Source: Actinomycetes bacterium
GTDB lineage: Bacteria; Actinomycetota; Acidimicrobiia; Acidimicrobiales; JAKAVM01
Length of the DNA stretch: 46,271 nucleotides
Assembly (NCBI GenBank): GCA_021817065.1
Contig: JAKAWH010000006.1
Coordinates: 1-46,271, forward strand
Direction of reading: 5' to 3'
Below, piece by piece: positions 1-46,271 of the stretch (position 1 is its first letter; the number at the start of each line of letters is the position of its first letter). The notes below the pieces were generated by a model. The model had not been told where the DNA came from and did no database searches. It saw only the letters and a list, made by a program, of their open reading frames with translations. The translations under genes were made by a program, and so were the position numbers.

Positions 1-384
1 CACCGCAGTACGCAATCCACCCGTCACGTGGTAGTCCCACGACTTGGCAACGATACAGACCACCTTGGTCCTGGCCGACACCAGGTTGGCCAAGGTTGTA
101 TCCGAATCGCACTCGCCTCCAGGGCGCCGTGTCGAGCCGAAAGCGACCAACGTAGACGTCGAGAGATCCAGCTCCTTGGCGCAACGCGAAAAGAACTCAT
201 TGTCCTTGGGATTGGCCCCCGGCCAACCACCCTCGATGTAGGTGATCCCCAGGTGGTCGAGTTGCTCCGCCACCCGTAACTTATCGTTGACCGAGAGGGA
301 GAGTCCCTCCATCTGACTCCCGTCGCGCAGGGTGGTATCGAGGATCTCCACCCGCGCGGGAGCACCCGCCACGGGCTGAAGCAT
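1..384 (-). CDS. cimA: (R)-citramalate synthase / isopropylmalate synthase family, N-terminal part
   Basis: The first 128 residues are visible; the gene runs off the left edge of the window. Near the N terminus it reads EILDTTLRDGSQMEG, the metal-binding and substrate-binding start of the DRE-TIM metallolyase family (citramalate, isopropylmalate and homocitrate synthases). The following GGWPGANPKDNEFF segment is typical of CimA-type citramalate synthases rather than LeuA, so it probably condenses pyruvate with acetyl-CoA to start the threonine-independent isoleucine route. The ATG has GGGGAG five nt upstream. It is the third gene of leuB-ilvE-cimA, separated from ilvE by an 85-nt spacer holding a multi-hairpin repeat. 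CimA versus LeuA cannot be settled without the C-terminal regulatory domain. Confidence 0.88.
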   Translation of the reverse strand, partial: MLQPVAGAPARVEILDTTLRDGSQMEGLSLSVNDKLRVAEQLDHLGITYIEGGWPGANPKDNEFFSRCAKELDLSTSTLVAFGSTRRPGGECDSDTTLANLVSARTKVVCIVAKSWDYHVTGGLRTAV

Positions 385-394
385 CAGTGCTCCC

Positions 395-458
395 CGCTCT
401 TGGCTGCTACGCAGCCGGGCCGCTCGGGCCACGGGTGCGCCTTTGGGCGCACCCTCTG
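395..458 (-). repeat. Multi-hairpin intergenic repeat, copy A
   Basis: This 64-nt stretch between ilvE and cimA is a near copy of 39602-39665 (6 mismatches by eye). On the minus strand it folds into three consecutive hairpins: an outer one at 433-454 with a GGGTGCGCC/GGCGCACCC stem, a small GGCC-loop-GGCC, and GGCTGC/GCAGCC at 402-416. The outer stem carries a compensatory change relative to copy B. No T-run follows, so simple termination is not supported. It may be an RNA-stability or processing element, or a REP-like mobile sequence. Confidence 0.75.
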
Positions 459-469
459 GGTCGGCGCTC

Positions 470-1393
470 TTAGTCGACATAGTCGAGCCAGTCCTTGTAA
501 CGGTCCGTCTCGCCACGCACCGCAGCGAAATACGCTTCCTGGATCGCCTTGGTCTTCGGGCCAGGCTTCCCTTCGCCAACCGTCCGGTCGTCCACCGAAC
601 GGATCGGCACCACCTCCGCCGCGGTGCCGGTAAGAAAGACCTCATCGGCGGTGTAGAGGTCGGATCGCAACACGTTGGCCTCGACCACGTCGAAGCCGAG
701 ATCCTGGGCGATGGTGATAACCGAGTCCTTGGTGATCCCCTCCAGGGCTCCTGCCGACGCGGGAGGAGTGGCAATGCGCCCCTTGCGGACCACGAAGAGG
801 TTCTCCCCGGTGCACTCGGAAACGTATCCCTGGGGAGAGAGGATGATCGCTTCGTCGTATCCGGCCTTGAGCGCCTCCACCTTGGCCATCGACGAGTTGA
901 GGTACATGCCGGTTGCCTTGGCCGCAGGCGGGACTGCATTCGGGTCGTGACGCTGCCATGAGCTGATCTTGACGGTGACCCCGTTGGCAACTCCCTCGTC
1001 ACCCAGATAGGTACCCCACGGCCATGCTGCGATGGCGACGTCCACCCTGCACGGAAGCGGATTGAGCCCCATCTCGCCGTACCCGAGGTAGACGATCGGC
1101 CGGATGTAGCACGAGGAAAGACCGTTAGCGCGCACCACTTCCCGGGTGGCGGCGACCAGCTCGTCCTGAGAAAAGGGGATCTCCATGAGATAGACCCGCG
1201 CCGAGTCGAACATGCGCCTGATGTGGTCGGTCAGGCGGAATATCGCGGGACCGTTCGGAGTCTCGTAGGCCCGGATCCCTTCGAAAACGCCCGAACCGTA
1301 GTGCAGTGCATGGGTGAGCACGTGGACCCGGGCGTCGGCCCAGTCCACGAGCTTCCCGTTCATCCAGATCTTTTCGGTTTCCGTGATGGGCAT
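470..1393 (-). CDS. ilvE: Branched-chain amino acid aminotransferase
   Basis: The 307-aa product is a fold-type IV PLP enzyme that transaminates the 2-oxo acids of leucine, isoleucine and valine with glutamate. Seen directly: the N-terminal WMNGKLVDWADARVHVLTHA segment, HYGSGVFEGIRAYET, the PLP lysine at K159 in AAKATGMYLNSSMAKVEA (same position as in the E. coli enzyme), and the phosphate-binding ECTGENLFVV and LTGTAAEV segments. Length is normal for IlvE. The ATG has GGGAGG nine nt upstream. It lies 60 nt downstream of leuB and upstream of cimA, so one transcript encodes early, middle and last steps of branched-chain synthesis. Confidence 0.96.
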   Translation of the reverse strand: MPITETEKIWMNGKLVDWADARVHVLTHALHYGSGVFEGIRAYETPNGPAIFRLTDHIRRMFDSARVYLMEIPFSQDELVAATREVVRANGLSSCYIRPIVYLGYGEMGLNPLPCRVDVAIAAWPWGTYLGDEGVANGVTVKISSWQRHDPNAVPPAAKATGMYLNSSMAKVEALKAGYDEAIILSPQGYVSECTGENLFVVRKGRIATPPASAGALEGITKDSVITIAQDLGFDVVEANVLRSDLYTADEVFLTGTAAEVVPIRSVDDRTVGEGKPGPKTKAIQEAYFAAVRGETDRYKDWLDYVD

Positions 1394-1453
1394 AAGGTCA
1401 GGCCTCCCAGCTGGTCGGGTCAGGTCGGGTAATCGGATCGGCGAATGCGGACA

Positions 1454-2470
1454 TCAGATCATCCCTGCAATGTCGTCGCCGACCTGTGAGGTGTTCCTAT
1501 CGGAGTGCGAGGTTGCAGCGTACTCCGATACCGCCTTGGTCACCCGCTCGGCCTGGTCGGGATAGCCGAGGAAATCGAGCATCATGGCAGCCGATCGGAT
1601 CGCCGCCAGCGGGTTCGCCTTGCCGGTTCCGGCAATGTCATGGGCGGCACCGTGGACCGGCTCGAAGAGGGACGGTCCGGTCCGGTCCGGATTGAGGTTG
1701 GCAGACGCGGCCAGCCCGATCCCACCGGCGAGAGAACCGGCCAAGTCGGTGAGGATGTCGCCGAAGAGGTTGTCGGTGACGACCACGTCGTAACGCCCGG
1801 GGTCTTCCACCAGGTAGATGCACGTCGCGTCCACGTGGTTGTACGCCCGGGTCACCGACGGGAACTCCGCACCCACCGCGTCGAACGCCCTCTGCCACAG
1901 ATCGCCCGCGAAGGTGAGGACATTGGTCTTGTGCACCAGGGTGAGATGTCGCCGCGGCCGGGTGGAGGCCAGCTCGAAGGCAAACCGGATGCAGCGCTCC
2001 ACCCCGAAGCGGGTGTTCACCGATCCCTGGGTCGCCACCTCGTGGGGCGTGCCCCGCCGCAGGAAGCCCCCCTCGCCCGCATAGGTCCCTTCGGTGTTCT
2101 CCCGGACCACCGCGCAGTCGAGCCCCGGTGCCGGTGCGGTGGGTGTGGCAGCGAACGGTCGCAGGTTAACGTAGAGGTCCAGGTCGAACCGCAGCTTGAG
2201 GAGTAGCCCCCTTTCCAGGAGGCCGGGAGGCACCTCGGTGGAGCCGACCGGAGGTCCCACCGCGCCGAGCAGGATGGCGTCCAGGCCGCGCATCTCTTCC
2301 AGAACCGAACCGGGAAGAACGTCCCCCGTCCGCAGGTAGGCGGCGGCACCGAGGTCGTAGTCGACCCTCTCGATGGCCACCCCGGCGGCAGAGACCACCT
2401 TGAGCGCCTCCGCGGTCACTTCCGGCCCGATCCCGTCGCCCCCTATCACCCCGATTGTGGGTGTTGGCAC
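1454..2470 (-). CDS. leuB: 3-isopropylmalate dehydrogenase
   Basis: This NAD-dependent beta-decarboxylating dehydrogenase oxidises 3-isopropylmalate in leucine synthesis and, in the citramalate route, 3-methylmalate to 2-oxobutyrate. Visible family features are [13 protein letters not shown] at the N terminus, [14 protein letters not shown], the catalytic HKTNVL segment, [11 protein letters not shown] metal ligands, and the C-terminal [21 protein letters not shown]-binding loop. I chose the GTG at 2470 (338 aa) because it begins just before the conserved TPTIGVIGG strand and follows GAGAGGA; an ORF extension to 2527 adds 19 non-conserved residues. It is the first gene of leuB-ilvE-cimA and is preceded by an attenuator-like leader. 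Confidence 0.93.
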
Positions 2471-2553
2471 CTTTCGATTGTCCTCTCTATCTCGTCTCTC
2501 GTTGTCGATCCACACGGTCCCTGGCAACCCGCCCCCGGAATGGCTGCCCTGTC

Positions 2554-2584
2554 AAAAAAAATCCGCCCACCGGGAAGTGGACGG
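2554..2584 (-). terminator. Intrinsic terminator in the leuB leader (attenuator)
   Basis: On the minus strand an 8-bp stem (CCGTCCAC with GTGGGCGG, one G-U pair) encloses a 6-nt loop and is followed by A and then eight T. This is a textbook Rho-independent terminator. It points toward leuB, ends about 84 nt before the leuB GTG, and has no upstream minus-strand gene to terminate, since greA is divergent. It therefore most likely acts as an attenuator of leuB-ilvE-cimA. Confidence 0.88.
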
Positions 2585-2590
2585 TTGCAG

Positions 2591-2620
2591 GGCGCACGCA
2601 GGGGGAAGGGCGCGTGCGCC
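2591..2620 (-). promoter_or_regulatory. Leader hairpin upstream of the leuB attenuator
   Basis: A perfect 9-bp stem (GGCGCACGC with GCGTGCGCC, 12-nt pyrimidine-rich loop) starts at the stop codon of the candidate leader peptide and ends 6 nt before the terminator stem. The arrangement (peptide, hairpin, terminator) resembles amino-acid biosynthesis attenuators, where a stalled or released ribosome decides which hairpins form. The exact competing pairing is not obvious; the CGCCC at the start of the loop could pair with GGGCG of the terminator. Confidence 0.6.
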
Positions 2621-2685
2621 TAGGTAATTACGATGCCGATCCGAGCGGAGAGAGGAACCTCTCCTGCGGTCAGCCCGGAAGTCAC
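2620..2685 (-). CDS. Candidate Ile/Val-rich leader peptide
   Basis: A 21-codon frame starts with GTG at 2685 and ends ...ARIGIVIT-TAG, so five of the last seven codons before the stop include Ile, Ile, Val and Ile. The TAG lies at the foot of the following hairpin. Regulatory codons just before an attenuator stem are the hallmark of leader peptides of branched-chain operons, and three Ile codons match the proposed isoleucine (citramalate) role of the operon. The GTG has no strong Shine-Dalgarno and the frame is open further upstream to 2844, so the exact start is uncertain. Confidence 0.55.
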   Translation of the reverse strand: MTSGLTAGEVPLSARIGIVIT

Positions 2686-2712
2686 GACTGGTGCGCGCCT
2701 TGCCACGGGGCA

Positions 2713-2742
2713 ATTTTCGCCCAGGATAGGGGGGTCCGTCAA
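2713..2742 (-). promoter_or_regulatory. Candidate promoter of leuB-ilvE-cimA
   Basis: On the minus strand TTGACG (2742-2737) is followed after 18 nt by GAAAAT (2718-2713). Transcription would start near 2706, just upstream of the candidate leader-peptide GTG, giving a leader of about 235 nt before leuB. This is a motif match by eye only. Confidence 0.4.
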
Positions 2743-2820
2743 CTCTCCCAGGCCGCAGTTGGAGGCGAAGGGGGCCGCGGCACGGCGCTCCGGCCGCGCC
2801 CAAGCCCGCAATTGCTCGAC

Positions 2821-2835
2821 TACCCTGGGGAATGA
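2821..2835 (+). promoter_or_regulatory. Candidate leaderless promoter of greA
   Basis: TACCCT (2821-2826) sits 5 nt before the first greA ATG and 8 nt before the second. No Shine-Dalgarno precedes either. In Actinobacteria a TANNNT -10 at this distance places the transcription start on the start codon. The same TACCCT hexamer precedes the amidase gene. Confidence 0.5.
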
Positions 2836-3341
2836 TGAGAGCAACTCTTCCGGGGCAGAACGGCGGGAGCCCTGCCCAGACCCCCCTTTCCCAAGAGGCC
2901 CACGACCGGCTCCGAGCGGAGCTCGCCGATCTGGTCACCCGCGGCCGTATCGAGATCTCCCAGGCCATCGAAGCAGCCCGAGCTCTCGGCGACCTCTCCG
3001 AGAACGGCGACTACCACGCAGCCAAGGACGCCCAGGGCAAAATGGAGGCCCGGATCCGCCAGATCGAGGCGATGCTGGGCAACGCTGTCGTCGTCGGCGA
3101 CTCCGAGACCGATGACAGCGTGGTGGGCGCCGGGTCGATGGTCTCCATTCGATACGAAGGCGATGACGACGTGGAGCGCTGCCTGATCGGCTCCATCGAG
3201 GAGCGGGTGGAGGGCGCCACCATCGTCTCTCCGAGTTCGCCGCTGGGCCAAGCTCTGGTGGGAAGGTCACCGGGGGACCTGGTTTCCTACGACGCACCGG
3301 GCGGCACGCTCAAAGTCGAGATCGTCGCAATCGGCGAGTGA
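2832..3341 (+). CDS. greA: Transcription elongation factor GreA
   Basis: The 169-aa product stimulates transcript cleavage by backtracked RNA polymerase. It has the N-terminal coiled-coil domain with the GreA signature LGDLSENGDYHAAK around residue 55, whose acidic tip reaches the polymerase active site, and a C-terminal FKBP-like domain ending in SPGDLVSYDAPGGTLKVEIVAI. ATG codons at 2832 and 2835 are both possible; neither has a Shine-Dalgarno and a -10-like TACCCT lies 5-8 nt upstream, so it may be leaderless. It is followed after 12 nt by leuC, an unusual partner. The junction carries a tandem TGAGGCGG duplication. Confidence 0.95.
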   Translation: MMRATLPGQNGGSPAQTPLSQEAHDRLRAELADLVTRGRIEISQAIEAARALGDLSENGDYHAAKDAQGKMEARIRQIEAMLGNAVVVGDSETDDSVVGAGSMVSIRYEGDDDVERCLIGSIEERVEGATIVSPSSPLGQALVGRSPGDLVSYDAPGGTLKVEIVAIGE

Positions 3342-3353
3342 GGCGGTGAGGCG

Positions 3354-4787
3354 GTGACGGTGAGTAGCTCTCTCGCGGGGACGGAACCCCGAACCCTCTC
3401 GGAGAAGGTGTGGGACGCCCACCTGGTGCGCGCCGCCGAGGGCGAACCAGACCTTCTCTTCATCGACATGCACCTGGTTCACGAGGTGACTTCGCCACAG
3501 GCTTTCGACGGGATCCGGCTGAACGGGCGCAAGGTCCGGCGTCCAGACCTCACCATCGCGACTGCCGACCACAATGTACCCACCACCGACATCGACAAGC
3601 CGATTGCCGATCCGATATCAGCCAGGCAGCTGGAGGTGCTCGCCTCCAACTGCGCGGAGTTCGGGATCACCGTCTTCCCGATGGGGCACGCCCGCCAGGG
3701 GATCGTTCACGTCATCGGTCCGGAGCTGGGGCTCACCCAACCGGGAATGGTGATCGTCTGCGGCGACAGCCACACCTCCACTCACGGGGCATTCGGGGCG
3801 CTCGCCTTCGGGATCGGCACCAGCGAGGTTGAACACGTACTGGCCACCCAGACACTCCCCCAGTCCAAGCCGGCCACCATGTCGGTGACTGTGGACGGCG
3901 AACTCCGGCTCGGCACGACCGCCAAGGACGTTATTTTGGCCATAATCGGCGAGATCGGCACTTCGGGGGGGATGGGCCACGTCATCGAGTACCGGGGTTC
4001 GGCGATCCGGTCGCTGTCGATGGAGGGCCGGATGACCGTGTGCAACATGAGCATCGAAGCGGGTGCGCGGGCCGGCATGGTCGCTCCCGACGACACCACC
4101 TTCTCCTATATCGAAGGGCGAGATTACGCACCCCGCGGTGCTGCCTGGGAGGCGGCGCTGGACTACTGGCGCAGCCTCGATACCGATGAGGGGGCCACCT
4201 TCTCCACGGAGGTCACCCTGGATGCCGCCGCCATCGCCCCTCATGTTTCCTGGGGAACCAACCCCTCGCAGGTGATCCCGATCGACGGCGCGGTTCCCTC
4301 TCCCGACGACTTCGCCGACCCGGCTGGGCGCGAAGCCGCCGCCCGGGCTCTCGCCTACATGGGACTCACCGCCGGGACGCCGATTCGGGACATCGCTGTG
4401 GAAACGGTTTTCATAGGATCGTGTACCAACTCGCGTATCGAGGATCTGCGCGCCGCCGCCGCGGTCGTGGAAGGTAGGTCAGTCAAGAGCGGCACGCGGG
4501 CACTGGTGGTACCGGGGTCCCGTCACGTCCGCAACCAGGCGGAAGCAGAAGGTCTTGACACAATATTCACTGCGGCAGGCTTCGACTGGCGCGAGCCGGG
4601 ATGCTCGATGTGCTTGGCGATGAACCCGGACAAGCTGTCGCCCGGCGAGCGATGCGCCTCCACCTCCAATCGCAACTTCGAAGGGCGCCAGGGTCGGGGT
4701 GGTCGCACCCACCTGGTGTCGCCAGCAGTCGCCGCAGCCACCGCGATTGCCGGCCATTTCGCGACACCGGAGGACCTCGATCGATGA
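3354..4787 (+). CDS. leuC: 3-isopropylmalate dehydratase large subunit
   Basis: The 477-aa product is the [4Fe-4S] aconitase-family subunit that, with LeuD, isomerises 2-isopropylmalate, and also citramalate in the alternative isoleucine route. Visible features: [12 protein letters not shown] at the start, [40 protein letters not shown], the cluster ligands in [14 protein letters not shown] and GCSMCLAMN, and the C-terminal [22 protein letters not shown] signature. Length is normal. GTG codons at 3354 and 3360 are alternative starts. It precedes leuD and lies opposite leuB across the greA promoter, so LeuCD and LeuB are controlled from divergent promoters. Confidence 0.97.
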
Positions 4788-4836
4788 GAGCACGCCGTGT
4801 CCCCACCACCCGGACGTCCCGAACCCGGTACGCCCG

Positions 4837-5430
4837 GTGAAGCCTGTTCGCGTCATCCAGGGCAGAGGGGTCCCGCTGGACCGCTCCGACGTCGACACCG
4901 ACCAAATCATCCCGAGCGATTGGCTGAAGCGGGTAGAAAGGACCGGCTTCGGGAGAGGGCTCTTTTCTGAGTGGCGCGACGAACGGGACTTCGTCCTCAA
5001 CAAACCGGAGTACGCCGGGGCCGCCATCCTGGTCACCGGCCCTAATTTCGGTACCGGATCCTCCCGCGAGCACGCGGTGTGGGCTCTGATGGACTACGGA
5101 TTCGAGGCGGTTGTCTCCCCGCGTTTCGGCGACATATTCCGGAACAACTGCACCAAGGCGGGACTCCTCCCCGTTCAGGTCGATCCTGGCACCGGCCGGG
5201 CGATTCTCGACGCCCTCATCGCAGATCCGGCCCTGGAGATCACCATCGACGTCGAGCGGGGGACCATCGAGATACCCGAGGTACGAATCGACGCCGCATT
5301 CCCGCTCGACGAGTTCACCCGGAGCCGCCTCATGGAGGGACTCGACGACATCGGCCTTACTGAGCGTCACGAGTCCGATATCGCCGCCTTCGAAGCCCGG
5401 CGGGCGGAATGGATGCCGGTCGCCCGCTGA
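4837..5430 (+). CDS. leuD: 3-isopropylmalate dehydratase small subunit
   Basis: The 197-aa swivel-domain subunit of isopropylmalate isomerase. It begins VRVIQGRGVPLDRSDVDTDQIIPS and contains the family signature GPNFGTGSSREHAVWAL and RFGDIFRNNCTKAGLLP. The in-frame open region extends upstream into leuC, but the conserved sequence begins at the GTG at 4837, 49 nt after the leuC stop, which gives the usual LeuD length. The end of the gene reads CCCGCTGACTCGCTGA, so an 8-nt segment with the stop codon is nearly duplicated. A 7-bp hairpin at 5472-5488 follows. Confidence 0.95.
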   Translation: MKPVRVIQGRGVPLDRSDVDTDQIIPSDWLKRVERTGFGRGLFSEWRDERDFVLNKPEYAGAAILVTGPNFGTGSSREHAVWALMDYGFEAVVSPRFGDIFRNNCTKAGLLPVQVDPGTGRAILDALIADPALEITIDVERGTIEIPEVRIDAAFPLDEFTRSRLMEGLDDIGLTERHESDIAAFEARRAEWMPVAR

Positions 5431-5471
5431 CTCGCTGAAATAGACCTGCGCCTCGGGGGTTGGCGCCCTGA

Positions 5472-5488
5472 GCGGCCACCCTGGCCGC
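5472..5488. terminator. Hairpin between convergent leuD and acylase genes
   Basis: A perfect 7-bp inverted repeat (GCGGCCA, 3-nt loop, TGGCCGC) lies 41 nt after the leuD stop and 6 nt after the acylase stop on the opposite strand. Neither side has a clear T-run. Position suggests a bidirectional terminator or mRNA-end stabiliser. Confidence 0.5.
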
Positions 5489-5494
5489 GTAGAA

Positions 5495-7864
5495 TCAGCC
5501 CGAGACGACCTGGACCTCCAGTGAAGGATCGGAGGCGATGTCGGAGTCAGTGAACAGCATCGGGCGCACTTGCTTGGCAACGAAGAGGTCGATCTGATCA
5601 GCGTGGTGGGGAGACTCCGGGTTCTCGGACTGCCCGTAAGCGAGGAGCCCGCGGGCAATGGGTCCCTCCCCGGTCAGCTCAACTGCCATGAGGAACGAGG
5701 TTCCGTAGGAGATCTGGTAGCCGCCCACCCGCAGCCCGGTGCGTTCAGTGCGGCCGGGAATCGGCGCGCTCGGATCCGGTACCGGCTCCAGGCTGGAGCT
5801 CGGAAGGAGGCCGTTGGGCACCAATATGTTGGCTACGCCGTCGGTCTCCGCTCCGCCGTGGACGGGAACGCGCCGGGTTCCGAAGAGCGCCCACTGCACT
5901 TCCCCGAGGCGCGCGTCGAAGGGGATACCCGCCGAACGCAACGCGACCATCGCCCGCACGGTGGCATCGACCAGCGGGTCCGGCATCCCCTCCTCCGCCA
6001 CGGCCAGGCGCCGTGGCGTGGTGAACGGCTCGTCCAGGGAGAACGGCTCGCCAAAAAGCGGACCGGTCGCGCATAGCGCCTCATCGGAGAAACCGGCCAC
6101 GATCTCGCGCCACAGAACCGCTCCGCGGGAGTCGAGATCGAAGGTTCCGTCCCACCCGGCGAGGATCTTCGCCGCCTCCCGGAGGTCGAAGCTCTCTCCC
6201 GACACCTCGACGGTCCCCGAATCGGACAGCCGGGACACCACCTCCCCACACAACGCGCCGGCCAGAACGCTTCGGTTGGAGAGCAACCTCTCCAGCAATC
6301 GGTCGGCGTCGAGCCGCACGCCGGAATCGGCACCTGGTCCCCCCAGCGCCACCAGGTTGGCGCGGGTGCGTGGAGAGGGGGGCGAGCCCTCGCTCCCCAT
6401 GAGGATGGGATAGCCGGTGAGGGGCTCGAACGGGTTGGTAAGCCAGTGTGACTCGTTGGCGTTGGCCACCCAGTCATCGCGCTCAAGCTGGGGGAGGCTC
6501 TCGAAGGGGACCAATCCCCGGGAAAGTCCGCCCGGTGGGTCGCTCCACTCGCAGCGGGGATCCGAGCCGTTCAAGAGCGCCGCCCGACTCTTGTCCAGAA
6601 GCTGGGCGATCGGATTGGCGGCAAGCTCTTCGGCATAGAGGCGCTTCCCTTCCTCCGAGAGGCAAGGGGTGTGGGACGCGTCGATGTACCACGTCCGTCC
6701 CTTCGCGTCGGCAGCCATCGTGGTGACCCAGGGAATGCCGTTCTCCTCCCGGAACACCTCCCGGAAATCTTCGAGGCTACGTGCCATCGCCATGCCGATC
6801 CACTGGGATACGAAATGCTCGCCGAACTCATTCGCATCGCGGAAGGCGAAGGCAAAGGCTTCCGACCATCCGAGAAGCGGGAGGTTGAGCATGGGTCCGT
6901 AATGGCTCCACCAGAGAGTCCGCGTCTCCCGGATTAGCGATCCGTCTGCTTCGAGGACGTCGACGGAAACGTCGCGGCTCTGCATCTCACGGGTCCCGTC
7001 TCCGTAGCGGTAACGGGTCGGCGCGCCCTCGACGAGATCGAGCCGGTAGAGCGTGAAGCGCTTACCGATCGAGAAGGTGTGGGTCCAACCGATGTCGCGA
7101 TTGAAACCGATCTGGATCCCCGGCGCACCCACCAGAGAGGCGCCGTAGACGTCCAGGACACCGGGAATGGTGAGGTGGTTCTCCCAGAACCTTGCCTCCC
7201 CGTACCAGGGGAAGTGGGGATTACCCACGACAATCCCGTGGCCGGAGGCTGTCTTCGCCTTCCCCACAGCCCATCCGTTGCTCGCCATCTCTCCACCGAG
7301 AGTCGCCGGGAGCGGAGGCGGCGGCACCATTCCGTCCGGACCGGGCGGCTGTGCCAGAGCGATGTAGGGGATCAGATTCCGGGAGCTCGCCGCGCGCGCC
7401 AGATCGACTGCGTAGGCACAGACGTCGATCGTCTCGATCCGGCCGATCCAGGCCGCATCGGCGCACCAGGCCGGGAGGCGGGAGCGGTCGTGCTCGTCGA
7501 GCCAGGCATTCACCCCCGCCGCGTACCCCTCCATCAGCGCCGAGAGATGGGGCGGCTGGCTGGCCATCACCGACTCAGCCACCGTATGGAGGTCGAGAGC
7601 TGCATAGCCGAGGTCGCTCACCAGATGCACGTCGCCGGGACCACGCCCGAGGTGCCGGGACCGCTGGGCGCGCACCTTGACGATCTGGTCGACCATCGTC
7701 CCGCAATGATCCTCGGCGCACGCGTAGCCCTGCCCGAATCCCAGGCTCCCCCACGATTCTGCACGTATGTGCGCTACGCCGAAAGCGGTACGCCGAATTT
7801 CGGCTTCGTAACGACCGGCAGGACTTGCACCTGCTGCTGTGTCCACGTTCCCTGGATTCGCCAT
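5495..7864 (-). CDS. Penicillin acylase family N-terminal-nucleophile hydrolase
   Basis: The 789-aa product has the linear layout of the penicillin/aculeacin/acyl-homoserine-lactone acylase family: an N-terminal alpha region beginning EIRRTAFGVAHIRAESWGSLGFGQGYACAEDH, a linker, then the putative autocatalytic site and new N terminus at Ser195-Asn196 within EMASNGWAVG, and beta-chain segments GNPHFPW and GFNRDIGWTHTFS. Such enzymes hydrolyse amide bonds of acylated substrates. No signal peptide is visible, unlike most periplasmic members, so it may be cytoplasmic or exported another way. The substrate cannot be predicted. TAATAT lies 6 nt before the ATG, so the mRNA may be leaderless. The gene stands alone, convergent with leuD. 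Confidence 0.87.
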   Translation of the reverse strand: MANPGNVDTAAGASPAGRYEAEIRRTAFGVAHIRAESWGSLGFGQGYACAEDHCGTMVDQIVKVRAQRSRHLGRGPGDVHLVSDLGYAALDLHTVAESVMASQPPHLSALMEGYAAGVNAWLDEHDRSRLPAWCADAAWIGRIETIDVCAYAVDLARAASSRNLIPYIALAQPPGPDGMVPPPPLPATLGGEMASNGWAVGKAKTASGHGIVVGNPHFPWYGEARFWENHLTIPGVLDVYGASLVGAPGIQIGFNRDIGWTHTFSIGKRFTLYRLDLVEGAPTRYRYGDGTREMQSRDVSVDVLEADGSLIRETRTLWWSHYGPMLNLPLLGWSEAFAFAFRDANEFGEHFVSQWIGMAMARSLEDFREVFREENGIPWVTTMAADAKGRTWYIDASHTPCLSEEGKRLYAEELAANPIAQLLDKSRAALLNGSDPRCEWSDPPGGLSRGLVPFESLPQLERDDWVANANESHWLTNPFEPLTGYPILMGSEGSPPSPRTRANLVALGGPGADSGVRLDADRLLERLLSNRSVLAGALCGEVVSRLSDSGTVEVSGESFDLREAAKILAGWDGTFDLDSRGAVLWREIVAGFSDEALCATGPLFGEPFSLDEPFTTPRRLAVAEEGMPDPLVDATVRAMVALRSAGIPFDARLGEVQWALFGTRRVPVHGGAETDGVANILVPNGLLPSSSLEPVPDPSAPIPGRTERTGLRVGGYQISYGTSFLMAVELTGEGPIARGLLAYGQSENPESPHHADQIDLFVAKQVRPMLFTDSDIASDPSLEVQVVSG

Positions 7865-7870
7865 GACACG

Positions 7871-7905
7871 ATATTAAGGGGGTGCGCCGGATGGCGCACC
7901 CCCTT
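7871..7905 (-). promoter_or_regulatory. Hairpin and leaderless -10 box upstream of the acylase gene
   Basis: A long inverted repeat (GGGGGTGCGCC, GGAT loop, GGCGCACCCCC; 7878-7905 or so) lies in the 79-nt spacer after the unknown 140-aa gene. On the minus strand it runs into TAATAT (7876-7871), which stands 6 nt before the acylase ATG. The stem probably terminates the upstream gene, although the T-tract is on the plus-strand side (CCCCCTTTT), while TAATAT serves as -10 for a leaderless acylase mRNA. The stem core resembles hairpin 1 of the repeat at 395-458. Confidence 0.55.
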
Positions 7906-7943
7906 TTCCGTCGGCACGGCTGGCGAACCGCCGGGACGTCCGT

Positions 7944-8366
7944 TCAGGTAAGTGACCAGCGGGACCGGCTGCTCCGGCGGGCCACTACCGGCTTGCGGAG
8001 CAGCATCGCCCGGTGGGCCTGGTGCGATGCCCACTCCAGGACCTCGGCCTTGGCCTTGATCTCGTACCCGTGGCCCGACGTATTCATGGTCGACTGGCGG
8101 GAGTACATATCTGCGAGCTGGCGAAGCTCGCGGGGGATCTCGGCCGGGTCGTGCCACCCCCGGAAGCCCTTGTCGATAACGCCGAGGGCGAGGTGCGCTC
8201 CGGCCGCGCGACCTTTGGCGTGCTGCGACTCGGCAAGCCGGCCTGATGCGACCAGTCCGTAGACCCGTTCGGCTTCAGTGGCGTGGAGCGACTCGAGCCT
8301 CTCGGTGACCCTCCGCAGCGCGGACGGGCCGGGAACGCGATTCTTATCGGTCCTCGTGAAGAGCAT
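7944..8366 (-). CDS. Hypothetical protein, 140 aa
   Basis: I do not recognise the family. The ATG at 8366 is chosen because AAGGAG lies 7 nt upstream; the open frame extends to 8450 with alternative starts. The product (MLFTRTDKNRVPG...) is hydrophilic, with no membrane segment, a helix-prone region SALRRVTERLESLHATEAERVYGLVASG and a very basic C terminus (LLRKPVVARRSSRSRWS) that could bind nucleic acid. It lies between the amidase and the acylase, 78 nt before the latter. A 6-bp hairpin flanked by two GGTAGCCAT copies lies just upstream (about 8380-8414). Function is unknown. Confidence 0.6.
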   Translation of the reverse strand: MLFTRTDKNRVPGPSALRRVTERLESLHATEAERVYGLVASGRLAESQHAKGRAAGAHLALGVIDKGFRGWHDPAEIPRELRQLADMYSRQSTMNTSGHGYEIKAKAEVLEWASHQAHRAMLLRKPVVARRSSRSRWSLT

Positions 8367-8379
8367 TTCAATTTCTCCT

Positions 8380-8414
8380 TCCATGGCTACCTCCATCCGT
8401 CGTGGATGGCTACC
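8380..8414 (-). repeat. Repeat and hairpin before the 140-aa gene
   Basis: On the minus strand two GGTAGCCAT copies flank the inverted repeat CCATCC-5 nt-GGATGG, and the second copy abuts the Shine-Dalgarno. It could be an operator or a structured 5' leader. Nothing else was recognised in the spacer 8415-8573. Confidence 0.4.
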
Positions 8415-8573
8415 AGCTACTACGTCACCAAGGACGGAAGGATTGAACAACCAGGTCCCAACGCAAGATCACCGGAGAATAGTTGTGCACTGGGTGGGGA
8501 CATGCCGGGTCGCGTTGGGAGGCAGTTGGGGAACCGTTGTGGCGCCCCCTGCTATCCGGGGACCGTTTCACTG

Positions 8574-8632
8574 CTAGAGCGGCGCACCCGGTGCGGGGAG
8601 GTACCCCTTCTAGAGCGGCGCACCCGGTGCGG
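8574..8632 (-). repeat. Tandem duplication of the amidase gene end
   Basis: A 23-bp segment (8574-8596) exactly repeats 8610-8632, the last codons and TAG stop of the amidase gene, 36 bp downstream. Each copy contains the CGCAC/GTGCG hairpin. The outer copy is untranslated, so it looks like a local duplication across the stop codon. Confidence 0.8.
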
Positions 8633-9998
8633 TCAGCGGCCACGGGCGTTGCCGCTCGACGATCCGGGCCAGATCGAGCAGGAGCGCCTCCTCGTGACGC
8701 CGCCCGATCACCTGCATGCCCACCGGCAGGCCGTCGACCGTCCCGACAGGAATGCTCACCCCCGGGTTCCCCGAGATGTTGCAGGGAATCGTGAGTGCGC
8801 CATTGTTGCCCATACCGCAGGTCACCTCCCCCACGACGGTGGGCAGGGGACCGGAGGCGTTGAAAGCGACATCCGGATTGGTCGAGGCGACGATGAAGTC
8901 CACCTGATCGAATATCTCGGCAAAAGCCTCGTACACCGACATACGATACGCATCCACCCGAGCCGCCATCTTCAGGTCGTACATCTGGAGCGCCACCTTG
9001 AGTGCGAAGCCGATTTCGAGGGTGAGGTCCCCCTCGCACTCGGGGTACAGGTCCCCGAGGACGTTCAGAAGCCCGGCCGAGTTGGCCACTGCCCATTCCA
9101 TCGAGCCCTCGGGCAGCTTCACGTCCACGTCGACCACATCCAGGCCGGCGTCCTTGGCGAGCAAGGTCCCTTGCTCGGTGACCAGGTCGCAGACTGCGGG
9201 AAGGACGGTGGCACAGCCGAGCGTCGGCGCGATCGCCACTCTTTTCCCGGAGAGGTCGTACGAGTCGAGATTGCGTTCCCACCCGTCCACCTTGGGCAGG
9301 GAGAACGGGTCCCGTGGATCGACGCCGCTGCACACGTCCAGCCAGCGGGCGCTGTCGCGCACCGACCGGCTCACGCATCCCAGGGTGACCGTCAGGGGTT
9401 CCGGCTGTACGCGGGGCCCAAGGGAAATCCGGCCGAAAGTCGTCTTAAGACCGAAAAGACCGGTGAATCCGGCAGGAATACGTATCGACCCACCGCCATC
9501 GCCCCCGGTTGCAAGGGTGCACAGCCCGCCGGCAACCGCTGCAGCCGACCCTCCCGACGAACCTCCCGGGGTCCGCTCCTGGTTCCACGGGTTGCGGGTC
9601 GTTCCGTGCAGCTTGGTATGGGTGCAGTTGATGCCCCCGAACTCGCTCGCGGTGGTCTGACCAAAAAGGTTGGCTCCCGCCTCCCTGAGCCGAGTGACCA
9701 TGGTGGAATCGTGATCGTAGAGACGATCGGCCAGTGGGATCGATGCGTGGCTGCCCGGCCATCCGTCAACCGGATCCAGTTCTTTTACCGCGATGGGGAC
9801 CCCACCGAATGGAAGGGAGACGTCGGCCGAGTCGGCACGATCGAGGGCCGCTTCGGCCTCGAGATAGCAGAACGCGTTCAAGGTGGAGGCATCGATGGCG
9901 TCGAGGGTGGCTCGAAGCGCCTCCCGGGGGGAGATGTCCTTGGAGCGGTAGGCGTCCACAAGGGAACATGCGTCGCCCATCCAGGGGGAGTCGGTCAT
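8610..9998 (-). CDS. Amidase signature family hydrolase
   Basis: The 462-aa product belongs to the amidase signature family (GatA, fatty-acid amide hydrolase, aryl-amidases). The Ser-cisSer-Lys triad is visible: K72 in PIAVKEL, the cis-Ser within RTPGGSSGGSAAA (residues 142-153), and nucleophile S171 in GDGGGSIRIPAG; the family usually has GTDTGGS here. It ends with the usual GNPGVSIPVG and GLPVGMQVIGRR segments. It is not close to gatB or gatC, so a role in Gln-tRNA amidation is not indicated and the substrate is unknown. TACCCT lies 7 nt before the ATG with no Shine-Dalgarno, suggesting a leaderless mRNA. Confidence 0.9.
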   Translation of the reverse strand: MTDSPWMGDACSLVDAYRSKDISPREALRATLDAIDASTLNAFCYLEAEAALDRADSADVSLPFGGVPIAVKELDPVDGWPGSHASIPLADRLYDHDSTMVTRLREAGANLFGQTTASEFGGINCTHTKLHGTTRNPWNQERTPGGSSGGSAAAVAGGLCTLATGGDGGGSIRIPAGFTGLFGLKTTFGRISLGPRVQPEPLTVTLGCVSRSVRDSARWLDVCSGVDPRDPFSLPKVDGWERNLDSYDLSGKRVAIAPTLGCATVLPAVCDLVTEQGTLLAKDAGLDVVDVDVKLPEGSMEWAVANSAGLLNVLGDLYPECEGDLTLEIGFALKVALQMYDLKMAARVDAYRMSVYEAFAEIFDQVDFIVASTNPDVAFNASGPLPTVVGEVTCGMGNNGALTIPCNISGNPGVSIPVGTVDGLPVGMQVIGRRHEEALLLDLARIVERQRPWPLTAPGAPL

Positions 9999-10005
9999 GT
10001 GGGCC

Positions 10006-10011
10006 AGGGTA
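10006..10011 (-). promoter_or_regulatory. Candidate leaderless -10 box of the amidase gene
   Basis: TACCCT on the minus strand ends 7 nt before the amidase ATG, and there is no Shine-Dalgarno. The same hexamer and spacing are seen before greA. Confidence 0.45.
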
Positions 10012-10140
10012 ACCGGCGGCGCGGCCGGGTGCCCACCGAGAGAGCTGGATTCCTTGGAACCTGGCTCTTCGGCGCCCTCTGGTTCCCGAAGGGAACGGAC
10101 CGGCTAGGCTACCCGCCTAACGATCTGCAGGAGCCAAGGA

Positions 10141-10326
10141 ATGTCGACAGAGGCAGTCACGAGCGAGAATCCCCTTCACGGTCCCGACGAAGAGGACCAC
10201 TACGGTGCCCACCACCCCGCGGAATGGCAGCCGTGGGACTTCGGGTCGAGAGCGGTCCTGACGTTGGCGATCCTGGCCATCGCCGGCCTCATCGCCGTCT
10301 TCGTCTCCCTCACTCTTCACCACTGA
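10141..10326 (+). CDS. Small membrane protein, 61 aa
   Basis: AGGAGCCAAGGA lies directly before the ATG, a good ribosome-binding site. The product has a hydrophilic, His/Glu-rich N-terminal half (DEEDHYGAHHPAEWQPWDFG, residues 16-35) and one C-terminal transmembrane helix (about 38-59) ending in two His. The shape suggests a single-pass N-in protein. The acidic/histidine segment could bind metal or a partner, but no family is recognised. A TAGGCT -10-like box lies about 30 nt upstream. The 55-bp tandem repeats follow the gene. Confidence 0.6.
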   Translation: MSTEAVTSENPLHGPDEEDHYGAHHPAEWQPWDFGSRAVLTLAILAIAGLIAVFVSLTLHH

Positions 10327-10370
10327 TCCACCACCGGACCGGCGCCCCGGGAACAGGTAGAACCAGCCGG

Positions 10371-10590
10371 TCCCTCCGGAGAACACGTGGCCCGAAAACG
10401 CGGCACGAGCTAGCCTCGCGGGCCGTCCCTCCGGAGAACACGTGGCCCGGAAACGCGGCACGAGCTAGCCTCGCGGGCCGTCCCTCCGGAGAACACGTGG
10501 CCCGAAAACGCGGCACGAGCTAGCCTCGCGGGCCGTCCCTCCGGAGAACACGTGGCCCGGAAACGCTAGAAAAGCTAGCCTCGCCAACGG
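10371..10590. repeat. Four 55-bp tandem repeats
   Basis: Units start at 10371, 10426, 10481 and 10536. Units 1-3 are identical except one base (CCCGA/GAAACG) that alternates A, G, A, G, so the array probably grew by duplication of a 110-bp dimer. The second half of unit 4 is diverged. Each unit contains three short palindromes, CTCCGGAG, CACGTG and GCTAGC, and a TAGCCT that in unit 4 stands 8 nt before the GTG of the next gene. A period of 55 is not a multiple of three, so it is not a coding repeat. Confidence 0.92.
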
Positions 10591-10592
10591 TG
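10576..10592 (+). promoter_or_regulatory. Candidate leaderless promoter of the LLM gene inside the repeat
   Basis: TAGCCT at the end of repeat unit 4 lies 8 nt before the GTG and there is no Shine-Dalgarno. Because each unit carries TAGCCT, the array may hold several copies of a core promoter or of a regulator site. Confidence 0.4.
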
Positions 10593-11417
10593 AGGTTCGG
10601 CATCGACATCGCCCAGCAGCGTCTGGAGTGGGAAGAGTTGCTCGGCCGAGCACTGCTCGGAGAGCAGCTCGGCTTCGAAGGCGCCTGGGGGTTCGACCAC
10701 TTCCAACCGCTTTACGGGGATGGTCCAGGCAATTGCTTCGAGGGGATGACCACTCTGGCTGGGCTGGCAGCGGCGACTTCGACCATACGGATCGGCCTCC
10801 TGGTCACCGGAGTGACCTATCGCCACCCATCGGTCCTGACCGCTCAGGCGGTCACCGTCGACCACGTCTCCCATGGCCGACTCGACTTGGCGCTGGGTGC
10901 AGCGTGGTTCGAACCGGAGCACCGCTCGCTCGGCATCGGCTTTCCCTCCACCATCGAGCGGTTCGACCTTCTCGAGGACACCCTGGAGATCGTCCGGCTG
11001 CTGATGACCGGAGAGCCGATCACCTACCGGGGACGGACCACCACCCTTGCTGGGGCTCAGATCCGGCCGCTCCCCGTGCAGCGACCACACCCCCCCGTCT
11101 GGATCGGAGGCGGCGGAAGGAAGCGAACGCTCCCGCTAGTTGCTCGCTACGCGGACATGTGGCACCACTTCGCGGGGGCGGAGGAATACGCAACCCTGTC
11201 CCGGGACCTCGACCACCTCGCGCGCCGAGCAGGACGGGAGCCGTCCTCCATCGGTCGCGCGGCGTCGATCTCGCTGTCGGAAGGATGGGACACCGTCCGC
11301 CGAACCATCGAAGCATATCGTGATGCGGGAGTCTCGTATCTGGTATGCGGATGGCCTTCCGAGGGCGCCGATCGGGTGACTGAGTTCGCTCACTCGGTCA
11401 TGCCCGGCTACCGGTGA
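10590..11417 (+). CDS. LLM class flavin/F420-dependent oxidoreductase
   Basis: The 275-aa product is a luciferase-like monooxygenase family TIM barrel. Seen: MRFGIDIAQQ strand 1, EQLGFEGAWGFDHF, TTLAGLAAATSTIRIGLLVTGVTYRHPSVLTAQAVTVDHVSHGRLDLALGAAW spread over the known FMN/F420 contact region, and PVWIGGGGRKRTLPLVARYADMWH. In Actinobacteria such proteins mostly use F420. The start GTG lies at the edge of the tandem repeats. It overlaps the CoA-transferase gene by 4 nt (GTGA), so the two are co-translated and may act in one acyl-CoA or xenobiotic pathway. The substrate is unknown. Confidence 0.9.
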   Translation: MRFGIDIAQQRLEWEELLGRALLGEQLGFEGAWGFDHFQPLYGDGPGNCFEGMTTLAGLAAATSTIRIGLLVTGVTYRHPSVLTAQAVTVDHVSHGRLDLALGAAWFEPEHRSLGIGFPSTIERFDLLEDTLEIVRLLMTGEPITYRGRTTTLAGAQIRPLPVQRPHPPVWIGGGGRKRTLPLVARYADMWHHFAGAEEYATLSRDLDHLARRAGREPSSIGRAASISLSEGWDTVRRTIEAYRDAGVSYLVCGWPSEGADRVTEFAHSVMPGYR

Positions 11418-12643
11418 CCGGACCGCCCGCCGGACCCGGGTTGCCTGGCCGTCCTCCGCTCACCGGACTGCGGGTCCTCGACGTCTCCCAGGTGCTGGCC
11501 GGCCCGGTGGCAGGTCAGATCCTCGGCGACTACGGAGCCGATGTCCTCAAGTTCGAGCATCCCTCGAAGCTGGACGGTCTTCGCGAGCTGGGGCAGGCCA
11601 AGGACGGGCAGGCGCTCTGGTGGAAGGTGGTCGCCCGCAACAAGAGAACAGTCGGTCTCGATCTGGGCACGGAGGAGGGATCCCATCTTTTCCGGAGACT
11701 GGCGGCGACCGCCGACGTGGTCATCGAGAACTTCCGTCCCGGCACGATGGAATCGTGGGGATTGGACTATGAAGGGTTGTCTTCGGACAACCGGGGATTG
11801 GTGCTCTTGCGGATCAGCGGGTTCGGACAGACGGGCCCCTACGCCACCCGTCCGGCTTTTGGAACCCTGATCGAGGCGATGTCCGGTTTTGCCGCGGCGA
11901 CCGGCCAGCCGGATGGCCCCCCGACCCTCCCTCCCCTCGGGCTCGCCGACACCCTTGCGGGCGTCTCCGGGGCCCTCGCAGTGATGATGGCGCTGTACCA
12001 TCGGGATGCACGGGGAGGGACGGGACAAGTCATCGACCTCGCCATCCTGGAACCTCTCGTCTCGGTGATGAGCCCGCAGCCCACCGAATTCGACCAGCTC
12101 GGCCGGTTGCCCGATCGTATCGGTAACCGCTCGGAATTGAACGCTCCCCGCAATCTCTACCGAGCCCGGGACGGCAAGTGGGTGGCGATGTCCACGTCGA
12201 CGACTCCCATCGCCAAGCGGGTGATGAGAACCGTCGGCCATCCCGAAGTCGTCGACGAGGAATGGTTCGCCACCGGCCGGGGAAGAGTCGAGCATGCCGA
12301 TATGCTCGATGCACTCGTCTCCGGATGGATCGCCTCCCGGGATCGCGATGAAGTGATCGCCGCCTTTGCCGAAGCCGAGGCTGCGGTGGGGCCGGTGTAC
12401 TCGGTGGCCGAATTGATGGTCGATCCGCACGCAGTCGCTAGGCAGGTGTTTACGACGGTGGACGATCCCGTCCTTGGCCCCCTCATCATGCCCGGGCTCA
12501 TCGCCCGAATGAGCAATACCCCGGGGTCCATCCGCCATACAGGCAGGCCGCCCGGAGCCGACACCGACGCCGTCCTGGCAGGCGAGCTGGGTCTCGATCC
12601 CGACTATGTGATCGAGTTGCGCGCCCGGGGCGTGATTGGCTGA
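11414..12643 (+). CDS. CaiB/BaiF family (family III) CoA-transferase
   Basis: The 409-aa product contains GLRVLDVSQVLAGPVAGQILGDYGADVLKFEHP, the CoA-binding start of family III transferases, ENFRPGTMESWGLDYE, and the catalytic aspartate D179 in GLADTLAG. Length matches formyl-CoA:oxalate and related transferases. These enzymes move CoA between carboxylic acids through an aspartyl-CoA thioester. It overlaps the upstream LLM gene by 4 nt. Its 3' end overlaps the convergent TraG-like gene by 40 nt. The acyl substrate cannot be deduced. Confidence 0.92.
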   Translation: MTGPPAGPGLPGRPPLTGLRVLDVSQVLAGPVAGQILGDYGADVLKFEHPSKLDGLRELGQAKDGQALWWKVVARNKRTVGLDLGTEEGSHLFRRLAATADVVIENFRPGTMESWGLDYEGLSSDNRGLVLLRISGFGQTGPYATRPAFGTLIEAMSGFAAATGQPDGPPTLPPLGLADTLAGVSGALAVMMALYHRDARGGTGQVIDLAILEPLVSVMSPQPTEFDQLGRLPDRIGNRSELNAPRNLYRARDGKWVAMSTSTTPIAKRVMRTVGHPEVVDEEWFATGRGRVEHADMLDALVSGWIASRDRDEVIAAFAEAEAAVGPVYSVAELMVDPHAVARQVFTTVDDPVLGPLIMPGLIARMSNTPGSIRHTGRPPGADTDAVLAGELGLDPDYVIELRARGVIG

Positions 12644-14145
12644 GCCGGTTGCCCATTCGCCCGCCTGGCGAGCTCCGGGTCGGCGAACCACGGGCGGAGA
12701 GTGAGGCAAGCCGGAGGAAGGTGACCGTAGAAGAGGACCCCGGTCCCCGGAGCGATACGGCGCACCGACGCCCCCGGCATCAGGGACCGGCTCTCCGGTT
12801 GCCAGGTGGTGGACCGCTCGCCTCGGCTACCACGGGTAGTGGACGAACTCCGGAATCGTGCTTCGCCTCCCAGGCGACTGGCGTAGTCGAGCGTCTCAAC
12901 ATCGGAGATCCCGGACAGGAACATCTTTGCACGATGGTTGTTGACGATGGTGTCCGCACGCTCCCCGTAACGGGAGCGGAGCTGGGAGAAGTCCTGCCAT
13001 ACGGTAACAAGCTGGATGCCGTGGCTGGCTGCGGTCGAAGCGAGCCCGTCCAGGGTGGCGAGAGGGGCGATGTTGGCAGCCTCGTCGAGAACCACTAGGA
13101 GCGGCGGTGACAAGGGCCCCCCTTCGCTGGACGACCGGTCGTAGACTGCATTGACCACCTGTTCGACGAGCGCACAGAACAAAGGCTGGAGCCGGGCCTG
13201 TTCGTTCGAAGGGGACGATAAATACACGGTGTGGCTGGCGCCGTCGAGAAACCGGTCGACGTCGATTCCCCAACCGATCCGTATATCGCCCACCTCGGGA
13301 TCGCCGAACGGCTCCAAGACCGTCTCGGCAGTGGTATAGATGGAGCTCTTCTGCCGTGTCTCACGGTTGGAGGACGCCCACCAGGCATGAAGGGCCTGCT
13401 TGCACCCGGATCGCTGGAGGACGGATAGCACTTCGTCGCTCTCCTGGGTGTCCACCCAGCGCACGACGTCGGCCATGGTTAGGCCGGCGGTGGCAGCAGC
13501 GAAGAGGAGGGGGGCAAGAAGCTTGGCAGATGCTGCGTACCAGAACTCCCCGTCTTCCAGCCCGCCCCGATTGGCGAGACGGGAGAGCGACGATGCAACC
13601 CGGCGGGCTCCCACCCAGTCGAGACACGCCGAGAGTGGGCACCAGCCGTCACTGCCCCAGGAGGTGGACGAAGCGGGATCGAATACCCAGCACTCCCCAA
13701 GGCAACTGCGCCAGGCGTACGTCTCCGACAGGAGATCGCCCTTGACGCTTGCCGCCAGCACCGGTCCCTCCCATTCCAGGATGGCCGGAATGGCGAACCC
13801 GCTTGTCTTGTAGGTCTGGGTGGGACCGACCACCATCACCGAATGGCGCTTCTCGGTGGCGAGCAGGGGCCGGTGGGATCGGGTTGACCCGGAAATGATC
13901 GACCCGCGCTGCGACCGCGCGCTCCGCCCTAGGAGCAGGCGACCACCACCAGGGCCCGTTACCCGCAGGTGGCGCAGCTCGCCAGCCAAAGCCCATCGGG
14001 CGTCGTTATGCGCCCTGTCGAGATCGCCTGCGAGCGACCGTGCGAGCCCGGTGACGATCGAGCCAACCGTCGAATCGCCGAAGCGCGCCCCGGAGGCTCG
14101 GGGAGCCGGGCCAAGTCGGGTTCCCCGGCCAGCATCCGGCCTCAT
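12604..14145 (-). CDS. TraG/VirD4-like type IV coupling ATPase
   Basis: The 513-aa product has a P-loop GPTQTYKTSGF (residues 107-116), Walker B LLVVLDEAANIAPL (about 350) and SHGIQLVTVWQDFSQLRSRYG, all typical of TraG/VirD4 coupling proteins that feed substrates to a T4SS. The start is ATG at 14145 because it overlaps the VirB4-like stop by 4 nt (ATGA); the longer open frame upstream is a shadow of VirB4. No N-terminal transmembrane segments are visible, unlike classical VirD4, so membrane attachment would need TrbL-like or SCO6880 partners. It is the last gene of the operon and overlaps the convergent CoA-transferase gene by 40 nt. Confidence 0.88.
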   Translation of the reverse strand: MRPDAGRGTRLGPAPRASGARFGDSTVGSIVTGLARSLAGDLDRAHNDARWALAGELRHLRVTGPGGGRLLLGRSARSQRGSIISGSTRSHRPLLATEKRHSVMVVGPTQTYKTSGFAIPAILEWEGPVLAASVKGDLLSETYAWRSCLGECWVFDPASSTSWGSDGWCPLSACLDWVGARRVASSLSRLANRGGLEDGEFWYAASAKLLAPLLFAAATAGLTMADVVRWVDTQESDEVLSVLQRSGCKQALHAWWASSNRETRQKSSIYTTAETVLEPFGDPEVGDIRIGWGIDVDRFLDGASHTVYLSSPSNEQARLQPLFCALVEQVVNAVYDRSSSEGGPLSPPLLVVLDEAANIAPLATLDGLASTAASHGIQLVTVWQDFSQLRSRYGERADTIVNNHRAKMFLSGISDVETLDYASRLGGEARFRSSSTTRGSRGERSTTWQPESRSLMPGASVRRIAPGTGVLFYGHLPPACLTLRPWFADPELARRANGQPAQPITPRARNSIT

Positions 14146-15467
14146 TCCGACCGCCCGTCCGGCACGGGATGAGCCGCCGGAGACGTCGCGACCGCCCGCA
14201 TCCGCGCGTCGGTGTCGACGATCTGTTCCTCGGCCCGCCCGAGGCGGTGCTCGACTATAAAAGATCTCCCCCCGATCTTCCACAGGGCAACCCCGCGCCG
14301 TAGCCGCGGCAGCAGCCCTGCCTCCGTTGCAGTCACTCCGATCAGCTCCCGGCAAGCTTCCACCTCGCCGGGGGACTGCGCATAGACGATGCGCGTCTCG
14401 GAATCCGAGAGGAGTCCCTGTGCCAGACTCACCTGCTCGGAGCCGGCGGCTCCGGCAGAGCGCAGGTCCGACAGGCGGTGCAGAACGGCCATGTTGGCAA
14501 CACCGAAGCTGCGGGAGAGCTTCCACGATGCCTGCAGCCACCGCGCCACGCCCAAGTTGGAGAGGATCGCCCACGCCTCGTCGACCACCACCAGGCGTTG
14601 AGGTGCCACGGGGCCGGCGACAGATTCAGAATCCGATCTGCTCGGACAGGACGAGAGCACTGCGGTGAGCCACGCCGTCGCGCATGTCATCAGTACACCC
14701 AGTGCCGGAGAGGAGTAGACAGCCGACAGGTCGAGAACCACCAGGGGAGAGAGAAGGTCGATGCCGGGCGAAGTCTCCCCGTCGAACATCCCCCGCAGGT
14801 CGCCTTCCACCAGCCGGCGCATCTCGAGCCCGAGATCGCGACCCATCACCGTGAGAGTGTCCACGTCGGTATGGATGGACCGGGCCGCCTCGACCGACGG
14901 GGCGAGGAGTGCGGCCACCACGCCGGGGATGGTGGGGCGGTTCATGCTCGAAGCCGCAGCCGCCCGGAGAGCGAGCTGGGCGGCGGCGTGCTCGGTCGGG
15001 AGGAGATCGCGCCGGAGGCAGGCTGCCCCGAGCGCCGAAAGCAACTCGACCTGCCTGCGTTCCGAATCCTCCATCCCGGTGCCATCCAAGGGGTTGAGGC
15101 GCACAGAGCCTCCCGGCCGGAGGATCAGCGGCTCGACTCCCCAGGCATGGGCCAGCGGACCGTACTCGCCCTTGGGATCGACAACCCAGGCCTGCCGGCC
15201 GAACACCGCGTTGCGCCAGAGGAACGACTTGACGAAGGAGCTCTTCCCCCGCCCGATCTGACCGATGACCACCATGTTGGCGTTGGTGAGTACACCCCGG
15301 GTGTACAGAATGAACGGGTCGAAGGTGAACGCGCCGCCCAGGAGGTCCCTACCGATGTAGATCCCCTCGCCGCCGAAACCGGGACAGACCATGAAGGGGT
15401 AGGCGGCGCCAAGATGAGCGGTGGTGACTTCATGGGCGGGCAGTCCCGCCTTCATCAGAGCCGTCAC
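14142..15467 (-). CDS. VirB4-like T4SS ATPase
   Basis: The 441-aa product has Walker A GQIGRGKSSFVK (about residues 69-80), VDPKGEYGPLA, and Walker B RLVVVDEAWAIL (about 292-303), with GVTATEAGLLPRLRRGVALWKIGGR near the end, as in actinobacterial VirB4 homologues of the SCO6881 type. It energises assembly and substrate transfer. The GTG at 15467 (GTGACG) is chosen because GCGCGGGGG lies upstream, and an earlier frame extension to 15542 runs into the upstream gene. The start lies within a 24-bp repeat of the upstream gene's end. It overlaps TraG by 4 nt. Confidence 0.88.
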   Translation of the reverse strand: MTALMKAGLPAHEVTTAHLGAAYPFMVCPGFGGEGIYIGRDLLGGAFTFDPFILYTRGVLTNANMVVIGQIGRGKSSFVKSFLWRNAVFGRQAWVVDPKGEYGPLAHAWGVEPLILRPGGSVRLNPLDGTGMEDSERRQVELLSALGAACLRRDLLPTEHAAAQLALRAAAASSMNRPTIPGVVAALLAPSVEAARSIHTDVDTLTVMGRDLGLEMRRLVEGDLRGMFDGETSPGIDLLSPLVVLDLSAVYSSPALGVLMTCATAWLTAVLSSCPSRSDSESVAGPVAPQRLVVVDEAWAILSNLGVARWLQASWKLSRSFGVANMAVLHRLSDLRSAGAAGSEQVSLAQGLLSDSETRIVYAQSPGEVEACRELIGVTATEAGLLPRLRRGVALWKIGGRSFIVEHRLGRAEEQIVDTDARMRAVATSPAAHPVPDGRSE

Positions 15468-15520
15468 GACAACCCCCGCGCCAGGAGACGGGTGCGCGTC
15501 ACGACAACCCCCGCGCCAGG
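15462..15520 (-). repeat. Tandem duplication at the SCO6880-VirB4 junction
   Basis: 15462-15485 and 15497-15520 are identical 24-bp copies, period 35 bp. The right copy contains the last codons and TGA of the SCO6880-like gene; the left copy contains the GTGA that now starts VirB4. An ancestral GTGA stop/start overlap probably was split by the duplication, giving each gene its own copy. Confidence 0.8.
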
Positions 15521-17061
15521 GGGAGCAGCCAGGTGAAGGCACGCTCCTGGTCGCCGTAGAGGCGGCGAAGCGAGAGGAAGCATTTCGACGCGGCTTGCTC
15601 GACCCCCGCGCACGCCGCCTCCAGATCTTCGATCGCGGAGACGGTCACCCCCACGTAGCCCGAAAATCGGTAGGGCGCATGACCGTCAGCGAGCTCGGTC
15701 TCCCGGAGCGACAGCGCCTCGCCCTCACGGCGCCTCCGGGCGGTGGATGCGAATCCCCCTCTTCGACGCAACTCCTCATCAGCCGCCCGGGAAACCCGGG
15801 CGTTCTCCACCTTGCGGGTTGCCCGAAGGGGATCGAGTGGCTCCATCACCACCGATACGGTCACTCTCTGATCGCCCTGCACGAGCAGGGGTGCCAGGAA
15901 ATCTGCGCATACATCGACTCGCGGCCACTCGGCGATCCAGTAGACCGCATGGGCCACCCCGTCGGTGAGGTAATAGGACCATTCGGCGCGTGCCCCCATC
16001 GGCCAGGGGCCGCCGTGCGGAAATTGGACTCCTCGATCACATGGGCCAGCGCGGTGGGCCTCACCGATCACGTGGGCAACAGAGTCCGGGTCCAGGAAGC
16101 CCTCGACGGTCACCCCCGCGGACCGGACCTGGGCGGCCAGAGAGGCGATCTCCCGCACTACAACCCCGCACGCGAGCTGGTGGGCACCGGTGCGGCGGTG
16201 ATCCGCCGATCGGCCGGCACGGCTGCTTTGCCACCAACGGCCCGCATGGCTGCGATCCCCGGATCGGTCGCGCGGCGCCATCCCCCGGGCAGCCAGGCCG
16301 GGAAGCCGGCGGGCATTCACCCGGACAACAAGGAAGCATTCGTGCCGCATGGTGTCGAGCGCCTCGGACGCCAGGAGGTCGCTGTAGGAACTCATCGCCA
16401 CCGGCGGCACCGCCCCGCAGCGCGCCGACGCGAAGTGGGCCTGCACCGCCTGGCCGCCGTCGGGCAGCGATCGTGTGACCCATTGCAAGCGATCGACCGG
16501 GCACCGTTCGCGGGCCAGCCCGGCCAGCAACGCAGACCAGGAAGCGACCCGCTGGTCCCGGTCCACCGGCTCCAAGAGCCCGAAACCAGGGCTCGATACG
16601 ACCAGCGCGGCGGAATAGAAGCCCTGGCGCTCGTCGCAGACCACCCCGACCGTGCCGCCGCCCGGCGCTGCTGCTGGCAGTACCGTGCAACCCTCCAACA
16701 CTCCCGGCATGGACCATCGATTTCCGACCACTCGGATCTGGCCGCCGAAACGGCCCTCCGCCGGGGCCAGCGACGTTCTCAGGCGCTTCCCTCCGGTCAT
16801 CCATCGGATAACGATCGGAATCCATTGCTCTACGGTCATGCCACCGACGGGCCACGCCGCGCAGAACCCTCCCGTGGCCACGGCCGCACACGCCATCACC
16901 AAGCCGGTCAGGTGTGCATCGGTGCGGAGGATCACCACTGCGCAGACAAGCGAAGTTCCGACGCAGGCGACCTGCCCGCCCCGCCAGCCGGCGATCACCC
17001 CGCTCCGCTCCAAGGGGCCAAACCGGTACCGCTGCCCTGCCGATTCAACCGGGTCAGCCAT
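15499..17061 (-). CDS. SCO6880 family T4SS membrane protein
   Basis: The 520-aa product matches the actinobacterial SCO6880 layout: an N-terminal RYRFGPLERSGVIAGWRGGQ segment, two transmembrane helices (about residues 25-65), GMTVEQWIPIVIRW, and a large soluble domain with GFGLLEPVDRDQRVASWSALLAGL and an alpha/beta C-terminal part. In such clusters it is an inner-membrane T4SS component between TrbL-like and VirB4 genes. The ATG at 17061 is chosen because it overlaps the TrbL-like stop by 8 nt; an extension to 17190 lies in that gene. A 24-bp duplication follows the stop. Confidence 0.82.
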   Translation of the reverse strand: MADPVESAGQRYRFGPLERSGVIAGWRGGQVACVGTSLVCAVVILRTDAHLTGLVMACAAVATGGFCAAWPVGGMTVEQWIPIVIRWMTGGKRLRTSLAPAEGRFGGQIRVVGNRWSMPGVLEGCTVLPAAAPGGGTVGVVCDERQGFYSAALVVSSPGFGLLEPVDRDQRVASWSALLAGLARERCPVDRLQWVTRSLPDGGQAVQAHFASARCGAVPPVAMSSYSDLLASEALDTMRHECFLVVRVNARRLPGLAARGMAPRDRSGDRSHAGRWWQSSRAGRSADHRRTGAHQLACGVVVREIASLAAQVRSAGVTVEGFLDPDSVAHVIGEAHRAGPCDRGVQFPHGGPWPMGARAEWSYYLTDGVAHAVYWIAEWPRVDVCADFLAPLLVQGDQRVTVSVVMEPLDPLRATRKVENARVSRAADEELRRRGGFASTARRRREGEALSLRETELADGHAPYRFSGYVGVTVSAIEDLEAACAGVEQAASKCFLSLRRLYGDQERAFTWLLPLARGLS

Positions 17062-18232
17062 CGGTGCCGTGCCCATGGTTGACGTCGGGCGGAGGCGCCG
17101 CTGCGTTGCGCCATCCGCCCGACGAGAGCCACATCTCGGTCTGCGGATCACCACCCCCGCCCTGGTTCCACGAAATCGAGGCACCGCCACCGCCAGAGGC
17201 CGCCTTCACCATCGCTCCCCCGGAGGCTTCCGCCCGGAGCCCCTCGAAGGCCCGCGGGATGGCCATCGCCGCATTGATCCCGCTCACCGTCGTACTCGCT
17301 ATCCTTGCCGGTGCTGCCACCGACGACATACCCCGGCGGGAAAGACCTTCGAGATGGTGCACCGCTCCGGCCTCGACGACCGGGATCAGCTTGAGCAGGG
17401 CGTACGGAGCGAACGTCGCCACCAGCAACAGGGAGCAACCCTCCACCGCTGCGCCCATCCCGCTTCCCTGGCCGATCGCTGATGCTCCGAGAGAGAGTGC
17501 CGCAACGATGACCAGCTTCGAGAAGATCAATGCTGCAAGGACTTCAATCAACCGCCGGCACCACGGAATGGTCGCCGGCATGACCGTCCCCACCAGGAAG
17601 AGCGGAATAAAGAGGGTGGCTACATATACCGCTGCAGTGCGCAAAGCCAGCTCGATCCATAGGGAAAGCGCGCCGAACGCTGCGACACTGCCTAGCAGGA
17701 AACCGACGAGTCCCGCAGACCCGCTGGCGTCGCCCACCACGAAGAACTTGGCCAGGCCCGAGAGCAGGCGGGCCATACTACCGTTGTCGGCTCCGGTGAG
17801 CGCCTTGCACATCTGGTCGACCAGTGTCACCGCGAATTGCACCCCCTCGACGGCAACACCGGCCGCCACCAGAGCAAGTGGCAAGTTGACCAATACACAT
17901 CGTATCACGACTGTGCTGTCCTGGCGGGCGATCGACTGGATCACCGCGACGAACGCGACCGGAGCCGCCACGAAAACCGCCAGGCCGGCAACGGCCGCGT
18001 AATGGGAAGCAAACCAGGGTCGGGAGAGATCGATCGTCGTGGTCTGGGTCATCTCCTTGCCCAGCCACCCGAGCAGTGAAGCTGCGCCGCCGGCCACCCA
18101 TTGGGTGAGCGAGTCCATCACACTCCCCACTCCTGCACTGACCACACCGCCGGCGATCCCATTGACCACCGGGCTCACCACCGGAATGTTCACCATGCCA
18201 CCCGAACGCGCCTCCCGATCCCCCGAGACCAC
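17054..18232 (-). CDS. TrbL/VirB6-like polytopic membrane protein
   Basis: The 392-aa product has several long hydrophobic segments in its first two thirds (for example HYAAVAGLAVFVAAPVAF, VLVNLPLALVAAGVAV, LVGFLLGSVAAFGALSL, TAAVYVATLFIPLFLVG, LIFSKLVIVAALSLGA and LLLVATFAPYALLKLIPVV) and a Gly/Ala/Ser-rich soluble tail. This is the TrbL/VirB6 pattern of T4SS channel subunits, here of the SCO6878 type. The GTG at 18232 begins 7 nt after the previous gene; ATG at 18196 is an alternative. It lies between the pilin-like and SCO6880 genes. Confidence 0.8.
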   Translation of the reverse strand: MVSGDREARSGGMVNIPVVSPVVNGIAGGVVSAGVGSVMDSLTQWVAGGAASLLGWLGKEMTQTTTIDLSRPWFASHYAAVAGLAVFVAAPVAFVAVIQSIARQDSTVVIRCVLVNLPLALVAAGVAVEGVQFAVTLVDQMCKALTGADNGSMARLLSGLAKFFVVGDASGSAGLVGFLLGSVAAFGALSLWIELALRTAAVYVATLFIPLFLVGTVMPATIPWCRRLIEVLAALIFSKLVIVAALSLGASAIGQGSGMGAAVEGCSLLLVATFAPYALLKLIPVVEAGAVHHLEGLSRRGMSSVAAPARIASTTVSGINAAMAIPRAFEGLRAEASGGAMVKAASGGGGASISWNQGGGGDPQTEMWLSSGGWRNAAAPPPDVNHGHGTDG

Positions 18233-18239
18233 CGAGTGC

Positions 18240-18596
18240 TCACGACTTGATCGCCTGTCCCATGTTGAAAAAGAAGTTGATCACCGGTTGCGCCGCTCCG
18301 ATCAGGAGGGCCGCTAACCCGGAGATGAGAACCGCCTTCCTCCCGACAAAGGTCTGCTGGTAGTTCTGGGTGTGGGATCCCAGCGCCCACGCTGCGGCAC
18401 CGATGACCAGGCCCACCAGGGACAGGATCAATGCCCACCCCCCGATGCCGTCGGCAAGGTTCTGGAGTTGGCTCGCTCCGGGAAGCTGGTTGGGATCCAC
18501 GGTGAGGTGCACCGGACCGCTCGTGCCAGCCGCCGCCAGCATGCGAGCGCCGGCCAGATGCACACCGGCCAGATGAAATGGATCGGGCATGAACAC
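18240..18596 (-). CDS. DUF6112-like VirB2-type pilin candidate
   Basis: The 118-aa product resembles the small two-helix proteins that start actinobacterial T4SS operons: a Pro/Leu-rich N terminus, LPGASQLQNLADGIGGWALI, a first membrane helix to about residue 74, LGSHTQNYQQTFVGRKAVL, and a second helix with LISGLAALLIGAAQPVINFFF. The size and two-helix hairpin are like VirB2 pilins. The GTG at 18596 has AAGGAG 6 nt upstream; an ATG two codons later has poorer spacing. First gene of the operon, behind a good promoter with an inverted repeat. Confidence 0.75.
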   Translation of the reverse strand: MFMPDPFHLAGVHLAGARMLAAAGTSGPVHLTVDPNQLPGASQLQNLADGIGGWALILSLVGLVIGAAAWALGSHTQNYQQTFVGRKAVLISGLAALLIGAAQPVINFFFNMGQAIKS

Positions 18597-18642
18597 GGGG
18601 GTCTCCTTTTTCCTGGATGATTTTCTTATGGTATCTCCTAGT

Positions 18643-18672
18643 TTCATAGCATTTCATGTGCTATCATGTCAA
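18643..18672 (-). promoter_or_regulatory. Promoter and operator-like palindrome of the T4SS operon
   Basis: On the minus strand TTGACA (18672-18667) is followed after 18 nt by TATGAA (18648-18643), a near-consensus sigma70 promoter. The spacer contains the inverted repeat ATAGCA-7 nt-TGCTAT (18646-18651 and 18659-18664), placed where a repressor would block polymerase. The same bases include TATCAT (18662-18667), a -10 candidate for the divergent NlpC/P60 gene, so one protein could control both directions. Confidence 0.65.
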
Positions 18673-18673
18673 C

Positions 18674-19258
18674 GTGAAATTCGTCGCAGCGCTCGTCGGT
18701 CTCGCCATCGGTGGACTTCTCCTGCTCGGGATCGTCCTCACCGCCGCGGTTGGCGGCAACACCGCCGCAGCAGCTTTTTCGTCGGGGGGAACGGCACCAG
18801 GTGGCGCCGGCGGAATCGCTCCTACCTCCAACCTCGGCGCCGGAGTGGTATCTGCCTCCGCTGCCCATGCGATCGCCTATGCCGAATCGCGCATCGGGGA
18901 CCCTTACGTGTGGGGCGGCAGCGCGCCGGGAGGATTCGACTGCTCCGGGCTGGTATGGGCTGCCTACCAGGGAACGCCGGCCTCATTTCCCCGCTGGGGT
19001 GCCGCGGACGAGTACTTCCAGCTTCCGCGCCTGCCCATCGGAGCTCCACCTGCCCCCGGTGACCTCGTCTTCTTCGCCGACAGCTCCGGTTCGATCCAGC
19101 ACGTCGGAATCGACGCGGGAGGCGACGCCCAGGGAAGCCCGGTCATGGTCGATGCTCCCCATTCCGGGGCATTTGTTCGCTTCGACGCCTTTTCGGATGT
19201 GCCGGGGGCGATGTGGGGCGATGAGCACTATGCGGGCGCAACCCGTCCGGGTGGTTGA
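18674..19258 (+). CDS. NlpC/P60 family cell-wall peptidase
   Basis: The product (194 aa from GTG at 18674) has an N-terminal membrane anchor or signal (FVAALVGLAIGGLLLLGIVLTAAVGG), a Gly/Ala-rich linker, and an NlpC/P60 domain with catalytic Cys in GGFDCSGLVWAAYQG, His in SIQHVGIDAGG and a further His in DAPHSGAFVR. Such D,L-endopeptidases open peptidoglycan; T4SS clusters often carry one to let the apparatus through the wall. TATCAT ends 6 nt before this GTG and no Shine-Dalgarno is seen, so the mRNA may be leaderless; an ATG at 18656 is an alternative start. It is divergent from the T4SS operon and shares its control region. Confidence 0.88.
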   Translation: MKFVAALVGLAIGGLLLLGIVLTAAVGGNTAAAAFSSGGTAPGGAGGIAPTSNLGAGVVSASAAHAIAYAESRIGDPYVWGGSAPGGFDCSGLVWAAYQGTPASFPRWGAADEYFQLPRLPIGAPPAPGDLVFFADSSGSIQHVGIDAGGDAQGSPVMVDAPHSGAFVRFDAFSDVPGAMWGDEHYAGATRPGG

Positions 19259-19315
19259 CCGAGCCTCTGGAGGCAAGCCAGGAGATTCGGGAGCCAGTGG
19301 GGAGGGTGGCCAGAG

Positions 19316-19678
19316 TCAGCCGATGAGGAATGCAACCCCGGCTACAAGAAGGCATGCGGCAAGGTTCGTCACGGTGAAGATCGCCGCGACCCCGGTCGAA
19401 CCCTCCTCGGCGAGGCGCGCCGTCTCCCAGCTCACCGTGCTCCAGGTGGTCAATCCCCCGCAGAACCCGGCCCCTGCTATTGCCTTGGCTGCGCTCCCCC
19501 CGACGTGGTTGGTGACCAGGCCGGCAACCAGACCGATGATCAGTGAACCGGTGACGTTTACTACGAAGGTCCCGAAGGGAAACCACCCGGACGTGCGGTC
19601 CTGAACAGCTCCGTCCACCAGGTACCGGGCCACCGCTCCCACAGAACCGGCGAGCCCAACGGCTAGTGCGAGGATCAT
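19316..19678 (-). CDS. crcB: Fluoride channel subunit CrcB/FluC, second gene
   Basis: The 120-aa four-helix protein has GSVGAVARYLVDG, GTFVVNVTGSLIIGLVAG with the conserved Asn, and the channel signature GFCGGLTTWSTVSWE. Fluc channels export fluoride as antiparallel dimers. Its ATG overlaps the stop of the first crcB by 4 nt (ATGA), so the two are co-translated; paired genes usually give a heterodimer in which each polypeptide has one orientation. It is under the fluoride riboswitch at 20252-20302. Confidence 0.94.
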   Translation of the reverse strand: MILALAVGLAGSVGAVARYLVDGAVQDRTSGWFPFGTFVVNVTGSLIIGLVAGLVTNHVGGSAAKAIAGAGFCGGLTTWSTVSWETARLAEEGSTGVAAIFTVTNLAACLLVAGVAFLIG

Positions 19679-20226
19679 GTCGCGTTCCTCTTCTCGGGAA
19701 CGACGACCGCGCGGGTCACGGTGATCCCCACCCACGCCGTGGCGAGACCCGCGAGCAGCGTCGCGACTGCGTAGAGGACGGCAACGCCGAGGTAACCGTC
19801 CCGAATCAACGTGTCGGCCTCCAGTGCGAAGGTCGACATGGTCGTCCACGAGCCGAGGAGACCAACACAGGCGAAAGGACGCAGGTACCGGGGCGATCCG
19901 CCTTTTTCCACAATTTGCGTGAGGAGGACCCCCAGCAGGAGGGAGCCGCTCGTGTTCACCACGAAGGTGGGCCAGGGAAAGTGTCCGGGCGCCGAAACCC
20001 ACAGCAGTTCCAGGAGGTACCGGGCCAGAGTGCCAAGAAACCCCCCCGCTGCGATTGCGATCAGTACCCGGTACTGGCTGGCCCGGGGTACGTGAGGGAT
20101 CGGGTGGTGGACCGATGAAGGTTCGCCCGGGTCGTCCGGAGCTAGGTCTGGGTCGACCGGCAGCACGAAATCGTGGTGCTCCCACCGATGGGTCCGGTCG
20201 TAAGGATCGCTGTGGTGGCCTGGCAC
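19675..20226 (-). CDS. crcB: Fluoride channel subunit CrcB/FluC, first gene
   Basis: The 183-aa product has about 60 hydrophilic N-terminal residues (with LPVDPDLAPDDPGEP, similar to other actinobacterial CrcB) and then the Fluc domain: GGFLGTLARYLLELLW, TFVVNTSGSLLLGVLL and GLLGSWTTMSTFALE. The GTG at 20226 is chosen because GGAG lies 5 nt upstream and because upstream sequence is a fluoride riboswitch; the longer frame to 20274 would translate the aptamer. The Shine-Dalgarno and GTG are complementary to the aptamer's 3' strand, so translation is probably fluoride-gated. Confidence 0.9.
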   Translation of the reverse strand: MPGHHSDPYDRTHRWEHHDFVLPVDPDLAPDDPGEPSSVHHPIPHVPRASQYRVLIAIAAGGFLGTLARYLLELLWVSAPGHFPWPTFVVNTSGSLLLGVLLTQIVEKGGSPRYLRPFACVGLLGSWTTMSTFALEADTLIRDGYLGVAVLYAVATLLAGLATAWVGITVTRAVVVPEKRNAT

Positions 20227-20260
20227 GTCTGCTCCGAGATGTCGATGTCTACGGCAGACG
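20226..20260 (-). promoter_or_regulatory. RBS-sequestering helix of the fluoride riboswitch
   Basis: CGUCUGC (20260-20254) and GCAGACG (20232-20226) form a 7-bp helix with a 21-nt loop. The left strand shares CGUC with the fluoride pseudoknot; the right strand covers the end of the GGAG Shine-Dalgarno and the first base of the GTG. The two structures exclude each other, so fluoride binding should free the ribosome-binding site. No terminator T-run is present, in agreement with translational control. Confidence 0.7.
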
Positions 20261-20302
20261 CCATCAGCCCGCACGGGCGCTCGCGGGGAGCGTCATCCCC
20301 GC
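20252..20302 (-). ncRNA. Fluoride riboswitch (crcB motif)
   Basis: On the minus strand: P1 stem GCGGGG/CCCCGC (20302-20297 with 20288-20283) with loop AUGACGCU; P3 GCCC/GGGC (20278-20275 with 20270-20267); then UGAUGGCGUCU. Loop GACGC (20294-20290) pairs perfectly with GCGUC (20261-20257), the known pseudoknot. The layout and the GGGCUGAUGGC segment match the Thermotoga petrophila fluoride aptamer, with the pseudoknot changed from GAGGC/GCCUC to GACGC/GCGUC, a compensatory change. It precedes two crcB genes, the classic target. CGUCUGC (20260-20254) can instead pair with GCAGACG (20232-20226) over the crcB start. Confidence 0.93.
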
Positions 20303-20372
20303 CGTCACGAGAATTCCCGCAACCGGCAAACTCACTTTACCGTAAGAGACGAGCCCGGCCCCGCCCATCCCC

Positions 20373-20387
20373 TATCGTTGATGTATG
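20373..20387 (+). promoter_or_regulatory. Candidate leaderless promoter of the histidine kinase gene
   Basis: TATCGT (20373-20378) lies 6 nt before the ATG at 20385, and there is no Shine-Dalgarno. It is divergent from the fluoride riboswitch transcript. Confidence 0.4.
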
Positions 20388-21773
20388 CCCAGCCAGGGTT
20401 CCGTCTCCATAAACCTCCACCCGCCACGCCACCCTGCCTCCACCTCCCTGGTCACCTTGCATCCCTTGGCGATCCACGCCGCTCTCACCACCTTGACCAT
20501 CGTCATTCTGGTCGTCGGCGCCATCGCGCTCACCGGGATCGTCATGGTGTCGGGGATGGTGGTTAGCCAGCGCAACGTCAAGAGGCGATTGAACGATCTC
20601 GCCGCCCGCCTCTCCAGCGAGGATCTCTACGCATCGGCGCCCAACCGAATGGAAACAGCGCTGGCACGCCTGGAGCACGCCGCCACCAATGCCACCGGCT
20701 CGGTCACCGATTCCGCCGACGAGGTCTCGCGCCTCCGCGGTGCCATGGACGCCATGCCCCAGGGAATCGTGATCTGCGACGAGCAAGGTGAGACCGTCTA
20801 CACCAATGCCCGGGCAGCCGGGCTGATGAGGAGTCGGGGTGCCGAGCTGCTGGCAGCTCAGGCGGTCGAGGAGATGCTCGACGCCGGACTGTCAGGCACT
20901 TCTTCCTCACGGACCATCGAGTTGTACGGCCCACCACGCCAGACCCTGGCCGTGCGGACCGAGGTGGTCGAGAACCATAAGAAGCCCCTGGGTGTCGCTG
21001 CCATTGTCGAGGACATCTCCGAGAGGACTCGCCTGGAATCGGTCCGGCGGGACTTCGTCGCCAACGTGAGCCACGAGCTCAAGACCCCGGTGGGAGCGAT
21101 GGCCCTCCTCGCCGAGACCCTCGAAGCGGAGGAGGAGCTGACCATCGCCCGGCGGCTCGCCAATCGCATCAACCACGAAGCGCTGAGGGTCTCCCGGATC
21201 ATCGACGACCTCATCAACCTTTCCAGAATCGAGGCGGAGGAGAATCCGCCTGCCGAACCGGTACATCTCGGCGAGGTGGTGGAGGAGGCGATCGACGGTG
21301 CAGTGTCGGCTGCGGAGCAGAGAGGTATCGCCATCGAGCACAACGAGCCGCCAGCGGAGGCGATCGTGCTCGGCGACCGGCGCGAGCTGCTCTCGGCTTT
21401 CGGAAATCTCATCGAGAACGCCATCCACTACTCGGACCCGGGAAGTCGTGTGTGGGTCCGGTGGTCCACCAGTCCAGACACGGTTGAGGTATCCATTAGG
21501 GACGAGGGAATCGGGATACCCGGCCGCGACCTCGACCGGATCTTCGAGCGCTTCTACCGTGTCGACCAGACCCGGAGCCGCCACAACAAGGGAACCGGTC
21601 TCGGGCTTTCGATCGTCCGCCACATCGTCAACCGGCACGAAGGCGAGGTGGCCGTACAATCTCGCGAGGGAGAGGGGTCCACTTTTACAGTCACCCTTCC
21701 CCGCCAGTCCGCCTCCACCCGGCATTCCCCCACCGGCGAGAGTGTCGGCGCGGGCACCTACTGGCACGGGTGA
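20385..21773 (+). CDS. SenX3/PhoR-like sensor histidine kinase
   Basis: The 462-aa product has one or two N-terminal membrane helices (about 33-60), a linker, a PAS-like domain (about 120-215, with MDAMPQGIVICDEQGETVYTNARA), the HisKA box FVANVSHELKTPVGAM with phospho-acceptor H230, and the ATPase motifs NLIENAIHYSDP, RDEGIGIP, IFERFYRVD and GTGLGLSIVRHIV. The FVANVSHELKTP box is the SenX3/PhoR type, linked to phosphate control in Actinobacteria. The response regulator gene follows after 21 nt. The input cannot be proven; no pst or phoU genes are in the window. Confidence 0.92.
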   Translation: MPSQGSVSINLHPPRHPASTSLVTLHPLAIHAALTTLTIVILVVGAIALTGIVMVSGMVVSQRNVKRRLNDLAARLSSEDLYASAPNRMETALARLEHAATNATGSVTDSADEVSRLRGAMDAMPQGIVICDEQGETVYTNARAAGLMRSRGAELLAAQAVEEMLDAGLSGTSSSRTIELYGPPRQTLAVRTEVVENHKKPLGVAAIVEDISERTRLESVRRDFVANVSHELKTPVGAMALLAETLEAEEELTIARRLANRINHEALRVSRIIDDLINLSRIEAEENPPAEPVHLGEVVEEAIDGAVSAAEQRGIAIEHNEPPAEAIVLGDRRELLSAFGNLIENAIHYSDPGSRVWVRWSTSPDTVEVSIRDEGIGIPGRDLDRIFERFYRVDQTRSRHNKGTGLGLSIVRHIVNRHEGEVAVQSREGEGSTFTVTLPRQSASTRHSPTGESVGAGTYWHG

Positions 21774-21794
21774 TGGAGCGCCTCCCCCGAATCG

Positions 21795-22532
21795 ATGGGT
21801 GATCCCCGGCACACCGTCCTCGTCGTCGACGACGAGGAGTCTTTTGTCGCTGCGCTGGCGGTCGGCTTGGAACGGGAGGGATTCTCCGTCGAGATCGCCC
21901 ACGACGGCGAGGAGGCTCTGTCCAAGTTTCGTAGCACCGATCCCGACCTCATTCTCCTCGACCTGATGCTCCCGAAAGTTTCGGGGATCGACGTGTGCAG
22001 GACGATCCGGGCGACCTCGGCGGTGCCGATAATCATGGTTACCGCCAAGGGAACCGAAACCGATACCGTCGTCGGTCTCGAGGTGGGCGCGGACGACTAC
22101 GTCACCAAGCCCTACCGAATGGCTGAGGTGGTCGCGCGGATGAGGGCAGTCCTGCGCCGTGTCTCGGTGGGCGATGGAACTTCCAGGATGGCGGGGGGGC
22201 TCCCGGACGACCGACCGGTGGAGTCCGTCTCGGTGGGAGACGTCACCCTCGACTTCGGCCGCCACGAAGTCACCGTGCGCGATCAGGAAGTCCGCCTCCC
22301 GCTCAAGGAGTTCGAGCTGCTGGAAATCCTCATCCTCAACGCGGGCAGGGTGATGACCCGTGACTCTCTGATCGATTCAGTCTGGGGAACCGACTACGTA
22401 GGCGATACCAAGACACTTGATGTCCATATCAAGCGCTTGCGAGCACGTATTGAAGAGGACCCGTCACGTCCCCACCACATCACCACCATTCGCGGAGTCG
22501 GGTACCGGTTCGAGGAGCCGAAGAAGAACTAG
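21795..22532 (+). CDS. RegX3/PhoB-like response regulator
   Basis: The 245-aa protein has a receiver domain with acidic pocket DDEE (12-15), phospho-acceptor D56 in LILLDLMLP, the T in IMVTAKG and K in DDYVTKPY, then an OmpR-type winged-helix domain with LPLKEFELLEILILNAGRVMTRDSLIDSVWG, TLDVHIKRLRARI and TIRGVGYRFE. A 20-30 residue spacer joins them. It pairs with the upstream kinase and probably binds phosphate-type direct repeats. It ends 8 nt from the convergent truA end. Confidence 0.93.
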   Translation: MGDPRHTVLVVDDEESFVAALAVGLEREGFSVEIAHDGEEALSKFRSTDPDLILLDLMLPKVSGIDVCRTIRATSAVPIIMVTAKGTETDTVVGLEVGADDYVTKPYRMAEVVARMRAVLRRVSVGDGTSRMAGGLPDDRPVESVSVGDVTLDFGRHEVTVRDQEVRLPLKEFELLEILILNAGRVMTRDSLIDSVWGTDYVGDTKTLDVHIKRLRARIEEDPSRPHHITTIRGVGYRFEEPKKN

Positions 22533-22540
22533 CGGTCCCC

Positions 22541-23320
22541 TCACATCCCCTGCGGGTACGCCACCTCTTCAAGGCACAGTCCGTGAGGAGGAGCCGGGGA
22601 TGCGGCATGAGCCCGGTTCCGCGATCGGAGTATCGCCGCCATCTCGCCAGCCTTGCGACGGCCCCTCCCCATCTCGACCATGGTGCCCACCAAGGACCTG
22701 ACCATCTGGTGGCAGAAGGCCCCCGCTGCGATCTCGAAGCGCACCAGGTCCCCCGGGAGTGCCCTCCAGCGAGCATCGAAAACCCGCCGGGTCAGAGGCT
22801 CGCCTTCCTCCCTGTCCGGCGGGCGGCGGCAGAATGCGGAAAAGTCATGCTCGCCGATCACCGGGTCGGCGGCCAGCTCCAGGGCGTGGATGTCGAGGGG
22901 ATGCTCGATATGCCACGCGATGGCCGCGAGAAAAGGGGATGGCTCCTGAGTGTTCAGGATCGTGTAGGCATACCTACGCCCGATCGCCGAGCGGCGGGCG
23001 TCGAAACCGGGGGCCGCCTCTTCGATCGAACGGGCGACGATATCCGGTCCGAGCATCCTGTTCACCGACCTCCGAAGCGCGTCGGGATCTACCTCTGCAG
23101 ATACATCGCAATGCACCACCTGGCCGCGTGCATGAACACCGGCATCGGTGCGTCCCGCACATGTGATCTGCACCTCGTGGCCGGCAACCTTGGCGATCGC
23201 CTCGGCGAGCGTCCCGCCGACAGTTTGGACACCGGGCTGTGCTGCGAATCCGCGAAAAGCGGTTCCCAGATAGGCGACGGTGATCTTCAGCCGGCGCTTT
23301 TCGGCGTCGGGACGCGCCAA
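22541..23320 (-). CDS. truA: tRNA pseudouridine(38-40) synthase
   Basis: The product modifies the anticodon stem-loop of many tRNAs. It contains LKITVAYLGTAFRGFAAQPG, the catalytic Asp in CAGRTDAGVHARGQVVH, RRYAYTILN, HDFSAFCRR and GAFCHQMVRSLVGTMVEMGRGR. The start is uncertain: TTG at 23320, 10 nt after rplQ, gives 259 aa; the open frame to 23407 lies inside rplQ. Last gene of the ribosomal cluster, a common position for truA after rplQ. Confidence 0.92.
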   Translation of the reverse strand: MARPDAEKRRLKITVAYLGTAFRGFAAQPGVQTVGGTLAEAIAKVAGHEVQITCAGRTDAGVHARGQVVHCDVSAEVDPDALRRSVNRMLGPDIVARSIEEAAPGFDARRSAIGRRYAYTILNTQEPSPFLAAIAWHIEHPLDIHALELAADPVIGEHDFSAFCRRPPDREEGEPLTRRVFDARWRALPGDLVRFEIAAGAFCHQMVRSLVGTMVEMGRGRRKAGEMAAILRSRNRAHAASPAPPHGLCLEEVAYPQGM

Positions 23321-23330
23321 GCCGGTCGAG

Positions 23331-23705
23331 CTAGACGAGTTCGATACGCGCCATAGGCGCGTTGTCACCGTGGCGCGGCCCCAGCTTGAGGATCCGGGTG
23401 TAGCCACCGGGACGATCCAAATAGCGCGGAGCGATCTCTGCGAAGAGACGATGGGTCATATCGACGTCGCGGATATAGGCGACCACCCGGCGCTGGAAAG
23501 CCACCGCTTCACTCTTCTCCGCACGGTTGGCCTTGACGGCCTTGGTGATGATCTTCTCGGCGACCGGCCTGAGGGCCTTCGCCTTGGACTCGGTGGTTAC
23601 CACGAACTCGGCGGCGATGAGCGAGGAAACCAGGTTGCCCATCATCGCCCGCTGATGCGCGGCATCCCCGCCGAACCTCCGACCCTTCTTGGGTGCACCA
23701 GGCAT
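23331..23705 (-). CDS. rplQ: 50S ribosomal protein L17 (bL17)
   Basis: 124 aa from the ATG at 23705, which has AGGAGGTG eight nt upstream (an extension to 23726 lies in rpoA). It contains the bL17 core KKGRRFGGDAAHQRAMMGNLVSSLIAAEFVVTTESKAKALRPVAEKIIT and ends GDNAPMARIELV. The protein lies near the peptide exit tunnel. It directly follows rpoA with a 1-nt gap, the usual alpha-operon order. Confidence 0.97.
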   Translation of the reverse strand: MPGAPKKGRRFGGDAAHQRAMMGNLVSSLIAAEFVVTTESKAKALRPVAEKIITKAVKANRAEKSEAVAFQRRVVAYIRDVDMTHRLFAEIAPRYLDRPGGYTRILKLGPRHGDNAPMARIELV

Positions 23706-23706
23706 C

Positions 23707-24657
23707 TCAGACACCTCCTCCGGCACGCCCTCTGAGGGTCAGGCCGCGCTCGTCCAGTCTCTGAAGCACTTCATCGAGGGACTTCTGCCCGAAGTTGGTT
23801 ATGTTGAGCAGTTCCGCCTCGGTACGCTCCAGAAGCTCCCCGATGGTGTTGACCTGGGCTCGCTTGAGGCAGTTGCGGGGACGTTCGGAGAGGTCCAGGT
23901 CCTCGATCGGAAGATCCAGGTCGGGAGATCCCACCGACATCGTGGTGATGTCGCCCAGCTCCAGCCCCAGCGGAGCCTCGCTCATGTCGGCTACGAGGCT
24001 CACCAGAGAACGAAGCGTGTCCCCGGCAGATGCCAGCGCTTCTCGCGGGGAGATCGAACCGTCCGTTTCGATGTCCAGGATCAGGCGGTCGTAGTTGGTC
24101 GACTGCTCGACGCGGGTCTGCTCCACCGAGTAGGCGACCCGGCGCACCGGGGAAAAGATCGAGTCGATCGGGATCACCCCGATGGTGGACGACCTCTTGT
24201 TGAGATCGGCCGAGACGTAACCACGCCCCCGTTCCACAGTAACGTCCATGGCGAGGCGCCCCTTCGCGTTGAGGGTGGCGATGAGCAAATCGGCGTTGAG
24301 AATCTCGACATCGGAGGAGTGCTGGAAGTCCCCGCCCGTCACGGTGACCGGACCACGCATGTCCATCCGCATGGTGACTGGCTCATCGCTATGGCACCGA
24401 AGGACGATGTCCTTCAGGTTCAAGATGATGTCGCTGATGTCCTCCTTGGTGCCTGCCAGCGTGTCGAACTCGTGCAGAGCATCGTCGAAACGCACCTGGG
24501 TCACCGCAGCACCGGGAATCGAGGACAGCAAGGTCCGGCGCAGCGAGTTGCCCAAGGTGTGGCCAAAGCCCGGCTCCAGCGGGGAAATCGCGAAGCTCTG
24601 GCGGAAGTCCGACTCCTGACCGACCGGCTCGACTGTCGGGCGTTGGATGATAAGCAT
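23707..24657 (-). CDS. rpoA: RNA polymerase alpha subunit
   Basis: 316 aa, normal length. The N-terminal dimerisation domain shows FAISPLEPGFGHTLGNSLRRTLLSSIPGAAVTQVRFDDALHEFDTLAGTKEDISDIILNLK, and the C-terminal domain shows PIEDLDLSERPRNCLKRAQVNTIGELLERTEAELLNITNFGQKSLDEV, the DNA and activator contact surface. The NTD assembles beta and beta'. Located between rpsD and rplQ, so polymerase and ribosome synthesis are coupled. Confidence 0.98.
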   Translation of the reverse strand: MLIIQRPTVEPVGQESDFRQSFAISPLEPGFGHTLGNSLRRTLLSSIPGAAVTQVRFDDALHEFDTLAGTKEDISDIILNLKDIVLRCHSDEPVTMRMDMRGPVTVTGGDFQHSSDVEILNADLLIATLNAKGRLAMDVTVERGRGYVSADLNKRSSTIGVIPIDSIFSPVRRVAYSVEQTRVEQSTNYDRLILDIETDGSISPREALASAGDTLRSLVSLVADMSEAPLGLELGDITTMSVGSPDLDLPIEDLDLSERPRNCLKRAQVNTIGELLERTEAELLNITNFGQKSLDEVLQRLDERGLTLRGRAGGGV

Positions 24658-24692
24658 ATCCGGGTTGCCTTTCCTAGGAACTCAATGCCTGG

Positions 24693-25319
24693 TTACTTCG
24701 AGTAAAGCTCGACGATGAGGTGCTCGCGAACCGGTGCGTCCACGTGCTCACGAAGCGGCTTGTTGAGGATCTTCACCTCATAGCCGCCCTCGATCATTTC
24801 GAGCCATGCCGGCACCCTCCGCTCCAGGGTGTCCATGTTGTGCCGAACCACGATGAAGGCGCGAGCCTTGTCGGCCAGAGTGACAGCATCCCCGACCACC
24901 ACCCGGTAGCTGGGAATAGTCACCCGCCTGCCGTTGACCCGGACATGGCCGTGGCGGACCCATTGGCGAGCCTGTGAGCGCGACGAGCCCCAGCCTGTGC
25001 GGAAGACCACGTTGTCCAGCCGCATCTCCAGCATCTGGAGAAGGTTCTCTCCGGTGATACCCGGAGTCCGGTTGGCCACCTCGTAGAGATTCTGGAACCG
25101 CTTCTCCATCAACCCGTAGATACGGCGGGCCTTCTGCTTCTCCCGGAGCTGGGTTAGGTACTCCGAGCCCTGGCGGGTACGGTCACGACCGTGTTCCCCG
25201 GGGGGATAGGGCTTCCTCTCGACGGGGCACTTCAGCGAATCGCACTTGGCGCCCTTCAGGTACAGCTTGATCTTCTCTCGCCGGCAGAGCCGGCATACTG
25301 CGTCGGTATATCGTGCCAT
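24693..25319 (-). CDS. rpsD: 30S ribosomal protein S4 (uS4)
   Basis: 208 aa. The N terminus has four cysteines, CRLCRREKIKLYLKGAKC...C, a zinc-binding (C+) form, followed by YPPGEHG and an S4 RNA-binding domain (MRLDNVVFRTGWGSSRSQARQWVRHGHVRVNGRRVTIPS). S4 nucleates 16S rRNA folding and in many bacteria represses its own operon. Co-transcribed between rpsK and rpoA. Confidence 0.98.
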   Translation of the reverse strand: MARYTDAVCRLCRREKIKLYLKGAKCDSLKCPVERKPYPPGEHGRDRTRQGSEYLTQLREKQKARRIYGLMEKRFQNLYEVANRTPGITGENLLQMLEMRLDNVVFRTGWGSSRSQARQWVRHGHVRVNGRRVTIPSYRVVVGDAVTLADKARAFIVVRHNMDTLERRVPAWLEMIEGGYEVKILNKPLREHVDAPVREHLIVELYSK

Positions 25320-25330
25320 GACCTTCCTCC

Positions 25331-25726
25331 CTAGACCCGGCGGCGCTTCTTCGGCCGGCAGCCGTTATGGGGAATGGGAGTGACGTCCTTGATGCCGGTG
25401 ACCTCGATGCCGGCGGCGACCAGGGACCGAATGGCGGTCTCCCGCCCCGATCCGGGTCCCTTCACCAGCACGTCCACCCGCCGGACACCGTGCTCGATCG
25501 CCCGCTTGGCACAGGTCTCCGCAGCCATCTGGGCGGCGAAGGGAGTGGACTTGCGTGAACCCTTGAACCCGACGTTCCCCGCCGACGCCCACGCGAGAAC
25601 GTTCCCCTCCCGGTCGGTGATCGAGATGATCGTATTGTTGAACGAACTCTTGATATGAGCGACCCCATAGGGAACGTTCTTCTTCTCCCGGCGGCGCCCG
25701 CGGCGCTGACCTGGCCTCGGTGGCAT
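25331..25726 (-). CDS. rpsK: 30S ribosomal protein S11 (uS11)
   Basis: 131 aa with the uS11 core [50 protein letters not shown] and the C-terminal [18 protein letters not shown]. It lies on the 30S platform near the E site. The ATG overlaps the rpsM stop by 1 nt (TAATG). Confidence 0.98.
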
Positions 25727-26103
25727 TACTTCCTCACCTTCTTCTTCCCTGCAACGGTCTTCTTCGGTCCCTTCCGGGTGCGTGCGTTGGTGTGGGTACG
25801 CTGCCCACGCACCGGGAGCCCGCGGCGGTGCCGGATACCCTGGTAGCAGCCGATCTCCATCTTGCGCTTGATGTCACCGGCGATGTCCCGGCGCAGGTCG
25901 CCTTCCACCTTGAGGTTGGCGTCGATCCAGGTGCGCAGACGCGCCACCTCGTCGTCGGTCAGATCGCGCACCCGGGCATCCGGGCTGACCCCGGTGGCCT
26001 GGCACACCTGCTGCGAGGTAGTCAGACCGACCCCGAAAATGTAGGTGAGTGCCACTTCCAGCCGCTTCTCGCGGGGAAGATCTACTCCTCCGATACGTGC
26101 CAT
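25726..26103 (-). CDS. rpsM: 30S ribosomal protein S13 (uS13)
   Basis: 125 aa with [26 protein letters not shown] at the start and the basic C-terminal tail [31 protein letters not shown], which contacts P-site tRNA. It bridges to L5 in the large subunit. Downstream of rpmJ with a 3-nt gap. Confidence 0.98.
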
Positions 26104-26106
26104 CTC

Positions 26107-26220
26107 TTAGCCCTGCCTCTGCTTGTGACGCGGATTCGAACAAATCACCAGGACGCGGCCCTCCCGCCGGATGATCCGGCACTTCTCACAAATCTTCTTG
26201 ACGCTTGGTTTCACCTTCAT
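26107..26220 (-). CDS. rpmJ: 50S ribosomal protein L36 (bL36)
   Basis: 37 aa, [17 protein letters not shown]...[13 protein letters not shown]. The CxxC...C...H zinc ligands are intact, the C+ paralogue used when zinc is sufficient. The in-frame open region upstream to 26376 is not conserved. Between infA and rpsM, the canonical position. Confidence 0.97.
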
Positions 26221-26254
26221 AGAACTCTCTCTGGCAACGGGTGGGCCCGTGCCT

Positions 26255-26479
26255 CTACTTGTACCGGTAAGTGATCCTGCCCCGTGTGAGATCGTAGGGA
26301 GTGATCTCGACCTGCACCCGGTCGCCCGGGAGAATGCGGATCCGGTGCATGCGCATCTTGCCCGAACTGTGCGCAAGAACCTTGTGGCCGTTCTCCAACT
26401 CCACTTTGAACATCGCGTTGGGAAGCGGCTCCACGACGGTGCCTTCCATCACGATGGCGTCATCTCTGGGCTTGGGCAG
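26255..26479 (-). CDS. infA: Translation initiation factor IF-1
   Basis: An OB-fold protein that binds the 30S A site. The core [63 protein letters not shown] is complete. The shortest start, GTG at 26452, gives 66 codons including the stop and lacks the usual N-terminal strand. A CTG at 26479 preceded by AGGAGGA restores the family N terminus ([12 protein letters not shown]), so a CTG start giving 74 aa is proposed. A leader of about 160 nt separates it from map. Confidence 0.88.
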
Positions 26480-26634
26480 TAATCCTCCTCGGGTCGTATG
26501 GGGTCATCAGCCTTGGCAGCAGGCTCCGAATCAGGTGCACAGCCTGGATCGGTGCCGACCGGGACGGGCGCGTCCTGGGAGACGGTTCCGCCATGCGGGC
26601 GCGGCTCACGCACCAATAGGCTCTGAGCCGAGTC

Positions 26635-26664
26635 ATAATACTAGCCCACCTGGGGAAAGTGGGC
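26635..26664 (-). promoter_or_regulatory. Candidate infA promoter with overlapping hairpin
   Basis: In the 220-nt map-infA spacer the minus strand reads GCCCAC-9 nt-GTGGGC (26664-26644) and then TAGTATTATG, which contains TAGTAT and TATTAT. This could be a hairpin ending map transcripts, a promoter for infA-rpmJ-rpsM, or both. The -35 region is poor. The rest of the spacer shows nothing recognisable. Confidence 0.4.
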
Positions 26665-26699
26665 CACTCCACCTCCCCGGGGGGGGCTGGATATCCCCA

Positions 26700-27452
26700 T
26701 CACGGCAAGGTCAACACTTCCGGCCCACTTTCGGTGACCGCGATGGAGTGCTCGAAGTGGGCCGAGAGCTTCCCGTCGGCGGTCACCACGCTCCAAAGAT
26801 CATCCAAGGTCCGGGTTTCCGCCTCTCCGGCATTCACCATCGGCTCGATGGCAAAAACATTTCCCACCTGCAGTTTAGGCCCCCGATGCCCCGGCCAGTA
26901 GTTCGGGACCTGAGGTTCCTCGTGCATGGCGGTCCCGATGGCATGACCCACGTACTCCCGCACCACCGAGAAGCCGGCCTTCTCGGCCACGTCCTGGACC
27001 GCCCGACCCACCTCGAAGAGGTGGTTCCCCGGCCGGAGCTGATCGATACCCGCCCACAGGCTCCGCTCGGTGACCTCCATAAGCCTTGAGGCAAGCGGGC
27101 TGACCTTCCCTACCGGAGCGGTAAAAGCGGCGTCCCCGTGATATCCCTCGACAATCGCACCGCAATCGACCGAAATGATGTCCCCCTCCTCCAGGCGGTA
27201 ACCACCCGGGATCCCGTGGACGATCATCGAATTCGGCGAGGTGCATATCACTGCAGGGAACGGTCCTCCCGCTCCCGGGTAGTTGAGGAAGTTGGAGCGA
27301 GCCCCCCGGCGTTCGAGAACCTGCCGAGCGACACGGTCCAGGTCGCCGGTGGTGACACCGGGTTGAATGGCATCCCGGATCGCCTCGATCATCTCAGCGA
27401 CGACCCGACCCGCCTTGCGCATCTTGGCGAGTTCCTCGGGTGATCGACGCAT
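26700..27452 (-). CDS. map: Methionine aminopeptidase, type I
   Basis: 250 aa; removes initiator Met. The five metal ligands are visible: DCGAIVEGYHGDAAFT, GHAIGTAMHEEP, FAIEPMVN and EHSIAVTE. It starts MRRSPEELAKMRKAGRVVAE without the extra N-terminal zinc domain. Follows adk by 13 nt, as in most Actinobacteria. Confidence 0.97.
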   Translation of the reverse strand: MRRSPEELAKMRKAGRVVAEMIEAIRDAIQPGVTTGDLDRVARQVLERRGARSNFLNYPGAGGPFPAVICTSPNSMIVHGIPGGYRLEEGDIISVDCGAIVEGYHGDAAFTAPVGKVSPLASRLMEVTERSLWAGIDQLRPGNHLFEVGRAVQDVAEKAGFSVVREYVGHAIGTAMHEEPQVPNYWPGHRGPKLQVGNVFAIEPMVNAGEAETRTLDDLWSVVTADGKLSAHFEHSIAVTESGPEVLTLP

Positions 27453-27465
27453 CAGGCGCGAGATT

Positions 27466-28140
27466 TCACAGAGAACGCGCCTTGGCCAGACGTTCGTCGA
27501 TCCGGGTTATGAGCGACAGGGTAACTTCGTCGACCGGACCGGCTCCGTCGATCGTCAGGAGCAGGCCTCGATCGCCGTAATAGGAAAGAAGTGGCTTGGT
27601 CTGCTCCTCATAGAGTTCAAGGCGCGTCCGGATCGCCTCTTCGTTGTCGTCGCGCCGGCTCACCACCTCTCCCCCGCAAGCGTCACACACCCCGGCGACC
27701 TTGGGGGCATATTGAGGTGAGTAGTTGGTCTGGCAGTCGATGCACACCATCCGGGTGGCCAACCTCTGGAGCACTGCTTCCAGCGGAACCTCCAGGCTCA
27801 CCACCAGATCGAGAACGGACGGGGCGATGATCTCGGTCAACCGATCGGCCTGCCGCACCGTACGTGGCACCCCGTCGAGGACGAAGCCCCGTCCGAGTGT
27901 GTCGGGATGATTAAGGCGCTGGGCCACCACCGACATCACCAGCTCGTCCGGAATGAGCTGGCCGGATTCCAGGTAGCTCTGGACCTTCGCGCCCAGTTCG
28001 GATCCGGTCCGCGCCTCCGCCCGAAACATATCTCCTGTCGATATATGAGGAACGACATAGTGTCGGGAAACCCGGACACACTGGGTGCCCTTCCCCGCTC
28101 CCTGCTTGCCGAGAATCACGAGCCTGGCGCCCGGGATCAC
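27466..28140 (-). CDS. adk: Adenylate kinase
   Basis: 224 aa; interconverts ATP, ADP and AMP. Contains the P-loop GKQGAGKGTQ, HISTGDMFRAE, GFVLDGVPRT and a long LID with four Cys (CIDCQTNY...CDACGG), the zinc-stabilised type. The start is GTG at 28140, 20 nt after secY. The Gln in the P-loop where proline is common (GxPGxGK) is a small oddity. Confidence 0.96.
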   Translation of the reverse strand: MIPGARLVILGKQGAGKGTQCVRVSRHYVVPHISTGDMFRAEARTGSELGAKVQSYLESGQLIPDELVMSVVAQRLNHPDTLGRGFVLDGVPRTVRQADRLTEIIAPSVLDLVVSLEVPLEAVLQRLATRMVCIDCQTNYSPQYAPKVAGVCDACGGEVVSRRDDNEEAIRTRLELYEEQTKPLLSYYGDRGLLLTIDGAGPVDEVTLSLITRIDERLAKARSL

Positions 28141-28160
28141 GATTCAGACGCCCTTCGACC

Positions 28161-29462
28161 CTACTGCTTCAGGAAACCCTCGTAGTTGCGCATAGCCAGC
28201 TGGCTGTCGATCTGGCGCAACGTCTCCATGAGCACACCGACCGCGATGAGCAAAGTGGTTCCCGCATATGGATAGCCGCGGATCCCCCAGAAAGAGAAGA
28301 TTATCGAGGGGAGCACGGCGACGATCATCAGGAATACCGCACCGAAGACGGTGATCCGGTTGAGCGCCTTGGCGAGATATCGCTCTGTGGGAGGTCCCGG
28401 TCGGATTCCTGGAATGTAGCCGCCCTGTTTGCGAATGATGTCTGCCTGCTGGTGGGGATCGAAGACGATCGAGACGTAGAAGAAGGCAAAGAGCAGGATG
28501 AAGAGTGCGTAGAGCGCGATGTAGACGCCGTTGGTCGGCTGCAACAGGTCTCGCTGGACGAAGTTCTGAAAGGGCTTCCAGTGGACAATGTTCGAGAGGA
28601 GGGCGGGGAAGTAGAGCACCGATGAGGCGAAGATGATCGGGACCACCCCTGCTTGATTGACCTTCATCGGGATGTAGGTGCTCTGACCTCCGTACATCCG
28701 CCGTCCCTGGACCCGCTTGGCGAAAGTGACCGGAATGCGGCGCTGTCCCTGCTCGACATACACGATGGCCACCAGAATCGCCGCCGCCACCACGATGATG
28801 AAACCGAGCTTGAACTTGCCACCTTCCGCGAGCACCGCCGAGCCGTACCCTGGTATGGATGCGAGGACCGAGGCGAAGATGAGGATGGACATTCCCTGAC
28901 CGATTCCTCGCTGGGTGATCAGCTCGGCCAACCACATCACCATTGCGGTGCCAGCGGTCATGGAGAGCACGAGGAAGAGCACCCGGGGAGCGGTGAAGTC
29001 GGGGATGAAGTTGTCGTTGGCTCCGGTACCGAAGAGTCCGCCGCCGCCGCCATGGAACAAGAACGCCAAGCCGGTCGATTGCATCACCGCCAGAGCGATG
29101 GTCAGGTAACGGCTCGCCTGGGTGAGCTTCTTCTGGCCCACCGCTCCCTGGTCCCTCCACTCCTCGAACTTGGGTATCACGACACCGAGGAGCTGGATGA
29201 TGATGGTGGCGGTGATGTACGGCATGATCCCCAGCCCGAAGACAGCCATCCGGGACAAGCCGGAGCCGGTCAAGAGATTGAGGAAGCTCAGGATCCCGCC
29301 CTGGGACTTGGCGTTGGACAGCAGGTTCTGGACGACCTTGTAGTCGACTCCCGGCCCGGGAATGTTCGTCCCGAAGAGGTACAGTGCGATGATCAGCAAG
29401 GTGAACAGCACCTTGTAGCGGAGATCCGCAATCTTGAAGACGTTCTTCAGGCTCGAAAGCAT
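28161..29462 (-). CDS. secY: Preprotein translocase SecY
   Basis: 433 aa with ten hydrophobic helices forming the Sec channel. Visible: LYKVLFTLLIIALYLFGTNIPGPGVD-like start (RYKVLFTLLII), GLGIMPYITATIIIQLL, RGIGQGMSILIF, PVTFAKRVQGRRMYGGQSTYIPMKVNQAGVVPIIFASS and GFIPGIRPG-like GYIPGIRPGPPTERYL. A glycine run (HGGGGGLFG) is in the loop after helix 3. Between rplO (11-nt gap) and adk. Confidence 0.98.
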   Translation of the reverse strand: MLSSLKNVFKIADLRYKVLFTLLIIALYLFGTNIPGPGVDYKVVQNLLSNAKSQGGILSFLNLLTGSGLSRMAVFGLGIMPYITATIIIQLLGVVIPKFEEWRDQGAVGQKKLTQASRYLTIALAVMQSTGLAFLFHGGGGGLFGTGANDNFIPDFTAPRVLFLVLSMTAGTAMVMWLAELITQRGIGQGMSILIFASVLASIPGYGSAVLAEGGKFKLGFIIVVAAAILVAIVYVEQGQRRIPVTFAKRVQGRRMYGGQSTYIPMKVNQAGVVPIIFASSVLYFPALLSNIVHWKPFQNFVQRDLLQPTNGVYIALYALFILLFAFFYVSIVFDPHQQADIIRKQGGYIPGIRPGPPTERYLAKALNRITVFGAVFLMIVAVLPSIIFSFWGIRGYPYAGTTLLIAVGVLMETLRQIDSQLAMRNYEGFLKQ

Positions 29463-29473
29463 GTCCGTGGGCT

Positions 29474-29974
29474 CTACCGGTTGGTGAGCGCGTTGCCGCG
29501 GGCCGGTGGTCTCCCGTTCCCGAAGGGCAGGGGCACCACGGTGGCCGTACCGCCAGCGTCGCTGATGGCACGCTGTGCCGACGCGGAAAAGGCATGCGCC
29601 TCGACGGACACCGCCGCCGATACCGAGCCCCTTCCCAGAACCTTGACCAGCTCGTTCTTGCCCACCAGGCGGCGATCGCGAAGCACCTCCACGGTAATGG
29701 TAGTGACTCCGCTCTCCGCCAACTCCTGGAGGGAGCCGAGGTTGACCGGCACGTAGGCGACACGGAACGGATTGGTGAATCCGCGCAGCTTGGGAATCCG
29801 CTGGGTGAGCGGCAACTGACCACCCTCGAACCCAACAGGAACCGTGTCGCGCGCGCCCTGCCCCTTGGTGCCGCGACCGGCGGTCTTCCCACCCTTGCCC
29901 GCGATACCGCGCCCGACGCGCCGTTTGGGGCGCTTCGACCCGGCGGGCGGCTGCAAATCATGAAGCTTGATCAT
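29474..29974 (-). CDS. rplO: 50S ribosomal protein L15 (uL15)
   Basis: 166 aa with the Gly/Arg-rich start KLHDLQPPAGSKRPKRRVGRGIAGKGGKTAGRGTKGQGARDTVPVGFEGGQLPLTQRIPKLRGF and the C-terminal uL15 beta domain. Overlaps rpmD by 4 nt (ATGA). The C-terminal part (SAAVSVEAHAFSASAQRAISDAGGTA...) is typical, with a short extra tail. Confidence 0.97.
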   Translation of the reverse strand: MIKLHDLQPPAGSKRPKRRVGRGIAGKGGKTAGRGTKGQGARDTVPVGFEGGQLPLTQRIPKLRGFTNPFRVAYVPVNLGSLQELAESGVTTITVEVLRDRRLVGKNELVKVLGRGSVSAAVSVEAHAFSASAQRAISDAGGTATVVPLPFGNGRPPARGNALTNR

Positions 29975-30213
29975 CGGGAGCTCTCCTCAATCCCAACCGG
30001 AATCACCTCGACCAGATGGGCGACCGAAAGGAGCATTCCGCGGATCTCGGGGCGGTCGGGGAGAACCCTGCTCTGACCGATTCGGCCGAGTCCCAGGGCC
30101 CGCAAGGTCCCTCGATGTCGTGGCTTGGACCCGATGGAGGATGCTACCTGGCGCACCGTGAAACACGACTCGTCCGGGAAGCGCGAAGCATCGTGCACCG
30201 AACTCCTGCCCAT
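29971..30213 (-). CDS. rpmD: 50S ribosomal protein L30 (uL30)
   Basis: 80 aa; the L30 core is FTVRQVASSIGSKPRHRGTLRALGLGRIGQSRVLPDRPEIRGMLLSVAHLVEV. The usual length is about 60, so about 17 N-terminal residues (GRSSVHDASRFPDES) are extra. The ATG is supported by GGAGG 8 nt upstream and overlaps the rpsE stop by 1 nt (TGATG). Confidence 0.93.
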   Translation of the reverse strand: MGRSSVHDASRFPDESCFTVRQVASSIGSKPRHRGTLRALGLGRIGQSRVLPDRPEIRGMLLSVAHLVEVIPVGIEESSR

Positions 30214-30800
30214 CAGCGTTCACCTCCCGCGACTACGTGCGCACCATCAGCAGGGTCCGCGGAAGCCGAACCGCGACGACGTGCCCGGTAGGCTTCCAGC
30301 AGCTTGGGAGGAATGACCTTGTCCTCAGGCTTGCCCCGTAAACGGGCGATCTCATCGGGTCGGCGCAGTGCCTTGAGCCCGGCAATGGTCGCGTGAGCGA
30401 CGTTGATGCCGTTCGACGAACCCAGCGACTTTGCCAGGATGTCGTGGATACCGGCCATTTCCAGGATCGAGCGAACCGCACCTCCTGCGATCACCCCGGT
30501 GCCCGGAGCAGCCGGCTTGAGGAGGACCCGACCGGCCCCTGCCTCCCCGATCACAGGATGCGGGATGGTCGCTCCGGTCAGGGGTACCTCGAACAGGTTC
30601 TTCTTCGCCTCTTCGATCCCCTTCTGGACGGCCAACCCGGCTTCCTTGGCTTTGCCGTACCCGAGCCCGACCCGGCCGTTGCCGTCGCCGATCACCATGA
30701 GGGCGGTGAAGGAGAAGCGACGGCCGCCCTGGACGACCTTGGCCACCCGGTTGACCTTGATCGTTCTCTCTTCGAAATTCCCGTCCAAAAGTGGGCTCAC
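30213..30800 (-). CDS. rpsE: 30S ribosomal protein S5 (uS5)
   Basis: 195 aa with [43 protein letters not shown], the double-stranded-RNA-binding part, and [37 protein letters not shown]. Important for decoding accuracy. A short charged tail ([13 protein letters not shown]...) follows. GTG start overlapping the rplR stop (GTGA). Confidence 0.98.
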
Positions 30801-31162
30801 AGCTCCAATCCTCCTTCGCGGGCACCGTCGGCAACAGCAGCGACCCGCCCGTGATAGCGGAATCCACCGCGATCGAAGACCACCTTGGAAACCCCGGCTT
30901 CGCGGGCCCTCTCGGCAATCAGCTTGCCCACTGCCTGGGCGGCTTCGCGATTGCCGGTGGCGCCAGAACGCAAGGCTGCCTCCTGGGTGGAGGCGGCCGC
31001 AATGGTCTGGCCAGCTTTGTCGTCGACAACTTGGGCGGAAATATGCCTGTTCGAGCGAAATACGACAAGGCGCGGCCGCTCAGCATTGCCGGACACCTTC
31101 TTGCGGACCCGAGCATGGCGCCGGAGACGCAACTCCCTCTTGTGTTTAGTGGCGTTGCTCAT
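30797..31162 (-). CDS. rplR: 50S ribosomal protein L18 (uL18)
   Basis: 121 aa with [48 protein letters not shown] and the C-terminal [32 protein letters not shown]. Binds 5S rRNA. Between rplF and rpsE. Confidence 0.98.
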
Positions 31163-31190
31163 CGAACAACTCGAGTGTGGACGTTCAGGG

Positions 31191-31730
31191 TCACTTCGCC
31201 GCCTTTCCGGCCTTACGCAGGATTCGCTCGTTGGCGTACCTGATTCCCTTGCCCTTATAGGGCTCCGGCTTGCGAATCTTCCGGATATTGGCGGCGACTT
31301 GACCGACTAATTCCTTGTCGATGCCCTTTACGTGGACACGGGTCGGCTGGGGCACATCGAAGGTGACCCCCGGAGGTGCTTCCACGTTCACCGGATGGCT
31401 GAAGCCGAGAGCGAGCTCGATGGCAGACGGCCCCTTGGCAATCGCCCGGTAGCCGACCCCGACGATCTCGAGCTCCTTGGTAAATCCGTCGGACACTCCG
31501 GTCACCATGTTGTTGACCAGGGCCCGGGTGAGCCCGTGCAGTGCGCGGCTGCGTCGTTCGTCGTTCGGACGGGTGACCACCAGCGAGCCGTCGTCCTGAC
31601 GAATGCTGATCGGTTCGGGTATCTCCCTCTCCAAGGTTCCTTGGGGACCCTTGACGGTGAGGTGCGAGCCGTCGATCGCGATCTCCACGCCCGGACGAAT
31701 GGGGATGGGGGCTTTACCGATGCGGGACAT
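31191..31730 (-). CDS. rplF: 50S ribosomal protein L6 (uL6)
   Basis: 179 aa: [38 protein letters not shown] at the start, [24 protein letters not shown] in the middle and [24 protein letters not shown] at the end. Lies near the sarcin-ricin loop and the factor-binding site. Confidence 0.98.
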
Positions 31731-31787
31731 GACTAGGCCTCTCTCCCGTCCCGTTGGGTCGTCTCGTGATACAGCGCTACATCCCGT

Positions 31788-32192
31788 TCACCACACATAA
31801 CAGAGCACCTCGCCCCCCAGGTGGTTGCGTCGAGCCTCCGTATCGGTCATCAGACCTTTGGGGGTCGAGACCACGGCAATGCCCATCCCCCCCAACACTC
31901 GGGGAAGCTGCCCAGCCTTGGAATAGACTCGACGACCGGGCTTGGAAATCCGCCGCAGTCCCGAAATGGACCGTTCCCGCTGAACCGAGTACTTCATCTG
32001 AATCTCGATCTGGCTTCCCGGCTTGGGCGCGACGTCACGGCTGGCGAAGCCCGCGATATAGCCTTCCCGCTCCAGGATCGCCGCCAGCTCGACTTTGAGC
32101 TTCGAACCGGGCATGAGCACCGTGTCGTGCATGGCGGTGTTCGCATTACGGATACGGGTAAGCATGTCAGCCACCGGATCTGTCATGGTCAC
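31788..32192 (-). CDS. rpsH: 30S ribosomal protein S8 (uS8)
   Basis: 134 aa from GTG at 32192, which has GGGAGGGG seven nt upstream; ATG two codons on is an alternative, and the extension to 32339 lies in rpsZ. Core: [29 protein letters not shown] and [40 protein letters not shown]. Central 16S rRNA-binding protein, often an autogenous repressor of the spc operon. Confidence 0.96.
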
Positions 32193-32208
32193 AGGTGAAC
32201 CCCTCCCC

Positions 32209-32394
32209 TCACCAGCTTGCCTTCGTGACGCCGGGAATCTCGCCAGCATGCACCATGTTCCGTAGGCAGACACGGCACAGCCCGAACTTGCGATATACAG
32301 CTTTCGGCCGCCCACACCTCTGACAGCGCGTATAGGCACGCACGCGGAACTTCGGCGTCCGCTGCTGCTTCTGGATCAGTGCCTTCTTTGCCAT
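32209..32394 (-). CDS. rpsZ: 30S ribosomal protein S14 type Z (uS14)
   Basis: 61 aa: [45 protein letters not shown]... The CxxC...CxxC zinc knuckle defines the short, zinc-binding type. The open frame upstream to 32484 is unrelated. Between rplE and rpsH. Confidence 0.97.
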
Positions 32395-32422
32395 AGTCTC
32401 CTCAAATCTCCTCGTGCAACGC

Positions 32423-33013
32423 TCACGGTTCTCGCTTGAACGGGAAGCCGAAAGCGGCAAGCAGTGCCCTGCCCTCGGCGTCATTGGCCGCAGTTGTCAC
32501 AATGGTGATGTCCATTCCGCGCACCGAGTCGATCTTGTCGTAGTCAATCTCGGGAAAGATAAGTTGCTCGGTCACCCCGAAGGTGTAGTTGCCCCGCCCG
32601 TCGAACGACTTCGACGGCAGACCGCGGAAGTCCCGTATCCGAGGAATCGCCAGAGAGACGAGTCGATCGAAGAACTCCCACATCCGGTTGCCGCGAAGAG
32701 TCACCATGCACCCGATCGGGTTGCCCTCGCGCAACTTGAAGCTGGCGATGGATTTCTTCGCCTTGGTGACGACAGGCTTCTGGCCGCTGATCACCTCAAG
32801 GTCCCGAACAGCACCTTCTAGCAGCGATTGGGTCTGAACCGCCTTGCCGACTCCCATATTGATGACGATCTTGGAAAAGGTGGGAGCCTGCATGACGTTA
32901 GTGATGCCGAGATCGTTCATCAGGCGAGGTCGGATCTCATCCTCAAAGCGCACCTTGAGGCGCGGACGATAGTCCACCGCAACAGTGCCAGGCGTCACAG
33001 TGCCAGGCGTCAC
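32423..33013 (-). CDS. rplE: 50S ribosomal protein L5 (uL5)
   Basis: 196 aa with [64 protein letters not shown] and [22 protein letters not shown]. Binds 5S rRNA and P-site tRNA. The start codon lies in an exact 15-bp tandem repeat (32983-33012), so the N terminus reads (M)[14 protein letters not shown] and two GTG starts 15 nt apart exist. The first GTG overlaps the rplX stop (GTGA). Confidence 0.97.
32983..33012 (-). repeat. 15-bp tandem repeat at the start of rplE
   Basis: Two exact copies of a 15-bp unit include the GTG start codon, giving a duplicated [11 protein letters not shown] terminus and two equivalent start codons in frame. Confidence 0.92.
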
Positions 33014-33315
33014 AGCTCACCTCCACAGGTGCGACAAATCCTCTGCTTGAGTCCGTCGGAGTCGAAACGGGCCGCGACCCGCGTCGGACCGCAAGTAGGG
33101 CAGACAACGGCAACGTTGGACGCGTTCACCGAGAGATGCTTGTCGATGATCCCGCCCTGCATGGTGGCACTGCGCGCCTTGGTGTGGCGCTTGACGATGT
33201 TGACGCCGTCGACGAAGATCCGGCCGGCCGACGGGACCACCCGGGTAACTTCTCCTTCTTTGCCCCTGTCCTTGCCGGTGAGCACCCGGACGCGGTCTCC
33301 CTTGTGGATCTTCAC
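33010..33315 (-). CDS. rplX: 50S ribosomal protein L24 (uL24)
   Basis: 101 aa from GTG at 33315, with GGGAGC six nt upstream (extension to 33387 enters rplN). The KOW motif is [25 protein letters not shown]; the C-terminal part carries [31 protein letters not shown] with two CxxC pairs, a zinc ribbon found in several bacterial L24. Assembly initiator of the 50S subunit. Confidence 0.95.
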
Positions 33316-33367
33316 CGCGTGGCTCCCGTCGCCACGCGAACACGGTGGGTCCGTCCACGGAACATGG

Positions 33368-33736
33368 TCACAACACCTCCGGAGCAAGGGAGACGATCCT
33401 CATGAACTTCTTCTCACGCAGCTCGCGACCGACCGGACCGAAGATCCGGGTCCCCCGAGGTTGCTGCTGATCGTTCACCAAGACCGCGGCGTTCTCGTCA
33501 AAACGGATATAGCTGCCGTCCGGCCGCCGCTTCTCCTTCTTGGTGCGAACTACCACACAGCGCACGACGTCGCCCTTCTTGACGTTGCTCCCGGGAAGCG
33601 CGTCCTTGACGGTGGCGACGAAAACGTCCCCGATCGACGCATAGCGACGACCCGAGCCGCCCAGCACACGAATACAGAGGACTTCCTTGGCTCCCGAGTT
33701 GTCGGCGACCTTGAGCCTCGATTCCTGCTGGATCAC
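33368..33736 (-). CDS. rplN: 50S ribosomal protein L14 (uL14)
   Basis: 122 aa: [68 protein letters not shown], the complete uL14 barrel, ending [12 protein letters not shown]. Overlaps rpsQ by 4 nt (ATGA). Confidence 0.98.
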
Positions 33737-34017
33737 TTTGCCCGCTCCAGGACTTCCACGACCCGCCAGCGCTTGAGCTTGGAAAGCGGCCGGGTCTCGC
33801 TCACTCGAACGCGGTCCCCACGGCCGAGCTGATTGCTCTCGTCATGTGCGTAGAGCTTCTTCGTACGACGGATGATCTTGCCGTACTTGCGATGCCTCAC
33901 GTGGTCCACTACCTCCACAACGGCTGTCTTGTCCATGGCCACCGAGACGACGGTGCCCTCACGAACCTTCCGCCGATTCGGACGGGTGGTGGCAGCGTCC
34001 GTATCCGATTCACTCAT
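33733..34017 (-). CDS. rpsQ: 30S ribosomal protein S17 (uS17)
   Basis: 94 aa with [76 protein letters not shown], the S17 OB fold. A short acidic N-terminal segment precedes it. Overlaps rpmC by 8 nt. Confidence 0.98.
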
Positions 34018-34303
34018 CGTCCTTCTCCTCCACGGCGGCTACCTCGCTCTTTGCGGATGTGGCATGCACTGCCTCCTGCGGCAATGCGTCGTCATAACGA
34101 CCTTCGGCGCGGGCAATCTCCCGCTCTCGCAGGACGGTCGCCATCCGGGCGATGTCCCGGCGCAGCTCGCGCAGGCGCGAATAGTTGTCCAGCTTCCCGG
34201 TCACCGACTGGAAACGAAGGTTGAAGAGCTCCCGCCTGTTCTCCCCCAGCCTTCCCACCAGCTCGACATCGTCCAGTTCACGCAGGTCCATCGCCTTGGC
34301 CAT
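34010..34303 (-). CDS. rpmC: 50S ribosomal protein L29 (uL29), extended
   Basis: 97 aa from ATG at 34303, which has GGAGGT upstream and overlaps the rplP stop by 1 nt. Core: [58 protein letters not shown]. The usual length is 60-75; here about 28 extra C-terminal residues, rich in Ala and Glu ([20 protein letters not shown]), would extend near the exit tunnel where SRP and trigger factor dock. Confidence 0.95.
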
Positions 34304-34740
34304 CAAACGAGTACCTCCGCAAGATCGGCCAAGCCGGCGCGGGAGACGAATTTCGCCTTGATCGGGAGCTTCTGGATGGCACGCTCCATTGCAGCTCGTG
34401 CGAGCTCCTCGTCGACACCGGAAAGTTCGAACATGACGCGGCCCGGCTTGACGACGGCAACCCAGAATTCGGGGTTGCCCTTGCCGGAACCCATCCTCGT
34501 CTCCGCCGGCTTCTGGGAGACCGGCTTATCTGGAAAAATCCGGATCCAGACCTTCCCACCTCGCCGTATGTGCCGGGTCATGGCGATTCGAGCGGCTTCG
34601 ATCTGCCGTGCAGTGATCCATCCGGGCTCCAAAGCCTGGATCGCGAAGTCACCGAAATTGATGTTGTTCCCGCCTTTCGACTGGCCGGTCATGCGGCCGC
34701 GATGCTGCTTGCGGTGCTTGACCTTACGAGGCATCAGCAT
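34303..34740 (-). CDS. rplP: 50S ribosomal protein L16 (uL16)
   Basis: 145 aa from ATG at 34740; ATG at 34734 ([13 protein letters not shown]) is also possible and is the more usual N terminus, but the former has better GGAG spacing. Core: [66 protein letters not shown]. Organises the A-site region of the 50S subunit. Confidence 0.97.
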
Positions 34741-34741
34741 C

Positions 34742-35731
34742 TCAGTCGGTCTCCTTGCGGAAGTGAGGCGCCTCGTGATGCGACTGGCGCGTGCGGCGCT
34801 CGATCTCCTCCTCTTCGGCCAGAAGGCGTTCGAGCTCGGGGTCAGCTGTCCGCTCAAGTATTGCCGAGGCGTCCTGCTCCTCAGCCTTCTCAGCCGTATC
34901 GGCTACTGGGGGAGCGCCCGCATCACCTCGTGCGGGAGCCGGGGCGGCCCCCGAGTCGGCCTGCTCTTCGCCGAAACCACCCATCTCCGGGCGGCGGCGC
35001 CCTCCTCCGGCGACAACCATACGGCGCGGGCCTGACTGGCCTGATGTCTCTCCCACCGCCATAGCGGCTTCCCTGCTGATCTTCTCTTCTGCCTGGGTCT
35101 TGTAGGGGAGAATGTCCCCCTTGTAGATCCACACCTTGACCCCGATTCGGCCGAAAGTGGTGCGCGCCTCGCGGAAGCCGTAGTCGATGTCGGCCCGTAG
35201 GGTATGGAGAGGGACTCGCCCCTCCCGATAGGACTCGCGCCGTGCCATCTCGGCTCCGCCAAGGCGTCCGGAGCACTGGACACGGATCCCGTGACCACCC
35301 GCCTTCTGTACCGTCTGCAATGCCCGCTTCATGGCCCGCCGGAAACTCACCCGGCCAGCGAGCTGATCAGCGATTCCCTGAGCAATGAGCGCCGCATCCA
35401 GTTCGGGCTGCTTGATCTCCTGAATGTTGAGCTGCACCTTCGGATTGCCGGTGAGCTTGGTGAGATGTTGGCGCAAGCGATCTGCTTCAGCCCCGCGGCG
35501 ACCGATCACGATTCCCGGACGGGACGTATGCAGATCGATACGAAGGCGATCCCGGGTGCGCTCCACCTCGATCCGGCTGACCGCAGCGCGTTCGAGCTGG
35601 GACATCAGGTAGTCGCGGATCTTCCAGTCTTCGATGACCGACTTCTTGTAATCCCGATCGTCGAACCAACGCGACTTCCAGTCGGTGGTGATGCCGAGGC
35701 GGAACCCGTAGGGGTTGACCTTCTGTCCCAT
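34742..35731 (-). CDS. rpsC: 30S ribosomal protein S3 (uS3) with long acidic tail
   Basis: 329 aa, long for S3 (usually 210-280). KH domain with [28 protein letters not shown]-terminal domain with [57 protein letters not shown]. From about residue 225 the tail is Gly/Ala/Glu rich ([22 protein letters not shown]...[19 protein letters not shown]) and probably disordered. Located at the mRNA entry channel. Overlaps rplV by 1 nt. Confidence 0.97.
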
Positions 35732-36411
35732 CAGGCGTCCTCTTCCTTCTTATCTTCCCCGTCGGCGTCTGTAGGTGCGGCATCTGTAGGTGCGGCGTCT
35801 GTAGGTGTGGCGTCTTCAGCGCTGCTGGCATCGCCAGATGGTTCCGCTTCGGCGCCATATTCAAAGCGCTCGTCCCGATCGGGGGCGGCCAGAGCGCCCG
35901 ACGACGACTCGACCGGAGATCCGGATGAAGAGGGTGTCTCGGACGCCGTCTCTTCGGCGACCTTTCGCGATGCTGCAACCCGGCGGGAACGGCGCTCGGC
36001 AACGATCGCCTCGCGACGAGCGGAAAGCCGGGCTATCTTGTCCTCGGGAAGGCGGGAAACCACCAGGGTTACGTGGCAAGTCCGCTTGCGGATCCTGGTT
36101 GCCCGACCCCGGGCGCGAGGCCGCCACCGCTTCATGGTCACCGATTCATCCGCGTAGGCGGTCGCCACGTACAACTCGTCGGGATCGAGCATGTCGTTGT
36201 TCTGAGCGTTGGCGACGGCGGAAGCCAGCAATTTGGCGATAGGGATAGCCGCATCCCTCCCGCTGAGACGGAGGATCTCCAGGGCCTCACCCGCCGGAAC
36301 CTCACGGATCAGGTCGAGGACCTCTCGGGCCTTGTAGGCGGACATCCGGCTGTGACGAAGCACCGCGCGGGTGCCCGGTCGTTCATTGGTCTTGACGTAA
36401 GTGCCGGCCAT
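35731..36411 (-). CDS. rplV: 50S ribosomal protein L22 (uL22) with acidic tail
   Basis: 226 aa, about twice the usual 110-120. The core is [35 protein letters not shown]...[52 protein letters not shown]-terminal extension of about 110 residues is first basic, then Ser/Glu rich, and ends with three TDAAP-like repeats encoded by a 15-bp tandem repeat. L22 lines the exit tunnel; the tail would lie at its outer mouth. Confidence 0.96.
35771..35815 (-). repeat. 15-bp tandem repeat at the 3' end of rplV
   Basis: Three copies of a 15-bp unit (35771-35785, 35786-35800, 35801-35815), differing by one or two bases, encode the repeated TDAAP residues in the acidic tail of L22. Confidence 0.9.
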
Positions 36412-36443
36412 CAGCGATCCATACTCCCGAACAGCGCATCCAT

Positions 36444-36722
36444 CTAGCGCCTCGCCCCCTTCTCCTGCCCCGCGTGATACCGAAAGGTGCGGGTCGGGGC
36501 GAATTCTCCCAACTTGTGACCGACCATCGACTCGGTGATGAAGACGGGCACGTGCTTCCGGCCGTCATGGACAGCAATGGTGTGCCCGACCATGTCAGGG
36601 ATGATGGTGGAGCGCCGCGACCAGGTCTTGACGACCCGCTTGTCATTGGCCGTGTTCAACGCATCCACCTTCTTCAAGAGGTGAGCGTCCACGAAGGGAC
36701 CCTTCTTCAGGCTACGGGGCAT
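36444..36722 (-). CDS. rpsS: 30S ribosomal protein S19 (uS19)
   Basis: 92 aa: [20 protein letters not shown]...IKTWSRRST-like [53 protein letters not shown]. Located in the 30S head, next to S13. The ATG directly abuts the rplB TAG. Confidence 0.98.
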
Positions 36723-37559
36723 CTATCGACGTGCTCCTCGTGTTCTACGGCGTCGAACGATCATGTCGTTCGACTTCTTGTGCCGCTGGCGGGTCCGGCC
36801 TTCGGGCTTACCCCACGGAGACACCGGATGGCGCCCTCCGGAGGACTTGCCTTCGCCACCACCAAGCGGGTGGTCGACCGGGTTCATTGCCACGCCACGG
36901 GTCTGCGGTCGGACACCCTTCCAACGGTTCCGGCCCGCCTTGCCGATCTTGACCAGCTCGGCCTCCGCGTTACCGACTTCTCCAATGGTTGCCTTGCAAT
37001 CGATGGGAACCTTGCGCATCTCAGTCGACGGGAGCCTCAGCGTCGCGTGGGGACCCTCCTTGGCCACGAGCTGGATCGAGGATCCGGCACCACGGGCGAG
37101 CTTGCCTCCGGCCCCCGGCTTGAGCTCCACGTTGTGGAGCACAGAACCCACCGGGATGTAGCGGAGGGGGAGAGCATTGCCCGGACGAATGTCAGCGCCA
37201 CGGCCGCTCTGGACCCGATCGCCGACCTTGAGATCCTTCGGGGCGATGATGTATCTCTTCTCTCCGTCGAAATAGTTCAGAAGTGCAATGCGCGCATTGC
37301 GATTCGGGTCGTACTCGATGGAGGCAACCTTGGCAGGAATACCGTCCTTGTCGCGCTTGAAGTCGATCAGGCGGTACTGCTGCTTGTGTCCACCGCCGCG
37401 GTGCCGAGCAGTCTTGCGCCCGTAAACATTGCGCCCACCGCTCCGAGGCTTGGGGACCACCAGCGACCGTTCCGGCCGCGAGCGGGTGATCTCCGAGAAA
37501 TCGGAGGAGGTCTGGAACCTGCGGCCCGCGCTGGTGGGCTTGCGTCGACGGAGTGCCAC
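36723..37559 (-). CDS. rplB: 50S ribosomal protein L2 (uL2)
   Basis: 278 aa with [65 protein letters not shown] and the C-terminal [32 protein letters not shown], including the conserved His near the peptidyl-transferase centre. Confidence 0.98.
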
Positions 37560-37569
37560 GAAACCTCTC

Positions 37570-37857
37570 CTAACCCTCGAACAATTCGATCCGGTCGTCG
37601 CCGGCTAGGGTGACCATCGCCCGCTTGGTGGCAGCCGTCTGGCCGACCGTATTACTGCGGCGGTTGCGGCGCTTCTTACCGGAACGGTTCAGAGTGTTCA
37701 CCTTCGCCACCTGCACGTTGAAGATCTCCTCGACGGCTGCACGGATCTGGAGCTTGGTTGCCCGAGGGTGAACGACGAATGTGTAGACGCCCACGTCGAG
37801 GCGGGCATAAGACTTCTCCGATACGACCGGACGCAGGATCACCTGGTGGAGGTCCAC
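37570..37857 (-). CDS. rplW: 50S ribosomal protein L23 (uL23)
   Basis: 95 aa: [67 protein letters not shown]. Docking site for SRP and trigger factor at the tunnel exit. Between rplD (3-nt gap) and rplB (10-nt gap). Confidence 0.97.
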
Positions 37858-37860
37858 GGG

Positions 37861-38607
37861 CTACTCATCCTCTCCGGCAGGTTCGGCGGGCGCCATGGCA
37901 TCGGTGCCCCCAGGCGAAAGTGCGTCCATCGACGCCAGGGTGAACACTACCCAGTCGGAGCGCAACACGTCCCAGGCGGACAACTCACCGGCCGGAACGA
38001 TCGCCACGTCCGGCAGGTTCGCAAAAGATCGGAACGATACCTCGTCGCTTCCCGCACCACCGAGGACGAGCAGAATCTTGCCGGAGAGCTTCAGCGCGGC
38101 GACTGCGGCGACCGCGTCCTTGGTCCGAGGTTCGGTCCATCCCCAATCATCGACGACCATCACTCGGTCGGAGGCCGCCCGGTCGGAGAGCGCGGACGCC
38201 AGAGCCATGCGAATCATCTTCTTGGGAGTCGACTGGCTGTAGTCACGCGGCTTGGGACCCATGGCAATGCCGCCACCCACCCACTGGCTGGCCCGGATCG
38301 ACCCTTGGCGAGCTCGACCGGTTCCCTTCTGCCGCCACGGCTTGCGCCCACCACCTCGCACCTCGCTGCGCCGCTTGGTCGAGTGGCTTCCGGCTCGGGC
38401 TCCCGCCATCTGGGCGGTGACCACCTGGTGCAGAACGGCCATATTTGGCCTCACGCCGAAGAGATCAGGGTCCAGGGCGAGAGTTCCTTGCGGATTCCCC
38501 GAAGCAGTGTGAATTGTTACCGAGCGCTCTGTCCGCTCCGCGCGCGCACGGCGGCGCTCGGCGATCCGCCGGGATACGGGAGTCTCGACAGCCGTAGCAG
38601 CCGGCAT
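37861..38607 (-). CDS. rplD: 50S ribosomal protein L4 (uL4)
   Basis: 248 aa with ALDPDLFGVRPNMAVLHQVVTAQMAGARAGSHSTKRRSEVRGGGRKPWRQKGTGRARQGSIRASQWVGGGIAMGPKPRDYSQSTPKKMIRMALASAL. About 40 extra N-terminal residues, Arg rich, precede the usual start. The loop GGGRKPWRQKGTGRARQGS lines the exit tunnel. In enterobacteria L4 represses the S10 operon. Confidence 0.97.
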   Translation of the reverse strand: MPAATAVETPVSRRIAERRRARAERTERSVTIHTASGNPQGTLALDPDLFGVRPNMAVLHQVVTAQMAGARAGSHSTKRRSEVRGGGRKPWRQKGTGRARQGSIRASQWVGGGIAMGPKPRDYSQSTPKKMIRMALASALSDRAASDRVMVVDDWGWTEPRTKDAVAAVAALKLSGKILLVLGGAGSDEVSFRSFANLPDVAIVPAGELSAWDVLRSDWVVFTLASMDALSPGGTDAMAPAEPAGEDE

Positions 38608-38609
38608 TC

Positions 38610-39257
38610 TCAGCGTCCCTTCTTCACTTTGGCCGCGTCCCGGATCACGACTACCCCGCCGTTCGGGCCGGGAACAGCACCCCGCAGGAGCAGCAGTTGG
38701 CGCTCCGGGTCGGCCTGGACAACCGAAAGGTTCAATGTGGTCACTCGCTGCGCCCCGAGTTGGCCGGCCATCCGAGTGCCCTTGAAGACCCGGGCTGGAG
38801 TGGCGCAGGCGCCGACCGATCCGGGAGCACGATGCTTCTTGTGGTTGCCGTGGGAAGCGCCTTGACCCTTGAAATTGTGACGCTTCATCCCACCGGCGAA
38901 CCCTCGTCCCTTGGAAACGGCCGACACGTCCACCTTCTGGCCTGCCTCGAAAAGGCTGGCGTCCAGCTCCTGGCCGACCGCGTACTCAGACACGTCGGCA
39001 AGCCGGAGTTCGACCAGGCGCTTGCCTGGCTCGACCCCCGCAGCAGCGAAATGCCCGGCTTCCGGCTGGCTCAGCCGACTGGGCTTGGCCATGCCGTAGG
39101 TGACCTGGAGAGCCGAGTAGCCGTCCTTGTCAGGAGTCTTGACCGAAACCACCCGCGCCGCCGACACCTTGACGACGGTCACCGGAACGACGCGGTTCTG
39201 GTCGTCCCAGACCTGGGTCATCCCAATCTTCTCTCCGACTATTGCCTTGGCGGCCAC
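38610..39257 (-). CDS. rplC: 50S ribosomal protein L3 (uL3)
   Basis: 215 aa from GTG at 39257 ([30 protein letters not shown]...); core [53 protein letters not shown]. The frame stays open to 39398, giving a possible Arg/Lys-rich extension, but family length supports the GTG. It is separated from rpsJ by 489 nt, whereas S10-operon genes are usually adjacent, and it may have its own promoter at 39524-39551. Confidence 0.96.
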
Positions 39258-39523
39258 GGCCTGCTCTGTTCTCTTTCCCTGATATTCAGCGCGTGAACCC
39301 CGCGCTTCGACGTGTACCCGCTGCTTGCGCAGCGATCCCTTTGCACGCAGACGCTCCGCCGGGAAGTCCCGTGCGGAGCGCTGTCGAGGTGGTGCCACCC
39401 GGTTCCCGAAAAGGCCTTGGTGGACATCTCGATGGCATCATTCGTCCTACTGGCCGGTCTGACCAACATGGTGACCGGCACCCTCATACGTCCTGGCGGC
39501 ACCGCCTCCAGGCACGGGGCGCC

Positions 39524-39551
39524 AGTATAGCCACTACTTCCGGCAATTTCA
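39524..39551 (-). promoter_or_regulatory. Candidate internal promoter before rplC
   Basis: On the minus strand TGAAAT (39551-39546), 16 nt, TATACT (39529-39524). TATACT is a strong -10. It would give rplC-rplQ a transcript of their own with a leader of about 260 nt that contains the GGCGG/CCGCC hairpin near 39498-39509. Confidence 0.45.
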
Positions 39552-39558
39552 CATCCTG

Positions 39559-39592
39559 GTAAGAGCGTGCGCCGATAGGCGCCCGCTCTTAC
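39559..39592 (-). other. Hairpin with complementary loop partner in the rpsJ-rplC spacer
   Basis: GTAAGAGCG and CGCTCTTAC form a 9-bp outer stem around GCGCC/GGCGC. Its inner GGCGCCTATCGGCGCA is complementary over about 15 nt to GCGCCGATAGGCGCA in the repeat copy B hairpin 1 (39641-39662), 50 nt upstream in the transcript. The two hairpins could therefore rearrange into one long helix. Confidence 0.6.
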
Positions 39593-39601
39593 TGATTTCC
39601 T

Positions 39602-39665
39602 CCGCTCCTGGCTGCTTCGCAGCCGGGCCGCTCGGGCCACGGATGCGCCTATCGGCGCATCCTCT
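39602..39665 (-). repeat. Multi-hairpin intergenic repeat, copy B
   Basis: Near copy of 395-458. Hairpins: GGATGCGCC/GGCGCATCC (39641-39662), GGCC/GGCC (39626-39638) and GGCTGC/GCAGCC (39610-39624). It is in the same orientation relative to transcription as copy A, in a spacer inside a minus-strand operon. No T-run follows. Confidence 0.75.
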
Positions 39666-39746
39666 AAACCACAAGTTTGTAACTTGCTGTGGAAATCGCC
39701 CCCCGTTCCCGTCCCCCCGCCCGGAAGCCCGGGCAGGAGAAACCTC

Positions 39747-40070
39747 TTAACCTGTGATCTTTATCTCGATGTCCACCCCTGCCGGCAGATCCAGCCGTTG
39801 GAGGGAATCGACCGTCTTCGGCGAGTGCTCGACGATGTCGAGCAACCGCTTGTGGACCCGCATCTCGAAGTGCTCGCGCGAGTCCTTGTACTTGTGGGGG
39901 GAACGGATGACCGTGTAGCGGTGCTTCTCGGTTGGCAGCGGCACCGGGCCGCGGATCTTGGCCTGGGTACGCAGTACCGTCTCCACGATCTTCTTGGTGG
40001 ACTGGTCGATGATCTCGTGGTCGTACGCCTTGAGGCGGATCCGAATCTTCTGCTTACTGCCGTCTGCCAT
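39747..40070 (-). CDS. rpsJ: 30S ribosomal protein S10 (uS10)
   Basis: 107 aa with [72 protein letters not shown]. Also known as NusE, an antitermination partner of NusB. It follows tuf, so the str and S10 operons are joined, but it is set apart from rplC. Confidence 0.98.
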
Positions 40071-40096
40071 AGTCTCGCTGTTCGTTGGATCGGGCG

Positions 40097-40118
40097 GCGC
40101 CGGGAACCTTCCCGGCGC
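40097..40118. other. Perfect 10-bp hairpin between tuf and rpsJ
   Basis: GCGCCGGGAA-CC-TTCCCGGCGC is a complete palindrome, 13 nt after the tuf stop. No T-run follows, so it is likelier an RNase or stability element, or a partial attenuator adjusting tuf versus rpsJ output, than a full terminator. Confidence 0.7.
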
Positions 40119-40130
40119 GAGTCCGAAAAG

Positions 40131-41318
40131 TTACTTGATGATCTTGGTTACCCGTCCGGCGCCCACCGTCCGCCCACCCTCACGGATGGCGAACCGCAGG
40201 CCCTCGTCCATGGCGATCGACTTGCCCAGCTCGACCGTCATGGTGGTGTTGTCGCCGGGCATGACCATCTCGGTCCCCTCCGGCAGGGTGATGGTTCCAG
40301 TGACATCGGTGGTCCGAAAATAGAACTGCGGGCGGTAGTTGGGGAAGAACGGCTTGTGACGGCCACCCTCTTCCTTGGTCAGGATATAGACGTTGGCTTC
40401 GAAGTTGGTGTGCGGGGTGATCGAGCCCGGCTTGCACAACACCTGGCCGCGTTCCACCTCCTCCTTCTTGGTGCCACGCAGCAGGGCGCCGATATTGTCG
40501 CCAGCCTGACCTTCGTCGAGGATCTTGCGGAACATCTCGACGCCGGTGCAAACCGTCTTCTGGTTGGGACGCAATCCGACGATCTCGACTTCGTCGCCGG
40601 TGTGGACCTTGCCCTGCTCCACCTTGCCGGTGACCACCGTGCCACGACCCGTGATCGAGAACACATCCTCGATGGGCATGAGGAAGGGCTTGTCCACGTC
40701 GCGCTGCGGCTCCGGGATATAGGTGTCGATCGCTTCCATCAACTCGTAGATGCCCGCCTTGGAGTCCTCGTCGCCTTCGAGGGCCTTGAGTGCGGACACC
40801 CGGATGACCGGGGTGTCGTCGCCGGGGAACTCGTAGAAGCTGAGCAGCTCCCGGACCTCCAGCTCCACCAGGTCGAGCAATTCGGGGTCGTCCACCGCGT
40901 CGCACTTGTTCAGGGCGACCACGATGAAAGGAACACCCACCTGGCGGGCCAGGAGCACGTGCTCACGGGTCTGTGCCATCGGGCCGTCGGTTGCCGCTAC
41001 CACCAAGATGGCCCCGTCCACCTGGGCAGCGCCGGTGATCATGTTCTTGATGTAGTCGGCGTGACCCGGCATGTCGACGTGCGCGTAGTGGCGGTTGTCG
41101 GTCTCGTACTCGACGTGGGCGATGGAGATGGTGATGCCCCGCTGGCGCTCCTCGGGTGCCTTGTCGATGTCCTCGAAGGGAGTGAAGTGCACATTCGGGT
41201 TCTTGTCGGCCAGGCACTTGGTGATAGCGGCGGTCAGCGTCGTCTTGCCATGGTCGATGTGTCCCATGGTGCCGACATTGATATGCGGCTTGGTGCGCTC
41301 GAACTTCTGCTTCGCCAT
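40131..41318 (-). CDS. tuf: Elongation factor Tu
   Basis: 395 aa GTPase that delivers aminoacyl-tRNA. G motifs: [15 protein letters not shown] (G1), RGITIS (G2), [12 protein letters not shown] (G3), NKCD (G4) and SAL (G5). Domains 2 and 3 are complete, ending [16 protein letters not shown]. Single copy in the window, 167 nt after fusA. Confidence 0.99.
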
Positions 41319-41445
41319 CTTCCTGATTGCTCCGTTTCTTGGATTGCCCTGTGTCGACTCGTCGATCGGTCGCCCGACCGCCCTCTGGTTTGCCTACCCG
41401 AACCGTGTGGGTCCGGACTACTCGACCCGACTCCCCCGCAGACTG

Positions 41446-41497
41446 GGGGCGATCACGCCCCTGCCCTTCTCTTGGCTCGGGGCGATCACTCGCCCCT
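41446..41497 (-). repeat. Duplicated hairpin covering the fusA stop codon
   Basis: AGGGGCGAGTGATCGCCCC (41479-41497) spans the fusA stop, with TGA in the loop of a GGGGCG/CGCCCC hairpin. A near copy, AGGGGCGTGATCGCCCC (41446-41462), lies 33 bp downstream. No other features were recognised in the fusA-tuf spacer. Confidence 0.75.
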
Positions 41498-43591
41498 CAC
41501 TCGCGCCACGATCTCCTTGGCGATGGACTCGGGAACCTCCTGGTAGGAGTGGAACTGCATAGTGTATGTCGCCCGGCCCTGGGTGCGGGACCGCAGGTCT
41601 GTAGCGTAGCCGAACATCTCGGACAGTGGCACCTGGGCGCGAATGACCTGGTCGGAAGCTCTCTGTTCCATCCCCTCCATCCGCCCGCGGCGGCGGTTGA
41701 GGTCGCCCACCACATCACCCATGTGCTCCTCCGGGGTGACCACCTCCACAGCCATGATCGGCTCCAGAAGTACCGGGGACGCCCTCTTGCATGCCTCCTT
41801 CACCGCCATCGAGCCGGCGATCTTGAAAGCCATCTCCGAGGAGTCGACATCGTGGTAAGAACCGTCGATCAGAGCAACCCGCACGTCCACGCACGGGTAG
41901 CCAGCCAGAACCCCGCTGGTAAGGGCGTCCTGGATACCGGCGTCGACCGCAGAGATGTACTCCTTGGGGACCACCCCACCGCTGATCTTGTCCACGAACT
42001 CGTAACCCCCGCCGGGGCCGGTCGGCTCGATGTCGATGTAGACATGGCCGTACTGGCCGCGGCCTCCGGTCTGGCGGACGTAGCGTCCCTCCACCTTGTG
42101 GGCATCCTTGCGGATGGTCTCCCGGTAGGCCACCTGAGGCTTGCCGACGTTGGCGTCAACCGAGAATTCCCGGAGCATCCGGTCGACCAGCACCTCCAGG
42201 TGCAGTTCGCCCATTCCCGAGATGACCGTCTGACCGGTCTCCTCGTCGGTGTGGACCTGAAAAGTCGGGTCCTCCTCGGACAGGGCGTGGAGCGCCCGTC
42301 CCATCTTGTCCTGGTCGGCCTTGGTCTTCGGCTCGACGGCCACGTGGATCACCGGCTCGGGGAACACCATCCGCTCCAGGATGATCGGGTGGCTGGGATC
42401 GCACAGGGTGTCTCCGGTCGAGGTCGACTTGAGGCCGACCGCGGCGATGATGTCGCCGGTGAAGACCGCATCACGGTCCTCACGGTGGTTGGCGTGCATC
42501 TGGAGGATGCGCCCGATCCTCTCCTTCTTGTCCTTGGTGGAGTTGACGATGGTGGCACCCTTCTCCAGGGCGCCGGAGTAGACCCGGAGGTAGGTGAGCT
42601 TGCCCACATAGGGGTCGGTCATGATCTTGAAAGCGAGCGCAGCAAAAGGTGCGTCGTCCTGGGCAGGCCGCTCGAGGATCTCCTCCTCGTGCTTCGGATG
42701 GGTTCCGGCAGTGGGCGGAACGTCGAGCGGCGAGGGAAGGTAGTGGACGATGGAATCCAGCAATGGCTGGACTCCTTTGTTCTTGAACGCGCTGCCACAG
42801 AGGACCGGCACCACCTCCGATGCGATGGTCGCCCGGCGGAGGGCATCCCGGAGGTCGTCGGCGGTGATCGCCTCCTCCCCCACATACTTCTCCATGATCG
42901 TGTCGTCGTAGTTGGAGAGGATGTCGATGACCTGATGCCGTGCATCCTCGGCCTCGGCGACCAGATCGTCGGGCACAGGTCCGAGCTCGTAGTTGGCCCC
43001 CTTGGAATCGTCGTCCGCCCAGACGATCGACTCCATGGCCAGAACGTCGACCACGCCGCGGAAGCCGCCCTCGGAGCCGATCGGAAGATGGATCACCGCG
43101 GGATTGGCGTCCAGACGGTCGCGGATCATCTCGACGGAGCGCTCGAAGCTGGCACCCACCCGATCCATCTTGTTGACGAAGCAGATCCGGGGTACCCGGT
43201 ACTTGTTGGCCTGCCGCCAGACCGTCTCGGTCTGGGGCTCGACCCCGGCCACCGCGTCGAAGACAGCGACAGCCCCGTCGAGAACCCGCAAGGATCTCTC
43301 CACCTCGACGGTGAAGTCGACGTGCCCGGGGGTGTCGATGATGTTGATCCAGGTGTCGCGCCACTTGCAGGTGGTGGCCGCCGAGGTGATGGTGATGCCC
43401 CGCTCCTGCTCCTGGGCCATCCAGTCCATGGTGGCGGCACCCTCGTGCACCTCGCCTATCTTGTAGTTCCGCCCGGTGTAGAAGAGAATCCGCTCGGTGG
43501 TAGTGGTCTTGCCCGCGTCGATATGGGCCATGATCCCGATATTGCGGGTCCGGGCAAGCGGGTACTCTCTCAGCGCGTTCATATCTCCCAT
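41486..43591 (-). CDS. fusA: Elongation factor G
   Basis: 701 aa translocase. GTPase motifs [52 protein letters not shown]; domain IV with [24 protein letters not shown] and [44 protein letters not shown] at 43591 or three codons later (MNALREYPL). Between rpsG and tuf. Confidence 0.99.
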
Positions 43592-43637
43592 CGCTACACG
43601 ACTTTCATTCGGTGCCGGTCTGGTGGCAGCTACCCGA

Positions 43638-44108
43638 CTACCAGCGGTAGTGGGCGAAGGCTTTGTTCGATTCGGCCATCTTGTGCAGATCCTCCCGGCG
43701 CTTCACCGACGCCCCCACCCCGTTGGAGGCATCGAGGAACTCGTTTGCCAGCCTCTCTGCCATGGTCTTCTCGCGCCGGGACTTGGCGTAGGTCACCAGC
43801 CAGCGCACCGAGAGGGTGGTGGCCCGCTTCGGCCGCACGTCCATCGGCACCTGGTAGGTAGCACCACCTACCCGGCGGGACCGGATCTCCAGGGCGGGTC
43901 GGGTGTTGTCCATCGCACGGCGGAGCACTGCCACCGGGTCGTCGCCGGAGCGCTGACCCACCAGCTCGAGCGCCCGGTAGACGATCCGCTCGGCAAGAGA
44001 CTTCTTGCCGCGGGAGAGGACCCGGTTGATCACCTGGGTGACCTGGATCGAGTTGTAGACCGGATCGGGCTGCAGATCCCGGCGCGGAGGAGGGCCCTTG
44101 CGCGGCAT
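43638..44108 (-). CDS. rpsG: 30S ribosomal protein S7 (uS7)
   Basis: 156 aa: [50 protein letters not shown]...[82 protein letters not shown] at 44108 overlaps the rpsL stop by 1 nt. Confidence 0.98.
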
Positions 44109-44479
44109 CAGCCTTCCCTCTTGGCACCGTATCGGCTGCGCGCCTGCTTGCGGTTGGCAACCCCGGCGGTATCGAGGGACCCGCGGACGATCTTGTAGCG
44201 AACCCCCGGAACATCCTTCACCCGGCCACCACGCACCAGGACGATGGAGTGCTCCTGGAGGTTGTGGCCCTCGCCAGGGATGTAGGCAGTCACCTCGGTG
44301 CCCGACGATAGGCGCACGCGGGCGATCTTGCGGAGCGCCGAGTTCGGCTTCTTCGGAGTGGTGGTGTAGACGCGCGTGCACACCCCGCGCCGCTGGGGCG
44401 AGCCCTTGAGGGCCGGGGTCTTCGACTTGGTTCTCTTGTCGGTACGGCCCTTGCGGACCAGTTGCGAAATGGTGGGCAC
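44108..44479 (-). CDS. rpsL: 30S ribosomal protein S12 (uS12)
   Basis: 123 aa from GTG at 44479, with AGGAAAG eight nt upstream; the frame beyond to 44809 is not conserved. Contains [56 protein letters not shown]. The lysines in TPKKPNS and the GRVKDLPG-type loop are wild type, so streptomycin resistance mutations are not seen. First gene of the supercluster. Confidence 0.98.
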
Positions 44480-44610
44480 TGTCTGCTTTCCTGAGAAAAG
44501 TTGGATTGCCGTTCCCGGGTCCGGCGACTCCTGCAACCTAGGCAGGCATCGATCCGGAGGAACCCACCCGTGCAGGCAGATGCCAGGCGGGCCGGCTGGG
44601 GAAATGTTAC
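44480..44610. promoter_or_regulatory. Divergent rpsL/lnt control region
   Basis: 131 nt between divergent starts. On the minus strand a TAGGTT box (44540-44535) flanked by a CCTGC/GCAGG inverted repeat could be the rpsL -10. On the plus strand GGGGAAATGTTAC precedes the lnt GTG. No stronger motif was found. Confidence 0.35.
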
Positions 44611-46224
44611 GTGTTCGGCGGGGCCGCGGCAAACTGGCCGGGTGGAGCCGACCCTCTGGTGACCTCGTCGTGGCGGCAACGGAGCGTGTCCGGCGCAACC
44701 GGGCTCTTCGGCGGGGTGCTCGCCGCTCTTGCCGTCCCGCCCTTCGGTTACTGGCCCCTTGCCATCGCGGGGACCGCCCTGCTCTACGCGGCAGTGCGAT
44801 CTGCGTCACCGCGGCGACGATTGCTGGCTGGTTTTGCTTTTGGACTGGGGTTCTTCGGGATCGGGTACGCGTGGGTGGCCAACTTGGTTGCAGGGGGATG
44901 GATCGCGCTCACCGTCTTCGAAGCCGGTCTCACCGCCCTGGCCTGCCTCGCGATACGCGGGGCCGGACCTTCGCTCCGATCCTGGAGGCCGACCGGTTTT
45001 GCAACGACAATGGTTCTCGCCGACGCCTTCCGATGGTGGTGGCCTTTCGGCGGGATGCCGATCGGATCGGTTGCACTCGGTCAGGCGGCCGCGCCTCTCG
45101 GCCAGCTCGGCCGGGTTGGCGGTCCGCTCCTCGTGGAGGGCGCCACCTTTGTCCTGGGGGCCTGCCTGGGTGAACTCCTCGCCGGCACCCGAGAACGACC
45201 TCTGCGATTCCCAACAGGCGTCCTGGTAATCCTCACGACGACGGCCGGCCTGATTGCCCTCTCCTATGGTGCCCCCGACGGGGGAACCCCGGCAGGGCAC
45301 CTGCGGGTTGCTTTGGTCCAGGGCGGGGGGGTTCGCGGGTTGCATGCTCTCTTCACCGATGCGTCGATCGTTTATCAGAGGCAACTGAAACCCACCCTCT
45401 CCCTCCCGGACCGACCCCGCCCCGACCTGGTGGTATGGCCCGAGGACGTCATCGCGCTGGACCGGCCCCTGGCGGGCAGCCCGGAGGCTGGCCAGGTGGG
45501 CGATGCTGCCCGAAGGCTGCACACAACCCTGGTGGCCGGGGTGACCGAGACAGTCGGCAGCATGGCGTTCCGCAACGAGGCGGTCGCCTGGGCACCGGAC
45601 GGGTCGATTATCGCCACCTATGAGAAGGTGCACCGGGTCCCCTTCGGCGAGTACATCCCTTTTCGATCCTTTTTCTCACATTTTGGCCCCACCGGACTGG
45701 TACCCCGTGACGCCATCCCCGGCCACCGCCCTGGCATCCTCGTCACCCCGGCGGGGCAGCTCGGAGTCATGATCTCATTCGAGGTCTTCTATCCGGGACC
45801 AGCGGCGGCAGCGGTCTCTCGAGGAGCTACCGTCCTGGTGGTGCCTACCAACGACGCTTCCTATTCCACCGGGCAGGTGCCCGCCCAGGAAGTAGCGGCT
45901 GACCGGTTGCGCGCGATCGAAGAGGGACGCAACCTCGTCCAGGCCGCTCCGACCGGCTACACCGACGTGGTGGACAATCGGGGAAGGCTCATAGGGAGAA
46001 CTTCGCTCGGCACGGCAGCCGTCCTGGAACGCTCGGTGGCTCTGCACACTGGCCGCACCTGGTACTCGGTCCTGGGGGACTGGCCGATGATCGGGTTGGC
46101 TCTGGGTCTCCTGATCGCTTATTGGTCGCTCACCCTGTCCCGCCCTTCCTGCCCGCGGCCCATGGAGGTGCCGGAGCACGCCGATCCCGACAACGCCCGG
46201 CCTGAGGAGGCACGCCTGCCATGA
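44611..46224 (+). CDS. lnt: Apolipoprotein N-acyltransferase with Ser at the catalytic Cys position
   Basis: 537 aa membrane enzyme that N-acylates the Cys of mature lipoproteins. N-terminal half has multiple transmembrane helices ([23 protein letters not shown]...); then a nitrilase domain with E278 (VVWPEDVI), K339 ([15 protein letters not shown]) and the nucleophile position 389 ([12 protein letters not shown]), where ICYE is usual: Ser (TCA, 45775-45777) replaces Cys. VVPTNDASY and a last membrane helix follow. GTG at 44611 has GGGGA upstream. Its stop overlaps the next gene (ATGA); in Actinobacteria that is often ppm1. Confidence 0.9.
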
Positions 46225-46271
46225 GCCACACCGTCACCGTCGAAGAAGCAACCGAGGCGACATCGGGAGAT
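46221..46271 (+). CDS. Start of an unidentified gene after lnt
   Basis: ATG at 46221 overlaps the lnt stop by 4 nt (ATGA) and has GAGGAGG about 9 nt upstream. Only 17 codons are visible ([17 protein letters not shown]), acidic and not diagnostic. A polyprenol-phosphate mannosyltransferase (ppm1) would fit the common lnt neighbour but cannot be shown. Confidence 0.5.
   Translation, partial: MSHTVTVEEATEATSGD

Follow-up and report, generated by a model that had tools for sequence, protein, structure and literature searches.

A putative ribosome-mediated attenuator of leuB-ilvE-cimA reading isoleucine and valine supply, and its relatives before branched-chain amino acid genes of Acidimicrobiia

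In the trp and ilv attenuators of E. coli, the choice between RNA structures depends on whether the ribosome stalls at control codons or gets as far as the stop codon. These leaders have a Shine-Dalgarno site and a strand common to antiterminator and terminator, unlike the leader described here, which belongs to the same broad kind as those of C. glutamicum ilvBNC and M. tuberculosis ilvB1. In M. tuberculosis, the ilvB1NC attenuator has control codons for branched-chain amino acids (BCAA) in a short upstream frame, or uORF (LVVI, with GUA), followed by a Rho-independent terminator as in our case, and mutating the LVVI codons abolished ilvB1 induction (PMC13236596). That leader is 166 nt long with mutually exclusive terminator and anti-terminator, whereas we found no overlapping antiterminator here; the system was described before ilvB1, whereas the targets here include leuB-ilvE-cimA, cimA and leuA (PMC13236596). 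The ilvBNC and ilvB-II leaders of Corynebacterium also resemble ours in their BCAA codons and two abutting hairpins of which the second is the terminator, and probably in a start near the transcript 5' end (PMC10272879, PMC11857589); transcript and leader frame of C. glutamicum ilvBNC start one nucleotide apart (PMC11857589). There, however, most of hairpin P1 lies within the uORF and three bases are common to antiterminator and terminator, whereas here the first hairpin (A) starts at the stop codon and has no base in common with the terminator (T) (PMC10272879, PMC11857589).

Leader peptides of actinobacterial ilvB and leuS were already predicted in 2005 (PMC1262725). This ilvB/leuS/LEU set has genes, BCAA codon runs and ilvB terminators in common with the present one, its mode of regulation having been left open, and it contains neither leuB-ilvE-cimA nor cimA (PMC1262725). 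Its LEU element is a pseudoknot acting at the leuA Shine-Dalgarno site, which makes the base stem together with the Leu codons (PMC1262725); unlike it, the leuA copies found here, examined for the two-hairpin layout, have a hairpin and an intrinsic terminator. The mycobacterial polycysteine uORFs, as far as they are presented in PMC13236596 (Canestrari 2020, cited therein), are leaderless short ORFs with runs of control codons, as the frames found here probably are, but they precede cysteine genes, and the leaders of mycobacterial cys operons reportedly lack a conserved terminator hairpin (PMC1262725).

We analysed a window of 46,271 nucleotides, which is the whole stretch of acidimicrobial DNA considered here (contig JAKAWH010000006.1). 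The leader occupies positions 2554-2742 of the minus strand, and the leuB start codon, GTG 2470, lies 84 nt downstream of it. leuB, encoding 3-isopropylmalate dehydrogenase (1454-2470; NCBIfam NF002898, 481 bits), is the first gene of an operon that continues on the same strand with ilvE, encoding branched-chain aminotransferase (470-1393; NCBIfam NF005146, 457 bits), and with the 5' part of cimA, the citramalate synthase gene, which is cut by the contig end (1-384; its translation resembles the CimA N-terminus matching TIGR00977). On the other side, the neighbour is a divergent greA-like transcription factor gene (2832-3341, plus strand), so that the terminator serves no upstream gene, as the preliminary description of this DNA had stated. 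The greA-like gene is followed by leuC- and leuD-like ORFs (3354-4787 and 4699-5430, plus strand), and the same divergent sequence upstream of leuB is visible in many relatives. Elsewhere in the window, a fluoride riboswitch aptamer (RF01734), the only Rfam family to reach its gathering score, was found at 20248-20309 on the minus strand, with 34.4 bits for a gathering score of 34.

The order promoter, short frame, hairpin, terminator that had been proposed for the minus strand was found with all its parts. The promoter candidate, TTGACG-18-GAAAAT, was recognised by consensus at 2713-2742 (TTGACG 2742-2737; GAAAAT 2718-2713). The leader peptide frame, probably leaderless by comparison with relatives, has 28 codons from GTG 2706 to TAG 2620 (2620-2706; MARRAPVVTSGLTAGEVPLSARIGIVIT). 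It ends with ATC GGC ATC GTA ATT ACC TAG, in which the control codons ATC GGC ATC GTA ATT (Ile-Gly-Ile-Val-Ile, sense positions -6 to -2) occupy 2626-2640 and the stop codon 2622-2620. Hairpin A (2591-2620; fold and covariation) is located at the stop codon as had been described, but its stem has 10 bp and not 9 (arms 2620-2611 and 2600-2591), its first base being the last base of the stop codon. After a spacer of 6 nt (2585-2590; fold) comes the intrinsic terminator T (2554-2584; consensus and fold); its eight T had been correctly read, while its stem (2584-2563) has 9 bp, not 8, and is followed by an A before the eight T (2562-2554). The stretch of A and T folds with z = -4.8, none of 200 shuffles being equally stable. 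Taken alone, the consensus matches were not significant, neither for the promoter (1 found for 0.6 expected) nor for the terminator (4 found for 3.0 expected); it is therefore the comparison with relatives that carries the case.

For this comparison, upstream regions were taken for the leuB orthologues of relatives, almost all belonging to the same order, and the same device was observed in about 35 of 59 leuB loci. An intrinsic terminator between the leader frame and the first gene is conserved in the homologues. The exact pattern of T gave 82 matches in GTDB genomes, nearly all labelled Acidimicrobiia or Actinobacteria, of which 80 could be parsed; all 76 matches with enough downstream sequence stand before leuB. 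One contig labelled Acidobacteriota (JAGWNV010000183.1), whose leuB leader and operon start look typically acidimicrobial, probably comes from a mislabelled or contaminated genome bin. The preliminary description had suggested looking in related genomes for covarying stems and for conserved Ile/Val codons upstream of leuB, and both are present. In an alignment of 60 homologues, hairpin A covaries, with changes on both sides in 8 of the 9 pairs counted, while the T stem is almost invariant in leuB-type leaders, an invariance that partly reflects selection by the search pattern and is also seen in most loci found via leuB. Within the leuB-type T stem (loci L001-L139), a mid-stem U.G wobble is kept in 55 of 60 sequences, and the invariance of the arms exceeds what base pairing demands.

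Two covariance models extended the family. The model R1 had matches in 184 of 296 genomes of the class, which comprises bacteria of soil and water that have received little study. R2 was built from 35 copies at other loci and in other genomes, with no sequence from the genome of the window, and recognised the leader of the window in its own genome with E = 2.9e-9; of 178 Acidimicrobiia genomes with a completeness of 90% or more, 154 had matches, most often two or three per genome. All these genome counts are those of samples in which related genomes are not independent. In the genome of the window there are two further leaders, before leuA (MKGLRTSSNLLLT, then stop) and before ilvB (MIRPSTILVVT, then stop). 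In total, 218 elements were collected, whose downstream genes are leuB (108), ilvB (69), cimA (33), leuA (6), leuS (1) and an uncertain one near serA (1), totals that are biased, the lists having come from models seeded with leuB and BCAA leaders, a bias to which a third, codon-free model (R3) is a partial answer. The extra matches of R3 inspected at E < 1e-3 were all before BCAA genes, and beyond about E = 0.007 only chance matches appeared, except one weak leuA leader; the idea of a module common to other amino acid operons was thus rejected, although R3 counts for less than R1 and R2, its only paired structure being the terminator.

In 205 of the 218 elements, stem A begins on the stop codon's third base, and the spacer between A and T measures 0-8 nt with a median of 4. 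The spacer is 85% pyrimidine and the loop of A 52% C over the same 218 elements. Copies of the ilvB and cimA types are present in other families of the phylum too. Locus L199 (G363:C123:31236-31317), which belongs to another family of the phylum, has Leu codons in its copy of the device and precedes a leucyl-tRNA synthetase gene. At a second locus of G363 (L200, C78:705-786), similar hairpins follow a frame ending in LTRRSNK and the stop, without BCAA codons, about 1.2 kb before a serA-like gene; this locus may have diverged from a typical copy or match by chance.

We then compared the codons at the control positions, defined as sense codons -5 to -2, with the downstream gene. Over the 218 elements, the end-product codons of the short frame, whose translation is putative, track the type of the downstream gene. 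Leaders of cimA are almost purely isoleucine, with Ile at -2 in all 33, at -3 in 32 and at -4 in 31, while those of leuA have Leu at -4, -3 and -2 in 6/6. The penultimate sense codon (-2) is Ile in 101 of the 108 leuB leaders, which also carry Val at -5 in 79 cases, and ilvB leaders show Val, Leu and Ile mixed at these positions. Codon choice is also unusual: GTA makes up 60% of the Val codons in leaders versus 3.9% in downstream genes (about 15-fold), and ATT 37% of the Ile codons versus 9%. Such rare codons at control sites are what is expected of a sensitive sensor. The argument that Ile codons fit a citramalate operon holds, since cimA is the third gene, in the order leuB-ilvE-cimA, in 34 of 36 leuB-leader loci and the leaders directly before cimA are the nearly pure Ile ones. 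Among the sampled genomes, a leuB leader was found in 101, a set obtained partly from R1 matches of at least 62 bits, and a cimA leader in 33, with no genome in common; genome G009 of family f7, for example, has a leader before cimA, and none was found before leuB.

The leader peptides are probably leaderless, with the transcript 5' end at or next to the start codon. Among 120 leaders with a recognised TTGAC..xAxxxT promoter, an in-frame start is found 6-10 nt after the -10 box in 97, 5' ends being predicted here from the sequence alone, and TANNNT boxes cluster 6-10 nt before a start in the correct frame only. This geometry of the homologues points to GTG 2706, located 6 nt after the -10 box, as the start in the window. 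The 21-codon frame previously described keeps its ending, Ile-Gly-Ile-Val-Ile-Thr-stop, but its start at GTG 2685 is less likely in view of the distance of 6-10 nt between -10 box and start in homologues.

Taken together, these comparisons of sequences indicate that the element is very probably a ribosome-mediated transcription attenuator of leuB-ilvE-cimA sensing the availability of charged Ile-tRNA and Val-tRNA. The earlier proposal of an isoleucine/valine attenuator serving the citramalate route is thus supported; ribosome stalling, its effect on termination and the opposition of A to T are what we infer from it. Transcription would begin with the leader start codon or right beside it, so that the ribosome would load on the 5' end and need no Shine-Dalgarno site. 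With ample isoleucine and valine, it would reach the stop codon, its footprint would cover the 5' arm of A, T would form and transcription would end before leuB. If isoleucine or valine is short, the ribosome would stall two to five codons before the stop, A would form, T would be prevented and the operon would be read.

The leading edge of a ribosome lies about 12 nt beyond its A-site codon. With such a footprint, hairpin A stays free when the ribosome is starved at positions -5 to -3 and has at most about four bases covered by a ribosome at -2, while its 5' arm is covered by a ribosome at the stop codon. By this geometry, hairpin A is positioned like the antiterminator of a classical attenuator. 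A strand common to antiterminator and terminator was nevertheless not found, A and T having no overlap and standing 0-8 nt apart. The pairings A3':T5' and A5':T3' were weaker than shuffled controls in leuB, ilvB and cimA leaders, cross-pairing of A with its own T was no better than with T from other genomes, and pairing of the A loop with T3' was no better than with the loop reversed. No antiterminator formed by A3':T5', A5':T3', A loop:T3 or leader codons:T was clearly above controls in all gene types. Moreover, at equilibrium T is predicted to form whether the 5' arm of A is free or masked (mean probability 0.97 and 0.94, respectively). These results count against the explanation, in that they offer no structure to link stalling with read-through.

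As no strand is common to A and T, we tentatively favour, over strand exchange, a direct interference of the adjacent hairpin A with T, to which a ribosome stalled close against A may contribute. A stricter version, rather doubtful, would make the stop-codon hairpin an antiterminator that shares no base with T: intact A would sterically block T, and a ribosome at the stop codon would remove A. If this were true, attenuation would proceed without strand exchange, and a block of leader translation would turn the operon on, not off. The main rival to interference by proximity is the classical scheme, in which a base-paired antiterminator forms only for a short time and so escapes equilibrium folding, for instance A3' with T5', or the loop of A, rich in C, with the G-rich T3' arm. 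We regard it as a serious possibility, short of an even chance: classical attenuators work in this way, the hairpins of C. glutamicum ilvBNC abut and overlap by three bases (PMC11857589), and pairing between the P1 loop and P2 is described for the Corynebacterium ilvB-II motif (PMC10272879). The A5':T3' pairing of leuB leaders has a mean energy of -7.6 kcal/mol, and their A3' and T5' arms allow a helix with mismatches. The results with shuffled letters, foreign T and reversed loops argue against such a structure.

Other explanations do without sensing by the ribosome. The leader could be constitutive, T and A fixing a level of read-through and the peptide being no sensor; codon mutations in the S. 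coelicolor ilvB leader were without effect, according to the mention of that work in PMC1262725, a result that also speaks against the attenuator. A constitutive leader is improbable here, because codons matched to the downstream product in five gene types and a GTA enrichment of about 15-fold are unexpected of a passive leader. It is quite improbable, too, that a regulatory protein or a small molecule binds the hairpins, as a protein-binding element or riboswitch in which the frame matters little. The near invariance of the T arms in leuB leaders, including the U.G wobble, would suit such a factor, and involvement of a protein has been proposed for the LEU element of actinobacteria (PMC1262725), but among ilvB, cimA and leuA copies the sequences of A and T vary freely while the codon content and the position on the stop codon are kept. 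In addition, no Rfam family reached its gathering score at the leader, T-box included, and nothing below it was convincing, the best sub-threshold match being sX13 with 22 bits versus 50. An ordinary terminator beside a random short frame, finally, would account for promoter and terminator matches at chance level; this arrangement by chance has next to no probability and is already refuted by conservation, given the 76 of 76 homologous matches before leuB, the covariation, the gene-matched codons and the lack of a same-strand upstream gene.

Nothing relevant on an attenuator of cimA or in Acidimicrobiia was found in the literature searched, according to which the new elements are the leuB-ilvE-cimA and cimA targets with Ile codons, the class-wide re-lettered set, the hairpin anchored at the stop codon and the missing overlap. 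With more than 200 natural examples that have no competing antiterminator, the block of intrinsic termination by a neighbouring hairpin becomes directly testable, and the missing antiterminator may bear on unexplained results with the ilvB and leuA leaders of Streptomyces. Isoleucine is indicated as the signal for the citramalate route, a control of cimA of which we found no other case in the literature searched. One portable leader, its codons re-lettered for each pathway, would thus control the BCAA genes of a class with few cultured members.
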